This document shows positions 1-64,000 of a stretch of DNA of 64,000 bases, in pieces (position 1 is the first letter of the stretch; every line of letters starts with the position of its first letter). The position numbers and the translations under genes were made by a program. Below the pieces are notes generated by a model, which worked only from the letters and a program-made list of their open reading frames with translations, was not told the origin of the DNA and made no database searches. The DNA comes from Caldicellulosiruptor owensensis OL (lineage in GTDB: Bacteria; Bacillota; Thermoanaerobacteria; Caldicellulosiruptorales; Caldicellulosiruptoraceae), in assembly GCF_000166335.1 (NCBI RefSeq), contig NC_014657.1:364501-428500 (forward strand), in the 5' to 3' direction.

Positions 1-9
1 TGCTAACTA

Positions 10-701
10 TTAAATAACAAGAAGTTTTTTCCACAATTCACCATTTTCTTCGACAACTACTGAAGTATAAGGAAAGAAAATATTACCTGCAGTTTTCTTT
101 TTAATGGTGTTTTTAATTTTTTCTATATCTTCAGCAAACTTACTGATATTAAAGTCATTATACGTTGATTTTTCAAAATAAAACATATCGTTTATTTGCC
201 CTGTATAATGTTCTAAAAATTTTAATATTTCTTCAATGGAATTAAAACTATAAATCTTAAGATCATAAGGCCTTGATCCCAAAATATTTAGAATATCATC
301 AATATCAATTGAACACACATCCACGCCATTAAAGAGATAATAAAAAATTTCTAAAAATTCCTTTAAACTATCAAAGATTTTAAAATGTATATCAAAATCA
401 GACCTGCTTATTAAACTGTTATAGTTTCCATAGAGGAAAATATAATTGTAACTTTCTTTTTTCCCTAACCATTTTCTTTTTTCTTTATAATCTGATATTA
501 AATCTGCATTCAAAATCAAAACGTCTATACTTTCATCTCTATTAATAGCTATCCATTGATTGCTGAATATTTTGTTGAACTTCTAAATTTTTTATTGGTG
601 TAAAATAAATCTCGTAATTAGAAATATTTCTATTTTTTTAAGAAATCCGCTATATCATTTGAATTAGAATATATTTTTATTTTAGAATTTCTTGTATCCA
701 T
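10..701 (-). pseudogene. Frameshifted hypothetical gene
   Basis: No family is recognised. The long open part, about 169 codons, covers 10-519. The coding sense continues upstream in other frames: an ATG at 701 behind a GGTGGTG ribosome site gives MDTRNSKIKIYSNSND, then the frame slips at a run of seven A's near 628. A second slip near 550 restores the frame that reads INRDESIDVLILNADL. Joining the three pieces gives about 230 residues. The N-terminal part looks like an alternating beta/alpha fold, but I do not assign a domain. Two shifts in one gene suggest decay. Sequencing error at the A run is the alternative. Confidence 0.5.
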
Positions 702-1158
702 ATTTATCACCACCATTTGATTTATTACATTTTTTCGGAATTTATGATACTTAATGGTTTTATACTCTATCATATCTCTATCTTACCTCCTTCTGCTCAA
801 TATGTTTGTAATTTGTAATATTGGCAATAAGTTTTGCAAATACCTTAAATTTATTGACCCTCATTTTAAATGTAAATATTTAAATAAAAATTTATGCATA
901 AAATATCACAGCCAAAATATATTACTTTCGTAAGAAACATTTTCATTCATTAAAAGTTACTTCTAATATAAAAGATACTTCATACTATACATTTAATTAC
1001 AAAAGCTACCACAAACAAATTATCAATATAAATTTTTATTTTTTATCAATTTAGAATTTTCTCTAATAATATGCTAAAACTTCTTTAACATTTTGTAAAT
1101 ACTTTCAACAAATGTTGTTATTAATTTTTTCCAATATTAACAATTTAATTTTGTTAAT
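702..1158. other. AT-rich intergenic stretch
   Basis: I see no open frame with coding character, no RNA gene and no convincing hairpin here. It separates the broken gene on its left from the recombinase fragment on its right. Confidence 0.5.
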
Positions 1159-1407
1159 TCACATCCCCCACTCCACCTCCATCCCATCCTTAAACGCAAA
1201 CACCATTTTCCCACCTTCATAAACCTTAACTGCCTCAACTACCATATTCCAAAGCTCCCCATCAAACTCATCTATTAGCCAATCTCTATCTCTTAAAACC
1301 TTCATAAATTCCTCTATCCTATCCTTATTTACAAGCCTTTCGAACCTCTCATGGGAGTTAAAATAAAATTGTGTCCACTGTATAATTAGTACTGAAATAA
1401 TTATCAA
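1159..1407 (-). pseudogene. C-terminal fragment of a serine-type recombinase
   Basis: The last 60 or so residues, from about HERFERLVNKDRIEEF to FKDGMEVEWGM, resemble the extreme C-terminus of large serine recombinases, where a short beta hairpin of the type vYEgGkmvFaFkDG ends the protein. The catalytic resolvase domain and the recombinase domain are absent. The first 17 or so codons of the open frame (MIIISVLIIQWTQFYF) do not look native and lie where an IS256-type element begins. I infer that insertion cut the recombinase gene. The family call rests on a short tail only. Confidence 0.45.
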
Positions 1408-1423
1408 AGGGGGCTACTTAAAA

Positions 1424-2661
1424 ATGAATAAAAACGAAATTATTGAAACTGCTAAAAACATGGCAAAAGAAGCAAGTATTAAATATGTATTGCTTCCTGT
1501 GATGATCCTAACCGCCCAGCTCTAAAGCAACTACAAGTAAAACTTGCTCGATTGCTTTATGTTATCGGAAAGATAAGTAGCCTTGCTAAAAATGACAATG
1601 ACAAAGGCAATGGTTTTTATTGAAGTAAAACTTGCAACACCTGCCTCAAGTCTTGAAATCTCTGTCCCTCGCACACGTTACTTCCAATTTCCGACCTTCT
1701 ATCCTCTTCTTCCCGCTACAAAAAAGTTGATAGTTTACCTGCTTACCTGCTTATGTCTTCAGTCACAATGGTTATTCTTGAGCGTTCCCTTGTTCAAACT
1801 TTGAAAAACTTAAATCTTCCTTATTCCGAAAACGAAATCCTAAAAATCAAAGAAGATCTTAAAAATGAACTTGAGTTTCCTAAACAAAGAGAACTACCCC
1901 CAAGTGCTTTTGCTCTCATCATCGACGGTTATTCAAAAGTGAAGTTAAGGACAATTATAAAGTTAAACAAGCTACTTGCAATGCCTGCCTTGGTATCGAC
2001 CAAGAAAGGTAAAAAAGATATTTTTGGTATTCTGCCCTTCCTTCGGCAAAGAAAATAAGGCTGATTGGATGAAAGTATTTGACGACTTAATTACAAGAGG
2101 TCTTAAAGAAGTTTTAATTGTCATAAGCGATGACTTCCCTGGTATTATAGATGCTGTCAAACTTGCTTATCCTCTTGCTGACCTTGAGCTTGCTTTTGTC
2201 CACCTTCAACGAAATAGCAGAAAACATATGACAAAAGATAAAGCTTTCCGCTTTTAACAGGAGTTAAGAACAGACTTAGAATTTCTTCCTCCGATTTTGA
2301 TTGAGCTGTACTGAAATTTAAAGAACTTTGCGATGGATACCTTTCAAAATATCCTCGATTTTATTGCTGCAATCTCAGAAAAAGCAGAGTTTTATTCTGT
2401 CCATATGAAATACCCTGAGGAATTAAGAAAGGTTTTTCTACAAATGCCGCTTTATGTGTAAATAGCATGATTGAAAAGGCAAGAAGTAAATTCAGGTGGA
2501 TACTTTCAGCTGCCTGTATCTTAGAAATTAACATTTACTTACAGCGAGAGAACTTACGCTATGCAAAATGGAAAAATGGAGTTCCCAGCATTAGAAAATG
2601 CATCAATAACATAACCCAACTTTACAACTTACGTTATAAATTGGAAACACAAAATTCTTGA
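1424..2661 (+). pseudogene. Degenerate IS256/mutator-family transposase
   Basis: Fragments in all three frames can be chained into one mutator-type transposase. It starts at ATG 1424 (MNKNEIIETAKNMAKEASI), passes through PPSAFALIIDGY with the first catalytic Asp and then KADWMKVFDDLITRGLKEV. Next comes VISDDFPGIIDAVK with the second Asp, followed by LAFVHLQRNSRKHM. The C-terminal part shows the ALENASITI-like tail in a shifted frame. At least five frameshifts or stops break it, so it cannot make a working enzyme. Sequence near 1362 (AATTGTGTCCA) and its weak inverse near 2640-2656 may be the element ends. Confidence 0.75.
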
Positions 2662-2667
2662 CAAGTC

Positions 2668-3072
2668 TCTTCCACATCTCCAAATATTGTCTTTATGCTC
2701 CTCTTGTCTTTCCTTACAACCTCATATCTTTCCTTCCTCTTCTTTTCATTCCTTACAATCTCATCTACAAGTCCGCATGCCTCTTTTATCATCTCCTTCC
2801 CTATCTCATCCATCTTCTCCTTCAATTCCATTGAATACATCGCTATATCTTTCTCACCTCTTAATATCTCCACTATCCCTTCTCCAAATCTATTTAAAAG
2901 TTCCTCTATTTTTGCTATAATATTATCAAACATTTTGCTCCCTCCTTTGGTTTGTTTTTCCTTTCAGTTTTCTTCTTCTTTTTTTACTCATTATTTTATA
3001 TCATTCTCTCATTTTTCCCAAGAGGAGGGAGCATTTTTTCCATCTCAAGTCCTATAAATATTTTACACTAAG
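2668..3072 (-). mobile_element. Truncated ISLre2-family element (5' end only)
   Basis: Reverse-complemented, this stretch is nearly identical to the first 400 bp of the complete ISLre2 element at 60226-61836. It contains the terminal sequence CTTAGTGTAAAA, the AGGAGGGAGC ribosome site and the first 90 or so transposase codons (MFDNIIAKIEELLNRFGEGI, ATG at 2933). Homology stops abruptly after GDVE. The protein then runs into unrelated sequence at the end of the neighbouring IS256 remnant. The remaining 80 percent of the element is missing. Confidence 0.85.
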
Positions 3073-3203
3073 TACAGCAAAGCACCAAAGATTCGAATAA
3101 GGAGTATTGCAAGCATGAGAAGAAATATGATAACTTCTGGGAAGAGCATTTTTAAAATTCGAAGTTCTTTTTGAATACAAAACCTTGCTGTTTTCTTTTG
3201 CAT
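3063..3203 (-). CDS. Small hydrophobic protein, C-terminus formed by IS sequence
   Basis: This 46-codon frame begins MQKKTARFCIQKELRILK, then a strongly hydrophobic run (FPEVIIFLLMLAILLI) that could form one membrane helix. Its last codons (TAC TTA GTG TAA) lie in the terminal sequence of the truncated ISLre2 copy, so the original C-terminus was probably replaced by the insertion. A weak GGGGTG lies just upstream. No family is recognised, and it may be a remnant of a longer membrane protein. Confidence 0.35.
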   Translation of the reverse strand: MQKKTARFCIQKELRILKMLFPEVIIFLLMLAILLIRIFGALLYLV

Positions 3204-3228
3204 CTTAAAACACCCCTGAAAAACAAAA

Positions 3229-3250
3229 ACCATAGCAAAAAAGCTGTGGT
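3229..3250. terminator. Short hairpin with T-rich flanks
   Basis: ACCATAGC and GCTGTGGT pair with one G-U, around a six-base A-rich loop. T-rich sequence follows on both strands, so it could terminate in either direction. Confidence 0.45.
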
Positions 3251-3375
3251 AATTTTTATTTTTACACCTTTGCTTGTTCTATTTCTTTTGTTTGTTGTTT
3301 GTAGTTAGCGATGGGCATGATTTCTAGTTCTTTTGCCTGTTTCATTTTTAGATTTTTTTCTTGTAAAATAAGAAA

Positions 3376-3406
3376 AGCCCCGGCAAGGTTATTCCCTGCC
3401 GGGGTT
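3376..3406 (-). terminator. Strong GC-rich intrinsic terminator
   Basis: CCCCGGCA pairs with TGCCGGGG. On the minus strand TTTTCTTATTTT follows. It lies 22 bases past the stop of the minus-strand gene ending at 3428 and is its likely terminator. Confidence 0.75.
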
Positions 3407-3427
3407 TCTTCTTTTATTGTTAAGATT

Positions 3428-3796
3428 CTATTGTTGTTGCTGTTGCTGTTGCATTTTTTGTCTGTTTTCCATGACTATCTCTCGCACTGATTTGTAGTTC
3501 GGGTCTTTTTTCTTCTCTTCATACACATCTATTACAGTATCGCATGGAAAATAAAAAGTTACAACATATTCATCTTCTGACACTCTCTTGACTATTGCGG
3601 TTTTGCCATCGCCGACAAAGCCTTCATGGTCATCTATCGCTATCTCATTTTCTTTAAGGCATTCAAGCACGAATTGACGAATCTCTTCTTGAGTAGGCAT
3701 ATCTTCAATGTCTTTGTATCTTTCAGGATCAAAGTCTTTTGAAAATGTTATTTTGGGTTCTCTCTTGAATGGTATTATTTTGTTTTCTCTTTCCAT
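3428..3796 (-). CDS. Hypothetical acidic protein with poly-Gln tail
   Basis: No family is recognised. The protein has about 122 residues and is rich in charged residues. It has a plausible alpha/beta core (EEIRQFVLECLKENEIAIDDHEGFVGDGKTAIVKRVSEDEYVVTFYFPCD) and ends in seven consecutive glutamines. The start is set at ATG 3796 because AGGAGAG sits six bases upstream; the longer frame up to 3835 has no such site. A strong terminator follows directly. The upstream neighbours on the same strand are also small unknown genes, suggesting a short accessory operon, possibly of phage or plasmid origin. Confidence 0.6.
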   Translation of the reverse strand: MERENKIIPFKREPKITFSKDFDPERYKDIEDMPTQEEIRQFVLECLKENEIAIDDHEGFVGDGKTAIVKRVSEDEYVVTFYFPCDTVIDVYEEKKKDPNYKSVREIVMENRQKMQQQQQQQ

Positions 3797-3824
3797 GTGC
3801 CATCTCTCCTTTTCATTTTTTAGC

Positions 3825-3865
3825 AGAGAAAACAAAAAGGCGGAATTTTGCCTTTTGTTTTCTCT
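3825..3865. repeat. Long near-perfect hairpin
   Basis: A 17-base arm (AGAGAAAACAAAAAGGC) and a 16-base arm pair with one bulged A around an eight-base loop. It sits just upstream of the ribosome site of the gene starting at 3796, so in a read-through transcript it would stand directly before that gene. T-rich sequence follows on the minus strand, so it could act as a terminator or attenuator. Confidence 0.6.
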
Positions 3866-3894
3866 ACCATTCTCCGCCTTTTTACTATTTACTT

Positions 3895-3966
3895 TTACGC
3901 TGCTTCATCTTCCCGGACGTCTATCACTTTTGTTCCTTTTTTAGGTTTTGCTATTTTGTTGAGCAA
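3895..3966 (-). CDS. Possible tiny protein (about 23 residues)
   Basis: A short frame, LLNKIAKPKKGTKVIDVREDEAA, follows 21 bases after the stop of the gene at 3988 and in the same frame. The composition (lysine-rich start, acidic end) looks coding. The start is uncertain: TTG at 3966 is the best candidate and the ribosome site is weak. It could equally be the tail of a longer broken protein. Confidence 0.25.
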   Translation of the reverse strand: MLNKIAKPKKGTKVIDVREDEAA

Positions 3967-3987
3967 AGTGATTATCTCTAAACAAAT

Positions 3988-4221
3988 TCACTGCCCGCCT
4001 GCCACAACCCTGACAAGTACTGACTTATCACGGGTGTGGTTTCTGACCCAGCATTTTGTTCCACTCTTGAAATCTAAAAGTTCTGTAACAAGTTGTAATG
4101 TTGCTGTTACGTCTTCTACTGTGAACAGTCTTTCCACTTCTCTTTCTGTGGAGTGTTTTGACCAGGCAAGATAGCATTCAATACCATCAATAATAATTTC
4201 GTCCGGGTGGTATAATAACAT
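3988..4221 (-). CDS. Small hypothetical protein
   Basis: A 77-residue protein, MLLYHPDEIIIDGIECYLAWSKHS at the start and VVAGGQ at the end. There is no recognised domain, signal peptide or membrane segment. The start at ATG 4221 is preferred over TTG 4245 because GGGAGAG lies about seven bases upstream of the ATG. It is first in a minus-strand series of small unknown genes (4221 to 3428) that ends at a strong terminator. Confidence 0.45.
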   Translation of the reverse strand: MLLYHPDEIIIDGIECYLAWSKHSTEREVERLFTVEDVTATLQLVTELLDFKSGTKCWVRNHTRDKSVLVRVVAGGQ

Positions 4222-4252
4222 CTCCAAACTCTCCCTTGCCCGCAAACTTTAT

Positions 4253-4267
4253 TTGGCAGACTGCCAA
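4253..4267. promoter_or_regulatory. Perfect 7-bp-arm palindrome upstream of small gene cluster
   Basis: TTGGCAG A CTGCCAA lies about 30 bases upstream of the ATG at 4221. The compact odd-centred palindrome suits a dimeric repressor operator. No partner regulator is visible nearby, so the role is inferred. Confidence 0.3.
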
Positions 4268-4566
4268 TGCGGTAGGGGGAGATTGTTCAACAGCAAATGG
4301 GGGAGCGGAGATGTTGTCTGTTATTATTTATACCACGTTTTTTGAAAAAACCACCATGAAATTTTGCCTCTTGAGAACACAAAAACCCCGGCTCTTTTGT
4401 AACCAGGGCTAACTTTTATTTTTACATTTTTGTAGATGCATTTTAGACACAGTTTTTCTAACTATTTTTATTATACATCCAATTTAAGAATTTTTTAAGA
4501 CAGTTTGAAAAAAGTTTTATTCAAATAGCTGATATATGTAACTTCTACATAAGTAGATATCTCAAT

Positions 4567-4731
4567 ATGAAAAATGGTGTTAATCCTCATAATCCAATTA
4601 AGACTGAGCACATAACGAAAATGTACTATCGAATTAAACCCTTAATACTATCTTATCCACATGACCCATATACATTAAAAGAAATGCTTATTTTCTTTGA
4701 AGATAATAAAGAATTGTTTGATAAAAAATGA
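4567..4731 (+). pseudogene. Unrecognised C-terminal gene remnant
   Basis: From ATG 4567 the frame reads MKNGVNPHNPIKTEHITK and ends EDNKELFDKK. It stays open upstream to about 4471 with protein-like content (FLRQFEKSFIQIADICNFYISRYLN) but without a start codon or ribosome site. The total is at least 85 residues of plausible coding sequence, so I read it as the 3' end of a lost larger gene. No family is recognised. A short genuine gene from ATG 4567 is possible but lacks a Shine-Dalgarno sequence. Confidence 0.35.
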
Positions 4732-4856
4732 GCAATAGGCATAAAACGGTACTACCAATTGGGTAATGCACTGCCGACTGCTAAAATTTCTGTTAATCCT
4801 ATTATACTCTGCCTTAATTAGTATGTCAGCTCACAAAGATTTTATTCCTTACTTTT

Positions 4857-5222
4857 TGGTGGAGGCGGGGGGATTTGAACCCCCGTCCGAAGGCATCGAA
4901 CCCCAAACTTCTCCGGGTGCAGTCAGTGTACTAAATTCTCGGGAAGAAAACGCCCACTGACAGGCTTTTTCTTCCCCAGCCTGAGATTAGTCCCAAAAGT
5001 AAGGCTCAGGCGACCTTACTTTCGGTGCCCCACGACGGTTGGCGCCCGACTCGGAGGCCGTGGGCACCTCCGGCGGACGTTAGCTGCTTATTTACGCAGC
5101 TAAAGCGAGTTGTGGTTTTTCTGCAGTTATTTTTCTTCTCGGTTTTTTATAGTGGCACCGAGAAAACCACTACCCGCTATTTGGAATCCGACTGCCCCCG
5201 TCGAATTCCAAAACACGCCCCC
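4857..5222 (-). ncRNA. ssrA: Transfer-messenger RNA (tmRNA)
   Basis: The 5' end GGGGGCGTGTTTTGGAATTC followed by GACGGGGG and the 3' end GTTCAAATC...CGCCTCCACCA form the tRNA-like domain, with CCA encoded. GGGGGCG pairs with CGCCTCC in the acceptor stem. The tag frame at 5124-5092 encodes AEKPQLALAA and a TAA stop, matching the usual -ALAA proteolysis tag ending. The RNA rescues stalled ribosomes together with SmpB. Its first base directly abuts the last base of the smpB stop codon, so the two are probably transcribed together and the RNA processed out. No clear terminator is seen after the CCA. Confidence 0.97.
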
Positions 5223-5699
5223 TCATCTTAAATACTCTTTCATTTTCTTTTTAATCTCAAGCTCAGCATCTCTTTTTGCTATTGCTTCACGCTTATCATA
5301 CAGTTTTTTACCTTTTGCAACTGCAAGCTCTACTTTTATTTTACCTCTTTTGAGGTAAATCTTCAATGGGATTAAAGTGTAACCTTTTTGCTGTACATAA
5401 CCTGCAAGCCTGTTGATTTCATGTTTGTGCAAAAGTAGTTTTCTATCTCTCATTGGGTCAACGTTAAAGATGTTGCCTTTTTCATATGGGCTTATATGCA
5501 TGTTGTAAAGAAAAACTTCGCCGTCTTCTACTCTTGCAAAACTGTCTTTGAGGTTAACATGACCAAGCCGCACCGACTTTACTTCTGTGCCTTTTAGCTC
5601 AATTCCTGCTTCGATTGTCTCTTCAATAAAATAGTCGTGATAAGCTTTGCGGTTTGTTGCTATGACCTTTATATCATCTTGTTTTTTTGCCTCCGGCAT
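5223..5699 (-). CDS. smpB: SsrA-binding protein SmpB
   Basis: A 158-residue OB-fold protein that binds the tRNA-like domain of tmRNA and delivers it to stalled ribosomes. Family signatures are [27 protein letters not shown] near the N-terminus, then [12 protein letters not shown] and [29 protein letters not shown] follows, with a basic tail to the C-terminus. The start is set at ATG 5699 (MPEAKKQDD) because GGAG lies nine bases upstream. The upstream in-frame TTG touches that same Shine-Dalgarno and is unlikely. It sits immediately before ssrA with no spacer. Confidence 0.97.
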
Positions 5700-6056
5700 A
5701 AACTTCAACTCCTAAAATCAAAAGGTGCATACTATTTGCAAAATTACATTATATAAAAAAATTATCAAAATGTCAACTCTCAAAAATTGAAGTGAAATCT
5801 AATTATTTTCTCATTTTTAATATTTTAGGAATATAAAATAAATGGCATTATTAAATTTTGATTAAATTTTTGTATGCATAGTAAAATCAATTACATCCAT
5901 AAAGAAACTGACTTGAAATCATCTACTAATAACTTTTACTTTACATAAAATTGTTGATTTGAAACATCTCTATTTGAATATTTTTATGCTCAAAAGATTT
6001 GAATTTTTTGAATTAAAAATTTAATAAAATTTCAATTCAAATATTTAAAAAAGTGC

Positions 6057-6085
6057 TTGACATATTGTTAATTATGAGTTAATAT
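6057..6085 (+). promoter_or_regulatory. Consensus sigma-A promoter of the sugar operon
   Basis: TTGACA (6057-6062), a 17-base spacer and TAATAT (6080-6085). It gives an untranslated leader of about 290 bases before the binding-protein gene. The leader includes a small hairpin (CCATAGC/GCTATGG, 6330-6349). Confidence 0.7.
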
Positions 6086-6171
6086 ATTATCAGAAGAAAC
6101 ACAAAAATAGTGATAATAACACGAAAGATAGTTATGCTCACAAGTAAAAATAATTTAATTTGAAACTAAAA

Positions 6172-6206
6172 TTTACGTTTTACAATATTTAAATATAAAA
6201 CGCAAA
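6172..6206. promoter_or_regulatory. Imperfect inverted repeat, possible operator
   Basis: TTTACGTTTTA and TAAAACGCAAA are inverse copies with one mismatch, 13 bases apart, downstream of the promoter. The central CG resembles LacI-family half-sites, and a LacI-type regulator is encoded in this operon. Binding is inferred only. Confidence 0.3.
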
Positions 6207-6361
6207 GATACATAGCATAATAAGGGTGAAAACATAAAAAATACAGTAAAAGTTTTGCCGCAAAAAATGTTTTAAAAATTTTTAACGACTTTTTAAAAAC
6301 TTTTAATAAAATTTAGTTTTTAGAAGCAACCATAGCTGAATAGCTATGGATGCAATATTAA

Positions 6362-7369
<1,008 letters not shown>

Positions 7370-7382
7370 ACTTTAATTGAGA

Positions 7383-7416
7383 GGGTAGTAGCTGACAGCA
7401 GGTAAAGCTACTACCC
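7383..7416 (+). promoter_or_regulatory. Intercistronic hairpin after binding-protein gene
   Basis: GGGTAGTAGCT and AGCTACTACCC form a perfect 11-bp stem with a 12-base loop, followed only by GGCTTTT. The weak T-tract suggests partial termination or 3'-end protection. Either would raise binding-protein mRNA over the downstream transporter genes. Confidence 0.6.
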
Positions 7417-7479
7417 GGCTTTTAAATAGTGTATGGTTGCAGGTATATTAGCTTTTTTGGAAAGGAGTTATTTGCTCGA

Positions 7480-8181
7480 ATGGGTAGAAGGGGAAGATTA
7501 CTATATTTTATTAAGACTATAGAACTTATTTTAGTACTGCTGATAATAAGCGGGCTTTTAAGTGGATGTAAACCATGGACGGTTGTAAAAATAAGTAAAG
7601 AAGAAAACAACAAAAAGAAAAATGAAATACAGATATATTTTGAAGATACCAGCTTTGATGCGGAAAAATATGTGAACTCTATTTGGGATAAACAAGTAAT
7701 GCCTTATGTTGAGAAAAAAGCAGTGAATTTGAAAAAACTTTTAGAACAAATGCAAAAAATAAGCATTGATGAAGTGGGCAAAAAATTTGGGGTCAGACGT
7801 GGTGATGAAAGTAACCCATGGAATTTTTTAGTTAAAGGAGAAGGAAAGATTATTAAAGTTGATACCAGTTCACCAAATGGAATTATAGAAGTTGATATTC
7901 TTCCATACGACGGTAAAAGCGATATAATGATACAAATTGGTCCTGTTATAAACGGCACTTCAATAAGAGATGTTCTTGAGTTTATTTCGTTTGACAAATT
8001 TGTAAATCAAATTCAATTAGCTGATATTGCTGATGCTTTTAATAATAAAGTTTATCAAGATATACTTTCGAAGATTGATTTTAATAAAGCTGTAGGCAAA
8101 AAAATATCTTTTATAGGAGCTTTTACTTATGAAGAAGGAGAAAAAATAACAATAACTCCAATAGAATTTAAAATGCAATAA
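7480..8181 (+). CDS. DUF2291 family lipoprotein
   Basis: A 233-residue predicted lipoprotein with a hydrophobic segment ending in the lipobox LLSGC, so it is anchored outside the membrane. The body (FDAEKYVNSIWDKQVMPYVEKKAVNLKKLL, VGKKFGVRRGDESNPWNFLVKGEGKI, IGPVINGTSIRDVLEFISFDKFVNQIQLADIADAFN) matches DUF2291 proteins. These are repeatedly found beside ribose-type ABC transporters, but their function is not known. The start ATG 7480 has AAAGGAG about 12 bases upstream. The longer ATG 7429 would place 17 odd residues before the signal. Its place between binding protein and ATPase argues for an accessory role in uptake. Confidence 0.75.
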   Translation: MGRRGRLLYFIKTIELILVLLIISGLLSGCKPWTVVKISKEENNKKKNEIQIYFEDTSFDAEKYVNSIWDKQVMPYVEKKAVNLKKLLEQMQKISIDEVGKKFGVRRGDESNPWNFLVKGEGKIIKVDTSSPNGIIEVDILPYDGKSDIMIQIGPVINGTSIRDVLEFISFDKFVNQIQLADIADAFNNKVYQDILSKIDFNKAVGKKISFIGAFTYEEGEKITITPIEFKMQ

Positions 8182-8200
8182 AAATGGAGGAAAATATATT

Positions 8201-9733
8201 ATGAAGGGTTATGCAGAGAGTGTAACCGAAAGAAGTATTTGTCTTACTGCTAAAAATATAACAAAGGTATATCCGGGAACAATAGCTCTTAGGGGCGTAG
8301 ATTACAATGTTTATAAAGGTAAGATTAATGCATTAATTGGAGCCAACGGGGCTGGAAAATCAACTCTTATGAAAATTTTAGCAGGAATAGAAAAACCCAC
8401 AAGTGGCGAGATATTTTTAAACGGAAATAAAGTGGAATTACATAGTCCAGATGATGCTTTCAAACATGGAATAGGAATAGTTCATCAGGAGTTAAATTTG
8501 TTTCCTAACATGACTGTCTTGCAAAATCTTTTTATTGGTAATGAGCAAACAAAGAAGAAATTCGTATTGGACAACAAATTTCATTATTCTATGGCAAAAG
8601 ATATTCTCAGTATGTTAGAGCATCCTATTGATCCAAATACGAAAGTAGGAGACTTAAAAGTAGGAGAACAACAGATAATAGAGATTGCCAAAGTTATTGG
8701 AAGACATAACATACAGGTTTTAATATTAGATGAGCCAACATCAGCGCTTAGTGCAACAGAAGTAAAAGTATTGTTTAAGGTTATAAGAGAATTGTGTAGC
8801 AAGGGAGTATCCATAATATATATTTCTCACAGATTAGAAGAAATAATGGAAATTGCCGATTATGTTACAGTTTTAAGAGATGGTTTGAAAGTTGCCGAAG
8901 CCAAAAAAGATGATATAGACATTAATTGGATAATTCAACAAATGATAGGAAGAAGTACCTTTGATATCAATTATAAAGGGAAAAATATAAGCGAGGATGT
9001 ATTGTTAAATGTTGAGAAATTGAGTCTTAGAAGGCCCAATGGAGAATATGTTTTCAAAGAATTATCATTCAAACTTTATAGAGGTGAGGTTTTAGGGATA
9101 TTCGGTTTACTTGGTGCGGGGAAGAGTGAGTTAGCTGAGGCTATAATGGGAATACATAAAAATTACGTTGATGGTGACATATATTTTGAAAATAAGAAAA
9201 TCGAAATAGATGATATATCTGAGCAAATTAAAAAGGGAATTATGCTTGTTCCTGAGGATAGACAGAGAGAGGGTTTAGTTTCTATTTTATCAGTTGAAAA
9301 GAATGTGGTTTTAGCAAGTTTATATAAATATCTATTGGGTCCGAGTATTTCGAAGAAGAAAGTAAGTGCTCAAGTACAGAAGATGATAAATGAAACAAGA
9401 ATCAAGGTTAGTGATCCTAAACTTCCAGTAATGACTTTGAGTGGAGGCAATCAACAGAAAGTAGTAATAGCTAAAGCACTATCAACAGAGCCTAAAATAT
9501 TGATTTTAGATGAACCCCTGAGAGGTATTGATGTTGGAGCAAAAATGGAAATATACAAAATCGTAAGAGAATGTGCTGAAAAAGGAATAGGAATAATTTT
9601 TATTTCATCGGATATTAAAGAGTTGTTACCTGTATGTGATAGAATCTTAGTAATGTCTAAAGGAAGATTTACAGGCGAGTTTTCAGGTGAGGAAATGAAT
9701 GAAGAATTGATAGTCGCAGCTTCTTATAAATAG
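8201..9733 (+). CDS. Sugar ABC transporter ATPase, tandem domains (RbsA/MglA-like)
   Basis: A 510-residue protein with two fused nucleotide-binding domains that drives sugar import. Domain 1 has Walker A GANGAGKS (47-54), a signature region VGEQQ and Walker B LILDEPTSAL (about 174-183). Domain 2 has the degenerate P-loop GLLGAGKS (302-309), LSGGNQQK (413-420) and LILDEPLRGID. This is the standard architecture of carbohydrate-uptake CUT2 ATPases. It follows the DUF2291 gene by 19 bases with a GGAGG site, in order ATPase-permease-ribokinase-RbsD. Confidence 0.93.
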   Translation: MKGYAESVTERSICLTAKNITKVYPGTIALRGVDYNVYKGKINALIGANGAGKSTLMKILAGIEKPTSGEIFLNGNKVELHSPDDAFKHGIGIVHQELNLFPNMTVLQNLFIGNEQTKKKFVLDNKFHYSMAKDILSMLEHPIDPNTKVGDLKVGEQQIIEIAKVIGRHNIQVLILDEPTSALSATEVKVLFKVIRELCSKGVSIIYISHRLEEIMEIADYVTVLRDGLKVAEAKKDDIDINWIIQQMIGRSTFDINYKGKNISEDVLLNVEKLSLRRPNGEYVFKELSFKLYRGEVLGIFGLLGAGKSELAEAIMGIHKNYVDGDIYFENKKIEIDDISEQIKKGIMLVPEDRQREGLVSILSVEKNVVLASLYKYLLGPSISKKKVSAQVQKMINETRIKVSDPKLPVMTLSGGNQQKVVIAKALSTEPKILILDEPLRGIDVGAKMEIYKIVRECAEKGIGIIFISSDIKELLPVCDRILVMSKGRFTGEFSGEEMNEELIVAASYK

Positions 9734-9776
9734 ATTATATAGGGATTAGCTTAAGTTGTGAAAGGAGAGACTTATT

Positions 9777-10823
9777 ATGATTAAATATAGAAAAGAAAAC
9801 AAAATATTGTTTAAAATATTATGGGAAGCAAGAACGTTAATAGCATTGTTTATTTTAGTAGCCATATTTGGTATAAAAGTGCCTAATTTCTTGACAGTAG
9901 AGAATATGTTAACAGTAACAAAACATGTAGCTGAATATGCATTATTGGGCATAGGAATGACTTTTATTATTTTGACAGGAGGAATAGACTTATCAGTTGG
10001 GTCAATAGTTGGGTTTGCTGCGATGATAGCAGGTGGTTTTATTTACGAAGGAATTGTTTTGCAGAAACTTGGTATTACAATATTTTTAAGTATACCACTA
10101 GTCATTATATTAACCTTAATAATATCAGCATTAGTAGGTACTCTTAATGGTTTAATAATTAGTTATGTTCGTATACCACCATTTATTGCAACATTGGGTA
10201 CAATGTATGTATTTAGAGGTTTTGCATTACTACGTTCAAATGGCATGACATTCCCGAACCTTCAAGGCAAACCTGATTATGGTAATACAGGTTTTGAGTG
10301 GTTAGGACAAGGTTTTATTGGTGGTATACCTGTAGCAGTAATAATATTTATAATTGTTGCTATAATTGCAGCATATTTATTAAGCAAAACACCATTTGGG
10401 TGGTATGTTTACGCTGTTGGAGGAAATGAAAAAGCGGCTGAATTAAGTGGGTTAAAAGTCAAAAAAATAAAAATTTTATGTTATACAATTTCGGGATTTT
10501 GTGCAGGTTTAGTTGGATTAATAGTTGCATCTGAGCTTGTAGCTTCACATCCTGCTATTGGAGAAGGTTGGGAGATGAATGCAATTGCAGCAGCAGTTCT
10601 TGGAGGTGCTTCACTTTCTGGAGGAATTGGTAGTATAGGAGGAACAGTTATAGGTGCTTTCATTATTGGTGTTTTAAATGACGGTATGGTTATGATGGGG
10701 GTATCCGAATTTTGGCAAAAAGTAGTAAAAGGAATAGTTATAGTTTTAGCTGTAGGATTAGATATATTACAGCAAGAAATTAGAAAAAGGCAGATTACGA
10801 AAGCAATACCTGATGGAAAGTAA
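9777..10823 (+). CDS. Sugar ABC transporter permease (RbsC-like)
   Basis: A 348-residue membrane protein with about eight to ten hydrophobic segments, the CUT2 permease of the adjacent ATPase. Typical family motifs are TFIILTGGIDLSVGSIVGFAAM, FIATLGTMYVFRG, GGNEKAAELSGLKV and AVLGGASLSGGIGSIGGTVIGAFIIGVL. GAGAGGAGAGAC lies upstream as the ribosome site. The specificity cannot be read from the sequence. Confidence 0.93.
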   Translation: MIKYRKENKILFKILWEARTLIALFILVAIFGIKVPNFLTVENMLTVTKHVAEYALLGIGMTFIILTGGIDLSVGSIVGFAAMIAGGFIYEGIVLQKLGITIFLSIPLVIILTLIISALVGTLNGLIISYVRIPPFIATLGTMYVFRGFALLRSNGMTFPNLQGKPDYGNTGFEWLGQGFIGGIPVAVIIFIIVAIIAAYLLSKTPFGWYVYAVGGNEKAAELSGLKVKKIKILCYTISGFCAGLVGLIVASELVASHPAIGEGWEMNAIAAAVLGGASLSGGIGSIGGTVIGAFIIGVLNDGMVMMGVSEFWQKVVKGIVIVLAVGLDILQQEIRKRQITKAIPDGK

Positions 10824-10866
10824 TAATTGGAACTTTATTAAAATTAAAATTTTTGAAGGTGAAAGT

Positions 10867-11805
10867 ATGTCTGATATTTGTGTACTGGGTAGTGTTAATA
10901 TGGATGTAGTTATAAAGGTTGATGATATGCCTGCAGTCGGGGAGACCATAAAAGCAAAAGAAATAAAAAAGATTTGTGGTGGTAAAGGTGCAAATCAAGC
11001 TGTTGCTGTGGCACGGCTTGGTGGAAATGTTAGTTTCATTGGGTGCATAGGAAAAGATGAAAATGGCGAAATATTATTAGAAACCCTGAAAAGAGAAAAA
11101 ATTGATACAAAAACTATAAGATTGGATGATAATTTACCTACTGGTGTTGCTTATATCATTGTAGACAAAAAAGGAAAAAATTTGATATTAGTTTATTCAG
11201 GAATGAATAGTGATTTGAATGAAAATGATGTATATAACAACAAAGAAGTAATAGCCAACTCAAAAATATTAATTTCTCAATTGGAGATTCCAATCAATAC
11301 AGTAATTAAAGCATTCAAAATAGCTAAAGAAAATAAAGTAATAACCATTTTAAATCCTTCTCCAGTAAGTGATATACCTGATGAACTTTACAGATTATGC
11401 GATATAATAATTCCAAATGAAATGGAAGCAGAAAGGTTAACAGGTATATATCCGGCAACTTTGAGTGATATCGAAAAGATTGGAGAGTTTTTCTATCACA
11501 AGAGCATAAAAATTTCAATTATAACATTAGGTGAAAGAGGTTCAGCTGTATATTATAATGGGAAGATTAATATAGTACCGAGCATTCAAGTTAATGTTAT
11601 AGATACTACAGCAGCTGGAGATACTTTTATAGGTGCATTTGCTTGGCAATTGTCAAAAACTGACGAGTTGACTTTTGAAAAATTATGCAAAATAGTGGAA
11701 TTAGCTAATAAAGTGGCAGCAATTTCAGTTACAAAAGAGGGAGCTCAATCATCAATTCCTTATCTCTCAGAAGTAATAGGTATGTATGGGAGTGTTGATA
11801 TATGA
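10867..11805 (+). CDS. rbsK: Ribokinase (PfkB family)
   Basis: This 312-residue cytoplasmic kinase phosphorylates D-ribose, or a similar pentose, at O5 with ATP. It shows the PfkB signature 1 ([16 protein letters not shown]) and signature 2 in the variant [13 protein letters not shown], where the usual second Gly-Ala is Ala-Ala; the catalytic Asp of GD is kept. GSVNMDVV at the N-terminus is typical of ribokinases. The start ATG 10867 with GAAGGTGAAAG upstream is preferred over ATG 10813, which lacks the family N-terminus. The stop overlaps the rbsD start by four bases (ATGA). Confidence 0.88.
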
Positions 11806-12197
11806 AAAAGGGAGTTTTATTGAATTCTGAAATATCAAAAGTTATTGCAGAAATGGGGCACACTGATATGCTTGCTATTGCAGATAGTGGTTTACCTATA
11901 CCTGTTAACGTAAAAAGAATTGATATTGCCCTTACAAGAGGAATACCCTCCCTTGTTGATACATTAAAGGTTGTTTTGTCAGAATTATATGTTGAAGAAG
12001 TTATATTAGCAGAAGAAATTATTTCTGAAAATACAAAACTTTATAACCAGCTTAATAAATTACTTGAACCTATTTCGATAAGATTACTTTCACATAAAGA
12101 GTTAAAAAAACAATTAATGTGCTGCAAAGCTGTTATTAGAACAGGAGAACAGACACCATATGCCAATATTATTTTGAAGTCAGGTGTTGTATTCTGA
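11802..12197 (+). CDS. rbsD: D-ribose pyranase
   Basis: A 131-residue RbsD/FucU-family mutarotase that interconverts pyranose and furanose forms of ribose so that ribokinase can act. The family features are [22 protein letters not shown] with the catalytic His, IADSGLPIP, and [13 protein letters not shown] near the C-terminus. The length is normal. It is translationally coupled to rbsK. Immediately after the stop lies a 17-bp direct repeat that marks the edge of an inserted element. Confidence 0.93.
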
Positions 12198-12198
12198 T

Positions 12199-14080
12199 TT
12201 GATTAATAAAAAATATAGCCGTTTGCAAAATGGTTGGTGATTGAAGGTAACAGATGCCAATACTAACATGAAATACTATCAAGATACAAAAAGAAAAGCA
12301 AAATGATAACCAAATATTATCAATGCAAACAAAAATGATCAGCAACAAGCATATGACAAAAATTAACAATATCGAAAAAGACAATAGTATCCTAAGCCTT
12401 TTAGCTTCTTGGCTTTAGAAGGTTAAGTAAAAAACAAAGTCACAAATTTTTGGTAGATTAATGATTTAAGAAAAATTGTAGTTTTAAGCGATAAGTTTTT
12501 TGAGTTTGTTAAGCTTTTTGATAGTTAATTTAGAACAATAGAGTTTGATATTGTGAGCAAGGATAAACAAAAGTGAGTAAGTAATTGCAGAGAGTAAAAA
12601 ATCAGAGAAGATAGAAATATGGTCATAAGTACAGATGACATCGGAGCCCATATAGGATTTTAGGTGATAAATAGTCTGCTCCACAAACGACACGTTTATT
12701 GTAGAGAGGTCTAAAAACTCTTGAGAATTTCTGCTCAGACCTGGGAAAGAGCGAAAATCGTCAGGGTAAGTGTAGACTATTGCTGCCAGATTTAGAGAAA
12801 GTAACAAGGCTTAAGGGCAAGAGCAAATGCGTTTGCCATCTTTGTAAGAAGACATAGGACAAGTCCATTTAAGAGGGACAGAACGATTTTTACCCTGACA
12901 TTTGCCTTCAGGCTTAATAAGGTTGATTGAACTTTTTGCAGATAGGGACACCATCTTCAGAAATAATGATATTAGGGCTTGATGTAGGTGTAGTATTTTT
13001 AGAGGCTCTTGGATTTAGAGGGATAATGATTTTGGAGAAGTTGAAAGTGTTTTTTAAAGTTGAGTAGATGTTATGTGCATCCAAGGCACTGTCAGCGATG
13101 AAAGTGGAGAAATTTTTGGGAATGTAAGAGAATAGAGTTTCGAGCGAAGGAAATAAGGCAAAAGAAGTCAGAGATAGCCTTTGCTTTTGGAGGGTAAGAA
13201 GGAGAATCAGAGTTAAACAGAGGTACTAAAGCCAAAGGGATACCGAGAGCGCTTATGATGACAGCGAATTTTAAAGCCCAGCAGAAATGGCCATTTATGA
13301 ACATAAGACGGATATTAGAAAAAGCTATTTGCAGTTTTAGGCAAAGAAGAATAAACAACAAGAGAGTAGATTTTATCAGAGGACAGCTCAGGATTAGCTT
13401 TTGAGGTATTTTTCAGCAGTAGATGAATGAATTTAGGGTTATTTTCACGGACCTTTGGGACAATACCGGTTGTATCGAAGATTAAGATTGAAGCAAGTTC
13501 AGGGGACTGCCTAATAGAAACATTGTGTGCATGGATAGAGATATTTTGAAAAAGTTTATGGATTTCGCTGTTAAAGATTATCTTGATGCGCGAGAAGGTT
13601 GAAATAGATGGAACATTACCATTTAAGTTACAGAAAGAACGAAGTTCATGGCAGTATAAGGAGAACAGCGCAAAGCTGAGTAAGGGTATTGAGTTTGAGT
13701 AATTTTGGGACAAAGAAGCACAGAAGCATAGATTCTAAGGAGAAGCATCTATGCTTGCCAAAGTGTTTATAGTAAGCATTGTAGAAAGAAGAAGGTATTG
13801 TAGTTTGATAAGTTGATGAATTTATTAAATAAGCCCAAGAGGGCATCAAGAGTTGTAGAGAGCCGAAGCCTTTAGGTGGGAGAATAGATCGAGGAAAGAA
13901 AGTTGTTTAGGTTTGTTGTTGAACATTTTGGAGTCCCTCCTCATAGTAGAAAATTTGTTTTATATAATCATATTTTACTACAACTATGAGGAGGGTGACC
14001 AGACTTTTTCGAATCTTTATAAAGCTTGATAACGCTCATATTGAGCGTTTCTGCAAAAGGCTATTGATTAATAAAAAATA
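12199..14080. mobile_element. Insertion element with 17-bp direct repeats and terminal inverted repeats
   Basis: TTGATTAATAAAAAATA occurs at 12199-12215 and again at 14064-14080. Just inside, TAGCCGTTTGCAaAA on the left and TAGCCTTTTGCAgAA read inward from the right are inverse ends with two mismatches. Together these mark a complete element of about 1.85 kb. Removing it plus one repeat places the AGGAGG of the transketolase gene directly behind rbsD, restoring a continuous operon. Inside is a degenerate transposase on the minus strand. A large inverted repeat (CCCTCCTCATAGT, 13935-13947, and its inverse, 13983-13995) stands before the transposase start. Confidence 0.75.
12484..13926 (-). pseudogene. 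Degenerate DDE-type transposase
   Basis: Pieces in shifting frames chain into one transposase starting at ATG 13926 (MFNNKPKQLSFLDLF). In order they are FYNAYYKHFGKHRCFSLESMLLCFFV, ILIFDTTGIVPKVRENNPKF with the first catalytic Asp, LMFINGHFCWALKFAVI and ADSALDAHNIYSTL with the second Asp. A cysteine-rich part and YTYPDDFRSFPGLSR follow. This order matches a clostridial DDE transposase type I know by pattern but whose IS family name I cannot give with certainty. Several frameshifts and stops make it inactive. Confidence 0.7.
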
Positions 14081-14097
14081 AAAAAGGAGGCCTGTGG

Positions 14098-14946
14098 GTG
14101 AGACACGTAACAATTTATGAATTGATAAAAAAATCGCTCAAAATACGTAAACAAATAGTCCAGATGATATATAAAGCCAAAAGTGGTCATATAGGTGGTT
14201 CATTATCAAGTGTTGATATTTTAGTAACATTGTTTTACAGGATTATGAACTTGGATAAAGGTGATGAAAGCGATAAGTTTGTTTTGAGTAAAGGTCATAG
14301 TGTAGAAGGATACTATGCAATATTAGCAGATATTGGATATTTGCCGGAAGATGAATTAGAAAGGTATTGCCAGTTTGGTTCTATTTTAATAGGTCATCCA
14401 ACAAACAAAGTAAAAGGTATTGAAGTAAATACAGGTTCTTTAGGCCATGGGCTGTCAGTTGGTGCAGGAATGGCTTTGGCAGGGAAAAGAAAAGGGAAGA
14501 ACTACAGGGTTTTCGTATTGATGGGAGATGGTGAGTTAGCAGAAGGTTCAGTATGGGAAGCAGCAATGTTTGCAGCAAATTATAAACTGGATAATCTTGT
14601 AGCAATTATTGATAGGAACAAGTTACAGATAAGTGGGGGTACCGAAGAGGTAATGAAATTAGAACCGCTGAGGCAAAAATGGGAAGCATTTGGCTGGAAA
14701 GTATTTGAATTAGATGGTCACAACTATGAAGAATTAATAGAAATTTTGACGAAAATCCCGGTTGAGAAGGACAAACCACATCTTATTATAGCAAACACCA
14801 CTAAAGGGAAAGGAGTTTCATTTATAGAAAACAAAGCGCAATGGCATCATAAAGTTCCGACTGAAGAAGAGTATATAAAAGCCATACAAGAACTTGATAT
14901 GCAACTTCAGGAGGTAGAAGAACGTGAATCAAAAAATTGCCTGTAG
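14098..14946 (+). CDS. Transketolase, N-terminal (TPP-binding) subunit
   Basis: A 282-residue half-transketolase binding thiamine diphosphate. Key features are KAKSGHIGGSLSSVDILV near the N-terminus, FVLSKGHSVEGYYA, NTGSLGHGLSVGAGMALAGK and the TPP/Mg motif GDGELAEGSVWEA...NLVAIIDRN. The start is GTG 14098 with AGGAGG eight bases upstream. It overlaps the C-terminal subunit gene by 23 bases. Split transketolases in sugar operons often act on unusual ketose phosphates. Together with the FGGY kinase downstream this one may act on D-apulose 4-phosphate, but a general pentose-phosphate role is equally possible from sequence alone. Confidence 0.9.
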   Translation: MRHVTIYELIKKSLKIRKQIVQMIYKAKSGHIGGSLSSVDILVTLFYRIMNLDKGDESDKFVLSKGHSVEGYYAILADIGYLPEDELERYCQFGSILIGHPTNKVKGIEVNTGSLGHGLSVGAGMALAGKRKGKNYRVFVLMGDGELAEGSVWEAAMFAANYKLDNLVAIIDRNKLQISGGTEEVMKLEPLRQKWEAFGWKVFELDGHNYEELIEILTKIPVEKDKPHLIIANTTKGKGVSFIENKAQWHHKVPTEEEYIKAIQELDMQLQEVEERESKNCL

Positions 14947-15862
14947 AGTAGCTTTTTCTGAGGCTCTTTTAGAGGAAGCTAAGAAAGATAAAGATGTAAT
15001 TGTTGTTACAACAGATGCAAGGGGTTCAGCAAGTGTAGACAATTTTGCAAGGGAATTACCAGAGCAATTTGTTGAAGTAGGGATAGCAGAACAGAATGCT
15101 GTTGGTGTTGCAGCTGGCCTATCAATATGTGGATTTAAGCCTTTTGTGTGCGGGCCTGCATGCTTTTTGAGTGCGAGAAGTTTTGAGCAGGTGAAAGTAG
15201 ATGTTGCATATTCTAAAACGAATGTAAAGATAATTGGTGTTAGTGGTGGAGTAAGCTATGGTCCACTTGGAGGAACACATCATGCTTTTCATGATATAGC
15301 AGCATTTAGGGCGGTTCCAAATATGACAGTCATATTACCTTCTGATGCTAATTTAGCAAAAGCTATTGCACGCACTTTAGTTAATCACAGAGGACCAGTA
15401 TACGTAAGAATGGGGAGGAACCCTGTACCAGTTGTGTATTCTGAAGAACCTCATTTTGAGATAGGCAAAGCAAATGTATTATTAGAAGGTGATGACATTG
15501 CGATTGTTGCTTGTGGAGAGGTAGTCAAGAACGCTTTTGATGCAGCGCTATTACTAAGAGAAAAGGGAATTTATGCTAAGGTTGTTGACATGCATACATT
15601 AAAGCCTATAGATGAAGAGTTAATAATTGAAATTGCTAAAAAATACAAGGTTATTTTTACAGTAGAAGAACATAACACAAATGGTGGATTAGGTGATGCT
15701 GTAGCAGGGTTAGTAGCTAAACATAGTCCAAAAGAGATTGTTAAAATAGCCTTGCCAGACGAAGACATGATAACAGGCAGCCAATTTGAAATTTATGATT
15801 ATTATGGTTTGAGTGCCGAAAAAATTGTAAGTAGAGTATTATCAGAGTTTGAGAGGAGGTAA
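14924..15862 (+). CDS. Transketolase, C-terminal (pyrimidine-binding) subunit
   Basis: The 312-residue partner of the preceding subunit. It carries the pyrimidine-binding domain (DNFARELPEQFVEVGIAEQNAVGVAAGLS, with the catalytic-type Glu in GIAEQN), then GVSYGPLGGTHHAFHDIA. The C-terminal transketolase domain (ADVIACGEVV-like IVACGEVVKNA, KVVDMHTLKPID, VEEHNTNGGLGDAVA) follows. The start is GTG 14924 behind GGAGG inside the end of the upstream gene, so translation is coupled. The two gene products together equal one full transketolase. Confidence 0.9.
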   Translation: MNQKIACRVAFSEALLEEAKKDKDVIVVTTDARGSASVDNFARELPEQFVEVGIAEQNAVGVAAGLSICGFKPFVCGPACFLSARSFEQVKVDVAYSKTNVKIIGVSGGVSYGPLGGTHHAFHDIAAFRAVPNMTVILPSDANLAKAIARTLVNHRGPVYVRMGRNPVPVVYSEEPHFEIGKANVLLEGDDIAIVACGEVVKNAFDAALLLREKGIYAKVVDMHTLKPIDEELIIEIAKKYKVIFTVEEHNTNGGLGDAVAGLVAKHSPKEIVKIALPDEDMITGSQFEIYDYYGLSAEKIVSRVLSEFERR

Positions 15863-15867
15863 AAAAA

Positions 15868-17343
15868 TTGGCATATATTCTGGTTATTGACCAGAGCACA
15901 TCAGCTACAAAAGCAATTATATTTGACGAGAAAGCTAATATTGTAAAAAGGAGCAATGTATATCACAAACAAATTTATCCAAGACCTGGTTGGGTAGAGC
16001 ATGACCCTGAAGAAATATATAATAATACTGTATTAGCAATAAAAACGGTTTTAAATGAGAGTGAAGTAGATCCTTCAGAAATTATAGCATTGGGTATAAC
16101 AAATCAAAGAGAAACAGCTTTGGTATGGGATAAGACTACAGGAAAGCCTGTATATAACGCGGTTGTATGGCAGTGCAAAAGAGGAGAAGAGATTTGTGAA
16201 AGGATACGTTCTGAGGAGACAGAAGAAGTAATAAAGAAAAAGACGGGATTAAAATTATCACCATACTTTTCAGCAGCAAAAGTAAAGTGGATACTTGATA
16301 ATTTAAATGAGACTTATAATAGGAATAATCTGTTATTTGGTACTATTGATTGCTGGCTTGTGTGGAAGCTAACGAAGGGAGAAAGTTATGCAACAGATTA
16401 TTCCAATGCGAGCAGGACTCAGCTTTTTAATATTGTAGATTTAAAATGGGATGAAGAACTATTTTCTTTATTTGGGATTGACTTAATAGAAAAGCCTAAA
16501 GTATTGTGTTCAGATGAAATTTTTGGCTATACAACAGCTGAAGGGATATTTCCAAAGCCAATTCCAATTTGTGGTGTTATAGGGGATTCACAGGGTGCAT
16601 TATTTGGGCAAGGATGCTGGAGTGAAGGTGATATAAAAGCAACATATGGAACAGGTTCTTCAATAATGATGAATACAGGGGAACGAGTTGTTATTTCAGA
16701 CAAGCTTTCAACTTCGATTGCGTGGGGATTTGGTGGGAAGGTAAGTTATGTAATAGAGGGTAATATAAACTTTTCTGGTGCTACATTAAAATGGTTAGCA
16801 GAGAATTTAGAACTCATTGGAAGTGTTAAGGAATGTTCAAACATAGCTAAGCAAGTAAAAAGTACAGATGGCGTTTATTTTGTACCTGCATTTACAGGAT
16901 TGGCATCACCGTATTGGAACAGCAGAGCAAAAGCTGCAATAGTAGGTATGAATGTCGATACTAAAAAAGCACATATAGTTCGAGCAGCAGAGGAATCGAT
17001 GGCTTATCAAGTGAGGGATATAATCGAAGCTGTAAAAGAAGTATTTCCTACTAATATTTATAAATTAAATGCTGATGGTGGACCGACAAAAGATGAATTT
17101 TTAATGCAGTTTCAAGCTGATATATTAGGGATACCAGTATGTGTAAATAATCTTGAAGAAGTGTCAGCACTTGGCGCGATGTTAATGGCGGGATTTGGTA
17201 TAAAAATGTGGCATAAACATAGTGAAGTGTTGAATTTAATAAAACATGACCGTGTATATATAAACAATATGGATGAAATTACAAGAGAGCAACTCTACAG
17301 AGGTTGGAAAAGAGCAGTTGATAGTGTTCTGATTAATTCATAA
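15868..17343 (+). CDS. FGGY-family carbohydrate kinase (glycerol kinase-like)
   Basis: A 491-residue two-domain sugar kinase. The N-terminal ATPase fold has IDQSTSATKAIIFDE, then GITNQRETALVWDKTTGKPVYNAVVWQ and GTIDCWLVWKLT. The C-terminal half has YGTGSSIMMNTG, TGLASPYWNSRAKAAIVGM and LNADGGPTKDEFLMQFQADILGIPV. By pattern it is nearest glycerol kinases, but the operon (split transketolase, isomerase-like gene, pentose transporter) points to a ketopentose. D-apulose kinases are FGGY proteins with exactly these neighbours. The start is TTG 15868, eight bases after GAGGAGG. The substrate is unproven. Confidence 0.85.
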   Translation: MAYILVIDQSTSATKAIIFDEKANIVKRSNVYHKQIYPRPGWVEHDPEEIYNNTVLAIKTVLNESEVDPSEIIALGITNQRETALVWDKTTGKPVYNAVVWQCKRGEEICERIRSEETEEVIKKKTGLKLSPYFSAAKVKWILDNLNETYNRNNLLFGTIDCWLVWKLTKGESYATDYSNASRTQLFNIVDLKWDEELFSLFGIDLIEKPKVLCSDEIFGYTTAEGIFPKPIPICGVIGDSQGALFGQGCWSEGDIKATYGTGSSIMMNTGERVVISDKLSTSIAWGFGGKVSYVIEGNINFSGATLKWLAENLELIGSVKECSNIAKQVKSTDGVYFVPAFTGLASPYWNSRAKAAIVGMNVDTKKAHIVRAAEESMAYQVRDIIEAVKEVFPTNIYKLNADGGPTKDEFLMQFQADILGIPVCVNNLEEVSALGAMLMAGFGIKMWHKHSEVLNLIKHDRVYINNMDEITREQLYRGWKRAVDSVLINS

Positions 17344-17415
17344 ATTTTAAATTTATAAAAGAAAGTGATAACATATTATATAGGAATTTATCATAACAAG
17401 AGATGGGGTAGAAAA

Positions 17416-18447
17416 ATGAAAGTTCGAATAAAGGACATAGCGAAGGCAGTAGGTGTGTCACCTGCTACAGTTTCGCTTGTTCTAAACAATAGACCTGGGA
17501 TAAGTGAAGAAACTAGAGAGAAGATTCTCAAGAAAATAGAGGAGCTTGGCTACAATTCCGGCAGAACAACTTCAAAGGCTGTGAGAGGTTTGACTAAAAA
17601 TATTCGATTTATAGTTTATAAAAAACATGGAAAAGTAGTTGGTGAAACTCCATTTTTCTCAGCTTTGATTGAGGGGATAGAACAAGAAGCACGTGATGAA
17701 GGCTTTAATTTACTTATTTCATATATCAATGAACAAAGTGGAGATAGACAGGAGATAATTCAAATAATAAAGGAAACACCTGTTGATGGTATTCTATTGC
17801 TTGCAACAGAGATGTATTCCCATGATTTGCTAATTTTTAATAATCTAACCCTGCCAATAGTGGTTTTGGACAGTTACTTAGAAGACAAAAATATGGATTT
17901 TGTGGTTATAGCCAATGCAGAGGCAATTTACAGTGCCACAGTTTATCTAATTCAAAAGGGGCATAGAGAAATTGGATATCTTGATAGTTCTGTATGGATT
18001 AAAAATTTTGAAGAAAGAAAAGAAGGTTACGAAAAAGCGATACTACAAAGTGGATTGGTATTTAAAAAAGAATTTATTTTAAGTTTAGAACCAACTTTAG
18101 ATGGTGCGTATAAGGATATGAAAGAGATTCTGGGAAATGGTACAGAGCTTCCCACTGCATTTGTTGCAGCAAATGATATTATTGCATTTGGTGCAATGAA
18201 GGCTTTAAAAGAGGCAGGAATTAAAATTCCTGATGATATTTCTATTATTGGTTTAGATGACATGCCATTTTGTGAAATATGTGACCCACCAATAACCACA
18301 TTAAGAGTTTACAAAGAAAGAATGGGTAAAATTGCAGTAAAAAGATTAATAGAAAGGATAATGAATAATGTTGAAGAAAGGGTCAAAATAGAGGTTAGAA
18401 CTGAGCTGATAGAAAGAAAAAGTGTTAAAGATAATATGTTATATTAA
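17416..18447 (+). CDS. LacI-family transcriptional regulator
   Basis: A 343-residue regulator. An N-terminal helix-turn-helix (VRIKDIAKAVGVSPATVSLVLNNRPGISEETREKI) with hinge is followed by a periplasmic-binding-like effector domain (FFSALIEGIEQEARDEGF, PVDGILLLATE, AFVAANDIIAFGAMKAL, DISIIGLDDMPF). It lies inside the sugar operon, so it probably responds to the imported sugar or a phosphorylated intermediate and controls the promoter near 6057. The start ATG 17416 (MKVRIKD) is chosen because the HTH begins there; the upstream ATG adds 17 residues without homology. Confidence 0.9.
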   Translation: MKVRIKDIAKAVGVSPATVSLVLNNRPGISEETREKILKKIEELGYNSGRTTSKAVRGLTKNIRFIVYKKHGKVVGETPFFSALIEGIEQEARDEGFNLLISYINEQSGDRQEIIQIIKETPVDGILLLATEMYSHDLLIFNNLTLPIVVLDSYLEDKNMDFVVIANAEAIYSATVYLIQKGHREIGYLDSSVWIKNFEERKEGYEKAILQSGLVFKKEFILSLEPTLDGAYKDMKEILGNGTELPTAFVAANDIIAFGAMKALKEAGIKIPDDISIIGLDDMPFCEICDPPITTLRVYKERMGKIAVKRLIERIMNNVEERVKIEVRTELIERKSVKDNMLY

Positions 18448-18467
18448 CAAAAAGGGGGATTTTAATT

Positions 18468-19877
18468 ATGAATGAAAAATGTTTTGGAGTAATAATATCA
18501 TCGAGACGTTTTTTTAATTCAAAGTTGGCCATTGAAGGCAGAGAGAAGCTGTTGAAAAAATTAGATGAATTAGGATTTAAGTACGTGGTGCTTTCGACTC
18601 AAGATACAGAAGGTGGGGTAGTATCTTCAGTTGAAGACGCGGTTAAGTGCGCGAGTTTATTTAAGGCAAACGAGGATAAGATAAAAGGTATAATAATTAG
18701 TTTACCTAATTTTGGTGATGAAGTAGCTGTTTCTACTGCAATAAAACTTTCAGGACTTAATGTGCCTGTTTTGGTTCATGGTTTCAATGATGATATGAAT
18801 AAAATGGAAGTAGAAAATAGACGAGATGCTTTTTGTGGTAAAATTTCTGTTTGTAATAATTTATATCAAATGGGAATAAAATTTACAACTACAACTTTGC
18901 ATACATGCGATGTAGAAGACAGTGTATTTGAAGAAGATTTAAGAAATTTTAACTCAATTTGTAACATAGTAGATGGATTAAGAAATATCAATATACTGCA
19001 GTTAGGAACTAGACCTGCTCCGTTTAAAACTGTGAGGTATTCAGAAAAATTATTGCAAAGGTATGGAATAAATGTTATTCCAGTTGATTTATCAGAAGTA
19101 ATTGCATATGCGAATTCATTAGATGCAAATAGTTCTGTTGTTAAAGAAAATATTGAGAGAATCAAAAACTATGGTTATATAGAAAACGAAGAGAAAGAAA
19201 AAGTTGAAAAGTCAGCCAAGTTATTAACAGCTATTGAATACTTTACAAAAACAAATAATTGCAAAGCAGGAGCAATACAATGTTGGGAATCTATTCAAAA
19301 TAACTATGGAACTGCAACCTGTCTTCCAATGAGTATTCTAACAGAGAGTGGAACACCATTTGCGTGCGAGACTGATATTATGGGTGCTATAAGTATGTTA
19401 ATTTTGTATTATGCATCAGGCATACCTGCAGGATATGTTGATTGGAACAACAATTACGACAATGATCCTAACAAATGCATAGCATTTCACTGTTCAGCAT
19501 ATGCAAAGAGTTTTTTGGCAAAAGTGCCGACTATTGGCACACTTGAAATACTTGGTGCGACGTTAGGTTATGAAAAGTGTTTTGGTTGTATAAAAGGAAG
19601 AATAGCAAAAGGCGATATGACTTACTTTAAGCTTAGCACTGATGATATTCAAGGTAAAGTTAAAGGTTATGTTGGTGAAGGAGAATTTACAGATGATCCG
19701 GTAAATACATGTGGTGCTTATGGTGTTTGTTATGTGCCAAAACTTCAGGAATTAATGAGCTACATATGCGAAAATGGTTTTGAACATCATGTTGCAATGG
19801 GAAGAGGAAAAGTTGCAAAAATAATAAATGAAGCAACTAATAAATATTTAGGCTGGGATATATACTGGCATCAATAG
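18468..19877 (+). CDS. L-fucose/L-arabinose isomerase-like protein
   Basis: A 469-residue protein of the fucose isomerase superfamily. These enzymes interconvert aldose and ketose sugars with a divalent metal. It shows a Rossmann-like first half (IKGIIISLPNFGDEVAVSTAIKLSGLNVPVLVHGFND), a middle segment LQLGTRPAPFKTVRYSEKLLQRYGINVIPVDLSEV and a metal/active-site half (GAIQCWESIQNNYGTATCLPMSILTESGTPFACETDIMGAIS). A final segment, FHHVAMGRGKVAKI-like EHHVAMGRGKVAKIINEA, closes it. The candidate metal ligands are the Glu of CWESI and the Glu-Thr-Asp of CETD. It follows the regulator with a GGGGG ribosome site. In this context it could turn the imported aldopentose into the ketose used by the FGGY kinase. 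Confidence 0.75.
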   Translation: MNEKCFGVIISSRRFFNSKLAIEGREKLLKKLDELGFKYVVLSTQDTEGGVVSSVEDAVKCASLFKANEDKIKGIIISLPNFGDEVAVSTAIKLSGLNVPVLVHGFNDDMNKMEVENRRDAFCGKISVCNNLYQMGIKFTTTTLHTCDVEDSVFEEDLRNFNSICNIVDGLRNINILQLGTRPAPFKTVRYSEKLLQRYGINVIPVDLSEVIAYANSLDANSSVVKENIERIKNYGYIENEEKEKVEKSAKLLTAIEYFTKTNNCKAGAIQCWESIQNNYGTATCLPMSILTESGTPFACETDIMGAISMLILYYASGIPAGYVDWNNNYDNDPNKCIAFHCSAYAKSFLAKVPTIGTLEILGATLGYEKCFGCIKGRIAKGDMTYFKLSTDDIQGKVKGYVGEGEFTDDPVNTCGAYGVCYVPKLQELMSYICENGFEHHVAMGRGKVAKIINEATNKYLGWDIYWHQ

Positions 19878-19938
19878 ATTTTGCATAAGTAAAATTACTT
19901 TTTAACTTATAAATACGAAATTTGAGGAGGTTAGAAAA

Positions 19939-21384
19939 ATGGAAAAATATTTTACAGAGAAATGGGGAATTTTTGAAATAACTCTTCAAGGACCAGCTGA
20001 CGGTAATCCATTTGTTGATGTAAGACTGCAAGCCATTTTTAAACATAATCACAGAGAGATAATAGTTGATGGTTTTTATGATGGTGAAGGAATATATAAG
20101 ATAAGATTTATGCCGGATAGCGAAGGTAGATGGGAATATATAACACTAAGCAACAGACCCGAACTTGATAATAAAAGAGGTGAATTTGAATGTGTCAAAC
20201 CATCTACTGGGAACCATGGTCCTGTAAGAATTAAGAATAATTATCATTTCTGTTATGAAGATGGTACTCCTTACCATCCTTTTGGAACAACTTGTTATGC
20301 ATGGATACATCAGCCGGAACATTTACAAGAGAAGACGCTCGAAACGCTTAAAAAATCTCCTTTCAATAAGATACGCATGTGTGTTTTTCCAAAGCATTAT
20401 TCTTTTAACAGTAATGAACCTTTGTATTATCCTTTTGAAGGCAGTGTAGAAAAAGGATGGGATTTTTCAAGGTTTAATCCTCAATTTTTTAGACATTTGG
20501 AGAAAAGAGTTAAAGATCTCATGGAACTTGGAATAGAAGCAGACATAATTCTTTTTCATCCATATGACAGATGGGGATTTGCGAATATGGGAAGAGAAAA
20601 TGATGAAAGATATTTAAGATATATTGTAGCACGTCTTTCAGCATTCAGAAATGTGTGGTGGTCACTGGCTAATGAATATGATGCAGTTGAATCAAAAAAT
20701 ATAACTGACTGGGATAGATATTTTAAGGTTGTACAAGAGTCTGATCCGTACCAGCATTTAAGATCTATTCATAACATGCACAATTTTTATGACCATAGTA
20801 AACCTTGGGTTACTCACTTAAGTGTCCAGATACAGACACCTTACTTGGGTGACATAGGTAAGTGGCGAGAACAGTATAAAAAACCCGTATTAATAGACGA
20901 ATGCGGATACGAAGGCAACATTGAGTATGGCTGGGGCAATCTTACTGCTGAAGAATTGGTACGCAGATTTTGGGAAGGTGTTGTTAGAGGAGGGTATGTA
21001 ACTCATGGTGAAACTTATTTACACCCCGAAGATATACTTTGGTGGGCAAAGGGAGGAGAACTACGTGGCGAAAGTCCTGAAAGAATAAAATTTTTAAAAA
21101 AGATAGTTGAAGAAGCACCGGTGGACGAAATAAATCCAACTAGTTTGACTAGCTGGGATGTAATATGTGGGGGAAAAGAAGGAGAATATTATTTAATGTA
21201 TTTTGGTAACGCAAGACCAGCAGAAAGAACAATTAGGCTGCCCCAAGGCAAAAAATTTAAAATAGATATAATTGATACATGGGAGATGACGATAACTCCA
21301 TTAGATGGGCTATTTGAAGGCAACATAAAAATAAAGTTGCCAGGTAAACCTTATATTGCAATTAGAATGATTAAAGTTGAATAG
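19939..21384 (+). CDS. DUF5060/DUF4038-type glycoside hydrolase
   Basis: A 481-residue TIM-barrel glycosidase without a signal peptide, so probably cytoplasmic. An N-terminal beta domain (about 1-90, EITLQGPADGNPFVDVRLQAIFKH) matches DUF5060. The DUF4038-like barrel (YHPFGTTCYAWIHQP, FNKIRMCVFPKHY, LGIEADIILFHPYDRWGF) carries the probable acid/base Glu246 in SLANEYD and the nucleophile Glu321 in IDECGYEG. A C-terminal DUF5605-like beta domain follows. DUF4038 includes GH140 apiosidase. Being last in a pentose operon with an importer, it would cleave an imported short glycoside. The exact sugar is inferred. Confidence 0.78.
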   Translation: MEKYFTEKWGIFEITLQGPADGNPFVDVRLQAIFKHNHREIIVDGFYDGEGIYKIRFMPDSEGRWEYITLSNRPELDNKRGEFECVKPSTGNHGPVRIKNNYHFCYEDGTPYHPFGTTCYAWIHQPEHLQEKTLETLKKSPFNKIRMCVFPKHYSFNSNEPLYYPFEGSVEKGWDFSRFNPQFFRHLEKRVKDLMELGIEADIILFHPYDRWGFANMGRENDERYLRYIVARLSAFRNVWWSLANEYDAVESKNITDWDRYFKVVQESDPYQHLRSIHNMHNFYDHSKPWVTHLSVQIQTPYLGDIGKWREQYKKPVLIDECGYEGNIEYGWGNLTAEELVRRFWEGVVRGGYVTHGETYLHPEDILWWAKGGELRGESPERIKFLKKIVEEAPVDEINPTSLTSWDVICGGKEGEYYLMYFGNARPAERTIRLPQGKKFKIDIIDTWEMTITPLDGLFEGNIKIKLPGKPYIAIRMIKVE

Positions 21385-21463
21385 GAACAAATTTTAAAAA
21401 TCTTTACCAACTAAATGCATAGTTCGATAAAAATAGAAAAGTAGGTTCTTTTTCAAGAGTTGG

Positions 21464-21486
21464 GGTGGGTATTCTGAATGCCCACC
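21464..21486 (+). terminator. Hairpin ending the sugar operon
   Basis: GGTGGGTATTC and GAATGCCCACC pair over 11 positions with one G-U, around a single-base loop. TTGTATAATTATTTT follows. The T-tract is interrupted, so efficiency is uncertain. Confidence 0.5.
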
Positions 21487-21735
21487 TTGTATAATTATTT
21501 TCGTAAGACGCATCAAAAAAAATTCCAATAAAATAACAACCAAAGTTTCGGTTAACATAAGATTTTGAGTCTTATCATTAAAATAACATTTCAAATACTT
21601 CCTCTTTGAGAGGAAAGCAGCTTAAATCACTTCCTGCTGCTTGTGGCTTCTAATCTTTAACCACTTTTAAAAGCATTATTTTTAACGCTGGCCTCTTGCC
21701 AGCCTCATTAAAATTAAATTTGATATAATTCTTTC

Positions 21736-21980
21736 ATCTGGGCATGGAATTTATCTGCACTCGCCTCCTGGGAGCGAAAGCTTCCTTCCGTATACCCGCA
21801 CAAAAGACTATTATTCCATTCCAGGTAAGTCTAAACTATTTGTGGCCAAAGGCCAGATTAAATCTTAGTTTAAGCTGGTTCCTTTATCTACTGCCCAAGG
21901 TTGTATTACTTACCTTCGCTCGAAATGGAAAAATCATGCCTAATTCGATTTTAAAATCACTCGCAAGGAGGTCTTATGCT
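21736..21980 (+). ncRNA. Candidate IS110 bridge-RNA region
   Basis: IS110-group elements transcribe a structured bridge RNA from the non-coding end upstream of the recombinase. Here about 250 non-coding bases lie between a good -10 box (TATAAT, 21724-21729) and the recombinase ATG at 21981. They contain several small stems, for example TGGCC AAA GGCCA and CGCCTCC/GGAGCG. The borders and loops are not resolved, and a hairpin GCTGGC/GCCAGC (21687-21703) lies just before the -10. The claim rests on position and family knowledge. Confidence 0.4.
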
Positions 21981-23277
21981 ATGAACTTAAAACCTATTGC
22001 CGGGATTGATGTCTCTAAATATTTCAGTGAAATGGTGGTTATCTCTCCTACAAATGAAATACTCGCTCGCTTGACTTATCCATCACAACAATCCCTCTGA
22101 CTTTGATAGGGCTATTGAAATCCTCAAAAAAGTTGAAGAGGATTTTGCAGTTCGCCCTATCATCGTCATGGAAGCCACAGGGCATTACCACAAAATCCTC
22201 TCCCGCTTCTTTAATTGTCGGGGGTGGGATGTTTCTATTATAAACCCCCTACAATTCTCACCTCTATCAAAAATGCGGGAGGAAGTCAAAGTGAAAAATG
22301 ATAAAATCAATGCCCTGTGGATTGCCTTAACTTTCAGACTTACTAACTCTACTTTGGCACAACCTTCATCTGAAATCCTTGACTGCTTGAAAAACCTATG
22401 CCATCAGTATTACAACCTCAGCGATGAGTTAACCTCTTACAAATATAGACTTATATCAACCGTCGACCAAATTATGCTCAATTTCAAAGAGGTCTTCCCC
22501 GATATTTGCTCTAAAACATCTTTGGCTATACTTGAAAACTACCCTACTCCAGACAATATCCTAAGCGCTGACAGTGAAAAACTTATTTCCATCATTCAAC
22601 AAACTTCTAAAAAAAGCTATCAATGGGCTAAAGAAAAATATGAACTTATTATCGAAAAAGCTAAACAGTTTAAACCTTTCTCTATATCTGACTTGGCAAC
22701 TGTTACCATGCTCAAAGTTTACATTAATATGATCTTAACTTTACAACAGAACGTCGATAAAATTTTTGAAACTATAAATCAGCTTGTTCAACAATCTTCA
22801 CAGACTCAGCCTTCAATATCCGAAAATATTAACCTTCTTCAATCTATCCCCGGCATAGGTTTTCTCACTGCCGCAACTATCCTTGCTGAAATAGGTGATT
22901 TCAAAAAATTTTCAAAACCCAATAAACTTGTTGCCTTCTTTGGCATTGCTCCTTCTGTAAATCAATCTGGGCAATTTGTTTCTACATCCAACAAAATGTC
23001 TAAACGTGGCTCTAAAATCTTGCGAAGAATCTTATTTACAATTGCTCTTGCCAATATCAGAACCAAAAGAGACTCTAAGCCTTGTAACCCTGTACTATTC
23101 GAATACTATCAGAAAAAGTGCCAACAAAAACCCAAAAAAGTTCTATTTTGCGCTGTCATGAGAAAGCTCATATGCATCATCTTTGCTGTTATGCGTGATA
23201 AAAAACCTTTTGAAGTTAGAACTCCTGAAGAACATATTCAAAAATGTTTTAACAAGACTGCTGTTTGTTGCGTGTAA
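21981..23277 (+). pseudogene. IS110-family recombinase/transposase, one frameshift
   Basis: A DEDD-type recombinase of about 430 residues. The N-terminal RuvC-like part has MNLKPIAGIDVSKYFSEMVV with the first Asp. After a one-base shift near 22078 it continues NPSDFDRAIEILKK and IIVMEATGHYHKIL with the catalytic Glu. The C-terminal transposase-20 domain has NLLQSIPGIGFLTAATILAEIGDFKKF, NKLVAFFGIAPSV and SKRGSKILRRILFTIA. The start ATG 21981 follows AAGGAGG. Only the single frameshift separates it from an intact gene, so it decayed recently or the shift is a sequencing error. Confidence 0.85.
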
Positions 23278-23438
23278 ATAGTTGTTTTATTAATGAAACA
23301 TTGGTTAACCATAATATGTGCTCAGCCTCCATATGTTATGTCAACTTCTGATGGATGGCTTACCTTCTTATACCCTTTTAAAAGAATTTTTTGCCATAAA
23401 ATGTTATCAAAAATTTTTTAAAAAACTCTTGACTTTAA

Positions 23439-24017
23439 TTAGCTGGTCTTTTGTACCCTTTTCCTTACATTTTCTAACGTCCAATAAACATACCTTGTAA
23501 AATGAAATTTGTCTATCACTATCTTTGCATTTTTAAAATATATCTTTGCTGTATCCACAAATTGTTTCCACATATCACATACGAAATACTTTACTTTCTC
23601 CCTATCCTTTAGTTTCTTAAAATATTCAATCAAAACATCTTGTCTTCTGTCTTTTAAAATCTCTACTATCTGTTTTTTCACAGGATCCACAAGTTATACA
23701 CTGATATTTAGCTCCACCTGCATTTCCCTTGAATTCATCTATGCATATCACCTCAAATGAAAACTCCTCATTTCTTGCAAACATATCTTCTTTTTCTCAA
23801 AACTAAATATGTTTTCTTGTCCATTATTGGTACGTCCTTTACACTCTGGATACAATAAATCATGTATCTTGTTTGTAACACTCCCACATATAGAACATTT
23901 ATGAGTCTTTTGCACCTGACTTATATGCAGTTCTACTTCCTTTTCGTTTTCAATTATTTGGTTAAGAACAATATCTTTTGATTTCAAAAGTTCAGTGATA
24001 TAATTATGATTAAGCAC
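23439..24017 (-). pseudogene. Truncated ISL3-family transposase
   Basis: The N-terminal half of an ISL3 transposase. It starts at 24017 with MLNHNYITELLKSKDIVL and a zinc-finger-like HKCSICGSVTNKIHD. The catalytic-core start FEVICIDEFKGNAGGAKYQC comes next, then, after a frameshift near 23685, DPVKKQIVEILKDRRQ and KYFVCDMWKQFVDTAKIYFKNAKIVIDKFHFTRYVYWTLENVRK. The C-terminal part is missing. The sequence at about 24104-24141 (inverse GGCTCTATAATAAAATATTG) looks like the left terminal repeat. The right end is lost. Confidence 0.75.
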
Positions 24018-24232
24018 TTATTCTGGATGCCTCCTTTCTTTTGTGTGTTTTTTTCCTTAAAACAATCTTAATTATAGCAGCTATTTATAATAAGTGCTAT
24101 ATTTTTTACTATCTATCCACCCCAATATTTTATTATAGAGCCTGAAAATCTTACTTTATCAAATCCGGTCCTCCCACACTTTAAATTTTTAAAATTAAAA
24201 AAGTAATGTTGTATATTTAATACAAAATTCAG

Positions 24233-27223
24233 TTAATCATTTGTCCATGAAACACCGTATAAATCAAACAACTCCAATATTTCCTCTTTAGAAAATTTTC
24301 CTATAAACAATTGATTTGTTTCGATTAAACTATCAAATAGGTCTTTTCTTTTTCTGCTGCAAAGCAAGTATTTTTTCTTCTATAGAATTTTTGGCTATAA
24401 TCTTAAATGACTGAACAACATTTTTCTGACCCAGCCTGTGCGATCTTGCTGTTGCCTGGTTTTCAACTGCCGGGTTCCACCATGCATCAAAGTGAGTAAC
24501 AACATCTGCGCCAGTAATATTGAGTCCAAATCCACCAGCCTTTAGTGAAAGCAAAAAGACATTTCTCTCTCCACTGTTGAACCTGTTTACCATTTCAACT
24601 CTGTCTTCAGCTTTTGTTGCACCGTCTAAATAAAAGTATAAAATTTTTTCCTTGTCAAGCATTTTCTTGATAATAGATAACATTGAAGTCCACTGAGAAT
24701 ATATAATTTACTCTGTGCCCACTTTCTAAGCTGTCTTGTAAAATTTCTTTCAGTGCTTCCATCTTACCAGAGCTTCCTTTGTAATCTTAAAATACAAGCT
24801 TTGGATGACAGCAAATCTGTCTTAGTCTTGTCAGCAAAGAAAATATTTTTATTTGACTTTTTTCAAACCCAGCTGAATCTATCTCTTTTTCAATCTCTTT
24901 TTTGGCTGAGACTAAAAATTGCTTATAAATTTTTTCCTGTTCAGGGCTCATTGCAACTTGGATATTTGTTTCTATTAGCTCAGGAAGTTCATTTAATACA
25001 TCTTGTTTTACTCTTCTTAAAACAAACGGTTTTATCAACTTTTTTAATTTTTCCAAAGCATTATTGTTTCCGCTATAAATTGGCATTGCAAAACGCTCAA
25101 CAAATTTCTCAGCTCCTCCTAAATATCCAGGAAGTATAAAATCAAAGATTGACCACAGTTCAATGAGATTATTTTCGATTGGTGTACCTGTCAGGGCAAA
25201 TTTAGCATCTGCACAGATTTCTTTTACAGCCAGCTTTATTTGTGAATGAGGATTTTTTATGTACTGTGTTTCATCTAAGATACAAACACTAAAATCGATG
25301 TCTTTATAAAATTCTATATCTTTTCTCAAAAGTGCATATGATGTATTTACAATATCATACTCTGGTATTTTTTCTATAGCTTTTTTGCGCTTTGCAGGTG
25401 TTAAGTCAATAATTAAAGTTTTCAGACCTGGCGCAAATTTTTCAATCTCTTGTTTCCAGTTATAAATAAGTGATGTTGGTACAATGGCTAATACTGGCTT
25501 TTTAATTTTTTGTTTATTTGCAAGAATAAAGCCAAGTACCTGCAGAGTTTTTCCAAGCCCCATATCATCAGCTAAAATTTCACCAAGTTCATTTTCAAAT
25601 AGAAAAGATAACCATTTTATTCCAAGTTTCTGATAATCTCTTAACACACCTTGAAGCTCAACCGGGATTTCAATATAAATTTAACCAATATTTTCTATCT
25701 TTTCAACAATATTTTTTATACTTTCAACTCCATTTGCCTGAGTTCCGCTTTCATCTAAAAGTTTTGTTACAGCCACTGCTTCTTGTAAAGAAAGCTCAGC
25801 TTTTTATTTTATAACCTGGCCAATGTCGGATGCAGATTCTATAAACGAAACAAATCTTTTTATATTTGGACTTTCTAAAATCAAAATTGAACCATCTTAT
25901 TATATCAAATATTTCATTCATTCCACTGATTCTTGCGACAAACCTTTCATTTTCAAATTCTAAGTATAGTTTGGGTTTAATAATATAATCTTCTAATATT
26001 AATTTTTTAAGGTCTGGGTCAATTTCTAATTCAAAGTGCTCATTTAAAAATAAATAATATTTGTTCATGAACTTACAAAAGTCTTCTTTATTGAGGGTAA
26101 AAAATTTAACGTATTCAACTTTGAAAAAGTTAAATACTCTATTTGCTTCAGCCATTTTTTTTGATAATTGAAGAAAATATCTTTTGCTCTGGCGAAAGCT
26201 TATATAAAGTGTCACCTGAGACAAAATAACTACCATCGCTATATAGAAATTTTTTGTTGGCGGTGTCTATTAAATCACTATAAAGTCTTACCTGATTGTC
26301 TTCAAGTTTAAATAAAATCTTAGGTTTTCCTTTAGTGCAAAGATCAACTTTTACTTTTTGAGCATCATAATAATTTGCCGCAAAATAATCAAAATATATA
26401 AAATTTTCTTCATTGTAAAGAATTTCAATTATTTCATTTGCTATCTTTACAGGTAAGTAAATAGTATTTTTTTCTATTTCTATATCTAAAAAGTTCAAAT
26501 ATTTCAATAGCGCATTCAAAAATTTTTTGTCTTTTTCACCATAGTCTCTTTTTAAATCTAAAGTTTTTACTTTTAATTTTAAAGTTACTAAATCATTAGT
26601 AGAATATCCGAAGTATTTTTCTAAAAATATGTTAGGAGACTTTATAGATAAATTATCAAGTGAAAACTTTATATAATTTTCTTCAAAATTGCTTGCAAAA
26701 AATTGATAAATCCGGGAATTTTGTTTTCTTTCCTTCTCAATAGCCTCATTTAATTTTTGTTCTAACATTTGAAGCAAAGTTTCTTGCATTTTATTTAGGC
26801 TATTGAGAATATATTTACCATCGGTAAAACTTTTTAACACAGCAATTATATGCCGACAAAAATCATCGAACAGAACTAAATCTTCTATATCAATATCTTC
26901 TTCCGATTCTAAATCAATATTTTCCAAACTGCATGTACACGCAGCACTTATGATTATATTTTCAATTTTGATATTACCAAAAAAGTCCTGAGTCATATAT
27001 GAAGGCAAATCAAAATCAACAAAAACCCAATATTCATTTTTACCATCTTTTACATTACCGAATATTGCATTTTCTTCTTGGTCATATTAAATATCTTCTT
27101 TTTCTACCTTTCAAGCAAAGGATGTCCCTTTTTTTCAAAAGCTTTTCTATTTTTTGCAAGTTGAGCAAGTTGACTGTCTGTTAAAAACTGCACAATTGTT
27201 TGATAATTAAGTTCTATTGACAC
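24233..27223 (-). pseudogene. SWIM zinc-finger SNF2-family helicase, multiply frameshifted
   Basis: The chained frames give a protein of about 970 residues. The N-terminus (FLTDSQLAQLAKNRKAFEKKGHPLL) starts at GTG 27223. A SWIM finger (CTC...FCRHIIAVL) and a long SNF2-associated region follow. Next is the SNF2 core with DDMGLGKTLQVLGF (P-loop), ILDETQYIKN (Walker B, DEAH-like), FALTGTPIENNLIELWSIF and FVLRRVKQDVL. The C-lobe has NVFLLSLKAGGFGLNITGADVVTHFDAWWNPAVENQATARSHRLGQ, and the tail ends at TAA 24233. At least five frameshifts or stops interrupt it. Such helicases remodel DNA-bound proteins, but their bacterial role is unclear. Confidence 0.85.
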
Positions 27224-27373
27224 TGTCTTTCACATCCTTTTTCATTTTAGTATGCATAACTCTGAATAAAAATTTTCATCCATATTGATTTTATATTGAT
27301 TTTATCAAAAAATGAAGAACATTCGATGACAAAAATTTTAAATAAAATCTTAGTTCTCATAATCCAAAACAAA

Positions 27374-27409
27374 AAGCCTCATCCCTTAAATTTTCAAGAG
27401 AAGAGGCTT
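27374..27409 (-). terminator. Terminator of the cas6/exporter/reductase operon
   Basis: On the minus strand AAGCCTC and GAGGCTT pair, extended by a weaker inner stem, and TTTTTGTTTTGG follows. It lies just past the reductase stop codon. Confidence 0.65.
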
Positions 27410-27419
27410 GAAGATTAGA

Positions 27420-28442
27420 TTAATCGCCAATTGTTACTCGAATAACTTCAACCTTTTTCTCAATCATATCAGGTATTGGCAGGTTATAAGGGCATCTTGT
27501 TACGCAACCTCCACATTTAATACAAGTTTTTGCTTTTTGATATGCATCGTAAAACCAGCCAGACTTTAATGTATTAAAAGGCAATCTTTTCATTGCTGAA
27601 TCTGCATGGAGTATTACCCAAATAGGAATTTGCTGAGGACATGGCTGACAATAATTGCATCTTCTGCAAAATTCTTTGCCGAGCTCTTTTCGTATCCTTT
27701 CTATTTCTTTCATTTCATCATCAGTCAAAGGGCTAAGGTTCATTGCTACATTTACGTTTTGTTCTAACTCTTCAATAGTTTCTATTCCAGGGTCGGGTAC
27801 AACAAATTCTTTTTGCAAGACGTATTTTAAAGATAGTGCAGCATTTGGGATAACACCGCCACCAACTGGCTTCATTGCAATTATTCCAATATCTTTTTGG
27901 AGTGCTAATGGGAAAACTTTGTCTTCTACATCTGTTTCTATTATATTATAGCAAAGTTGGATCACATCAAATTTATCTGTATTTATTAACTTTTCAAGAA
28001 TTTCTGTACTGTGGCTTGAAGCGCCGATAAATCTAATAAGTCCTTTTTCCTTTGCTTCAACCAGTCCCCAGTATGCACCATCTTCAGAAAATACTCTGTT
28101 GAATGTATCTAAATCATTTATGCCATGTAACTGATAAATGTCAATTTGTTCAACACCAAGATTTTTAAGGCTTATTTCAATATCCTTCAAAATACCTTCT
28201 TTTGTTCTATTTTGTGATTTAGATGCTAAATAAACTTTTTTATTGATTCCTTTTAGAGCTTTGCCTATCTTTATTTCACTGTCTGTATATGATCTTGCAG
28301 TGTCTATAAGATTTATTCCAAGTTCTATGGCCCTTCTTATTACTTTCACAGCAGACTCCTCATCGATTCTTTGTATTGGTATTCCACCAAATGCTATTGG
28401 GAAAACCTCAATATTTGTCCTACCAAGCCTTCTGTATTTCAT
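27420..28442 (-). CDS. Aldo/keto reductase with C-terminal 4Fe-4S domain
   Basis: A 340-residue cytoplasmic oxidoreductase. The AKR barrel (about 1-260) starts MKYRRLGRTNIEVFPIAFGGIPI and has INLIDTARSYTDSE with catalytic Asp and Tyr, KVYLASKSQNR with the Lys, and IDIYQLHGIND with the His. The C-terminal part carries cysteine clusters CRRCNYCQPCPQQIPIW and CIKCGGCVTRCPYNLPIP, as in Fe-S-extended AKRs of anaerobes. The substrate is unknown. It follows the exporter gene by only four bases, so the two are co-transcribed. A terminator closes the operon. Confidence 0.9.
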   Translation of the reverse strand: MKYRRLGRTNIEVFPIAFGGIPIQRIDEESAVKVIRRAIELGINLIDTARSYTDSEIKIGKALKGINKKVYLASKSQNRTKEGILKDIEISLKNLGVEQIDIYQLHGINDLDTFNRVFSEDGAYWGLVEAKEKGLIRFIGASSHSTEILEKLINTDKFDVIQLCYNIIETDVEDKVFPLALQKDIGIIAMKPVGGGVIPNAALSLKYVLQKEFVVPDPGIETIEELEQNVNVAMNLSPLTDDEMKEIERIRKELGKEFCRRCNYCQPCPQQIPIWVILHADSAMKRLPFNTLKSGWFYDAYQKAKTCIKCGGCVTRCPYNLPIPDMIEKKVEVIRVTIGD

Positions 28443-28446
28443 ATTT

Positions 28447-30207
28447 TTATACCTCCCTTATTAAGCTATCATTTTCATCAATTAACTGCACAGAACACAA
28501 ATGATAATAAAGTCCTTTTTTAGCAAAAAGCTCTTCATGTGTGCCCATTTCCACAATTTCGCCATCTTTTAAAACTATAATCTTATCTGCCTTTTTTACA
28601 GTAGATAACCTGTGAGCAATAATTAAAATTGTCCTTGTACCTGCTAAGTTGTTTATGGCTTCTTGAATTTCTTTTTCTGTTTCTGTATCAACAGAAGAAG
28701 TTGCTTCATCTAAGATTAATATCGGTGCATTTTTCAAAACAGCTCTTGCAATTGCCAAACGCTGTTTTTGCCCTCCTGAGAGCTTTACTCCTCTTTCACC
28801 AATTACAGTGTCATAGCCCTGGGGAAGATTTTGGACAAAATCGTGTGCACAGGCAATTTTTGCTGCTTGAATTATTTCATCCATGGTAGCATTTTCTTTT
28901 CCGTATGCAATATTTTGAGCAACTGTTCCATTGAACAAGAAAACATCTTGCATAACCATGCTAATATTGTCGTGTAGGGACTTCAAGGTGACATCTCTTA
29001 TATCTATATCATCAATTTTAATTATTCCGGAATCTGGATCATAAAAGCGATTTAAAAGATACATAATTGTTGTCTTTCCAACACCTGTTGGACCAACAAA
29101 CGCAACCATTTGTCCTGGCTGAATTTCAAACGAAATATTTTTCAAAACCTGAATTTCAGGATTATATGAAAAAGAGACATTTTCAAAAGTGATTTTTCCT
29201 TTAACATTTTTAAGTTCCTGCGCATTTTCTTTTTCTTTAATTTGCGACTCTGTTTGGAGAATCTCAAAAACTCTTTCAGCACCTGCTAAAGCCTGCTGAA
29301 CGTTTTCAATAACATGAGAAAGTTGTGTTACAGGCTGATAAAACATGCTAAGATATAGAATAAATCCAACAATATCTTGTACGGGCACTTTTCCTCTCAA
29401 GGCCATAAGTCCACCAACAGAAACTACTATCACTGTTCCAACAGAGCTTAAAAAACTTACAGTTGGATGAAATAGTGCTGAGAGTTTGAGTGCACTCAAA
29501 AGCGCGTATATGTGCCTGTAAATTTTTTCTTTTATTTTTAAAAGCTCTTTTTCTTGCTTGTTAAAAATTTGTATTTCACGGATACCTGAGAGATTATCTT
29601 GCAGGTTAGCATTTAAATCTGCCAGAGCTCTTTGTGCTTCTCTAAAATTTGGCAAAATCTTTTTAGCAAACACTGTTCCACTTAAAACAAGAAACGGAAT
29701 TGGGATTAAAGATAGCGCAGCAAGCACAGGATTTATGATAAAAAGAATAATTGCAACTCCAACAATAATAAAAGCATTTGTAAACAGGTCTGGTACTGCA
29801 TGAGCAATCAAAACTTCAAAGTTTGCAGTATCGTTTACAACTCTTGACATAAGCTGACCTGTTTGTTTGTCGACAAAATATCCAAAAGATAAGCTCTGAA
29901 GTTTTTCATATACCTTTGTTCTCACATCTGCAACTAAATGCCATGCAGCATAGTGTGAAAAATAGCTGTTTAAAAATTGAAATACAATTCTTAAAATGTA
30001 AGATAAAATCAATATTAAAGAAATATTAATTATTGTTTTTCTTGCGTTTGGATATTTATCGGCAGCTGTAATTATTCCTGTCAAATCTCTTACAAGCCAC
30101 GGACCAAGAAGGTTTAATGCTGTGATTGCGAGCATGGAAAAAGCAGCAATAATAAGATATTTCCAGTATGGTCTTGCCATTTTGACAAGTTTAATCAAAT
30201 ACCCCAT
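28447..30207 (-). CDS. ABC exporter, fused membrane and ATPase domains
   Basis: A 586-residue type-IV ABC half-transporter. It has six membrane segments in the first 310 residues (YLIIAAFSMLAITALNLLGPWLV, SYILRIVFQFLNSYF and others). The nucleotide-binding domain has Walker A GPTGVGKTT, Q-loop MVMQDVFLFNG, signature LSGGQKQRLAIARA, Walker B LILDEATSSVD and the H-loop IAHRLST. All ATPase residues look intact, so a homodimer is plausible. Family members move lipids, peptides or drugs outward; the substrate is not readable. It begins 21 bases after cas6 and ends four bases before the reductase. Confidence 0.92.
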   Translation of the reverse strand: MGYLIKLVKMARPYWKYLIIAAFSMLAITALNLLGPWLVRDLTGIITAADKYPNARKTIINISLILILSYILRIVFQFLNSYFSHYAAWHLVADVRTKVYEKLQSLSFGYFVDKQTGQLMSRVVNDTANFEVLIAHAVPDLFTNAFIIVGVAIILFIINPVLAALSLIPIPFLVLSGTVFAKKILPNFREAQRALADLNANLQDNLSGIREIQIFNKQEKELLKIKEKIYRHIYALLSALKLSALFHPTVSFLSSVGTVIVVSVGGLMALRGKVPVQDIVGFILYLSMFYQPVTQLSHVIENVQQALAGAERVFEILQTESQIKEKENAQELKNVKGKITFENVSFSYNPEIQVLKNISFEIQPGQMVAFVGPTGVGKTTIMYLLNRFYDPDSGIIKIDDIDIRDVTLKSLHDNISMVMQDVFLFNGTVAQNIAYGKENATMDEIIQAAKIACAHDFVQNLPQGYDTVIGERGVKLSGGQKQRLAIARAVLKNAPILILDEATSSVDTETEKEIQEAINNLAGTRTILIIAHRLSTVKKADKIIVLKDGEIVEMGTHEELFAKKGLYYHLCSVQLIDENDSLIREV

Positions 30208-30228
30208 TCAACCATCTCCTTGAAAAAC

Positions 30229-30981
30229 TTACTCAATGATTTCAAAAAGTCCAAACCCCTGAGAGTTTTTTGAGCCAAGACCGCAATAATATGCAACTTC
30301 CATTATTCTTGGGTCAGTTTCAATTGTATAAGAACCAAGCCAGCCTTTTATGGGCGTTTTTTTAAAAAACATGGGTTTAAAATGTGTTTTTTCTTCCACC
30401 TTTAATGGTTTCAAATCAAATCTGAAGCTTTTTTCGTCAAAGTCTTTTATTAAAAGCTTGCATTTTTTCATCAGGTTTTGAGAAATGAGGTTATAAAACT
30501 CATCCTCAAAGGGAGTAAAAAAGTGCTTGTATTCTGAATTTTCATTTCTGATTGTTTTATACGCGCACATAGGAGATAGCATTTTTATTTTATGAAAACT
30601 TGAAAATTTCGGCCTTTTGAGCATATTTGCAGATGTCACATATAGTATATTATCTTTTAGATAGATTTGATCTTTTTTTAAAAGCCCAGTTGAAAACTTT
30701 GTAATAAAATCCTCAACAGGCGAGGAGATTATAAGTGAAACCTTTTTGTCAAAAACTATCTTTTTGTTTGAATCATTTCCCACAATTTTAAATGGTCCTT
30801 CTAAGCGAGAAAATGAAAAGAGTTTAAAGTTTTTCAAATCAACCTCATATCCCTTATCATGTAAAAATGTTGCATAGATTTTATCATCAATAGTATTGTA
30901 TATCATGGACTGGACAAAGTAGTTGTAATGAATAGGAAGTTCTATTGGCTTTTGGGATTCAAAGTCTACTTTTATTCGCAT
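30229..30981 (-). CDS. cas6: CRISPR repeat endoribonuclease Cas6 (stand-alone)
   Basis: A 250-residue Cas6 with two RAMP-type folds, which cuts CRISPR precursor RNA within repeats. The N-terminal region PIHYNYFVQSMIYNTIDDKIYATFLHDKGYE holds Tyr28 and His41, in the places of the catalytic Tyr/His of archaeal Cas6. The C-terminus has the glycine-rich loop GLGSKNSQGFGLFEII. The start ATG 30981 (MRIKVDFESQ) has AAAGGAAG seven bases upstream; the ATG at 30999 overlaps that site. No other cas gene and no repeat array lies in the window. It is instead first in an operon with an ABC exporter and an aldo/keto reductase. Confidence 0.88.
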   Translation of the reverse strand: MRIKVDFESQKPIELPIHYNYFVQSMIYNTIDDKIYATFLHDKGYEVDLKNFKLFSFSRLEGPFKIVGNDSNKKIVFDKKVSLIISSPVEDFITKFSTGLLKKDQIYLKDNILYVTSANMLKRPKFSSFHKIKMLSPMCAYKTIRNENSEYKHFFTPFEDEFYNLISQNLMKKCKLLIKDFDEKSFRFDLKPLKVEEKTHFKPMFFKKTPIKGWLGSYTIETDPRIMEVAYYCGLGSKNSQGFGLFEIIE

Positions 30982-31183
30982 ATTTTTTCTTCCTTTCATA
31001 AGAAAATTTTCTGCTTTTCACAATTATATTTTATTAGAAAAGTCAAGAGTTTGCACCGCAGTTTTTGAAAGAACATATCAAAATTTTAGAGTTTATTTAA
31101 ATTTTTTAAAGGAGTGTAGATAAAAATCTTTGGAAATGATATGATAAAATTCGAAAATTCAAAGGCAAAAGGAGGTTTTAAAA

Positions 31184-33373
31184 ATGCCAATAACCTTTAA
31201 CCCACAAACAAACATGTTTTTCATAGAAGCTAAAAACACGAGCTATGTTATAAAGCTTTTCAAAGGAAAGTTTTTATCCCATGTTTACTGGGGCAAAAGA
31301 ATTAGAGAATTTGAATGGACAGACTTTGATGTGACAGGTGGAAGGGTGTTTGGCCCGACCCCTGACCCACACGACAAATCTTATACTTTTGATACAATGC
31401 TTTTAGAATACCCTGCGTATGGCAACTCAGATTTCAGGCACCCTGCATATCAAGTTCAGCAAGAAGATGGTTCTCGTATAACAAACCTTGTTTATAAGGC
31501 TCACAGAATCTATGATGGAAAACCAAAACTTGAAGGACTTCCTGCAACATATGTAGAGTCATCTGATGAGGCTCAAACACTGGAAATAGACCTTTATGAT
31601 GATTTGATTGACTTAAAAGTCACACTGATATATACAGCTTTCAGAGATTATGATGCGATAACAAGAAGCGTAAGATTTGAGAACTTGGGAAAACAAAAGC
31701 TCAAAATTCTTCGTGCAATGAGTGCGTGTGTTGACTTTTCAGAAGGGGATTTTGAACTTTTACATCTGTGGGGGGCTTGGGCAAGGGAAAGGTATATTGA
31801 AAGAAAAGAGATTATTCATGGTCAGCAGATTATAGAAAGTTCAAGAGGTGAAAGTTCTCATCAGCACAATCCATTCATAGCTCTTGTTAGAAAAGATGCA
31901 AATGAAGATTACGGAGATGTGTATGGTTTTTCTCTTGTCTACAGTGGAAATTTTGCTGCAATTGTCGAAAAAGACCAGTACAATTGTGTAAGAGTCACTA
32001 TGGGAATAAATCCATTTGAATTTACATGGGTTTTAGAACCGCATAGTAGCTTTCAGACACCTGAGGTTGTAATGGTATATTCAGACGAAGGTTTGGGAAA
32101 GATGTCTCGCACGTACCATAAGCTTTACAGAAAAAGACTTTGCAGGGGTGTTTGGAGAGATAGACGAAGACCTGTGCTTATCAATAACTGGGAAGCAACG
32201 TATTTTGATTTCAATGAAGAAAAGCTTTTAACTTTGGCAAAGGAAGCAAAAGAACTTGGCATTGAACTTTTTGTTCTTGACGATGGATGGTTTGGCAAGA
32301 GAGATGATGATACAAGCTCGCTTGGCGACTGGTTTGTTGATAAAAGAAAATTACCAGATGGTTTGGATGGTTTTGGGAAAAAATTAAATGAAATGGGTCT
32401 TAAATTTGGACTTTGGTTTGAACCTGAGATGGTCTCGCCAGAGAGTGAACTTTACAGAAAGCATCCTGACTGGTGTTTGCAGGTTAAAGGCAGAACCCTT
32501 ACCCAAGGTAGAAATCAGTATGTGTTAGACATAACAAGAGAAGATGTAAGAAAAGAAATTTTAAGGATGATGAAAGAGATTTTGAAAACGGCTCCAATTG
32601 AATATATCAAGTGGGACATGAATAGACCTTTGACAGAGGCTTATTCTCTTGCTCTTCCACCAGAGAGACAAAAAGAAGTCTTCCATAGATATGTTTTAGG
32701 ACTATATCAAATGATGGAAGAATTGACAACAGAATTTCCTCATATTTTATTTGAGGGATGTTCTGGCGGTGGTGGAAGGTTTGATCCTGGAATTTTATAT
32801 TACATGCCTCAGATTTGGACAAGTGACGATACAGATGCAATAGAAAGGTTAAAGATTCAGTTTGGAACAAGCATAGTATATCCTGCATCAACAATGGGGG
32901 CGCATGTGTCAATTGTGCCAAACCATCAGGTTGGGAGAATAACCCCAATGAAAACAAGAGGAGTGGTTGCATTATCTGGTGCTTTTGGGTATGAGCTTGA
33001 CCTGACCAAGCTTTCTCCAGAAGATAAAGAAGAGATTAAAAGACAGATAGAAACTTACAAAGAGATTTGGCATATAGTATTTGAAGGAGAACTTTTCAGA
33101 TTAATCTCTCCATTTGAAGAAAATGCAGCTGCCTGGATGTTTGTAACTGAAGACAAAAGCGAAGCTGTTGTATTTTATGTTGAGGTTTTGAAAACTCCAA
33201 ATAAACATCCCAGAAGATTAAAATTAAAAGGTCTTTTGCCTGATAAAAAATATTTGATTAAAGAACTTAATACATCAAAATTTGGCGATGAGCTTATGAA
33301 TCTTGGTATTTTCATTCCAGAGATGTGGGGAGATTTTAATTCAAAGATGTGGACATTAAAAGCACTTGATTAG
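31184..33373 (+). CDS. Alpha-galactosidase, GH36
   Basis: A 729-residue cytoplasmic enzyme that removes alpha-1,6-galactose from raffinose-type sugars and galactomannan pieces. An N-terminal beta-sandwich (about 1-330, FEWTDFDVTGGRVFGP...VWRDRRRPVLINNWEATYFDF) leads into the barrel with FVLDDGWFGKRDDD and FGLWFEPEMVSPES. The nucleophile Asp478 lies in YIKWDMNRP, GCSGGGGRFDPGILYYMPQIW follows, and the acid/base Asp548 is in WTSDDTDAIER. A C-terminal beta domain follows. Both catalytic residues are present and no signal peptide is seen. The AAGGAGG ribosome site precedes the ATG. It is transcribed away from cas6. Confidence 0.95.
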   Translation: MPITFNPQTNMFFIEAKNTSYVIKLFKGKFLSHVYWGKRIREFEWTDFDVTGGRVFGPTPDPHDKSYTFDTMLLEYPAYGNSDFRHPAYQVQQEDGSRITNLVYKAHRIYDGKPKLEGLPATYVESSDEAQTLEIDLYDDLIDLKVTLIYTAFRDYDAITRSVRFENLGKQKLKILRAMSACVDFSEGDFELLHLWGAWARERYIERKEIIHGQQIIESSRGESSHQHNPFIALVRKDANEDYGDVYGFSLVYSGNFAAIVEKDQYNCVRVTMGINPFEFTWVLEPHSSFQTPEVVMVYSDEGLGKMSRTYHKLYRKRLCRGVWRDRRRPVLINNWEATYFDFNEEKLLTLAKEAKELGIELFVLDDGWFGKRDDDTSSLGDWFVDKRKLPDGLDGFGKKLNEMGLKFGLWFEPEMVSPESELYRKHPDWCLQVKGRTLTQGRNQYVLDITREDVRKEILRMMKEILKTAPIEYIKWDMNRPLTEAYSLALPPERQKEVFHRYVLGLYQMMEELTTEFPHILFEGCSGGGGRFDPGILYYMPQIWTSDDTDAIERLKIQFGTSIVYPASTMGAHVSIVPNHQVGRITPMKTRGVVALSGAFGYELDLTKLSPEDKEEIKRQIETYKEIWHIVFEGELFRLISPFEENAAAWMFVTEDKSEAVVFYVEVLKTPNKHPRRLKLKGLLPDKKYLIKELNTSKFGDELMNLGIFIPEMWGDFNSKMWTLKALD

Positions 33374-33424
33374 CAAGATTTTGGTGTTGTATAATGTTTA
33401 AAAAGCAAGAAATGAGTGATTTAG

Positions 33425-34243
33425 ATGATAAGAAAACTTAGCAGTTCTGATTATGATGTTTTAATGGACTTTGTCAGAAAGGAAAAAGAATGGAACATTT
33501 TTATCATTGGTGATGTAGTGAGCTACGGATTTGATTCGCCAGTGGTTGAGGTTTGGGGTGAGTTTGATATAGTATTTGGCAGTTTAAAAGCAGTTCTTCT
33601 TCGGTATCGACGAGATTTAATTTTTTACTCTGATTCTGAAGACTATGATATTGATTCGTTTTGCAATATAATACTTACAACAAAGTGCAAAGTGCTTTCT
33701 GGTAAAAAAACTGTTATTCTTCCATTTTTGAAAGCTTTAAATGTCCTGCAAAAAAGAGAACAGTTTTTTATGCGACTTGATACAAATATTCCAAAGGAAA
33801 AGATAGAACCGTCTTTAGAGGAATATGAAAGAGTAAAAGTTATATCAAAGGATAATTTGGAAGAAAACCTTGATAAAATCGAAATGATAGTGTATTTATA
33901 CCAGTCAATAGAAGAATTTTTAAACCCGGCAACCTTTGAACAAATAAAACAGGATGTTTCGCTTGGGCGAAGTAGAATATATTATATAGAAGAAGATGGA
34001 ATAATAGTATCCTCTGCTCGAACAGGTGCAGAGCTTCCTGATATGGCAATGGTTTTGAGTGTATGTACAATGCATGAATATCGTTCAAAAGGGTATGCCA
34101 CTATGTGTATGAAAAGACTTTGCAGTGATTTGATAAAAGAGGATAAGTCACTTTGTTTATTCTGCGACAATCCAAAAGCAGCTAATATATATAAAAAGAT
34201 TGGTTTTCAGCAGATTGGAACATGGGTGACTTTAGGGTTATAG
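33425..34243 (+). CDS. GNAT-family N-acetyltransferase
   Basis: A 272-residue protein with an N-terminal half of unknown role and a C-terminal GNAT fold. The acetyl-CoA loop region is VLSVCTMHEYRSKGYATMCMKRLCSDLI and the last motif is LFCDNPKAANIYKKIGFQQIGTW. Enzymes of this shape acetylate small molecules or protein amines, and the substrate cannot be told. It follows the alpha-galactosidase by 51 bases and may be co-transcribed. A perfect terminator closes the unit. Confidence 0.85.
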   Translation: MIRKLSSSDYDVLMDFVRKEKEWNIFIIGDVVSYGFDSPVVEVWGEFDIVFGSLKAVLLRYRRDLIFYSDSEDYDIDSFCNIILTTKCKVLSGKKTVILPFLKALNVLQKREQFFMRLDTNIPKEKIEPSLEEYERVKVISKDNLEENLDKIEMIVYLYQSIEEFLNPATFEQIKQDVSLGRSRIYYIEEDGIIVSSARTGAELPDMAMVLSVCTMHEYRSKGYATMCMKRLCSDLIKEDKSLCLFCDNPKAANIYKKIGFQQIGTWVTLGL

Positions 34244-34265
34244 AATATTTATTTCAAACAAACTT

Positions 34266-34291
34266 AACCACCTGTAATTTTACAGGTGGTT
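34266..34291 (+). terminator. Perfect 12-bp intrinsic terminator
   Basis: AACCACCTGTAA and TTACAGGTGGTT pair fully around two bases, then TCTTATTTTTT follows. It ends the alpha-galactosidase/GNAT unit. Confidence 0.85.
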
Positions 34292-34311
34292 CTTATTTTT
34301 TAAATTTTTGG

Positions 34312-34340
34312 TTGTAATTATATAGATTTAGTGATACAAT
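34312..34340 (+). promoter_or_regulatory. Promoter 1 of a duplicated pair
   Basis: TTGTAA (34312-34317), 17 bases, TACAAT (34335-34340). The surrounding 45 bases are closely similar to the promoter at 35550-35578, including ATAGTAAAG and A-rich sequence after the -10. It would drive the broken gene at 34519. Confidence 0.55.
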
Positions 34341-34518
34341 ATAGTAAAGTAAAAAATAAGCAGTGATGTTTAAATGTCAAAAGTATTACATGAGTCTTTG
34401 CAGTTTTAGTTATAAAGTTTTACCCAGTTAATAATTGGGCTTGGTTATGTCAGCAAAAACAAGTTTTGCATCCTATTGATGTAACAATTACTTTATCAGA
34501 ACAGTAGGTGAGCAAACC

Positions 34519-35086
34519 ATGAAAAAATTTGTTATCTTTTCAGTAGTTTTTTTAAGCTTAATCTTAGCTCCCATATTATTTACAATTTTATCACCTGTGC
34601 TTTTGTTTTCAAAAGACAATGTCATTAGAGAATTTGAAAAAAATTTTAATACAAGACTTCCAAAGAGCACAGTTTCAGAAAAAATATATGACGATTATGC
34701 TGGTTTTCACAATGATGGCATGAAACTTTACAAATTTGTTTTTACTGCCGAAGGTAAGAAAAGTTTTGTTTCATACATCGAAAAACAAAAACTGGGAAAA
34801 AGCTTCCTTTAAGTCAAGCATATCAAGCACTAATATATGGCGGAGAAGTTAAAGATTTTTCTGGTAATATTACAGGATTTGGGGCTTTGCAAAAGAAGTT
34901 GGTCTTCCTAAAATTTCTAAGGGATTTTGGAAAGCAATTGGTGCCAGATCTGTTATCACAGCAAGGTTCACAGATTATGAAAACCTTGATACTAAAACTC
35001 TTATTTATCTTAAATCATTTGATTTTTATTTGGCAATTTACGATACAGAAAAAGGAGTGCTTTATATGTTAAAAGTAAATACTTGA
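34519..35086 (+). pseudogene. Frameshifted membrane-anchored hypothetical protein
   Basis: The first frame gives MKKFVIFSVVFLSLILAPILFTIL, a signal or membrane anchor, and continues to IEKQKLGKS. After a shift near 34803 it reads LPLSQAYQALIYGGEVKDFSGNITGFG. After another near 34890 it reads AKEVGLPKISKGFWKAIGARSVITARFTDYENL, ending YMLKVNT and TGA at 35086. Joined, it has about 188 residues. No family is recognised. Two shifts in one small gene point to decay. Confidence 0.6.
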
Positions 35087-35334
35087 AAAACTTTCTTTAT
35101 ATAAGAAAAGAAACAATGTGTAAAAGGTTTTCAGAGCAAAAATTTTCTTGAATATTAATTACAATAAGCAGTGAAGATAATACCTCTGTTTTTGAACGTG
35201 ACATAACGGTTTTCTTGGTCTTCGTTTATGGAGGGACTCTTTTTAAGGCGTCGACTTTTAGGACTTTTGATGCATACTTCTTTTTAAGATAATTTTTAAC
35301 AGCTTGATAACTTAAGTTTTAATGGAGGTTAAAA

Positions 35335-35511
35335 ATGAAAGATTATAGACTTATGCTGTTAGGAATTGCAATTATTCTATTTGGAATTACTTAAGAAGAA
35401 ACGTTAATTGGTCATGATCCAGCAGAATTTTTGCAATTTATAGTAAAAACGTTTAAATTTATAGGTATTGTTGTTACAGTAATTGGTTATTTTGAAGCAG
35501 ATAAGAAATAA
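35335..35511 (+). pseudogene. Small membrane protein gene with in-frame stop
   Basis: An ATG behind GGAGG opens MKDYRLMLLGIAIILFGIT, then a TAA at 35392-35394. The same frame continues at once with EETLIGHDPAEFLQFIVKTFKFIGIVVTVIGYFEADKK. Together the parts form a 57-residue protein with two membrane segments, like small membrane proteins of Firmicutes. A single nonsense change would explain the break. No function is known. Confidence 0.5.
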
Positions 35512-35549
35512 TTGTGGAGATAGTTACTTTTATTTTTATAAAATTTTGG

Positions 35550-35578
35550 TTGTAGTCTCAGAAGTTTAATGATATAAT
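35550..35578 (+). promoter_or_regulatory. Promoter 2 of a duplicated pair
   Basis: TTGTAG (35550-35555), 17 bases, TATAAT (35573-35578), then ATAGTAAAG, matching promoter 1 at 34312. The start would fall about 20-25 bases before the SIMPL-domain gene's TTG. Confidence 0.65.
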
Positions 35579-35609
35579 ATAGTAAAGCAAAAAAATGGAG
35601 GTTAAAATT

Positions 35610-36344
35610 TTGAATAATAAAAATGTTACCTATGTTCTTATTGCCTTAATTGTTGGAATTTCTTTTACAATTTCTTCTTACTTTTTAGCAAATGGACTTA
35701 TAAATTTCAGGGCAGAAAGAAAGACTATTTCAGTAACAGGCTCTGCAAAAAAACAGCTTCGATCTGACCTTGTCAAGTGGACAGGGATGTATACTGCTGT
35801 GGCAAAAGATTTAAAAGAAGCTTACAGACTTCTTGAAGAAAGTCAAAAAAAAGTGAAAACCTATTTCCTTTCAAAAGGTTTATCAGAAAAGGATTTAATA
35901 TTTTCTTCAATTTCGACTCAAACAATATACGAGATGCTTCCAAATGGAGTATATTCGACAAAGGTAGATAGTTACAGGCTATCTCAAAGCATTCAAATTA
36001 CATCAAAAGATGTAGACAAGATTACAGAACTTTCTCGAAAGTCAACAGAGCTTATAAACGCCGGCGTTCAGTTTGAGTCTATGCCACCCCAGTATTATTA
36101 TACAAAGCTTGCAGATTTAAAAATAGAAATGCTTTCCTTAGCTACAGAAGATGCTGTAAGAAGAGCAAAACAGATCGCAAAGAGTACAGGGAGCCAAGTC
36201 GAAAGGCTAAAATCTGCTTCAATGGGTGTTTTTCAGATAACTCCGCTTTATTCAACAGAGGTAAGCGACTATGGAATAAATGATACAACATCAATAGATA
36301 AAGAAATAACTGCTGTTGTAAATTGCGAATTTATAATAAAATAA
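35610..36344 (+). CDS. SIMPL (DUF541) domain protein
   Basis: A 244-residue protein with one N-terminal membrane anchor (VTYVLIALIVGISFTISSYFLANGL) and an extracellular SIMPL domain. The domain is marked by ERKTISVTGSAKKQLRSDLVKWTG near the start, YRLSQSIQITSKDVDKI in the middle and DAVRRAKQIAKSTGSQV towards the end. Bacterial relatives are linked to outer-surface or stress functions, but no reaction is known. The start is placed at TTG 35610, eight bases after GGAGG, because the upstream ATG at 35595 is part of that Shine-Dalgarno (ATGGAGG). Confidence 0.85.
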   Translation: MNNKNVTYVLIALIVGISFTISSYFLANGLINFRAERKTISVTGSAKKQLRSDLVKWTGMYTAVAKDLKEAYRLLEESQKKVKTYFLSKGLSEKDLIFSSISTQTIYEMLPNGVYSTKVDSYRLSQSIQITSKDVDKITELSRKSTELINAGVQFESMPPQYYYTKLADLKIEMLSLATEDAVRRAKQIAKSTGSQVERLKSASMGVFQITPLYSTEVSDYGINDTTSIDKEITAVVNCEFIIK

Positions 36345-36359
36345 AATGCATAAAAAAGT

Positions 36360-36392
36360 CCCTTCCAGGCTTTTAAAAGAAGCTTGGAAGGG
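36360..36392. terminator. Bidirectional terminator between convergent genes
   Basis: CCCTTCCA and TGGAAGGG, with an inner GCTT/AAGC, pair. TTTTTT follows on plus and A-rich sequence mirrors it on minus, so it serves the SIMPL gene and hydF. Confidence 0.8.
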
Positions 36393-36396
36393 TTTT

Positions 36397-37608
36397 TTAA
36401 TATTCAAAGTCTATTCCAAATGGTTTTAAAGCTCTTGGCAAAATCCCGTGGACATATGCAATTGTTACACCATAGTTTGTTATTGGCACGTTTTGTTGTT
36501 TTGCAAGTTCTATTCTAAATAACATTTCTCTTCGTGTTATCATACACCCGCCACAGTGGATAATCAGTGCATACTTTGACAAATCCTTAGGATAATTGTA
36601 GCCAGAAACCCACTCAAAATTTATATCAAATCCAGCTATCTGGCGAAGCCATCTTGGAATTTTAACGGTGCCGATATCGTCGGCTTGCCTGTGATGAGTA
36701 CATGCTTCTGCAATCAACACAGTGTCTCCTGGTTTTAATTCTTTAATCTTTTTTACACCTTCAACGAACTCCACCAAATCCCCTTTGTATCTTGCAAACA
36801 AAATAGAAAAAGATGTAAGTGGAATGTCAGGGGGTGTGTCTGCATCAACCTTTAAAAATGCCTGTGAATCGGTAATTACAATTGCAGGCTTTTTCCCAAG
36901 ATTTTCAATAGTTTCTTTTAACTCATATTCTTTTGTTACAATTGCAATAGCATCAGAGTCTAAAATATCCCTTATTGTCTGCTGCTGGGGCAAAATCAGC
37001 CTTCCTTTTGGGGCAGCCTTATCAATCGGCACAACTAAAACTACAAAGTCACCTGGATTTATCAGGTCTCCTACTATTCGCAAATCCTCTCCAACATCCG
37101 GAACAAGTTTTGCAAGAGAACTTTTAAGTTCATCTATTCCTTTTAAAGTAGCACATGACACAGCTAAAAATGGCATTCCCAAGCTTGTTTGTAAAAAAGA
37201 AAGTTTTTCTTTATAATTTGGGTCTTTGTCGATTTTATTCAAAACACCAATCTTTGGAACTTTTTTTTCATTGAAAAGCTTTACAAGGTGCTTTTCATAC
37301 GTCAAATCATCAATATCAGAGACTACTAATATTGCAATGTCTGTCTTGTTCAAAACCTCTAATGTCTTTTCAACCCTGAGCTTGCCAAGCTCACCAACAT
37401 CGTCAATTCCTGCTGTGTCAATCAAAACAACAGGACCTAAAGGCAAAATCTCCATTGATTTGTAAACAGGGTCAGTTGTAGTGCCTGGAGTCTCTGATAC
37501 AATTGCAATTGGCTGGTTTGTAATGGCATTGATTAAGCTTGACTTTCCAGCATTTCTCTTGCCAAAGATGGCTATGTGAAGCCTTTCACTTCGTGGTGTT
37601 GTGTTCAT
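36397..37608 (-). CDS. hydF: [FeFe]-hydrogenase maturation GTPase HydF
   Basis: The 403-residue scaffold on which the 2Fe subcluster of [FeFe]-hydrogenase is assembled before transfer to HydA. The N-terminal GTPase domain has GKRNAGKS (16-23), TPGTTTDPVYKSMEI, IDTAGIDD and GVLNKID. A middle dimerisation domain follows. The C-terminal cluster-binding domain has EACTHHRQADDIGTVKIPRWL and ALIIHCGGCMITRREM, giving the expected Cys-X-His...His-Cys-X2-Cys ligands. It sits 27 bases after aspA, an arrangement also found in hydrogenase maturation loci of other anaerobes. HydE and HydG are not in this window. Confidence 0.96.
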   Translation of the reverse strand: MNTTPRSERLHIAIFGKRNAGKSSLINAITNQPIAIVSETPGTTTDPVYKSMEILPLGPVVLIDTAGIDDVGELGKLRVEKTLEVLNKTDIAILVVSDIDDLTYEKHLVKLFNEKKVPKIGVLNKIDKDPNYKEKLSFLQTSLGMPFLAVSCATLKGIDELKSSLAKLVPDVGEDLRIVGDLINPGDFVVLVVPIDKAAPKGRLILPQQQTIRDILDSDAIAIVTKEYELKETIENLGKKPAIVITDSQAFLKVDADTPPDIPLTSFSILFARYKGDLVEFVEGVKKIKELKPGDTVLIAEACTHHRQADDIGTVKIPRWLRQIAGFDINFEWVSGYNYPKDLSKYALIIHCGGCMITRREMLFRIELAKQQNVPITNYGVTIAYVHGILPRALKPFGIDFEY

Positions 37609-37635
37609 CTTAAAGTCAGTCCTTTCCAGATGAAT

Positions 37636-39021
37636 TTATTCTCTAAACTTTATGAATTCAAAAGGATTCAAAAGCGCTTGTGCTTCTTTTTCATCCATAA
37701 TATTTAGCTCTTTGACGACATCAATTATTTGCTTGTTCTCAATAATTGCCTTTTTTGCAATTTCTGCTGCCCTGTCATATCCAATTCTGTCAACCAAGGC
37801 TGCAGCAATGGCAGGAGTCTTTTTTGCATATTCTAAACATTTTTCTTTGTTTGCAGTTATACCATCTATACACTGCTTTCTAAAGATTTTAATACCATTT
37901 TTGAGAATTTTAAGACTCTCAAGAAGATTATGAGCTATCAAAGGTAAAAAAGCATTCAGTTCAAGCTGACCAGCCTGTGCTGCCAAGGTTATTGCAAAGT
38001 CGTTTGCCATCACCTGAAAAGCTATTGTGTTTATGAGCTCCGGTATAACAGGATTTACCTTACCCGGCATTATACTTGACCCTGCTTGAACAGCCGGCAG
38101 GTTTATTTCGTTTAAACCTGTGTTTGGACCAGAGGAAAGAAGACGCAGGTCGTTTGCAATCTTGCTCAGATTCACCGCCAAAGCTTTCAAAAGGCCCGAG
38201 CATTCCACAAAAACATCTGCGTTTTGTGTTGCGTCCATGAGATAATCAGACCTTGCCAAACCGATTTTTGTAAGATTTCTCAGTATTTCTATCACTTTAA
38301 AGATGTATTTCAAAGATGCGTTGACTCCAGTACCAACAGCAGTCGCGCCAAGGTTTATAACTCTGAGCCGCTCTTCTATTTTGTATAGTCTCCATCTATC
38401 ACGTGAGATGGCTTGAGCGTATGCACCAAATTCCTGACCCAAAGTGACGGGCAGGGCATCCTGTAGCTGTGTTCTTCCTGCCTTTATTATATCTTCAAAT
38501 TCGTGTTCTTTTCTCTGAAGGCTTTTTTGAAGCTCTGCACATTCTTCTGAAAGTTCTCTTACATTCCATATAGTGGCAATTCGCAGGGCTGTAGGGTATA
38601 CATCGTTTGTTGACTGTGACATATTAACATGGTTGATTGGATGAATTATGTCATACTCACCCGGTTTTCTTCCAATATGAATTAAGGCTACGTTTGTAAT
38701 AACTTCGTTTACATTCATATTTGTAGATGTTCCCGCACCGCCCTGGAATCTGTCTACAATGAACTGGTCATCATATTTTCCTGCCAGAATTTCGTCACAT
38801 GCAAAGACAATAGCGTCTTTAATTTTTTCATCCAAAAGACCAACTTCATAATTTGCAATTGCGCACGCTTTTTTGACCATGACAAGCGCTTTTATCAAGT
38901 CTTTATCAACCCTGTTTCCAGAGATGTTAAAATTAGCAAAAGCGCGTTTTGTGTGAATTCCGTAAAGCTCAAGCTCAGAAAGCTCAATACTGCCCAAGAA
39001 ATCTTTTTCTATTCTTGACAT
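37636..39021 (-). CDS. aspA: Aspartate ammonia-lyase
   Basis: This 461-residue homotetrameric enzyme splits L-aspartate to fumarate and ammonia. It shows the N-terminal RIEKDFLGSIELSELELYGIHTKRAFANF, then DRFQGGAGTSTNMNVNEVI, NHVNMSQSTNDVYPT and the lyase signature GSSIMPGKVNPVIPE (about 315-329) on the mobile catalytic loop. Length and motifs fit AspA better than fumarase C. It is the first gene of the aspA-hydF pair; ammonia-lyase genes often accompany hyd maturation genes, for reasons that are not settled. The ribosome site is AGGAGAG. Confidence 0.93.
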   Translation of the reverse strand: MSRIEKDFLGSIELSELELYGIHTKRAFANFNISGNRVDKDLIKALVMVKKACAIANYEVGLLDEKIKDAIVFACDEILAGKYDDQFIVDRFQGGAGTSTNMNVNEVITNVALIHIGRKPGEYDIIHPINHVNMSQSTNDVYPTALRIATIWNVRELSEECAELQKSLQRKEHEFEDIIKAGRTQLQDALPVTLGQEFGAYAQAISRDRWRLYKIEERLRVINLGATAVGTGVNASLKYIFKVIEILRNLTKIGLARSDYLMDATQNADVFVECSGLLKALAVNLSKIANDLRLLSSGPNTGLNEINLPAVQAGSSIMPGKVNPVIPELINTIAFQVMANDFAITLAAQAGQLELNAFLPLIAHNLLESLKILKNGIKIFRKQCIDGITANKEKCLEYAKKTPAIAAALVDRIGYDRAAEIAKKAIIENKQIIDVVKELNIMDEKEAQALLNPFEFIKFRE

Positions 39022-39484
39022 TGCTGTATATCTCTCCTGGTTAAGTGTATTTTAAAATTGTCCTATATTAATCAATATCAAATATTATATCATATCCATG
39101 AGAATTCAGGTGAAAAAGACACAATTTTAAAAGCACTTTCTTTAATTGCAGAATTCTAAAGCTTTGCGAGAGGTTTTTATGTCCAATAAAGGTAACTTTG
39201 AATCAGTTTACAATAGTCATTTAAGGTGACTTTTCCCTTTGGATTTATGTTTGTTTTGTTAGTGTGTAATTAGAGTGCAAAAAATATAGTAATTGGTTTA
39301 ATTTAAAAACAGAAAACAGTCCAAGGTAAATTTTTATCTTTGACAAGACAAAATAATGTAAAATTGAGTGCAAAATAATGCAAAAAAAAACAATATTGTA
39401 AATTGAAATTAAAAACAGGAGTTATAAATTATAATTAAAGGTTCTTAAATGAAATAGAATTAAAAAACGAAAGGGTGAGAAGAT
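39022..39484. other. Intergenic region upstream of decayed protease gene
   Basis: A divergent spacer between aspA (leftward) and the broken protease gene (rightward). A -10-like TATAAT (inverse strand, about 39085) may serve aspA. I see no open frame of coding character and no strong hairpin. Confidence 0.45.
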
Positions 39485-40114
39485 ATGGTCAAAAAATTAC
39501 TAAAAAAGGGAAGGAACAAAAGAATCGTGATTAGTGCTATTGTGTTTTTTACATTACTCTTACTGAACCTTAATGATGCGTTTGCAGAAAATACAGTTAC
39601 GTATGTTGAATTTCAGTTAAAAAGGTAAGTCAGGCATATTCAAATTAGTGCTGGGCAGCAGGAAGTGAGTCAATACTTTACTATTGCAAAAACTATTTAG
39701 GTTTTGGGAGAGAGGCAACACAGTGGGATATAGTGAAATATATTTATGGAAGCTATGTAAATAAACCTGCATCTCTTTATGATATACAAAGGAGCACTGA
39801 GCTATTATGGTGTTGGTTCTTCACGCATGATACCAGTAAGTGGCTGGATAATTTCATATGGGCAAATTGCAGAGCAAATTGTAAATTACAGAAGTCCAAC
39901 AGGATTAGTAATTACAGCAACAGTAAGTCAAAATCATTTTGTTGTTTTAAATGGTATATGGCAATATTTTGACTCAAATGGATATCTACAAAATTATATA
40001 ATGATTATGGATCCAGCTATAGGTGGAGTAATTAGTATTCCTGATTCTGAGTTGAGGGATAATGACAATTACCAGGATTACTTGGATGCGATAAGAGTAT
40101 TTAAACCATATTGA
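39485..40114 (+). pseudogene. Secreted papain/C39-like cysteine protease, broken
   Basis: The first frame has a signal peptide (MVKKLLKKGRNKRIVISAIV...NDAFA) and ends at 39628. One frame over, KVSQAYSN, a TAG stop, then CWAAGSESILYYCKNYLGFGREATQWDIV follows. After a second shift near 39790 the sequence reads YYGVGSSRMIPVSGWIISYGQIAEQI, QNHFVVLNGIWQ and IMDPAIGG, ending RVFKPY. Cys (CWAAG), His (NHFVVL) and Asp/Asn (MDP) match AvrRpt2/C39-like proteases. Relatives usually read N-W-C-W, so TAG probably replaced TGG. There are two frameshifts plus one nonsense codon. Confidence 0.65.
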
Positions 40115-40136
40115 TATAACAGGGGGGTGAAATAGA

Positions 40137-41120
40137 ATGAAAAAGAATAAGGTATATATTGGTTTTGTAATGACCTTTTTGTTGCTTTTCTTTACGACAT
40201 TTTCAGCTACTGGAGCAAGCTATTCAATCGAACACAATGATGAAATTAATATACTCAGAAGGCAGTATTTAGCCGAGTCATGGCTCAAGCTTTATATCAG
40301 TACTCTTATTAAAAATTATATAAAAGACTCACCTACGCTGCAATCGTTAAATGAAATAACAAATATCAATGGACCGTATAACATTGAAAAATTCAAGTTG
40401 AGCAAAGAGTATGAATATTACAGGGTATTTCATATCCCAACTGAAGTTAAAATAGCTGAAAATGGGCGTCCATATCATATTGTAAGAGATGAGGTAAAAA
40501 ATAAAATAAAAAATTTGAAGTTTGACTCATGGAGAGATGTTTTTAATACTGAATTTGTAGACAATGGATGGGCAAGAATTGTGTATTATGATAATGTACC
40601 TGTGGGATATCTTATTGTTGAATGGGATGACAAATCAAATGATTATATGGTAAATACAGGAGTATTTGGAGATAATTTGTTGGGCCGTGCAGTAAAGAAT
40701 TTAGAGAAATATTTAGAGGAACGTAGTTTAAAAAGTGATGTAAAAATTGTCAATGTTGAAGAGATAACGCTATACGCAGTATCAGGTGATGGAAATTGGT
40801 GGTGTGCTGGTGCAAAAGGTTACGAAAATCATATATGGGATTTTGGCATAATAAAAGATGCATTAAATGAAAAACCGATGCAAATTTTAAAAGCTATAGA
40901 AGAAAGAAGTAGATTGATGAGAGAAGCGCCTGAAAAGATGAAGATGGGTGGGGAAGCCCCTTCAAAGACGTTATACTTTGCTGCTAAAAAAGAAAGAACT
41001 CAGAATACAATTATTGCTATAATATTGATTATTCTTACTGCTATTATTATTGTATGTTCAAAGTGGAAATTTTCTTGCCACTATCAATTTAACAAGCATG
41101 CTACAAACACACAAGAGTAA
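40137..41120 (+). CDS. Secreted protein with C-terminal membrane anchor, unknown
   Basis: No family is recognised. This 327-residue protein has a signal peptide (MKKNKVYIGFVMTFLLLFFTTFSATGA) and an extracellular body with LSKEYEYYRVFHIPTEVKI and ISGDGNWWCAGAKGYENHIWDFG-like VSGDGNWWCAGAKG. One C-terminal membrane helix (TIIAIILIILTAIIIVC) and a short basic cytoplasmic tail follow, giving a type-I topology. It follows the broken protease gene by 22 bases with a GGGGGG ribosome site, so the two were probably one operon. An anchored partner or inhibitor of the protease is possible but unsupported. Confidence 0.6.
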   Translation: MKKNKVYIGFVMTFLLLFFTTFSATGASYSIEHNDEINILRRQYLAESWLKLYISTLIKNYIKDSPTLQSLNEITNINGPYNIEKFKLSKEYEYYRVFHIPTEVKIAENGRPYHIVRDEVKNKIKNLKFDSWRDVFNTEFVDNGWARIVYYDNVPVGYLIVEWDDKSNDYMVNTGVFGDNLLGRAVKNLEKYLEERSLKSDVKIVNVEEITLYAVSGDGNWWCAGAKGYENHIWDFGIIKDALNEKPMQILKAIEERSRLMREAPEKMKMGGEAPSKTLYFAAKKERTQNTIIAIILIILTAIIIVCSKWKFSCHYQFNKHATNTQE

Positions 41121-41146
41121 AACTATGTTCAAAAATAATTAAAAAA

Positions 41147-41183
41147 AAAGGGGCTGTTCCCAAGGGTGATGGATAGCCCCTTT
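41147..41183 (+). terminator. Intrinsic terminator
   Basis: AAAGGGGCT and AGCCCCTTT pair around a loop of about 19 bases, followed by ATTACTATATGT. It ends the protease/anchored-protein unit. Confidence 0.65.
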
Positions 41184-41288
41184 ATTACTATATGTTTAAT
41201 TTGCTTGGTTTTGAGTGTAATATTGCAAAATAACAATTTTAAAATTTTGTTTTTTTGATAGTCTCTTGCTACTTTTCATAGTTATTTT

Positions 41289-41783
41289 TTAAAACAAATC
41301 CAGTTCTTCCCATTCCTTTTTCATAAGGCTGTAGTATCTATCCTTGAAAAACTTTTCGTGTTCTTCTTCCCACTTTGCAAGATGCAAAAGCAATCCTTTT
41401 ATATTATTATCTTCGATTTTTTCAGCAGCATTTTTGTAAAATGCAGCAAAGTCGCTTTCAATAAGGTATGCAAGTCGCAGTATAGTGAGATCTGAAAAAT
41501 CTGTTTCTAAGATTTTTGAATTGTCAACAAGTATATGAGGATCTACCATTTTGTTTTGATCATCTACAACCCATGATACTGAAATTGGTGGTTCTTGGCT
41601 TCCAAGGCTTTTTAAAATGTTCTCAAGATATTTGTAATGTTCTTGCTCAATCTTTGTAAACTCTTCGAAAAGTTTCTTTAGTCCTTCGTCTTGCAGATTA
41701 TTTGCATAAAAAGAATAAAAGTCTTGTGCATTTTTCTCCATCTTCATTCCAAACCTCAGTATGTTCTCAATCTTTTTGCTCAT
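41289..41783 (-). CDS. Ferritin-like/rubrerythrin-type di-iron protein
   Basis: A 164-residue four-helix-bundle protein. Metal-ligand patterns are EKNAQDFYSFY in helix 1, EQEHYKYLENIL in helix 2, ESDFAAFYKNAAEKI in helix 3 and EEEHEKFFKDRYY in helix 4, i.e. two E...ExxH pairs. No rubredoxin domain is present, so it is not a classical rubrerythrin. Such proteins usually handle peroxide or iron in anaerobes. The start ATG 41783 follows AAAAGGAGAG; the longer ATG 41819 is not needed. A copy of its start and upstream region recurs near 43290-43350. Confidence 0.85.
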   Translation of the reverse strand: MSKKIENILRFGMKMEKNAQDFYSFYANNLQDEGLKKLFEEFTKIEQEHYKYLENILKSLGSQEPPISVSWVVDDQNKMVDPHILVDNSKILETDFSDLTILRLAYLIESDFAAFYKNAAEKIEDNNIKGLLLHLAKWEEEHEKFFKDRYYSLMKKEWEELDLF

Positions 41784-41945
41784 TACAAAGTCTCTCCTTT
41801 TATAGAATTTTACTTTCAAAAATATTTATACCCGAAAACAAAAGTTGAAAACTAAAAAATTTGTAAAAATGAAATTTGTTTAAACGTACTAACTACAGCG
41901 TAGTCAAACAATTTAGAATAAACTATTGCAAAAGAACAGTTACTA

Positions 41946-42458
41946 CTAAGTTCTTTCATCAGGATATACTATTAACTCTGCCTTTTTAGTATCCAATTTT
42001 TCAATGATTTTATTGAACAATTCAATACCTTTATAATTTTCTTTATTGTTAATATCTAATTTTGAAAAGAGGTCATGATACAATAGTAATTCATTATAAA
42101 TATCTTTTTTGGACTTTATTACTATTTTGTTGCTGTAACGTATTCTTATAAAATAATCATGGTCTTTATCAATTTCTACAATAGACAAGATGTGTCTAAT
42201 AGATTCATAGATAACTTTAGATTTATATTCTAAAAGCAATATGTTTTTCTCAGAAAAACCATCTTTGTCAAAATTAGATATTATATAATCTGTTAGTTTA
42301 ACAGCACTTTGTATTTCTGGAACTAACTTAACATTTACATTCTCCGAAGCCTTTTTAAAAGAAATTTTTCTTAGTGAATAATTTTTATACAGAAAAAATA
42401 AAATTGATACCATTATAATCAAGAAAATTATATGAATGCAAATGACTTTTCTTTTCAT
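41946..42458 (-). CDS. Membrane-anchored paralogue A
   Basis: A 170-residue member of a three-gene paralogous family in this window, family unknown. An N-terminal membrane anchor (VICIHIIFLIIMVSILFFLYKNYS) is followed by an outside helical domain. Its conserved core is IKSKKDIYNELLLYHDLFSKLDI...ELFNKIIEKLDTKKAELIVYPDERT. It is shorter than the other two copies: about 35 residues in the middle (FNTF...FLTKV region) are missing. The CAGGAGG ribosome site precedes the ATG. Confidence 0.65.
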   Translation of the reverse strand: MKRKVICIHIIFLIIMVSILFFLYKNYSLRKISFKKASENVNVKLVPEIQSAVKLTDYIISNFDKDGFSEKNILLLEYKSKVIYESIRHILSIVEIDKDHDYFIRIRYSNKIVIKSKKDIYNELLLYHDLFSKLDINNKENYKGIELFNKIIEKLDTKKAELIVYPDERT

Positions 42459-42510
42459 TTATTTTCCTCCTGGTATTTAAATTTTTACAAAAGTTGCACA
42501 AGCTAATTAC

Positions 42511-43128
42511 TTATTTTTGAGTTCTTTTAGAAGGGTGCATTATTTTATCTGCCTTTTCAATGCTCCATTTTTCAATAATTTTATTAAATACCTCATTACC
42601 ATAAACAGGTCCTATTACGTTTATATCTAATTTTGAAAAAAAATCATGATACAACAGCAATTCATTATAAATGTCTTTTTTAGTTTTTATTATGAATTTA
42701 GTATCTTTGTCATTAGGTAAATTAAAAGGTTTTTCTCCATCTTTAATATAATCATAAACTTTACTCAAAAATGTTACAAAATTAGAAAATGTAGAATACA
42801 TTGAATGTAATTTTGCCTTGTAGTAAGGAACATTATTTGAATCGGTATCTATATACTCCAAAGCAGATATAATAAACGACATGCATTCTGCTTCAGATTT
42901 CAAATACAAAATGCGTTCCAGAATAATACTGTTTTTGTTAGATATTATATTATCTGGAGCAGAATTCCATAAAATATCTCGTATTTTTAAAAAGGCTTCT
43001 GCTTTCAGATTATTCAAAGCCTTATTGAAGTAATTTATTTCTTTTGAGTAATTTTTAAAGAGAATGAAAAAAATTGATGCTATTATAATCAAGAAAACTA
43101 TATGGTTAAAAATGATTTTTCTCTTCAT
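42511..43128 (-). CDS. Membrane-anchored paralogue B
   Basis: A 205-residue paralogue of the neighbouring genes. The anchor IIFNHIVFLIIIASIFFILFKNYS precedes an outside helical region. Shared blocks are SMYSTFSNFVTFLSKVYDYIKDGEKPFNLPNDKDTKF, IKTKKDIYNELLLYHDFFSKLDI and NEVFNKIIEKWSIEKADKIMHPSKRT. No enzymatic motif is seen. It lies 52 bases upstream of copy A, with AGGAGAA as ribosome site, and the two may be co-transcribed. Confidence 0.65.
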   Translation of the reverse strand: MKRKIIFNHIVFLIIIASIFFILFKNYSKEINYFNKALNNLKAEAFLKIRDILWNSAPDNIISNKNSIILERILYLKSEAECMSFIISALEYIDTDSNNVPYYKAKLHSMYSTFSNFVTFLSKVYDYIKDGEKPFNLPNDKDTKFIIKTKKDIYNELLLYHDFFSKLDINVIGPVYGNEVFNKIIEKWSIEKADKIMHPSKRTQK

Positions 43129-43501
43129 CCATTCTCCTCCTATTTCAAAATACCTCTATATGCAAGGTAGACATATTGAGCTTCATCTAAAATTTTAAGT
43201 TTTGTAGAACTATTTACAATTTACAATAATAGTATCTACATTATTTACCTTTACATTACTTGTGATAATCAATGGTGTTATTCCTGCATTTTTTTGCTCA
43301 TCACAAAGTCTTTCCTTTTTATAAAATTTTTCTCAAAGATATTTATACCCAAAAGCTTGTATTAGAAACCTTAAAATAAATCATAAAAATAATGACTGCT
43401 TATTGTTTCCATAAACATAGCAGCCCTAAGAAGAGTTTAATGTTTAAGATAATTTTAGTTAATATTTTTTTACATAAACTGTTGCAAGCTAAAAGTTCTT
43501 T
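43129..43501 (-). repeat. Remnants of two neighbouring genes between paralogues
   Basis: About 43145-43205, inverted, reads KILDEAQYVYLAYRG, matching ILTEAQYIYLAYNGS of the secreted protein encoded upstream. About 43285-43355 nearly repeats the start codon, ribosome site and upstream region of the ferritin-like gene (compare 41755-41835). The next 150 bases also resemble the spacer before copy A. The stretch is a scar of segmental duplication and holds no intact gene. Confidence 0.6.
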
Positions 43502-44113
43502 TTAATTTCTTTCAGAAGGGTATACTATTTTGTTTGCCTTTTCAATATCCCAGGTTTTAATAATCTTATTAAATAACTCAGTACCTGTAGAAGACTTTGT
43601 TACGTGTAAGTCTAATTTTGAAAAAAGGTCGTGATAAAATAAAAACTCGTTATATATATCTTTTTTAGTTTTTATTAAAAACTTGTTATCATTGTTGTCA
43701 AATAAATTAAAAGGCTTGCCTCCATCTTTGATATGTTCAATAACTTTTGTCAAAAATCTATCAAAAAGAGAAAATGTATTGTACATTGAGATTAATTTAG
43801 TACCATAATTATCTATCTCAAAAGAATCAATACGTGCAAACATAAGTGCATCTATAGCTAAAAAAACAAATTTTACTTTAAGTTCTAAATACGATATATT
43901 TTCCATAGAAAACCCGTCTTTATCAAAATTATCTATTATATACTTTGTACAATATGCGACTTCAGCTATTTCATTAAAAGCCGTAACTTTTATATCATTA
44001 AAAGCGTTAATATAACGCATCTTTATTACTGAGTAATTTTTATAGAAAATAGATAAAATCAAAGCGATTATAATCAAGAAAGCTATATGGATATAAATTA
44101 ATTTTCTCTTCAT
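43502..44113 (-). CDS. Membrane-anchored paralogue C
   Basis: A 203-residue third copy of the family. The anchor is LIYIHIAFLIIIALILSIFYKNYS. The shared blocks are YIIDNFDKDGFSMENISYLELKVKFV, SMYNTFSLFDRFLTKVIEHIKDGGKPFNLFDNNDNKF, IKTKKDIYNEFLFYHDLFSKLDL and ELFNKIIKTWDIEKANKIVYPSERN. Copies B and C share the full length; A and C share the NFDKDGFS segment, so the three have exchanged or lost parts. The function is unknown; they could be immunity-like or sensor proteins, but nothing proves it. Confidence 0.65.
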   Translation of the reverse strand: MKRKLIYIHIAFLIIIALILSIFYKNYSVIKMRYINAFNDIKVTAFNEIAEVAYCTKYIIDNFDKDGFSMENISYLELKVKFVFLAIDALMFARIDSFEIDNYGTKLISMYNTFSLFDRFLTKVIEHIKDGGKPFNLFDNNDNKFLIKTKKDIYNEFLFYHDLFSKLDLHVTKSSTGTELFNKIIKTWDIEKANKIVYPSERN

Positions 44114-44215
44114 GCATTTTCACCTCTCTCAATATATCGAAAAAAATAAAAAAATATATGAACGTACTGCATAATTCATGGCTTATGCAGTACGTTCGTA
44201 TTATATGCTTTAACA

Positions 44216-45780
44216 TTATTGAACATAATAATTGTTTGTAACTGTTTTATTTACAGTTGCTTCTAATACACTATATGTTAACCAAACTGGATGGCGTGAA
44301 TATATTTCAAAATAAAATCCATTGTGAAATACACGATTTCCTGAAACTCTTGGTTTATCCAAAGGTACACAAACTTCATATTCTAAGAGTAATTGTTGCC
44401 CTTCTGTATATAAGTAATCGTTTGAGCCTATAGTAGCCTTATGCCCTCTAACAACTTTTCCATATTGTAGTAGTTGACCGTTTACTGTTATAGGATAGGT
44501 AGTAGTACCAGCTGAACTATTTTCTACTTTATACTCAATTGCACTAAAAAAACTAACTGCATTACTAAAAGTATCTCCAAACGGCAACAGTCCAATCAAT
44601 GAACTCCAAGAAATATTTAATGTTCCAGAACTACAGCTTGCCTGTTTTGTAATTTTAGAAAATATATCGGTATTTCCAGACCCAATTCCTACTTGCATAT
44701 ATAAATTTCTTATTCTTAAATAGGAACTATTATCAAATAATTGAATTGAACCATTATATGCAAGATAAATATATTGAGCTTCGGTTAGGATATTAAACTG
44801 TGCAGAGCCTGTGCCTCTTGAAGCTGAAGCAGTAATTGTATTTGGCTTATTACATGTATATCCCCATTTCAATAAAGTTGTAAGTCTATTTCCGCTTCCT
44901 ACTGGCCATTCCACAGTATTTTTGTAGTAACCGTAATTGTCATTATCATTATATACTTTTTATATACTTTCTTACCAAGAGTAATAAAGTCACTCACGGG
45001 AACACCAGGTACTGGAGATGTTGTTGTGAGACTAACAATTTGAGATTCCTTAAGGCTAACATCTTTGGTTTCTTCAAGCTGGGAAGTATTACTGTTTGCG
45101 ATAAAAGGCATAAACCAATTTTCAGAAAAACCTACTTTGTCAGCATCGTCAATGTTTGTTTTGCCAATTTCTATACCTGATTTATCAATTTCATCTTTAT
45201 TATAAGTTTCAGCTGGCTCTTTAGCAAGATTATATAAGCTTGATAATTTATTTATACTGGGGAAAACATCTTCAAAGTAGAAAATATCATTTGTGTTTGT
45301 GCACAATACTGCTATTTTAGCCACAGTTTTATTTTTAAGTTTTCTATTTACAGGAAGAAGAAGTCCTTCATTGGCGTTATTTTCAATTATAAATGATAAT
45401 ATTTTGTAATCTCCTTCATTGTTAAATAATACTGTTAGAGATCTTGTTTTCTTCAACATCATGTTTTGAGAATAATATATTTTTCCAGTTGCTTGAATTA
45501 AATTTTGCATATTTTTATTTTCTATTACAGCTTCTAAAATAAGCTCATCATTTTTTATTTGCATTTTTTTAATTATCAATTTAGAATCCAGTTGATTTTC
45601 GGAATCAACTTTAACAAAATTTCCACCTTTATATTGTATTCCTTTTAAAATACCATTGTCAACAATCAATTCATTGTTTTCAGCATACGCTTTAATATTA
45701 AAGGCACTCGAAATAAGAGAAAAAGATATTATCATCAATACTGCTAGTATTTTAGTAATTATTTTATTTCTAACTATCAT
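44216..45780 (-). pseudogene. Large secreted protein split by one frameshift
   Basis: Two frames that overlap by a few codons form one secreted protein of about 520 residues. The first part starts at ATG 45780 behind GAGGAGG with a signal peptide (IITKILAVLMIISFSLISSAFNIKAYA) and runs to FITLGKKVYK. The second, one frame over from about 44950, reads YNDNDNYGYYKNTVEWPVGSGNRLTTLLKWGYTCNKP and ends NKTVTNNYYVQ. The shift lies in the run TATAAAAAGTA. A C-terminal beta-rich domain is likely. No family is recognised. A fragment of a second copy lies near 43145. Confidence 0.6.
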
Positions 45781-46420
45781 AATACTCCTCCTCCTACTCA
45801 AGTTAATTATTTATATAACTGCAATTCACAATTTTAACAACAATTCCCTTCTTACATTATATTTTGATCAGAATCGGATATAAATGCTGTTTCACTTCTG
45901 CACCGCATGGCACATACAACAGAATGAACTTAAGAAAGCCGAAGATGCCAAAGAACTTTTCAGCATAGACAATAACCAATTTTTGTATTTTCTGCATAAA
46001 CTTTTTCGCTGCTATAGAAAGAGTTTTAACTTTAAGTTTTTTCTTCTATATTTCTGTATAACTTAACCTATAAATGCCATAGCAATATAGAATGCTATAA
46101 AGTTTTACTTTGTGCTTTTATAGTTTTTAATCTGTTAGAAATCCTTAGTAAATCACCCCTCGACTCTTTGGTATATTTGAAAATAGAATAAGAAGAATAA
46201 AGTTGTTGAATTAGAAGGCAAAAGTTTTAAATGATGAAATCACCTCTCAAGTTAATTATTTACTTTAATATTAGCAAAAAAAAAAACGCAATAGTCAGAT
46301 TTAATAAAGTCATACTTTTAGATTTGTTAGTATTGTCTAATAAGAGTGGCAAAAATAACATGTAAGGATAAAGCAAAGATCAGTTATTTCTTGAATATAG
46401 GTTTTATAAATCAAATAAAA
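45781..46420. other. Intergenic region without recognisable gene
   Basis: Open frames of 60-75 codons exist on the plus strand but have no ribosome site or coding bias. I see nothing I can support apart from AT-rich spacer. Confidence 0.4.
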
Positions 46421-46467
46421 TGAGCCACATCTTAAGGGGTTCAATTAATAAAAATCGATGTAGCTCA
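46421..46467 (-). terminator. Hairpin downstream of a minus-strand gene
   Basis: TGAGCcACATC and GATGTaGCTCA pair with one mismatch around a loop of about 25 bases, 20 bases past the stop at 46488. TTTTATTTGA follows on the minus strand. Confidence 0.5.
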
Positions 46468-46487
46468 CTTCCAAATCAAAAATATAA

Positions 46488-47255
46488 TCAGTTATTAATA
46501 GTATAAATCAACAAGTAGTACTTTTTGTCCTTCTTTTGTACTCCTGTAAACCAGATATTATATCCATTTTCTCCCAACATGGCTCCGTACTGATTTACAA
46601 ACATAAACAAAGGGTCAGCATTGATAATTGCTTTTTTTAAATTGCCATTAAATATCTTGTCAAAATTATTGATAAACTCTTTTTCATTTTTTATACTTTT
46701 CTTTTTACCATCAATTTTAACATCAATAGGGTACACTATCAGTTTTGCAAGTGCTTTCTTGTCGTTTTTTATTAAATATTTTTGAATGTTAGTAGCGAAT
46801 TTTACTACTTCTTCGTCTGGAAAACCAACCAAGTTATATCTTTTCCCATAATCTGTATAAATTACATCAACAAGCTTCAGTTTAAAAGGCAATTTAATTT
46901 TACCATTACTCCAAGTTCCTTCAACTGTGTCTGCTGTTTTTAAGTTACCATAAAAAGTTCCTGCAATTTTGCCTTTTTTGTTAAATTCGTTTAATGTTAT
47001 TTTCCCGTTTTTCAGTTTTCCTTCTACTTTTATATGCTCTTTAACTCCTTTAAAAGCGTAGAGCCCTGTAATTTTTGAGTTATTAATATATATGCTCATT
47101 ATTATATCTTTACTTCCTTTTTTGCCGCTGTAATCGTAATAGCCTTTTTCGATTTTTTCATTTTTATCATTGCTTAAAACAAGGGTGCTTTTCAAAATTA
47201 AAATCATGATTGATATTAGTACAATAATTCTTTTTCTGGCTTTCAAAGATTTCAC
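46488..47255 (-). CDS. Secreted hypothetical protein
   Basis: A 255-residue protein with a signal sequence (RIIVLISIMILILKSTLVLS) and no recognised family. The first half has a repeated beta pattern (GKKGSKDIIMSIYINNSKITGLYAFKGVKEHIKVEGKLKNGKITLNEF, then GKIAGTFYGNLKTADTVEGTWSNGK) typical of small barrel-like outside domains. The second half resembles an NTF2-like shape (EEVVKFATNIQKYLIKNDKKALAKLIVYPI...EFINNFDKIFNG). It follows the preceding gene by two bases and is co-transcribed with it and the M23 gene. Confidence 0.6.
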   Translation of the reverse strand: MKSLKARKRIIVLISIMILILKSTLVLSNDKNEKIEKGYYDYSGKKGSKDIIMSIYINNSKITGLYAFKGVKEHIKVEGKLKNGKITLNEFNKKGKIAGTFYGNLKTADTVEGTWSNGKIKLPFKLKLVDVIYTDYGKRYNLVGFPDEEVVKFATNIQKYLIKNDKKALAKLIVYPIDVKIDGKKKSIKNEKEFINNFDKIFNGNLKKAIINADPLFMFVNQYGAMLGENGYNIWFTGVQKKDKKYYLLIYTINN

Positions 47256-47257
47256 CT

Positions 47258-47884
47258 CTAATTATCATGATAATATGCCACAATTTGCTTTACTCTACCT
47301 TTTGATATTTTAAATTCAATTCCATAATAGAGACTGTCTTGGTAATAAATGCTGTCAATTTCACCTTTTTCATTATAGGTTATGCAACCAAATTGTGTGA
47401 TATCATCTTTTGTTTTTGGCTTGATATAGTATAGATATTTTTTGCCACCAATTTTTTCTGGACTATATCTAAATTTATTTATCACTCTTTTATAACTATC
47501 TCCAACTTCAATTCCTCTCGGTCCTTTTATTCCTCTCTTGTTAATCTCTGCGTATATTATATAAAATGAATTCTTTTTAACACCTGGTGCTAACCAAAGG
47601 CTACCCCAATCATAGTAACAATATTCCCCATAATCACCATAAGCGCCCCACCATTCTTTCTTAACCTTTTTAGGTTTTCCTATTTTTTTTATCAATTCTC
47701 CCTTTGTAAATTCATCTTTTAATTCTACCAAAACTGGCTCCTCTCTCTCTCAATATAGCTTGTATAGACAGGTTTGTTATTTCTAAAAACAAAAAGATCA
47801 TCTTTCAAGATTAAAAACATTCCCATAGCAATAATTGTTATTACAACAAAAATTGATAGAAGCACAGATATTTTTTTTTCTCAT
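47258..47884 (-). pseudogene. Membrane-anchored hypothetical protein, two frameshifts
   Basis: The open 157-codon frame (VELKDEFTKGELIKKIGKPKKVKKEWWGAYGDYGEYCYYDWGSLWL...) lacks its start. The missing N-terminus lies upstream: ATG 47884, then after a one-base excess in a nine-A run KKISVLLSIFVVITIIAMGMFLILKDD, a membrane anchor, then NKPVYTSYIERE. A second shift near 47740 joins the main frame. Joined, it has about 205 residues. The ATG overlaps the M23 stop as ATGA, showing former translational coupling. No family is assigned. The A-run shift could be a sequencing error. Confidence 0.55.
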
Positions 47885-48809
47885 TTTTTAACATCCTTTT
47901 CACTCTTTGTTTTTAATCTTAGTAAATCCATTGGATTTATTAAATTGCTTCTGCGCTCATAATTCGCCTCTGGAACATATTTGTAAGTTTTGTTATTTCT
48001 TTGGGTAAGAGGTCTACTACTGTCACCTTTATAAACTTCTAAATGAAGCATTGCATTGCCAGATTGTGTATTAGGTATAACTGTAGCTATAACTTGTCCT
48101 TGCTTTACTTTATCCCCAACTTTAACTTTTGATTTAACTTCACCGTATCTGATAACAGAACCATCACTGTTTTTTATTTCTATTGCCTGTGTACCCGCAT
48201 AGAAATCATAAACAGCAGTTACTGTTCCATCAGTCATTGCTAACACTTTTGCATCTTTTACACCCTTGTTGTTTTTTTTATCGTAAGTTAAAAGATCAAC
48301 TCCTGCATGAGTTCTTGTACCATTTTTTCGTGGAGCACCAAATTGCCTTCCATCTGTTGAGGGATTGGCTACGATTAAGTTTTTGGACTCTAAAGGAAAT
48401 ATCCACTTGTCAATCCGTTGTTCCCAGAATTCTTTGCTTGGATCGGTTTTTCTTGTTTCACTGGTTTTAGTTTTTCAACTGAACTACTTGAATTTAGAAT
48501 TTTACTGCTATTATTTGGATTTTGAATGGAACTGGCACTTTTTGAAGACGGCAAAGTGTAATTTGAACTTGGTTTAGAATAGACTATTTTACCATAGAAC
48601 TCATCAGCAGAAGAACCTTTTTCATAGACATAGGCAGGCGAAATTTTAGAGTTGTTTTGGGCTAAGTTTTGTTTTGAAGGTGAAAAATAGCTTTTTGAAA
48701 TTTGCTCTGCAGTAGTTTTTTGCGCTGACAGGTTTTGAAGATAAGAGTTATTTTTAAGAGTCAAATTAAGATTGTTAGAAGTTAATACAATACTTTTCAA
48801 TTTTCTCAT
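47881..48809 (-). pseudogene. M23-type peptidase, frameshifted
   Basis: The N-terminal frame from ATG 48809 gives a low-complexity Ser/Asn/Lys-rich region (SKSYFSPSKQNLAQNNSK, IQNPNNSSKILNSSS) and ends at 48390. After a shift near 48420 another frame reads DKWIFPLESKNLIVANPSTDGRQFGAPRKNG, THAGVDL with zinc ligands His and Asp, and VLAMTDGTVTAVYDF. It continues GDKVKQGQVIATVI and LHLEV with the His-X-His motif. LytM/M23 enzymes cut peptidoglycan cross-links. One frameshift disables it unless that is an assembly error. I see no clear signal peptide. Confidence 0.7.
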
Positions 48810-49063
48810 AACCCCCTATTATCATTCATTTTTTGTTTATAATGGAATTATGATACAGCACTTGCCAAAAAGGCAATTGGCATTTTAAATAAAGTTTAAA
48901 ATGTGGTGAGAGGAATTTTTGTGAAGAATTAATAAGAAAACTATGGTAAAATATTAAAACTAGAGATGAGTTTTAGAAAATTTTTTGCTCCAGCCGCCTG
49001 AAAATGAAAAATGCTTGAAATAATCAAATGAAAAATTTAGGAAAAAAAGGAGAGTAAGAGACC

Positions 49064-49879
49064 ATGGTTATAGACTTTCACACCCACTGTTTTCCCGATG
49101 ACTTGGCACCAAGGGCAATGTCAAAACTTTCACAAAATTCTGGTATGCCATATTATCATGACGGGACTTTGTCAGGTTTGAGGGAGTCTGCTAAAAAAGC
49201 TGGAATTGACATGTGCGTTGTTTTGCCAATTGCAACAAAACCTCAGCAAACAATGACTATTAACAGATGGGCATTGTCTGTGATGGAAGAAAACAACGAC
49301 ATAATTTGTTTTGGCACAATTCATCCTGAGTTTGATATGTGGGAAGAGGAAATAAGGTGGTTAAAAGAAAACGGCTTTGTCGGAATAAAATTTCATCCTG
49401 ATTATCAGGATTTTTTTGTAGATGATAAAAAGATGTACCCTATTTATGATGCTATTGCAAAAAACGATATGATTATACTTTTTCACAGTGGAGTTGACCC
49501 AGCTTATATGCCTCCCTACCACTGCACACCAGAAAGGCTTCAAAGAGTCTTGAAGGATTTTTCAGGTGCAAAGATTGTTGCGGCGCATATGGGTGGATAC
49601 AGGTTTTTTGATGAAACGCTTGAGTGTTTAATAGGTAAAGATGTGTATTTTGATACATCCTTTTTCTTTGGTGAGGTTCAAATACAAAATCTCGAAGAGA
49701 TTTTCAGAAAACATGGCATAGATAAAATTTTATTTGCAACAGATTCTCCCTGGAAAGACCAGAAAAGAGAAGTTGAGTATATAAATAGCTTAAGACTTTC
49801 TGAAGAAGAAAAAGAAAAAATTTTATGGAAAAATGCACAACAGTTGCTTAAAGTTAAAATTGTCCATAGAACAAAGTAA
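49064..49879 (+). CDS. Amidohydrolase-family metal-dependent hydrolase
   Basis: A 271-residue TIM-barrel hydrolase of the amidohydrolase-2 type. Metal and catalytic positions are DFHTHCFP at the N-terminus (HxH), GIKFHPDYQDF, ILFHSGVDPAYM, KIVAAHMGGYRF and the final Asp in ILFATDSPW. Relatives include decarboxylases and TatD-like enzymes; the substrate cannot be told. The GGAGAG ribosome site precedes the ATG. It starts a plus-strand run of three small-enzyme genes. Confidence 0.85.
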   Translation: MVIDFHTHCFPDDLAPRAMSKLSQNSGMPYYHDGTLSGLRESAKKAGIDMCVVLPIATKPQQTMTINRWALSVMEENNDIICFGTIHPEFDMWEEEIRWLKENGFVGIKFHPDYQDFFVDDKKMYPIYDAIAKNDMIILFHSGVDPAYMPPYHCTPERLQRVLKDFSGAKIVAAHMGGYRFFDETLECLIGKDVYFDTSFFFGEVQIQNLEEIFRKHGIDKILFATDSPWKDQKREVEYINSLRLSEEEKEKILWKNAQQLLKVKIVHRTK

Positions 49880-49934
49880 TAATTTTTTGTGTTAACAATA
49901 CTAATGGCAAATTAGAGAGAGGGGTTTTTAAAAA

Positions 49935-50726
49935 TTGAGAGTCAAAATACTTATTAACAACTGGACATTTAAAGGTGGGTATTTAGCAGAACATGGTCTT
50001 TCGCTTTTTATTGAAAAGGATGGGAGAAAGATTTTGTTTGATTGTGGGCAAACAAATGCTATTTTGAAAAACATTGAGAAGATGGCTGTTGGGTTTGATT
50101 TTGATGCAATTGTTCTAAGCCATGCTCATTATGATCATACAGGCGGACTTAAATTTCTTATTGAAAAAACAAGTTGTCCTGTTTGGGTGCATACAGGGTT
50201 TTTTGCAAAAAAGTTTGCTAAAAGAGAAGGCGAGTATAAATTTATAGGTGAAAATTTTGAAAAGCTTGATACGGCAAAGTTTAAGATTGTCGATGAAGAT
50301 GTCTATGAGATATTTGATGGTATTTTTATGGTGAATGTTACCTCGGGTAATGAATCTAATGAGTTTTATATTCTCAAAGATGGTCGGTTTCAAAGTGATT
50401 TGTTTTTAGAAGAACAGTCGCTGGTGATAAAGGAAGATGGGAAAATTGCTGTGATTGTTGGCTGCAGTCACAATGGAATTGAGAAGATAATAGAAAAAGT
50501 AGAAAAATACTTTTCTCACAGCATCTTTGCAGTTATTGGTGGTTTTCATTCAAAAGACTTTCGACAAAACGATTTGCAAAGGCTTTGTCAGTTTTTCAGG
50601 GAAAAGAGAATCTATAAACTTGTACCTCTTCACTGTTCTGGGATAGAGACATTAATTCATTTTGCAGGCAATCTTCCAAATAAGCTAAAGATTTGTGGTG
50701 TAGGAGATGAAATTGAAATATGCTAA
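49935..50726 (+). CDS. Metallo-beta-lactamase-fold hydrolase
   Basis: A 263-residue MBL-fold protein. The main motif is LSHAHYDHTGG with the two-zinc His/Asp ligands. LLFDCGQTNAIL-like ILFDCGQTNAIL precedes it, VGCSHNGIEKI and VIGGFHSKDF follow. The C-terminal VPLHCSG closes the active site. The pattern matches MBL proteins often named after a dihydropterin phosphate synthase (MptN-like), a name of doubtful accuracy. The start is TTG 49935, after GAGAGGGG at about 14 bases. Confidence 0.82.
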   Translation: MRVKILINNWTFKGGYLAEHGLSLFIEKDGRKILFDCGQTNAILKNIEKMAVGFDFDAIVLSHAHYDHTGGLKFLIEKTSCPVWVHTGFFAKKFAKREGEYKFIGENFEKLDTAKFKIVDEDVYEIFDGIFMVNVTSGNESNEFYILKDGRFQSDLFLEEQSLVIKEDGKIAVIVGCSHNGIEKIIEKVEKYFSHSIFAVIGGFHSKDFRQNDLQRLCQFFREKRIYKLVPLHCSGIETLIHFAGNLPNKLKICGVGDEIEIC

Positions 50727-50800
50727 AATGTATTATGCTAAATACTAATTCAATGAAGTCTTCATAATTTAAATTTGTTCTAAAAGGGTGGAAATTCAAC

Positions 50801-51604
50801 ATGAAAGCAAATTTTTGGCTAAACAAGACAGTTATCATCACAGGGGCAACATCTGGTTTGGGGAAGGCAATAACAAAGATTTTACTTGAAAAAGGTGCAA
50901 AGGTTGTTGCCATTTCAAGGTCAGAAGAGTCGTTAAAAGGGCTTAAAAATGAGCTTGTAAGTTTTTCGGAAAATCTCTTTTTAATAAAGGCTGATGTAAC
51001 TGTTAAGAAAGATTGTAAAAATACTTTTAAAATTGTAAAAGATAAGCTAAAAACAGCAGATTTATTAATTAACAACGCAGGTGTTGGTTTGAGATGTGAA
51101 GTTGAAGAAATAGATGAAATTGATCTTAGAAAGGTATTTGATACTAATTTTTTTGGTGCATTTTACATGATGAAGTATGGAATATCATTTTTTAAAAAAA
51201 TAGGTAAAGGTACAATTGTAAATATTTGTTCGCTCGGTGTTAAAAGACCTGTTCCATTTACCGCAGGTTATACGGCTTCAAAAGCTGCTCTATCAACCTT
51301 AGCTGATGCTGCAAGACTTGAGCTTAAAAAAGATGGGATTTCTGTTTTGTGTGCATATCCGGGTTCAATTTCAACAGACTTTAGAAAAAATGCTCTGGGT
51401 AAGCCTTATCCTGAAAATGAAGTGCGGCTTTCCAGACTTTCACCTGAGATTGCAGCAAAAAGAATTTTAAGGGGAATTGAGAAAGGAAAAATAGAAATTT
51501 ACACATCAAAAAAAGATTATCTATTTGTTCTTTTCACACGGCTTTTTCCAAAGCTTTCTGAAAGGGTGGTTGAGAAAGCATTTGCAAAAAACAGGAATAA
51601 TTAA
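50801..51604 (+). CDS. Short-chain dehydrogenase/reductase
   Basis: A 267-residue classical SDR. It has the cofactor loop TGATSGLGKA (about 15-24), AISRSEESLKGL suggesting NADP(H), LLINNAGVG, the catalytic Ser in NICSLGVKRP and YTASKAAL with Tyr and Lys. CAYPGSISTDF follows. A C-terminal hydrophobic patch (YLFVLFTRLFPKL) may associate with membrane, as in the DltE/YqjQ-like subgroup. The substrate is unknown. Confidence 0.88.
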   Translation: MKANFWLNKTVIITGATSGLGKAITKILLEKGAKVVAISRSEESLKGLKNELVSFSENLFLIKADVTVKKDCKNTFKIVKDKLKTADLLINNAGVGLRCEVEEIDEIDLRKVFDTNFFGAFYMMKYGISFFKKIGKGTIVNICSLGVKRPVPFTAGYTASKAALSTLADAARLELKKDGISVLCAYPGSISTDFRKNALGKPYPENEVRLSRLSPEIAAKRILRGIEKGKIEIYTSKKDYLFVLFTRLFPKLSERVVEKAFAKNRNN

Positions 51605-51701
51605 AATTAAAAATTATTTTTGCACTCAGTTTTCAATTAAGAAATTAGGGCTAATTGGCATTTAAAAAGATAGCGCAATTGCCGTGGGGCACACAATTTC
51701 C

Positions 51702-51730
51702 TTGACATAAATAAAAATACATGCTAAAAT
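51702..51730 (+). promoter_or_regulatory. Consensus promoter of the ilv-leu operon
   Basis: TTGACA (51702-51707), 17 bases, TAAAAT (51725-51730). The predicted start is near 51737. Confidence 0.75.
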
Positions 51731-51774
51731 AATTCAAAATTTATTCTTAGGATTGCAAGAATTAAAGAAATTAC

Positions 51775-51804
51775 GTCCGACAAAGAAAGGCAGAACGGTC
51801 GGAC
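51775..51804 (+). terminator. Leader terminator/attenuator upstream of ilvB
   Basis: GTCCGAC and GTCGGAC pair around 16 bases, followed by TTTTCATATA, between the promoter and the ilvB ribosome site. An earlier small stem (ATTCTT/AAGAAT, about 51743-51762) precedes it. The leader of about 90 bases is too short for a T-box and encodes no obvious leader peptide. Confidence 0.55.
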
Positions 51805-51829
51805 TTTTCATATATAAAGGGTGGTTTTG

Positions 51830-53440
51830 ATGAAGGTGAAGATGACGGTAGCACGGGCAATGGTAGAGGTTTTAAAGAGCGAGGGTGTAGAGATTATCTT
51901 TGGCATTCCAGGTGCGGCAATATATCCGTTTTATGATGCGCTCTATAGCTCTGATATTAAGCATGTCTTAGTACGTACTGAACAGGCAGCAGTTCATGAG
52001 GCAAGCGGATATGCACGCACAACAGGCAAGGTTGGTGTGTGCGTTGCAACCTCTGGGCCTGGTGCTACAAATCTTATAACTGGCATTGCAACTGCATATA
52101 TGGATTCAGTTCCTATTGTAGCAATTACAGGTCAGGTAAATTCAAGTTTAATTGGGAAAGATGTGTTTCAAGAGGTGGACATTACTGGAGCCACAGCTCC
52201 TTTTACCAAGCATAATTATCTTGTGAAAGATCCAAAAAAGATTGTAAGAGTATTAAAAGAAGCTTTTTATATAGCCTCAACAGGAAGAAGAGGACCTGTT
52301 TTAGTAGATGTCCCCATAGATGTTCAGATGCAGGAGATTGAATTTGAAATTCCGAGAGAAATTGAGATACCGGGTTACAAGCCGAGGGAAAAGGGACATC
52401 CTTTACAAATAAAAAGGGCGGCAGAAGCTATAGAAGCTGCCAAAAAACCGGTTATATGCAGTGGTGGCGGTGTGATTGCTTCAAAGGCTTCTGAAGAATT
52501 GAGAATTCTGGTTGAAAGGCAAAAGATTCCAGTTATTTCAACTTTAATGGGGATTGGAGCTATTTCGACAAATCATCCATACTATCTTGGGATGATTGGT
52601 TCACACGGGCAGAGAGAAGCAAATCTTGCTTTAAGACAGGCAGACCTTTTAATTGTGGTTGGAGCACGGCTTGCTGACAGAGCATTAGGTGATACAAAGA
52701 TTACTGACAATATGAAAATTATTCATATAGATATTGACCCTGCTGAGATTGGTAAAAATGTTGATACTAATATCCCAATTGTTGGTGATGCAAAATATGT
52801 TCTTTCAGAAATAAACAAAAGAGTTTCGGAGAGAGAAGAATTCTGGGCTGCCGAGATAAAGGCGCAAAAGAAAATTTTGCCAGACGATGGAAAACTTCAT
52901 CCCTATGATGTGCTGAGAGAAATTTCAGTTCAATATGATGGAGAGTATATAATCACAACAGATGTTGGTCAGCACCAGATATGGGCGGCACACCATTTGT
53001 ATATAAAAAGACCAGGGACTTTTATTACATCTGGTGGACTTGGAACAATGGGATATGGTGTTCCGGCAGCTATTGGTGCAAAGTTTGGAAAACCAGAAGA
53101 AGAGGTTATAGCAATAACAGGTGACGGAAGTTTTCAGATGCTTATGCAAGAGCTTGCAACAATAAAAAGAGAGCAGGTGCCAGTTAAAATTGTTTTATTT
53201 AACAACACAAGGCTTGGAATGGTATATGAACTTCAAAAGAAAAGATGTACAGGCAGATTTATAGCAACGTGCTTGGATGGTAACCCTGACTTTATGATAT
53301 TGGCAAAGGCATATGAGATTGAAGGTATGAGGCTTGAAAGTAAAGAAAAATTAAAAGAAGCTATTTCGGCCATGAAAAATCACAAGGGTCCATTTTTACT
53401 TGAGGTTGTGACAAGCCCTGATGAGCCAACTATACCTTAA
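51830..53440 (+). CDS. ilvB: Acetolactate synthase, large subunit
   Basis: A 536-residue TPP/FAD enzyme joining pyruvate with pyruvate or 2-oxobutyrate, the common step of valine, leucine and isoleucine synthesis. Motifs are VIFGIPGAAIYPFYDAL, VRTEQAAVHEASGYARTTGKVGVCVATSGPGATNLITGIA with the catalytic Glu, and GRRGPVLVDVP. GDGSFQMLMQELATIKREQVPVKIVLFNN binds TPP/Mg. The start ATG 51830 has GGGTGG five bases before. It is slightly shorter than many IlvB (about 550-570). It heads ilvB-ilvN-ilvC-leuA. Confidence 0.96.
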   Translation: MKVKMTVARAMVEVLKSEGVEIIFGIPGAAIYPFYDALYSSDIKHVLVRTEQAAVHEASGYARTTGKVGVCVATSGPGATNLITGIATAYMDSVPIVAITGQVNSSLIGKDVFQEVDITGATAPFTKHNYLVKDPKKIVRVLKEAFYIASTGRRGPVLVDVPIDVQMQEIEFEIPREIEIPGYKPREKGHPLQIKRAAEAIEAAKKPVICSGGGVIASKASEELRILVERQKIPVISTLMGIGAISTNHPYYLGMIGSHGQREANLALRQADLLIVVGARLADRALGDTKITDNMKIIHIDIDPAEIGKNVDTNIPIVGDAKYVLSEINKRVSEREEFWAAEIKAQKKILPDDGKLHPYDVLREISVQYDGEYIITTDVGQHQIWAAHHLYIKRPGTFITSGGLGTMGYGVPAAIGAKFGKPEEEVIAITGDGSFQMLMQELATIKREQVPVKIVLFNNTRLGMVYELQKKRCTGRFIATCLDGNPDFMILAKAYEIEGMRLESKEKLKEAISAMKNHKGPFLLEVVTSPDEPTIP

Positions 53441-53489
53441 GGGTTAAATTGAGCTTATTAAAATTTTGGTGATAGGGGGATGCAAGAAG

Positions 53490-55005
<1,516 letters not shown>

Positions 55006-55021
55006 AGGTGAGGGGTTCTGA

Positions 55022-56545
55022 ATGGGAAACAGAGTTATAAAAATTTTTGATACAACACTCAGAGACGGTGAGCAAACACCAGGTGTGTCGCTCAACGTCA
55101 ATGAAAAACTTGAAATTGCTAAACAGCTTGAAAAACTCAAAGTTGATGTGATAGAAGCAGGTTTTGCAATAGCATCTCCTGGTGATTTTGAGGCAATAAA
55201 GGTTATTTCAGAAAATATAAAAGACGCAGTTATAGTATCTTTGGCGCGAGCAGTAGAAAAGGATATAGACAGAGCATATGAAGCACTCAAAAACGCGCAA
55301 GCGCCGAGGATTCACACATTCATTGCAACAAGCGATATTCATATGAAATACAAGCTCAAGATGACAGAAGAGGAAGTACTTGAAAGAGCTGTTGCGATGG
55401 TAAAATATGCAAAAAAATATGTGTCTGATGTAGAGTTTTCATGTGAGGATGCGACACGTTCAAGAATAGAGTTTTTAATAAAAGTGTTTGACGCTGTTAT
55501 AAAAGCTGGTGCAACAGTTATAAATATTCCTGACACTGTTGGCTACACAACGCCTGAAGAAATGAAAAGAATTATAAGGGCTTTAAAAGAGAATATTCCT
55601 GATATTGATAAGGTTCAGATTTCAGTTCACTGTCATAATGACCTTGGCCTTGCTGTTGCAAACTCATTGGCTGCTGTTGAAGAAGGTGTTCACCAGGTTG
55701 AATGTACAATAAACGGTCTTGGAGAAAGAGCAGGTAATGCTGCTTTGGAAGAAATTGTGATGGCTCTTAAAACAAGAAAAGATTTTTACGGTGTTGATGT
55801 TTTGATTGACACAACTCAGATTTACAGAACAAGCAAACTTGTATCATCGCTCACAGGCGTGTTTGTTCAGCCAAACAAAGCAATAGTTGGTGCAAATGCA
55901 TTTGCACATGAGTCTGGTATACATCAGCATGGAGTACTTTCAGAAAGGTCTACTTATGAAATTATTGATCCTGTTTCAATTGGTCTTCCTAAAAACAGGA
56001 TGGTTCTGGGCAAGCATTCAGGTCGACATGCGTTTGAGGAAAGACTCAAAGAGCTTGGATACACTGACCTTACAAGAGAAGAGATTGATGCAGCGTTTGA
56101 AAAGTTTAAAGTTTTGGCAGATAAAAAGAAGGTTGTGCTTGACAAAGATATTGAGGCTCTGTTAGAGCAAAAATCACTTAATATTCCAGAAACATACGAA
56201 CTTATAAGATTTCAAATAATAAGCGGAAATGGTCTTATCTCAACTGCATCTGTAAGGATAAAATCAGGGGATGAAGAGTTTGAAGAAGCAGCAACAGGTG
56301 ATGGTCCTGTTGATGCAATCTTTAAGGCAATAGATAGAATAACAGGGCTTCAGATTGAACTTGATGATTACAGCATAAAAGCTGTGACACAAGGTAAAGA
56401 TGCTCTTGGCGAGGTAACAGTCAGAATCAAGAAAGACGGCAAGGCTTTCTTGGGTCGAGGACTTTCGACTGATATTTTAGAAGCAAGTGCCAAAGCGTAT
56501 GTAAACGCTATAAATAAGATGCTGTATAAAATTTCAGAGGAGTAA
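55022..56545 (+). CDS. leuA: 2-Isopropylmalate synthase
   Basis: A 507-residue enzyme condensing acetyl-CoA with 2-oxoisovalerate, the first committed step of leucine synthesis. The DRE-TIM barrel has [42 protein letters not shown] and [21 protein letters not shown]-like [15 protein letters not shown] with the metal His pair. [13 protein letters not shown] and [11 protein letters not shown] follow. The C-terminal LeuA regulatory domain ([30 protein letters not shown]-like) is present, so leucine inhibition is likely. It follows ilvC by 16 bases with a GTGAGGGG site. Confidence 0.95.
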
Positions 56546-56554
56546 AATTGCCTC

Positions 56555-56583
56555 TTTACAATTTTATAAATTGGGTTTAAAAT
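56555..56583 (+). promoter_or_regulatory. Promoter of the cimA leader
   Basis: TTTACA (56555-56560), 17 bases, TAAAAT (56578-56583), starting ten bases after the leuA stop. It allows cimA to be transcribed separately from ilvBNC-leuA. Confidence 0.6.
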
Positions 56584-56624
56584 AATTAGCAAATAAATTT
56601 TAAAGGGTCAAAGGGGTGCAAAAA

Positions 56625-56789
56625 ATGATAATACGAATATGCGGCGCAATCACAATAATTGGTATTATTTCGATAATTAGAAAGAGAATAATTAAATTGA
56701 TTTATAAAATTTCATATGCCGCATTGCACCCATTTTGGCCTGTGTATGATGAAAGAGGGTTTTTAAAAAGACCCTTAGGGCATGGTTGA
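56625..56789 (+). CDS. Isoleucine-rich leader peptide for cimA
   Basis: A 54-codon frame with AAGGGG eight bases before its ATG. The first 28 residues, starting MIIRICGAITIIGIISIIRK, contain 13 isoleucines; the rest is ordinary (PFWPVYDERGFLKRPLGHG). The stop at 56789 lies 40 bases before a strong intrinsic terminator that precedes cimA, the first enzyme of isoleucine synthesis from pyruvate. GGGTGCAA over its ribosome site (56614-56621) can pair with TTGCACCC (56724-56731), and ATGCGGC (56639-56645) with GCCGCAT (56718-56724), enclosing the Ile codons. I infer ribosome-mediated attenuation by charged tRNA-Ile. At 54 codons it is long for a leader peptide. Confidence 0.72.
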   Translation: MIIRICGAITIIGIISIIRKRIIKLIYKISYAALHPFWPVYDERGFLKRPLGHG

Positions 56790-56828
56790 ATTGATAAAAA
56801 GTTTTGTTTCAAATGAGTTTTGAGTTTT

Positions 56829-56865
56829 AAAGCCCAGCCTAAAAAATCACAGGCTGGGCTTTTTT
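56829..56865 (+). terminator. Attenuator terminator in the cimA leader
   Basis: AAAGCCCAGCCT and AGGCTGGGCTTT pair over 12 bases with a ten-base loop, followed by a T run. CACAGGC (56848-56854), covering the 3' arm, can alternatively pair with GCCTGTG (56738-56744) inside the leader peptide frame, which would break the terminator. The cimA ribosome site (AAAGGAGG) comes about ten bases later. Confidence 0.8.
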
Positions 56866-56891
56866 GATATTCTTAAAGGAGGGAAAATAAA

Positions 56892-58472
56892 GTGGAAGAT
56901 AACAAGACAATCATCATCTATGATTCGACTTTAAGAGATGGAGCTCAGGCGGGCGGAATTTCATATACTCTGGAAGATAAACTTAAAATTGTAGAAAGAC
57001 TTGACAAGTTTGGAGTAAAATTTATTGAGGCAGGCAATCCGGGTTCTAACATCAAAGACCAGGAGTTTTTTGCAAGGGTAAAACAAATGAGGCTTAAAAA
57101 CGCAAAGCTTATCGCCTTTGGTTCAACAAGAAGAGTTGGAATTGATGTGAAAGATGACCCTAATATTCAATCATTAATTGCAGCTGATACTGAAGCTGTT
57201 GCAATTTTTGGAAAGTCATGGGATTTTCATGTAATAGAAGTGCTAAGAACAACAGAGGATGAGAATCTTCAAATGATTTATGATACAATAAAATATTTAA
57301 AGTCGTTGGGTAAGTATGTCGTATTTGATGCTGAACACTTTTTTGATGGTTATAAGAATAATAAAAAATATGCATTGGAGACATTAAAGGTTGCAAAAGA
57401 AGCCGGGGCAGACTCTTTAGACCTGTGCGATACAAACGGCGGTACTTTCCCGATGGATATTTATAACATCACTAAGGAAGTTGTTGAGATGTTTCCTGGG
57501 ACATTGATTGGAATTCACTGTCACAACGATACAGGTATGGCTGTTGCAAACTCAATCATGGCAGTTTTGGCAGGGGCACGACAAGTTCAGGGGACTATAA
57601 ATGGATATGGCGAAAGATGTGGTAATGCAGACCTTATCACACTAATTCCAAATCTTCAGCTAAAGCTTGGTTTTAAATGTGTACCGGATGAAAATATGAA
57701 ACACCTGACATCCCTTTCAAGGTATGTTGCTGAAATTGCTAATATGATTCCAAACGAGCGCGCACCTTATGTGGGTGCTTATGCGTTTACTCACAAGGCT
57801 GGTATGCACATTGATGCTGTCAAGAAAAATCCGGCTTCATTTGAGCATATCAATCCTGAAATTGTTGGAAATACAAGAAGAATAGTACTATCTGAGGTTG
57901 CAGGAAGAGCTACAATTCTTGACAAGATTCGTGAAGTTGACCCGACAGTTACAAAAGATTCACCTGTTACAAAAGAGATTATTGATGAGCTAAAACGCCT
58001 TGAAAATGAAGGATATCAGTTTGAGTCTGCAGAGGCTTCATTTGAGATGCTAATTAGAAAAAAGCTGGGGCTTTATCAGCCGTTCTTTACTCTCAAAGAG
58101 TTCAAAGTTTTGATTAATGAGCCAGCAGTAGAGTACAGTTCATCTGCAATTGTAAAGATTGCAGTAGATGGTGTTACGGCAATCACAGCAGCAGAAGGTG
58201 ATGGACCTGTCCATGCCTTAGATAGTGCTTTGAGAAAAGCTTTGGAAAAATTCTACCCAGAGCTCAAAGAAGTGCATTTGGTTGATTACAAGGTTAGAGT
58301 TTTGAATGCTGAAACTGCAACTGCTGCAAAGGTAAGAGTTCTGATTGAGTCAACAGACGGAAAAGATACATGGACAACTGTAGGTGTTTCGACCGACATT
58401 GTAAATGCAAGCTGGATTGCGCTTGTGGATTCACTGGAGTACAAGCTTTGCAAGGAAAAGATTGAGAAATAA
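56892..58472 (+). CDS. cimA: (R)-citramalate synthase
   Basis: A 526-residue enzyme condensing pyruvate with acetyl-CoA to citramalate, opening the threonine-independent route to isoleucine. The barrel has IYDSTLRDGAQAGGISYTLEDKLKIVERLDKFGVKFIEAG, FDAEHFFDGYKNNKKYA (typical of CimA, not LeuA), LCDTNGGTFP, GIHCHNDTGMAVANS and GYGERCGNADL. HKAGMHIDAV and a C-terminal allosteric domain (EGDGPVHALDSALRKAL) follow. The start is GTG 56892 after AAAGGAGG. It has its own promoter and an isoleucine-rich leader with terminator, so control by isoleucine is likely at both RNA and protein level. Confidence 0.93.
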   Translation: MEDNKTIIIYDSTLRDGAQAGGISYTLEDKLKIVERLDKFGVKFIEAGNPGSNIKDQEFFARVKQMRLKNAKLIAFGSTRRVGIDVKDDPNIQSLIAADTEAVAIFGKSWDFHVIEVLRTTEDENLQMIYDTIKYLKSLGKYVVFDAEHFFDGYKNNKKYALETLKVAKEAGADSLDLCDTNGGTFPMDIYNITKEVVEMFPGTLIGIHCHNDTGMAVANSIMAVLAGARQVQGTINGYGERCGNADLITLIPNLQLKLGFKCVPDENMKHLTSLSRYVAEIANMIPNERAPYVGAYAFTHKAGMHIDAVKKNPASFEHINPEIVGNTRRIVLSEVAGRATILDKIREVDPTVTKDSPVTKEIIDELKRLENEGYQFESAEASFEMLIRKKLGLYQPFFTLKEFKVLINEPAVEYSSSAIVKIAVDGVTAITAAEGDGPVHALDSALRKALEKFYPELKEVHLVDYKVRVLNAETATAAKVRVLIESTDGKDTWTTVGVSTDIVNASWIALVDSLEYKLCKEKIEK

Positions 58473-58481
58473 ATAAATTGG

Positions 58482-58515
58482 GGGCTGTTCATCTCAAATA
58501 ATTTTTGAACAGCCC
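58482..58515 (+). terminator. Intrinsic terminator after cimA
   Basis: GGGCTGTTC and GAACAGCCC pair around 16 bases, then TTTGACTTT follows. Confidence 0.75.
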
Positions 58516-58674
58516 TTTGACTTTAGTGTTTTGTTTATGAGTTCTATATGCTAAGAAAGCAGAATTAAATTTTTAAAAATTCATTTATCAAAAATACAGC
58601 AAGAAGACTCCCACTTCTTTAAGGTGAGAGATGAATTGCTAAAAGTATGATACAATATTTTCGGGTGATTTCAG

Positions 58675-59851
58675 ATGTACAAAACACAGAAAAATCATAT
58701 AAGATGTGATAAACAAACGTACAGGATACTTCGAATCCTATGCCGTCTTTCAAAGAATCTGTACAACTATGCACTCTACCATGTAAGACAACACTATTTT
58801 AAAACTCAGGAATATCTTCGATATGAAAGTGTATATCATCTTGTAAAAGGGAACGAAAACTACAGATTACTACCATCTCAAGTTGCCCAGCAAACCATTT
58901 TAGCAGTGGACCAAGCTTTTAAATCGTTTTTTGGTTCACTGAAGGCAAAGAAAGAAGGAAAGATTGACAAGAAGATTTCCATGCCAAAGTACTTGCCCAC
59001 GGATGGAATGTTTCTTCTCAGTTTTCCTAAAGACCAGTTCAAGGTAGAAGGGAACAAATTGAGATTGAGTCTGGGCAGGAATTTTTACAAAGAGTTTGGG
59101 ACAAAGTATTTGTATTTTGAGCTGCCAGTAACAGTTTCAGGTAAGAGGATAAAAGAAGTCAGGATAGTAGCAAGGTTTCATGGTAAATGGTTTGAGATTG
59201 AGTATGTGTATGAAGAAGAAGAGCAGAGTTGTGATCTTAACAAAGACAGGTACTTATCAATAGACCTTGGTCTTGACAATTTTGCAGCTGTAGTTGATAC
59301 CATCGGGACTGCCTTTTTGATAGAAGGCAGGTATATAAAATCAGTTAACCGATGGTACAACAAAGAAAAAGCAAGACTGCAGAGTATATACTCAAAGCAG
59401 GGAGTAAAATTTGGTAAAAAACTTGCTCAGATTTCTCTTAAAAGACAGCATATAATTGACAATTTTTTAAATCAGGCAGTGAACAGGACAGTATAAGCAT
59501 TGTCTGAACAATCAAATTGGGACAGTAGTAGTTGGAGAAATGAAGAGTATAAAACAAGAGATAGGACTTGGGAGAGTGAATAATCAAAACTTTGTGAGTA
59601 TTCCGTATGATAAGTTCAAGAGGAAGTTAGAAACAAAGTGCAGGTATTATGGCATAGAGTATATGGAAATTGATGAAAGTTATACATCACAGAGATGTAG
59701 CAGATGTGGGATGGTCAAGAAAAGTAACAGGAAATACAGGGGATTGTATATGTGCAGAGATTGCGGGTATGTAGTAAATGCGGATATAAATGGAGCGATG
59801 AACATACTTGCAAAAGTAGCTGGCGAGTCTGCTAAGATAGCAGATAGCTAG
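58675..59851 (+). pseudogene. tnpB: TnpB RNA-guided nuclease, one frameshift
   Basis: A TnpB (OrfB, Cas12 ancestor) of about 390 residues. The N-terminal domain MYKTQKNHIRCDKQTYRIL... is followed by the RuvC core: Asp197 in YLSIDLGLDNFAAV, then after a shift near 59493 Glu in TVVVGEMKSIKQ, and the last Asp in NADINGAMNIL. The zinc ribbon CSRCGMVKKSNRKYRGLYMCRDCG is intact. All catalytic residues are present, so one base change separates it from an active enzyme. TnpB proteins cut DNA guided by an RNA from the element's right end. Confidence 0.85.
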
Positions 59852-59945
59852 TTGTGGGTGTGTGAACCACCCTGTGAGAATAAGGGTAGCATAGTTGCTA
59901 CCAAACTTCTCACGAAGCCTCCACCTCTTTAGGTGGGTGGTAGTT
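59830..59945 (+). ncRNA. Candidate TnpB omega RNA (right-end RNA)
   Basis: The 3' end of tnpB and the following 90 bases form nested stems. TCTGCT/AGCAGA lies inside the last codons. GTGAGAA (59874-59880) pairs with TTCTCAC (59907-59913) around an inner GGTAGC/GCTACC stem (59885-59902), and the terminal hairpin follows at 59918-59940. Such structured right ends give the guide RNA of TnpB. The guide would be the flanking sequence after about 59949, i.e. part of the LysM gene. The extent is inferred. Confidence 0.45.
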
Positions 59946-60146
59946 CACCTTTTGTCCGGGAAATATTAAGTTTGGATTTTTGATCTGTGGGTTTGCCGCT
60001 AAAAGTTCACTTATACCAACCTGATTTTTAACAGCTATACTCCACAGTGTGTCTCCGCTTTGGATTGTATAAATCTTTGTTTGTGCAAAGGTACTTGAAA
60101 AATTCAGAAAAAATAATATGCTCAAAAATGCAACTATTTTTCTCAT
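59910..60146 (-). CDS. LysM-domain secreted protein with IS-derived C-terminus
   Basis: A 78-residue protein. A signal peptide (MRKIVAFLSILFFLNFSSTFA) and one LysM domain (IYTIQSGDTLWSIAVKNQVGISELLAANPQIKNPNLIFPGQKV) that binds peptidoglycan. The last dozen codons, NYHPPKEVEAS, lie in the hairpin of the TnpB element's right end, so the original tail was replaced by the insertion. The LysM itself is complete. GAGGAGG precedes the ATG. The intact ISLre2 element sits 80 bases upstream and may have separated it from its promoter. Confidence 0.8.
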   Translation of the reverse strand: MRKIVAFLSILFFLNFSSTFAQTKIYTIQSGDTLWSIAVKNQVGISELLAANPQIKNPNLIFPGQKVNYHPPKEVEAS

Positions 60147-60225
60147 GCTTGAGCTTTCACCTCCTCATATCTTATTTTTCTTAAAAATCTTTTGCTTAAT
60201 TCTTTCCTTTTAAAAACCTAATTAA

Positions 60226-61836
60226 CTTAGTGTAAAATATTTATAGGACTTGAGATGGAAAAAATGCTCCCTCCTCTTGGGAAAAATGAGAGAATGATAT
60301 AAAATAATGAGCAAAAAAAGAAGAAGAAAACTGAAAGGAAAACAAACCAAAGGAGGGAGCAAAATGTTTGATAATATTATAGCAAAAATAGAGGAACTTT
60401 TAAATAGATTTGGAGAAGGGATAGTGGAGATATTAAGAGGTGAGAAAGATATAGCGATGTATTCAATGGAATTGAAGGAGAAGATGGATGAGATAGGGAA
60501 GGAGATGATAAAAGAGGCATGCGGACTTGTAGATGAGATTGTAAGGAATGAAAAGAAGAGGAAGGCAAGGTATGAGGTTGTAAGGAAAGATAAGAGGAGC
60601 ATAAAGACAATATTTGGAGATGTGGAATATATAAGGACGTACTACAAGAATAAAGAAGAGGGAGGGTATGTGTATTTAGCAGATGAAATTTTGGGGATAG
60701 AGAAATACCAAAGAATAGACAAAGCAGTCAAAGCAGCAATAGTTGAGAAAGTAGTGGAAATATCATATGAAAAAGCAGCCAAAGAAGTATTAGGAGAAGA
60801 GAAAATGACAAGACAAAGTGTAATGAATATTTTGAGGAGGATAGAGGCGGCTCAGTTAGATAGAATCGAGCATAATAAAAAAGGAGTTGCAGGCAGTAAA
60901 AAAGTGGTAAAAGAACTTTATATAGAGGCAGATGAAGATCATATTTCGTTACAAAACGGAGAAGGGAAGATAGCGAAGCTTGCGTACATAAATGAGGGAT
61001 ATAAAGAAGAGAAAGGGATTGTCAAAAGAAAGGAATTAAAAGGGGTGCATTATTTTAGCAGTATTAAAGAGAGACCAGAAGATTTTTGGTCAAAAGTAAG
61101 TGAATATATAGAGGAGCACTATGAAACGGAGAAGATAGAGAAGATATATTTGTTAGGGGATGGAGCGGCATGGATAAAGGAAGGGCTTGAATGGATAGTG
61201 GGTGCAGAATTTGTATTAGACAGGTTTCATCTAATGAGAGAGGTAATCAAAATAAGCGGTGGAGATAAGAATATTTTTGCTGGGATAGTAGAAGCATTGA
61301 GGGATAAGGATAGAGAGAAGTTTGAGGGATTGGTAGCTAAAGCGATGGAAAAGGCTGGAGAGGACAAAAGAGCGTTGAAGAGGATAAATGAAAGTAGGAG
61401 ATATATAGCCAATCATTGGGATAATATAGTATTAGAGTTAGATAATAGGATTATAAAAGGATGTAGTGCAGAAGGGCATGTAAGCCACGTATTAGCAGAT
61501 AGGATGAGTTCAAGACCAAGAGGATGGAGCGAACAAGGAGCAGAAGTGATGGTAAAGTTATTGAGCTTGAAGTATAATGGTGTAAACTTGAAAGAAGCAT
61601 ATTTAAAAGAGATTTGTGGCAAGGAAGAGAAAGAAGAAAAAATATTGAAAGAAATTGTGAGAAAAAATGTTAAGAAGATAAGGAAACAGATTGAGGAGAC
61701 GAGGAATAATGTGCCAATTTTGCAAGAGGAAAAGTTGAATTTGACGTTTAGAGTACTGAAAGGCCTAAGTACTGGAGATTTCTTAAATGCAGTCGTATTT
61801 TAATAAAAAATTTCCCTACAAACTCTTGACACTATC
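60226..61836 (+). mobile_element. Complete ISLre2-family insertion sequence
   Basis: 1611 bp flanked by the 9-bp duplication CCTAATTAA (60217-60225 and 61837-61845). The ends are imperfect inverted repeats: CTTAGTGTAAAATATTTATAGG on the left and GATAGTGTCAAGAGTTTGTAGG read inward from the right. A 9-bp duplication fits this family. The clean duplication and intact gene suggest recent transposition. It separates the LysM gene from the ferredoxin gene, and a 5' fragment of a sister copy lies at 2668-3072. Confidence 0.9.
60364..61803 (+). CDS. ISLre2-family transposase (UPF0236)
   Basis: A 479-residue intact transposase. The N-terminus MFDNIIAKIEELLNRFGEGIVEIL is followed by SIKTIFGDVEYIRTYYKNKEEGGYVYLADEILGI. 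The core has ELYIEADEDHISLQNGEGKIAKLAYI, IYLLGDGAAWIKEGLEWIVGAEFVLDRFHLMREV, and then CSAEGHVSHVLADRMSSRPRGWSEQGAEVMVKL, matching the family. The acidic residues in EADEDH, LGDGA and the Glu of CSAEGHVSH are probable catalytic positions. The start ATG 60364 follows AAAGGAGGGAGC. Confidence 0.92.
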   Translation: MFDNIIAKIEELLNRFGEGIVEILRGEKDIAMYSMELKEKMDEIGKEMIKEACGLVDEIVRNEKKRKARYEVVRKDKRSIKTIFGDVEYIRTYYKNKEEGGYVYLADEILGIEKYQRIDKAVKAAIVEKVVEISYEKAAKEVLGEEKMTRQSVMNILRRIEAAQLDRIEHNKKGVAGSKKVVKELYIEADEDHISLQNGEGKIAKLAYINEGYKEEKGIVKRKELKGVHYFSSIKERPEDFWSKVSEYIEEHYETEKIEKIYLLGDGAAWIKEGLEWIVGAEFVLDRFHLMREVIKISGGDKNIFAGIVEALRDKDREKFEGLVAKAMEKAGEDKRALKRINESRRYIANHWDNIVLELDNRIIKGCSAEGHVSHVLADRMSSRPRGWSEQGAEVMVKLLSLKYNGVNLKEAYLKEICGKEEKEEKILKEIVRKNVKKIRKQIEETRNNVPILQEEKLNLTFRVLKGLSTGDFLNAVVF

Positions 61837-61923
61837 CCTAATTAAAAATCTATTTTAAAAACCTCAAAATCGTGGTATTATTATAAAAGTAAATCTTATT
61901 TCAAAAAGGGAGGCAAAGATAAA

Positions 61924-62097
61924 ATGGCATATTACATCACAGATGATTGTATTTCATGCGGCGCATGCGAGAGCGAATGCCCTGTTCAGTGCATATCCCC
62001 TGGCGATGGGAAGTATGTAATCAACGAAGAAGAATGCATCTCATGCGGTGCATGCGCAAATGTATGTCCAGTTGATGCTCCAAAGCCAAGAGATTAG
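61924..62097 (+). CDS. 2x[4Fe-4S] ferredoxin
   Basis: A 57-residue clostridial-type ferredoxin, MAYYITDDCISCGACESECP at the start, then INEEECISCGACANVCPVDAPKPRD. Two complete CxxCxxC...CP cluster motifs are present, so it carries electrons at low potential, for example to hydrogenase. GGGAGGC lies 11 bases upstream of the ATG. It has its own terminator. The ISLre2 insertion lies 90 bases upstream, just before a plausible promoter (TATTATTATAAAAG). Confidence 0.95.
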   Translation: MAYYITDDCISCGACESECPVQCISPGDGKYVINEEECISCGACANVCPVDAPKPRD

Positions 62098-62120
62098 TTT
62101 TTAAATTACAAAAATACTGG

Positions 62121-62148
62121 GACCGGGTAGAAAATCAAGTGCCCGGTC
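62121..62148 (+). terminator. Terminator after ferredoxin gene
   Basis: GACCGGG and CCCGGTC pair perfectly around a 14-base loop, followed by TTTAAATT. Confidence 0.75.
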
Positions 62149-62214
62149 TTTAAATTATAAATCGAAACAAGATTTAAAAAATCTGCATAGTCGAAAGGAA
62201 GGGCGAAAAAGAAA

Positions 62215-62778
62215 TTGAACAGGATTTTTGTTCCGCTTCAAAATCCTGAAGAGATAAAAAGTCTAAGATGTGGTCAAGAAGTTTTGGTGAGTGGCAAACT
62301 TTTTGTTGCGAGAGACGCTGCTCACAAAAGGATTTTTGAAATGATTAAAGAAGGAAGAGAAATTCCAATAGATTTTAAAAACGGTGCAATATATTATATG
62401 GGTCCCTGTCCTGAGAAGCCAGGTGAAATAATTGGACCATGTGGTCCGACAACAGCTGGCAGAATGGATGTATTTACTCCCATGATGCTTGAACTTGGTA
62501 TAAAAGTGTTGATTGGGAAGGGTAAGAGAAATGAGGCTGTAAAAGAGGCAATTAAGAAACATGGAAGCATCTATCTTGCCACATTTGGCGGTGCTGCAGT
62601 GTTGATTCAAAGCTGTGTCAAATCTCAAAGGATAGTTATGTTTGAAGACCTTGGTGCAGAGGCGATTCGTGAGATTGAAGTGGAAAGTTTGCCCTGCATT
62701 GTTGCAATAGATAGTCAAGGGGAAGATATATATGAAATTGGACCAAGAAAGTATGCGCAGGATTTTAGAAAATCTTAA
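62215..62778 (+). CDS. Fe-S fumarate hydratase, beta (C-terminal) subunit type
   Basis: A 187-residue protein matching the C-terminal domain of class I Fe-S fumarases and tartrate dehydratases. Motifs are GQEVLVSGKLFVARDAAHKRIFEMI, YYMGPCPEKPGEIIGPCGPTTAGRMD, and a final FEDLGAEAIREIEVESLPCIVAIDSQGEDIYE. It needs a partner carrying the cluster-binding alpha domain, which is not adjacent, so the alpha gene is elsewhere or upstream genes have moved. The start is TTG 62215 after GGAAGGG. Its end overlaps the next gene by 47 bases. Confidence 0.88.
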   Translation: MNRIFVPLQNPEEIKSLRCGQEVLVSGKLFVARDAAHKRIFEMIKEGREIPIDFKNGAIYYMGPCPEKPGEIIGPCGPTTAGRMDVFTPMMLELGIKVLIGKGKRNEAVKEAIKKHGSIYLATFGGAAVLIQSCVKSQRIVMFEDLGAEAIREIEVESLPCIVAIDSQGEDIYEIGPRKYAQDFRKS

Positions 62779-64000
62779 AATCTTAAATAATCTCAAAACA
62801 TATAACTTTTTGCGACTTCACATGCCGGGTCACAAAGGCAGAGAAGAAATTTTTCCAGATATAATTAAAAATATATATCCTGGTTTTGATCTTACCGAAA
62901 CCTTGTGGACAGACAACTTACTGGAACCAAGGGGTTATATAAAAGAATTTTTAGATGGAATAAACACATTTTTTGGTTCAAATTATAGTTTTCTGTCTCT
63001 TCAGGGTTCAACACACCTTATACAAGCCTCAATTGCTGCATTTTCAAATCCGTATGACAGTATACTTATAAACAGAGATGCTCACAAAAGCATATATAAT
63101 ATTGCAAAGATATTAAAACTTGACATTGAATATATATATCCACAGTACGATGATTCTTTGGGAATATTTACATATATCGACGTAAAACACTTTGAAAATG
63201 TGCTTCAAACTTCAAAATCTCAAATTGTTGTAATAACCTCACCATCATATTATGGCATTGAGCAAAATATAAAAGCGCTCTCAGATATAGCAAAGAAATA
63301 TCAAAAAAAGCTTATAGTTGACCAGGCTCATGGCGGTTATTATAAATTTGTAGGGAAAACAACAGCCCTGGATAGCGGAGCTGACATATGCATTTTAAGT
63401 CTTCACAAAACATTGCCATGCCCAAACCAGTCTGCACTGCTTTTGTCAAACTTGGCAGATATTAATAACAAGAAACTTTCTGCAACATTGGGTTATCTTC
63501 ACACAACAAGCCCATCGTATGTGCTGCTTGCTTGGAGTGAGTATGGTATAGAGTTTTCAAAAATGTTTGGCAGACAGCTTTTTGAAGAGCTGATAACAAA
63601 ACTTGAAAAGCTGTGCAAGCCGATCTTGGAGTATACAAACTATGTCTACAGAGATGTAGATGTTTTAAAACTTCTTTTGAACTTTGACAAAGCAGGAAAA
63701 AATCGAGGTTTTGTAAAAAATCTTTTGGAGAGGTATTCTATTGTACCAGAACTTTTGGACCAAAATAGGATTCTATTTTATTTTTCTCTGGTGGATGCTC
63801 TTTTTAATTTTGAAACATTGGAAAGCTTTTTTTATGATATAATAAAAGAAAAAGGAAAAGAAAAACTTGAGAAAAAGTTTTTATCACCGCCGAGACCAAA
63901 AAAGGCTTTAAAAATATATGAAGTTGACGGTGCAAAAAAAAGAAAAATAAAAATTTGTGAGGCAAAGGATTTTATATGTGCGCAGGCAATCATTCCTTAC
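62732..64000 (+). CDS. Orn/Lys/Arg decarboxylase family protein (partial)
   Basis: 422 codons are visible, cut by the window end. This is a PLP-dependent fold-type I enzyme. FLRLHMPGHKGREEIFP and DLTETLWTDNLL near the N-terminus are typical, then LSLQGSTHLIQASIAAF, ILINRDAHKSIYNIA and ITSPSYYGIEQNI. IVDQAHGG has the PLP-binding Asp and His, and LSLHKTLPCPNQSALL holds the Schiff-base Lys. It probably decarboxylates lysine, ornithine or arginine; which one cannot be told. The start ATG 62732 has AAGGGGAAG upstream, inside the fumarase gene. Confidence 0.9.
   Translation, partial: MKLDQESMRRILENLKILNNLKTYNFLRLHMPGHKGREEIFPDIIKNIYPGFDLTETLWTDNLLEPRGYIKEFLDGINTFFGSNYSFLSLQGSTHLIQASIAAFSNPYDSILINRDAHKSIYNIAKILKLDIEYIYPQYDDSLGIFTYIDVKHFENVLQTSKSQIVVITSPSYYGIEQNIKALSDIAKKYQKKLIVDQAHGGYYKFVGKTTALDSGADICILSLHKTLPCPNQSALLLSNLADINNKKLSATLGYLHTTSPSYVLLAWSEYGIEFSKMFGRQLFEELITKLEKLCKPILEYTNYVYRDVDVLKLLLNFDKAGKNRGFVKNLLERYSIVPELLDQNRILFYFSLVDALFNFETLESFFYDIIKEKGKEKLEKKFLSPPRPKKALKIYEVDGAKKRKIKICEAKDFICAQAIIPY

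Follow-up and report, generated by a model that had tools for sequence, protein, structure and literature searches.

The spacer upstream of the citramalate synthase gene cimA in Caldicellulosiruptor owensensis carries an isoleucine-rich leader that very probably (about 0.88) controls cimA by ribosome-mediated transcription attenuation in response to charged tRNA-Ile. Attenuation had been proposed in an earlier note on this DNA, and the comparison of genomes described here supports that reading. The mechanism is classical and known for branched-chain amino acid (BCAA) operons; the target gene and the leader family are, as far as found, new in the open-access literature searched. "The window" denotes the whole stretch of 64,000 nucleotides that was analyzed.

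The leuA-cimA spacer and its leader ORF

The genes 5' of the spacer are ilvB, ilvN, ilvC, and leuA, and leuA ends directly upstream. The gene that follows is a citramalate synthase based on its match to the TIGR00977 equivalog (770 bits against a cut-off of 450 bits), which agrees with the placement of the leader directly before cimA in the earlier note. The citramalate route is a path to 2-oxobutyrate and isoleucine, so cimA belongs to the pathway of the amino acid that would be sensed. The features of the region are as follows.

56546-56891: leuA-cimA spacer, containing in order a promoter-like element, a Shine-Dalgarno sequence, the leader ORF, and a terminator, followed by the cimA start at 56892
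56555..56583, + strand: promoter-like TTTACA - 17 nt - TAAAAT, 10/12 match
56606..56621, + strand: P1 5' arm GGTCAAAGGGGTGCAA, which includes the leader Shine-Dalgarno sequence and folds with 56724-56740
56610-56616: Shine-Dalgarno sequence AAAGGGG of the leader ORF, by sequence inspection
56625..56789, + strand: leader peptide ORF MIIRICGAITIIGIISIIRKRIIKLIYKISYAALHPFWPVYDERGFLKRPLGHG, 54 codons, ATG at 56625, stop TGA at 56787-56789
56628..56711, + strand: putative sensing segment, Ile codons 2-29 (14 Ile)
56639..56645, + strand: inner stem 5' arm ATGCGGC, partner GCCGCAT at 56718-56724
56718..56740, + strand: 3' arms, GCCGCAT 56718-56724, TTGCACCC 56724-56731, GGCC 56737-56740
56737..56744, + strand: antiterminator segment GGCCTGTG, invariant in 13/13 genomes
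56829..56865, + strand: intrinsic terminator, 12-bp stem (arms 56829-56840 and 56851-56862), 10-nt loop, U-run
56848..56854, + strand: CACAGGC, predicted antiterminator partner across the terminator loop and 3' arm, invariant in 13/13 genomes
56892..58472, + strand: cimA, citramalate synthase, the putatively regulated gene

The 54-codon ORF described earlier, with its good ribosome site and 13 Ile in codons 1-28, was borne out on the sequence. The window contains 532 ORFs with a length of 28 codons or more, and this one has the densest Ile stretch among them. Neither 40 dinucleotide-shuffled versions of the window nor 5000 shuffled versions of the spacer contained an ORF with 13 Ile among 28 codons. 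Folding of the leader RNA is 4.1 standard deviations more favorable than that of its shuffled versions. The ORF has no match in Pfam or NCBIfam. The Shine-Dalgarno sequence, the start codon, the clustered Ile codons, presence in 13/13 genomes, and a tail with coding constraint indicate that the ORF is probably translated.

The promoter that the note had assigned to the leader has a good candidate at 56555-56583, and its hexamers and their spacing are kept in 12/12 congeners and in the sister-genus genome G012, where the spacer sequence between them is different. The terminator was also recovered by folding, and its stem begins about 40 nt past the leader stop codon, as first reported. A pattern scanner had missed it because the scanner's loop limit is 8 nt and the actual loop is 10 nt. 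All of the complementary segments are present: GGGTGCAA (56614-56621) pairs with TTGCACCC, ATGCGGC pairs with GCCGCAT, and GCCTGTG (56738-56744) is complementary to CACAGGC.

A BCAA-rich leader ORF was looked for before ilvB and none was found; a conserved hairpin is there instead. The hairpin GTCCGAC...GTCGGAC followed by TTTTCATATATAAAGGGTGG (51772-51830) hardly varies across 9 compared genus genomes, within a 5' UTR that diverges apart from its conserved promoter. A separate RNA control of ilvBNC-leuA by this hairpin is possible. Ile, Val, or Leu leaders were not seen before ileS, valS, or leuS of this genome.

Conservation in the genus and in a sister genus

Each of the 12 genus genomes has a single copy of the leader, before cimA, with an ORF length of 52-54 codons and an Ile count of 12-14. 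Codons 2, 3, and 5 are ATA (Ile) without exception, and between the arms the sequence varies with its Ile codons retained. Codons 26-41 are a 16-codon run that is identical across the 12 genomes (pS 0.00). Mean pairwise pS in the flanking genes is 0.44 for leuA and 0.40 for cimA, and the longest invariant runs in these genes are 5-6 codons. The invariant block contains the P1 3' arms, every base of 56718..56740 included, plus GGCCUGUG (codons 38-40), whose partner is CACAGGC. The P1 5' arm is invariant across the 12 congeners except for its last base, A56621, which is G in G008.

The terminator is kept in 13/13 genomes between the leader ORF and the structural gene. Its loop varies in sequence and length outside of CACAGGC, and the loop bases CAC are invariant. 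An invariant CACAGGC amid a variable loop therefore fits the prediction of an antiterminator and not that of a plain terminator. RNAalifold paired GGCCTGTG with CACAGGCT in 9/9 sequences with a covariation term of +0.57, which is not favorable. The search for compensatory changes proposed in the note gave a divided result. One terminator pair changes from G-C to A-U in G012 through substitutions in both arms, and a G-U pair occurs in G004, but no compensatory changes were found in P1 or the antiterminator because the arms of both are invariant.

The sister genus is represented by one genome, G012. Its cimA is 85% identical and is located elsewhere in the genome, not behind leuA. Upstream of this cimA are the same promoter hexamers and spacing, AAAGGGGTGCA, a leader ORF, TGCACCC, GGGCCTGTG, and a terminator (AACCCAGC...GCTGGGTT) that retains CACAGGC. 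The ORF starts ATG ATA ATA ATA CGA ATA TGC, has 32 codons with 11 Ile, and terminates at a stop codon within the antiterminator, which is the arrangement of a textbook attenuator. Beyond the promoter, Shine-Dalgarno sequence, Ile codons, terminator, and antiterminator, little else is kept; G012 has neither the inner stem nor the long peptide tail. The inner stem, which the note had drawn around the Ile codons, is present in the genus with an invariant ATGCGGC arm, but it is not essential because the sister genus does without it. The leader and terminator stay with cimA in the absence of leuA, and therefore the terminator belongs to cimA. Loss of the ORF or its Ile codons from relatives that keep the terminator, the outcome that the note had set against its own reading, was not seen: the 12 congeners and the sister genus all retain both. 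Sequence and folding thus establish the ORF, its Ile codons, the stems, their conservation, and the identity of the gene.

The C-terminal tail of the peptide evolves differently from the middle of the ORF. Codons 45-53 (GFLKRPLGH, 56757-56783) have a pS of 0.25 and a pN of 0.008 (pN/pS 0.03) in the genus, and about 7/8 of the changes are synonymous. By this substitution pattern the amino-acid sequence of the tail is constrained within the genus, which suggests that the ORF is translated to its end. Simple attenuation does not account for the conserved GFLKRPLGH, and its conservation hints at a further role. A small hairpin, in which one A-U pair has become G-C by a compensatory change, also overlaps the tail region.

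A predicted kinetic switch and its alternatives

From these elements we infer stalling, a kinetic order of events, and a response to isoleucine. Transcription would begin just after 56583, and a ribosome would start the leader ORF. When Ile-tRNA is short, the ribosome would stall at the first Ile codons (AUA AUA CGA AUA) or at later ones and sit upstream of GGCCUGUG; a stall on codons 2-3 would additionally hold P1 open. GGCCUGUG would then take CACAGGC upon its emergence, ahead of closure of the terminator stem, and cimA would be transcribed. When Ile is plentiful, the ribosome would pass over GGCCUGUG into the tail. The ribosome would first cover the antiterminator, which P1 would sequester again after its passage; the terminator would form, and cimA would be off. 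P1 once formed buries the Shine-Dalgarno sequence, and therefore an untranslated leader should tend to terminate.

To model the nascent RNA, folding was repeated with the ribosome footprint moved along the ORF one codon at a time. With CACAGGC just out and codons 1-3 in the P site, a ribosome is waiting for codons 2-4, of which 2 and 3 are Ile; P1 is then predicted to be open with an antiterminator probability of 0.87-0.98. The predicted probability is 0.00 when CACAGGC is out and the ribosome is at codons 36-46. With no ribosome, or with P1 closed, the model still gives 0.49 at 37 °C and 0.24 at 70 °C, so the basal state would not be sharply off. For G012 the predicted values are 0.91-0.99 at every position through codon 26 and 0.00 when the ribosome is at codons 28-32. 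In both genera, the model has stalling upstream of GGCCUGUG permit the antiterminator and a ribosome reaching GGCCUGUG forbid it. At equilibrium the finished terminator, as the more stable structure, is predicted to win always (0.96-0.98 at any ribosome position). The choice to antiterminate must therefore be kinetic. The GGCCUGUG:CACAGGC(U) pairing is invariant and predicted, has no compensatory changes, and would exert its effect kinetically.

Three other explanations were weighed. The terminator could mark the end of the ilvBNC-leuA operon, with the cimA promoter further down and the ORF either incidental or encoding an unrelated hydrophobic small protein. The position of the leuA end just upstream fits this arrangement, as do the hydrophobic and basic character of the peptide and the protein-like evolution of its tail. 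However, the sister genus keeps leader and terminator at cimA without leuA, a conserved promoter precedes both the ORF and the terminator, and synonymous sites in the central part of the ORF are constrained in an RNA-like, not protein-like, manner. A small protein is further opposed by the lack of a Pfam or NCBIfam match and by the sister peptide having no tail. The chance that the operon-end explanation is correct is very small. A riboswitch of an uncharacterized kind, or an RNA bound by a protein, would account for a strongly conserved segment plus a terminator where no T-box is found, with the Ile codons as a by-product of AT-rich sequence. This is the least probable of the three: the Ile density is far above the expectation from composition, the ORF is open in 13/13 genomes with a good Shine-Dalgarno sequence, the variable region between the arms still keeps its Ile codons, and Rfam gives no match there at the gathering score or below the threshold.

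The amino-acid constraint on codons 45-53 is not required by plain attenuation and leaves a slim chance that the response runs through the nascent peptide, as an arrest peptide or in trans, either instead of or in addition to the supply of tRNA-Ile. The tail is absent from the sister genus, where the ORF stops inside the antiterminator, and the Ile codons are the feature common to both genera; in our judgment the peptide also has no recognizable known arrest motif.

T-boxes, other cimA leaders, and known attenuators

Neither the window nor G000 nor any other of the 12 genus genomes (G000-G011) has a match to the T-box covariance model (RF00230), and no other Rfam family was matched at the leader. 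G012 has one weak RF00230 match, upstream of an apparent thrS. The same search finds 9-13 T-boxes per genome in nine further class members. The genomes point to an apparent lineage-wide loss of T-boxes in the genus. The idea that the leader replaced a cimA T-box was dropped: none of 183 surveyed cimA upstream regions from other bacteria has a T-box motif, and therefore the claim is limited to the genome-wide absence of T-boxes.

The survey of cimA upstream regions detected an Ile-rich ORF plus terminator at deltaproteobacterial L055, L077, and L088, and no Ile leaders before cimA in other Bacillota. The detection rule recovers 13/13 Caldicellulosiruptoraceae, 0/1810 shuffled regions, and 0/520 shuffled Caldicellulosiruptoraceae regions. 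Among the 12 nearest CimAs of L088 in its phylum (L088 included), 11 have an Ile-rich ORF and terminator (L153-L159 and L161-L164, L153 being L088 itself). These leaders, of which MAGNMITIIIRPIIIIEGIILVSKT and MTKDIRTIIISNIIISFFIGGPVAE are examples, sit about 150-300 nt before cimA; a run of Leu is also present in several. In several of them the terminator 5' arm has a complementary segment (e.g. CCTGATAATGG or CCTGGCCGTGG) that changes together with it; in others (e.g. L055, L088, and L158) the match to that arm is poor. Compared by eye, the deltaproteobacterial leaders have no similarity to the Caldicellulosiruptor leader. The two are apparently unrelated, and therefore this control would have arisen at least twice.

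Other class members (L122, L124, L127, L129, L130, L133, and L134; genera g5 and g6, family f3) have a conserved TTATCAGTTCAATTTGATAA-like partial palindrome just before cimA that overlaps the promoter region. This palindrome suggests that a DNA-binding regulator may act there in place of attenuation.

A broader scenario joins several of these strands and is offered tentatively, as unlikely to hold in every part. The T-box system would have been lost, Ile entry would be governed by the cimA attenuator through an antiterminator that targets the terminator loop and 3' arm, the tail would have a selected second role (to pace the ribosome, to arrest it, or to act in trans), and the deltaproteobacterial leaders would have an independent origin.

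Citramalate synthase joins the genes under putative leader-peptide attenuation; the genus concerned consists of thermophiles that degrade cellulose and seemingly have no T-box at all. The same Ile-to-cimA logic apparently arose at least twice. The leader is a testable candidate for an Ile-responsive switch in a thermophile used in bioprocessing, and it makes a case for asking what substitutes for T-boxes once a Clostridia lineage loses them.

Firmicutes do in general rely mostly on T-boxes, as the note remarked, but examples of ribosome-mediated attenuation are documented among them too. It is described for ilvD of S. aureus (PMC5794164), ilv-leu of Listeria monocytogenes (PMC5864092), and hisZ/hisS of bacilli (PMC2965389), and PMC9413887 also documents leader-peptide attenuation in Firmicutes; the enterobacterial ilvGMEDA (ilvL), ilvB, and leu attenuators are summarized in PMC6123439. 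The open-access literature, mostly in the form of titles and abstracts, yielded no description of cimA or citramalate leader attenuation or of this Caldicellulosiruptor element, in line with the note, which knew of none.

T-box riboswitches are the usual means of sensing uncharged tRNA in Clostridia; they are absent from 12/12 genus genomes and unmatched at the leader. Compared by description and not by alignment, the leader resembles the S. aureus and Listeria ilv-leu systems in combining a Firmicute BCAA gene, a BCAA-rich leader ORF, and a terminator/antiterminator pair in which a stalled ribosome favors read-through. Those systems control ilvD or ilv-leu operons with Leu-rich or mixed leaders, whereas the Caldicellulosiruptor leader precedes a single gene, cimA, is almost purely Ile, and has a predicted antiterminator that targets the terminator loop and 3' arm. 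The deltaproteobacterial leaders share the Ile-rich ORF and terminator directly before cimA, but their likely antiterminator (e.g. CCTGATAATGG) pairs with the terminator 5' arm. Enterobacterial ilvGMEDA, ilvB, and leu have in common with it regulatory codons for the end product, alternative stems, and a terminator. Enteric bacteria make Ile from threonine, and therefore cimA is not an attenuation target there. The enterobacterial leader ORF stops before the antiterminator segment, whereas the Caldicellulosiruptor ORF reads through it.
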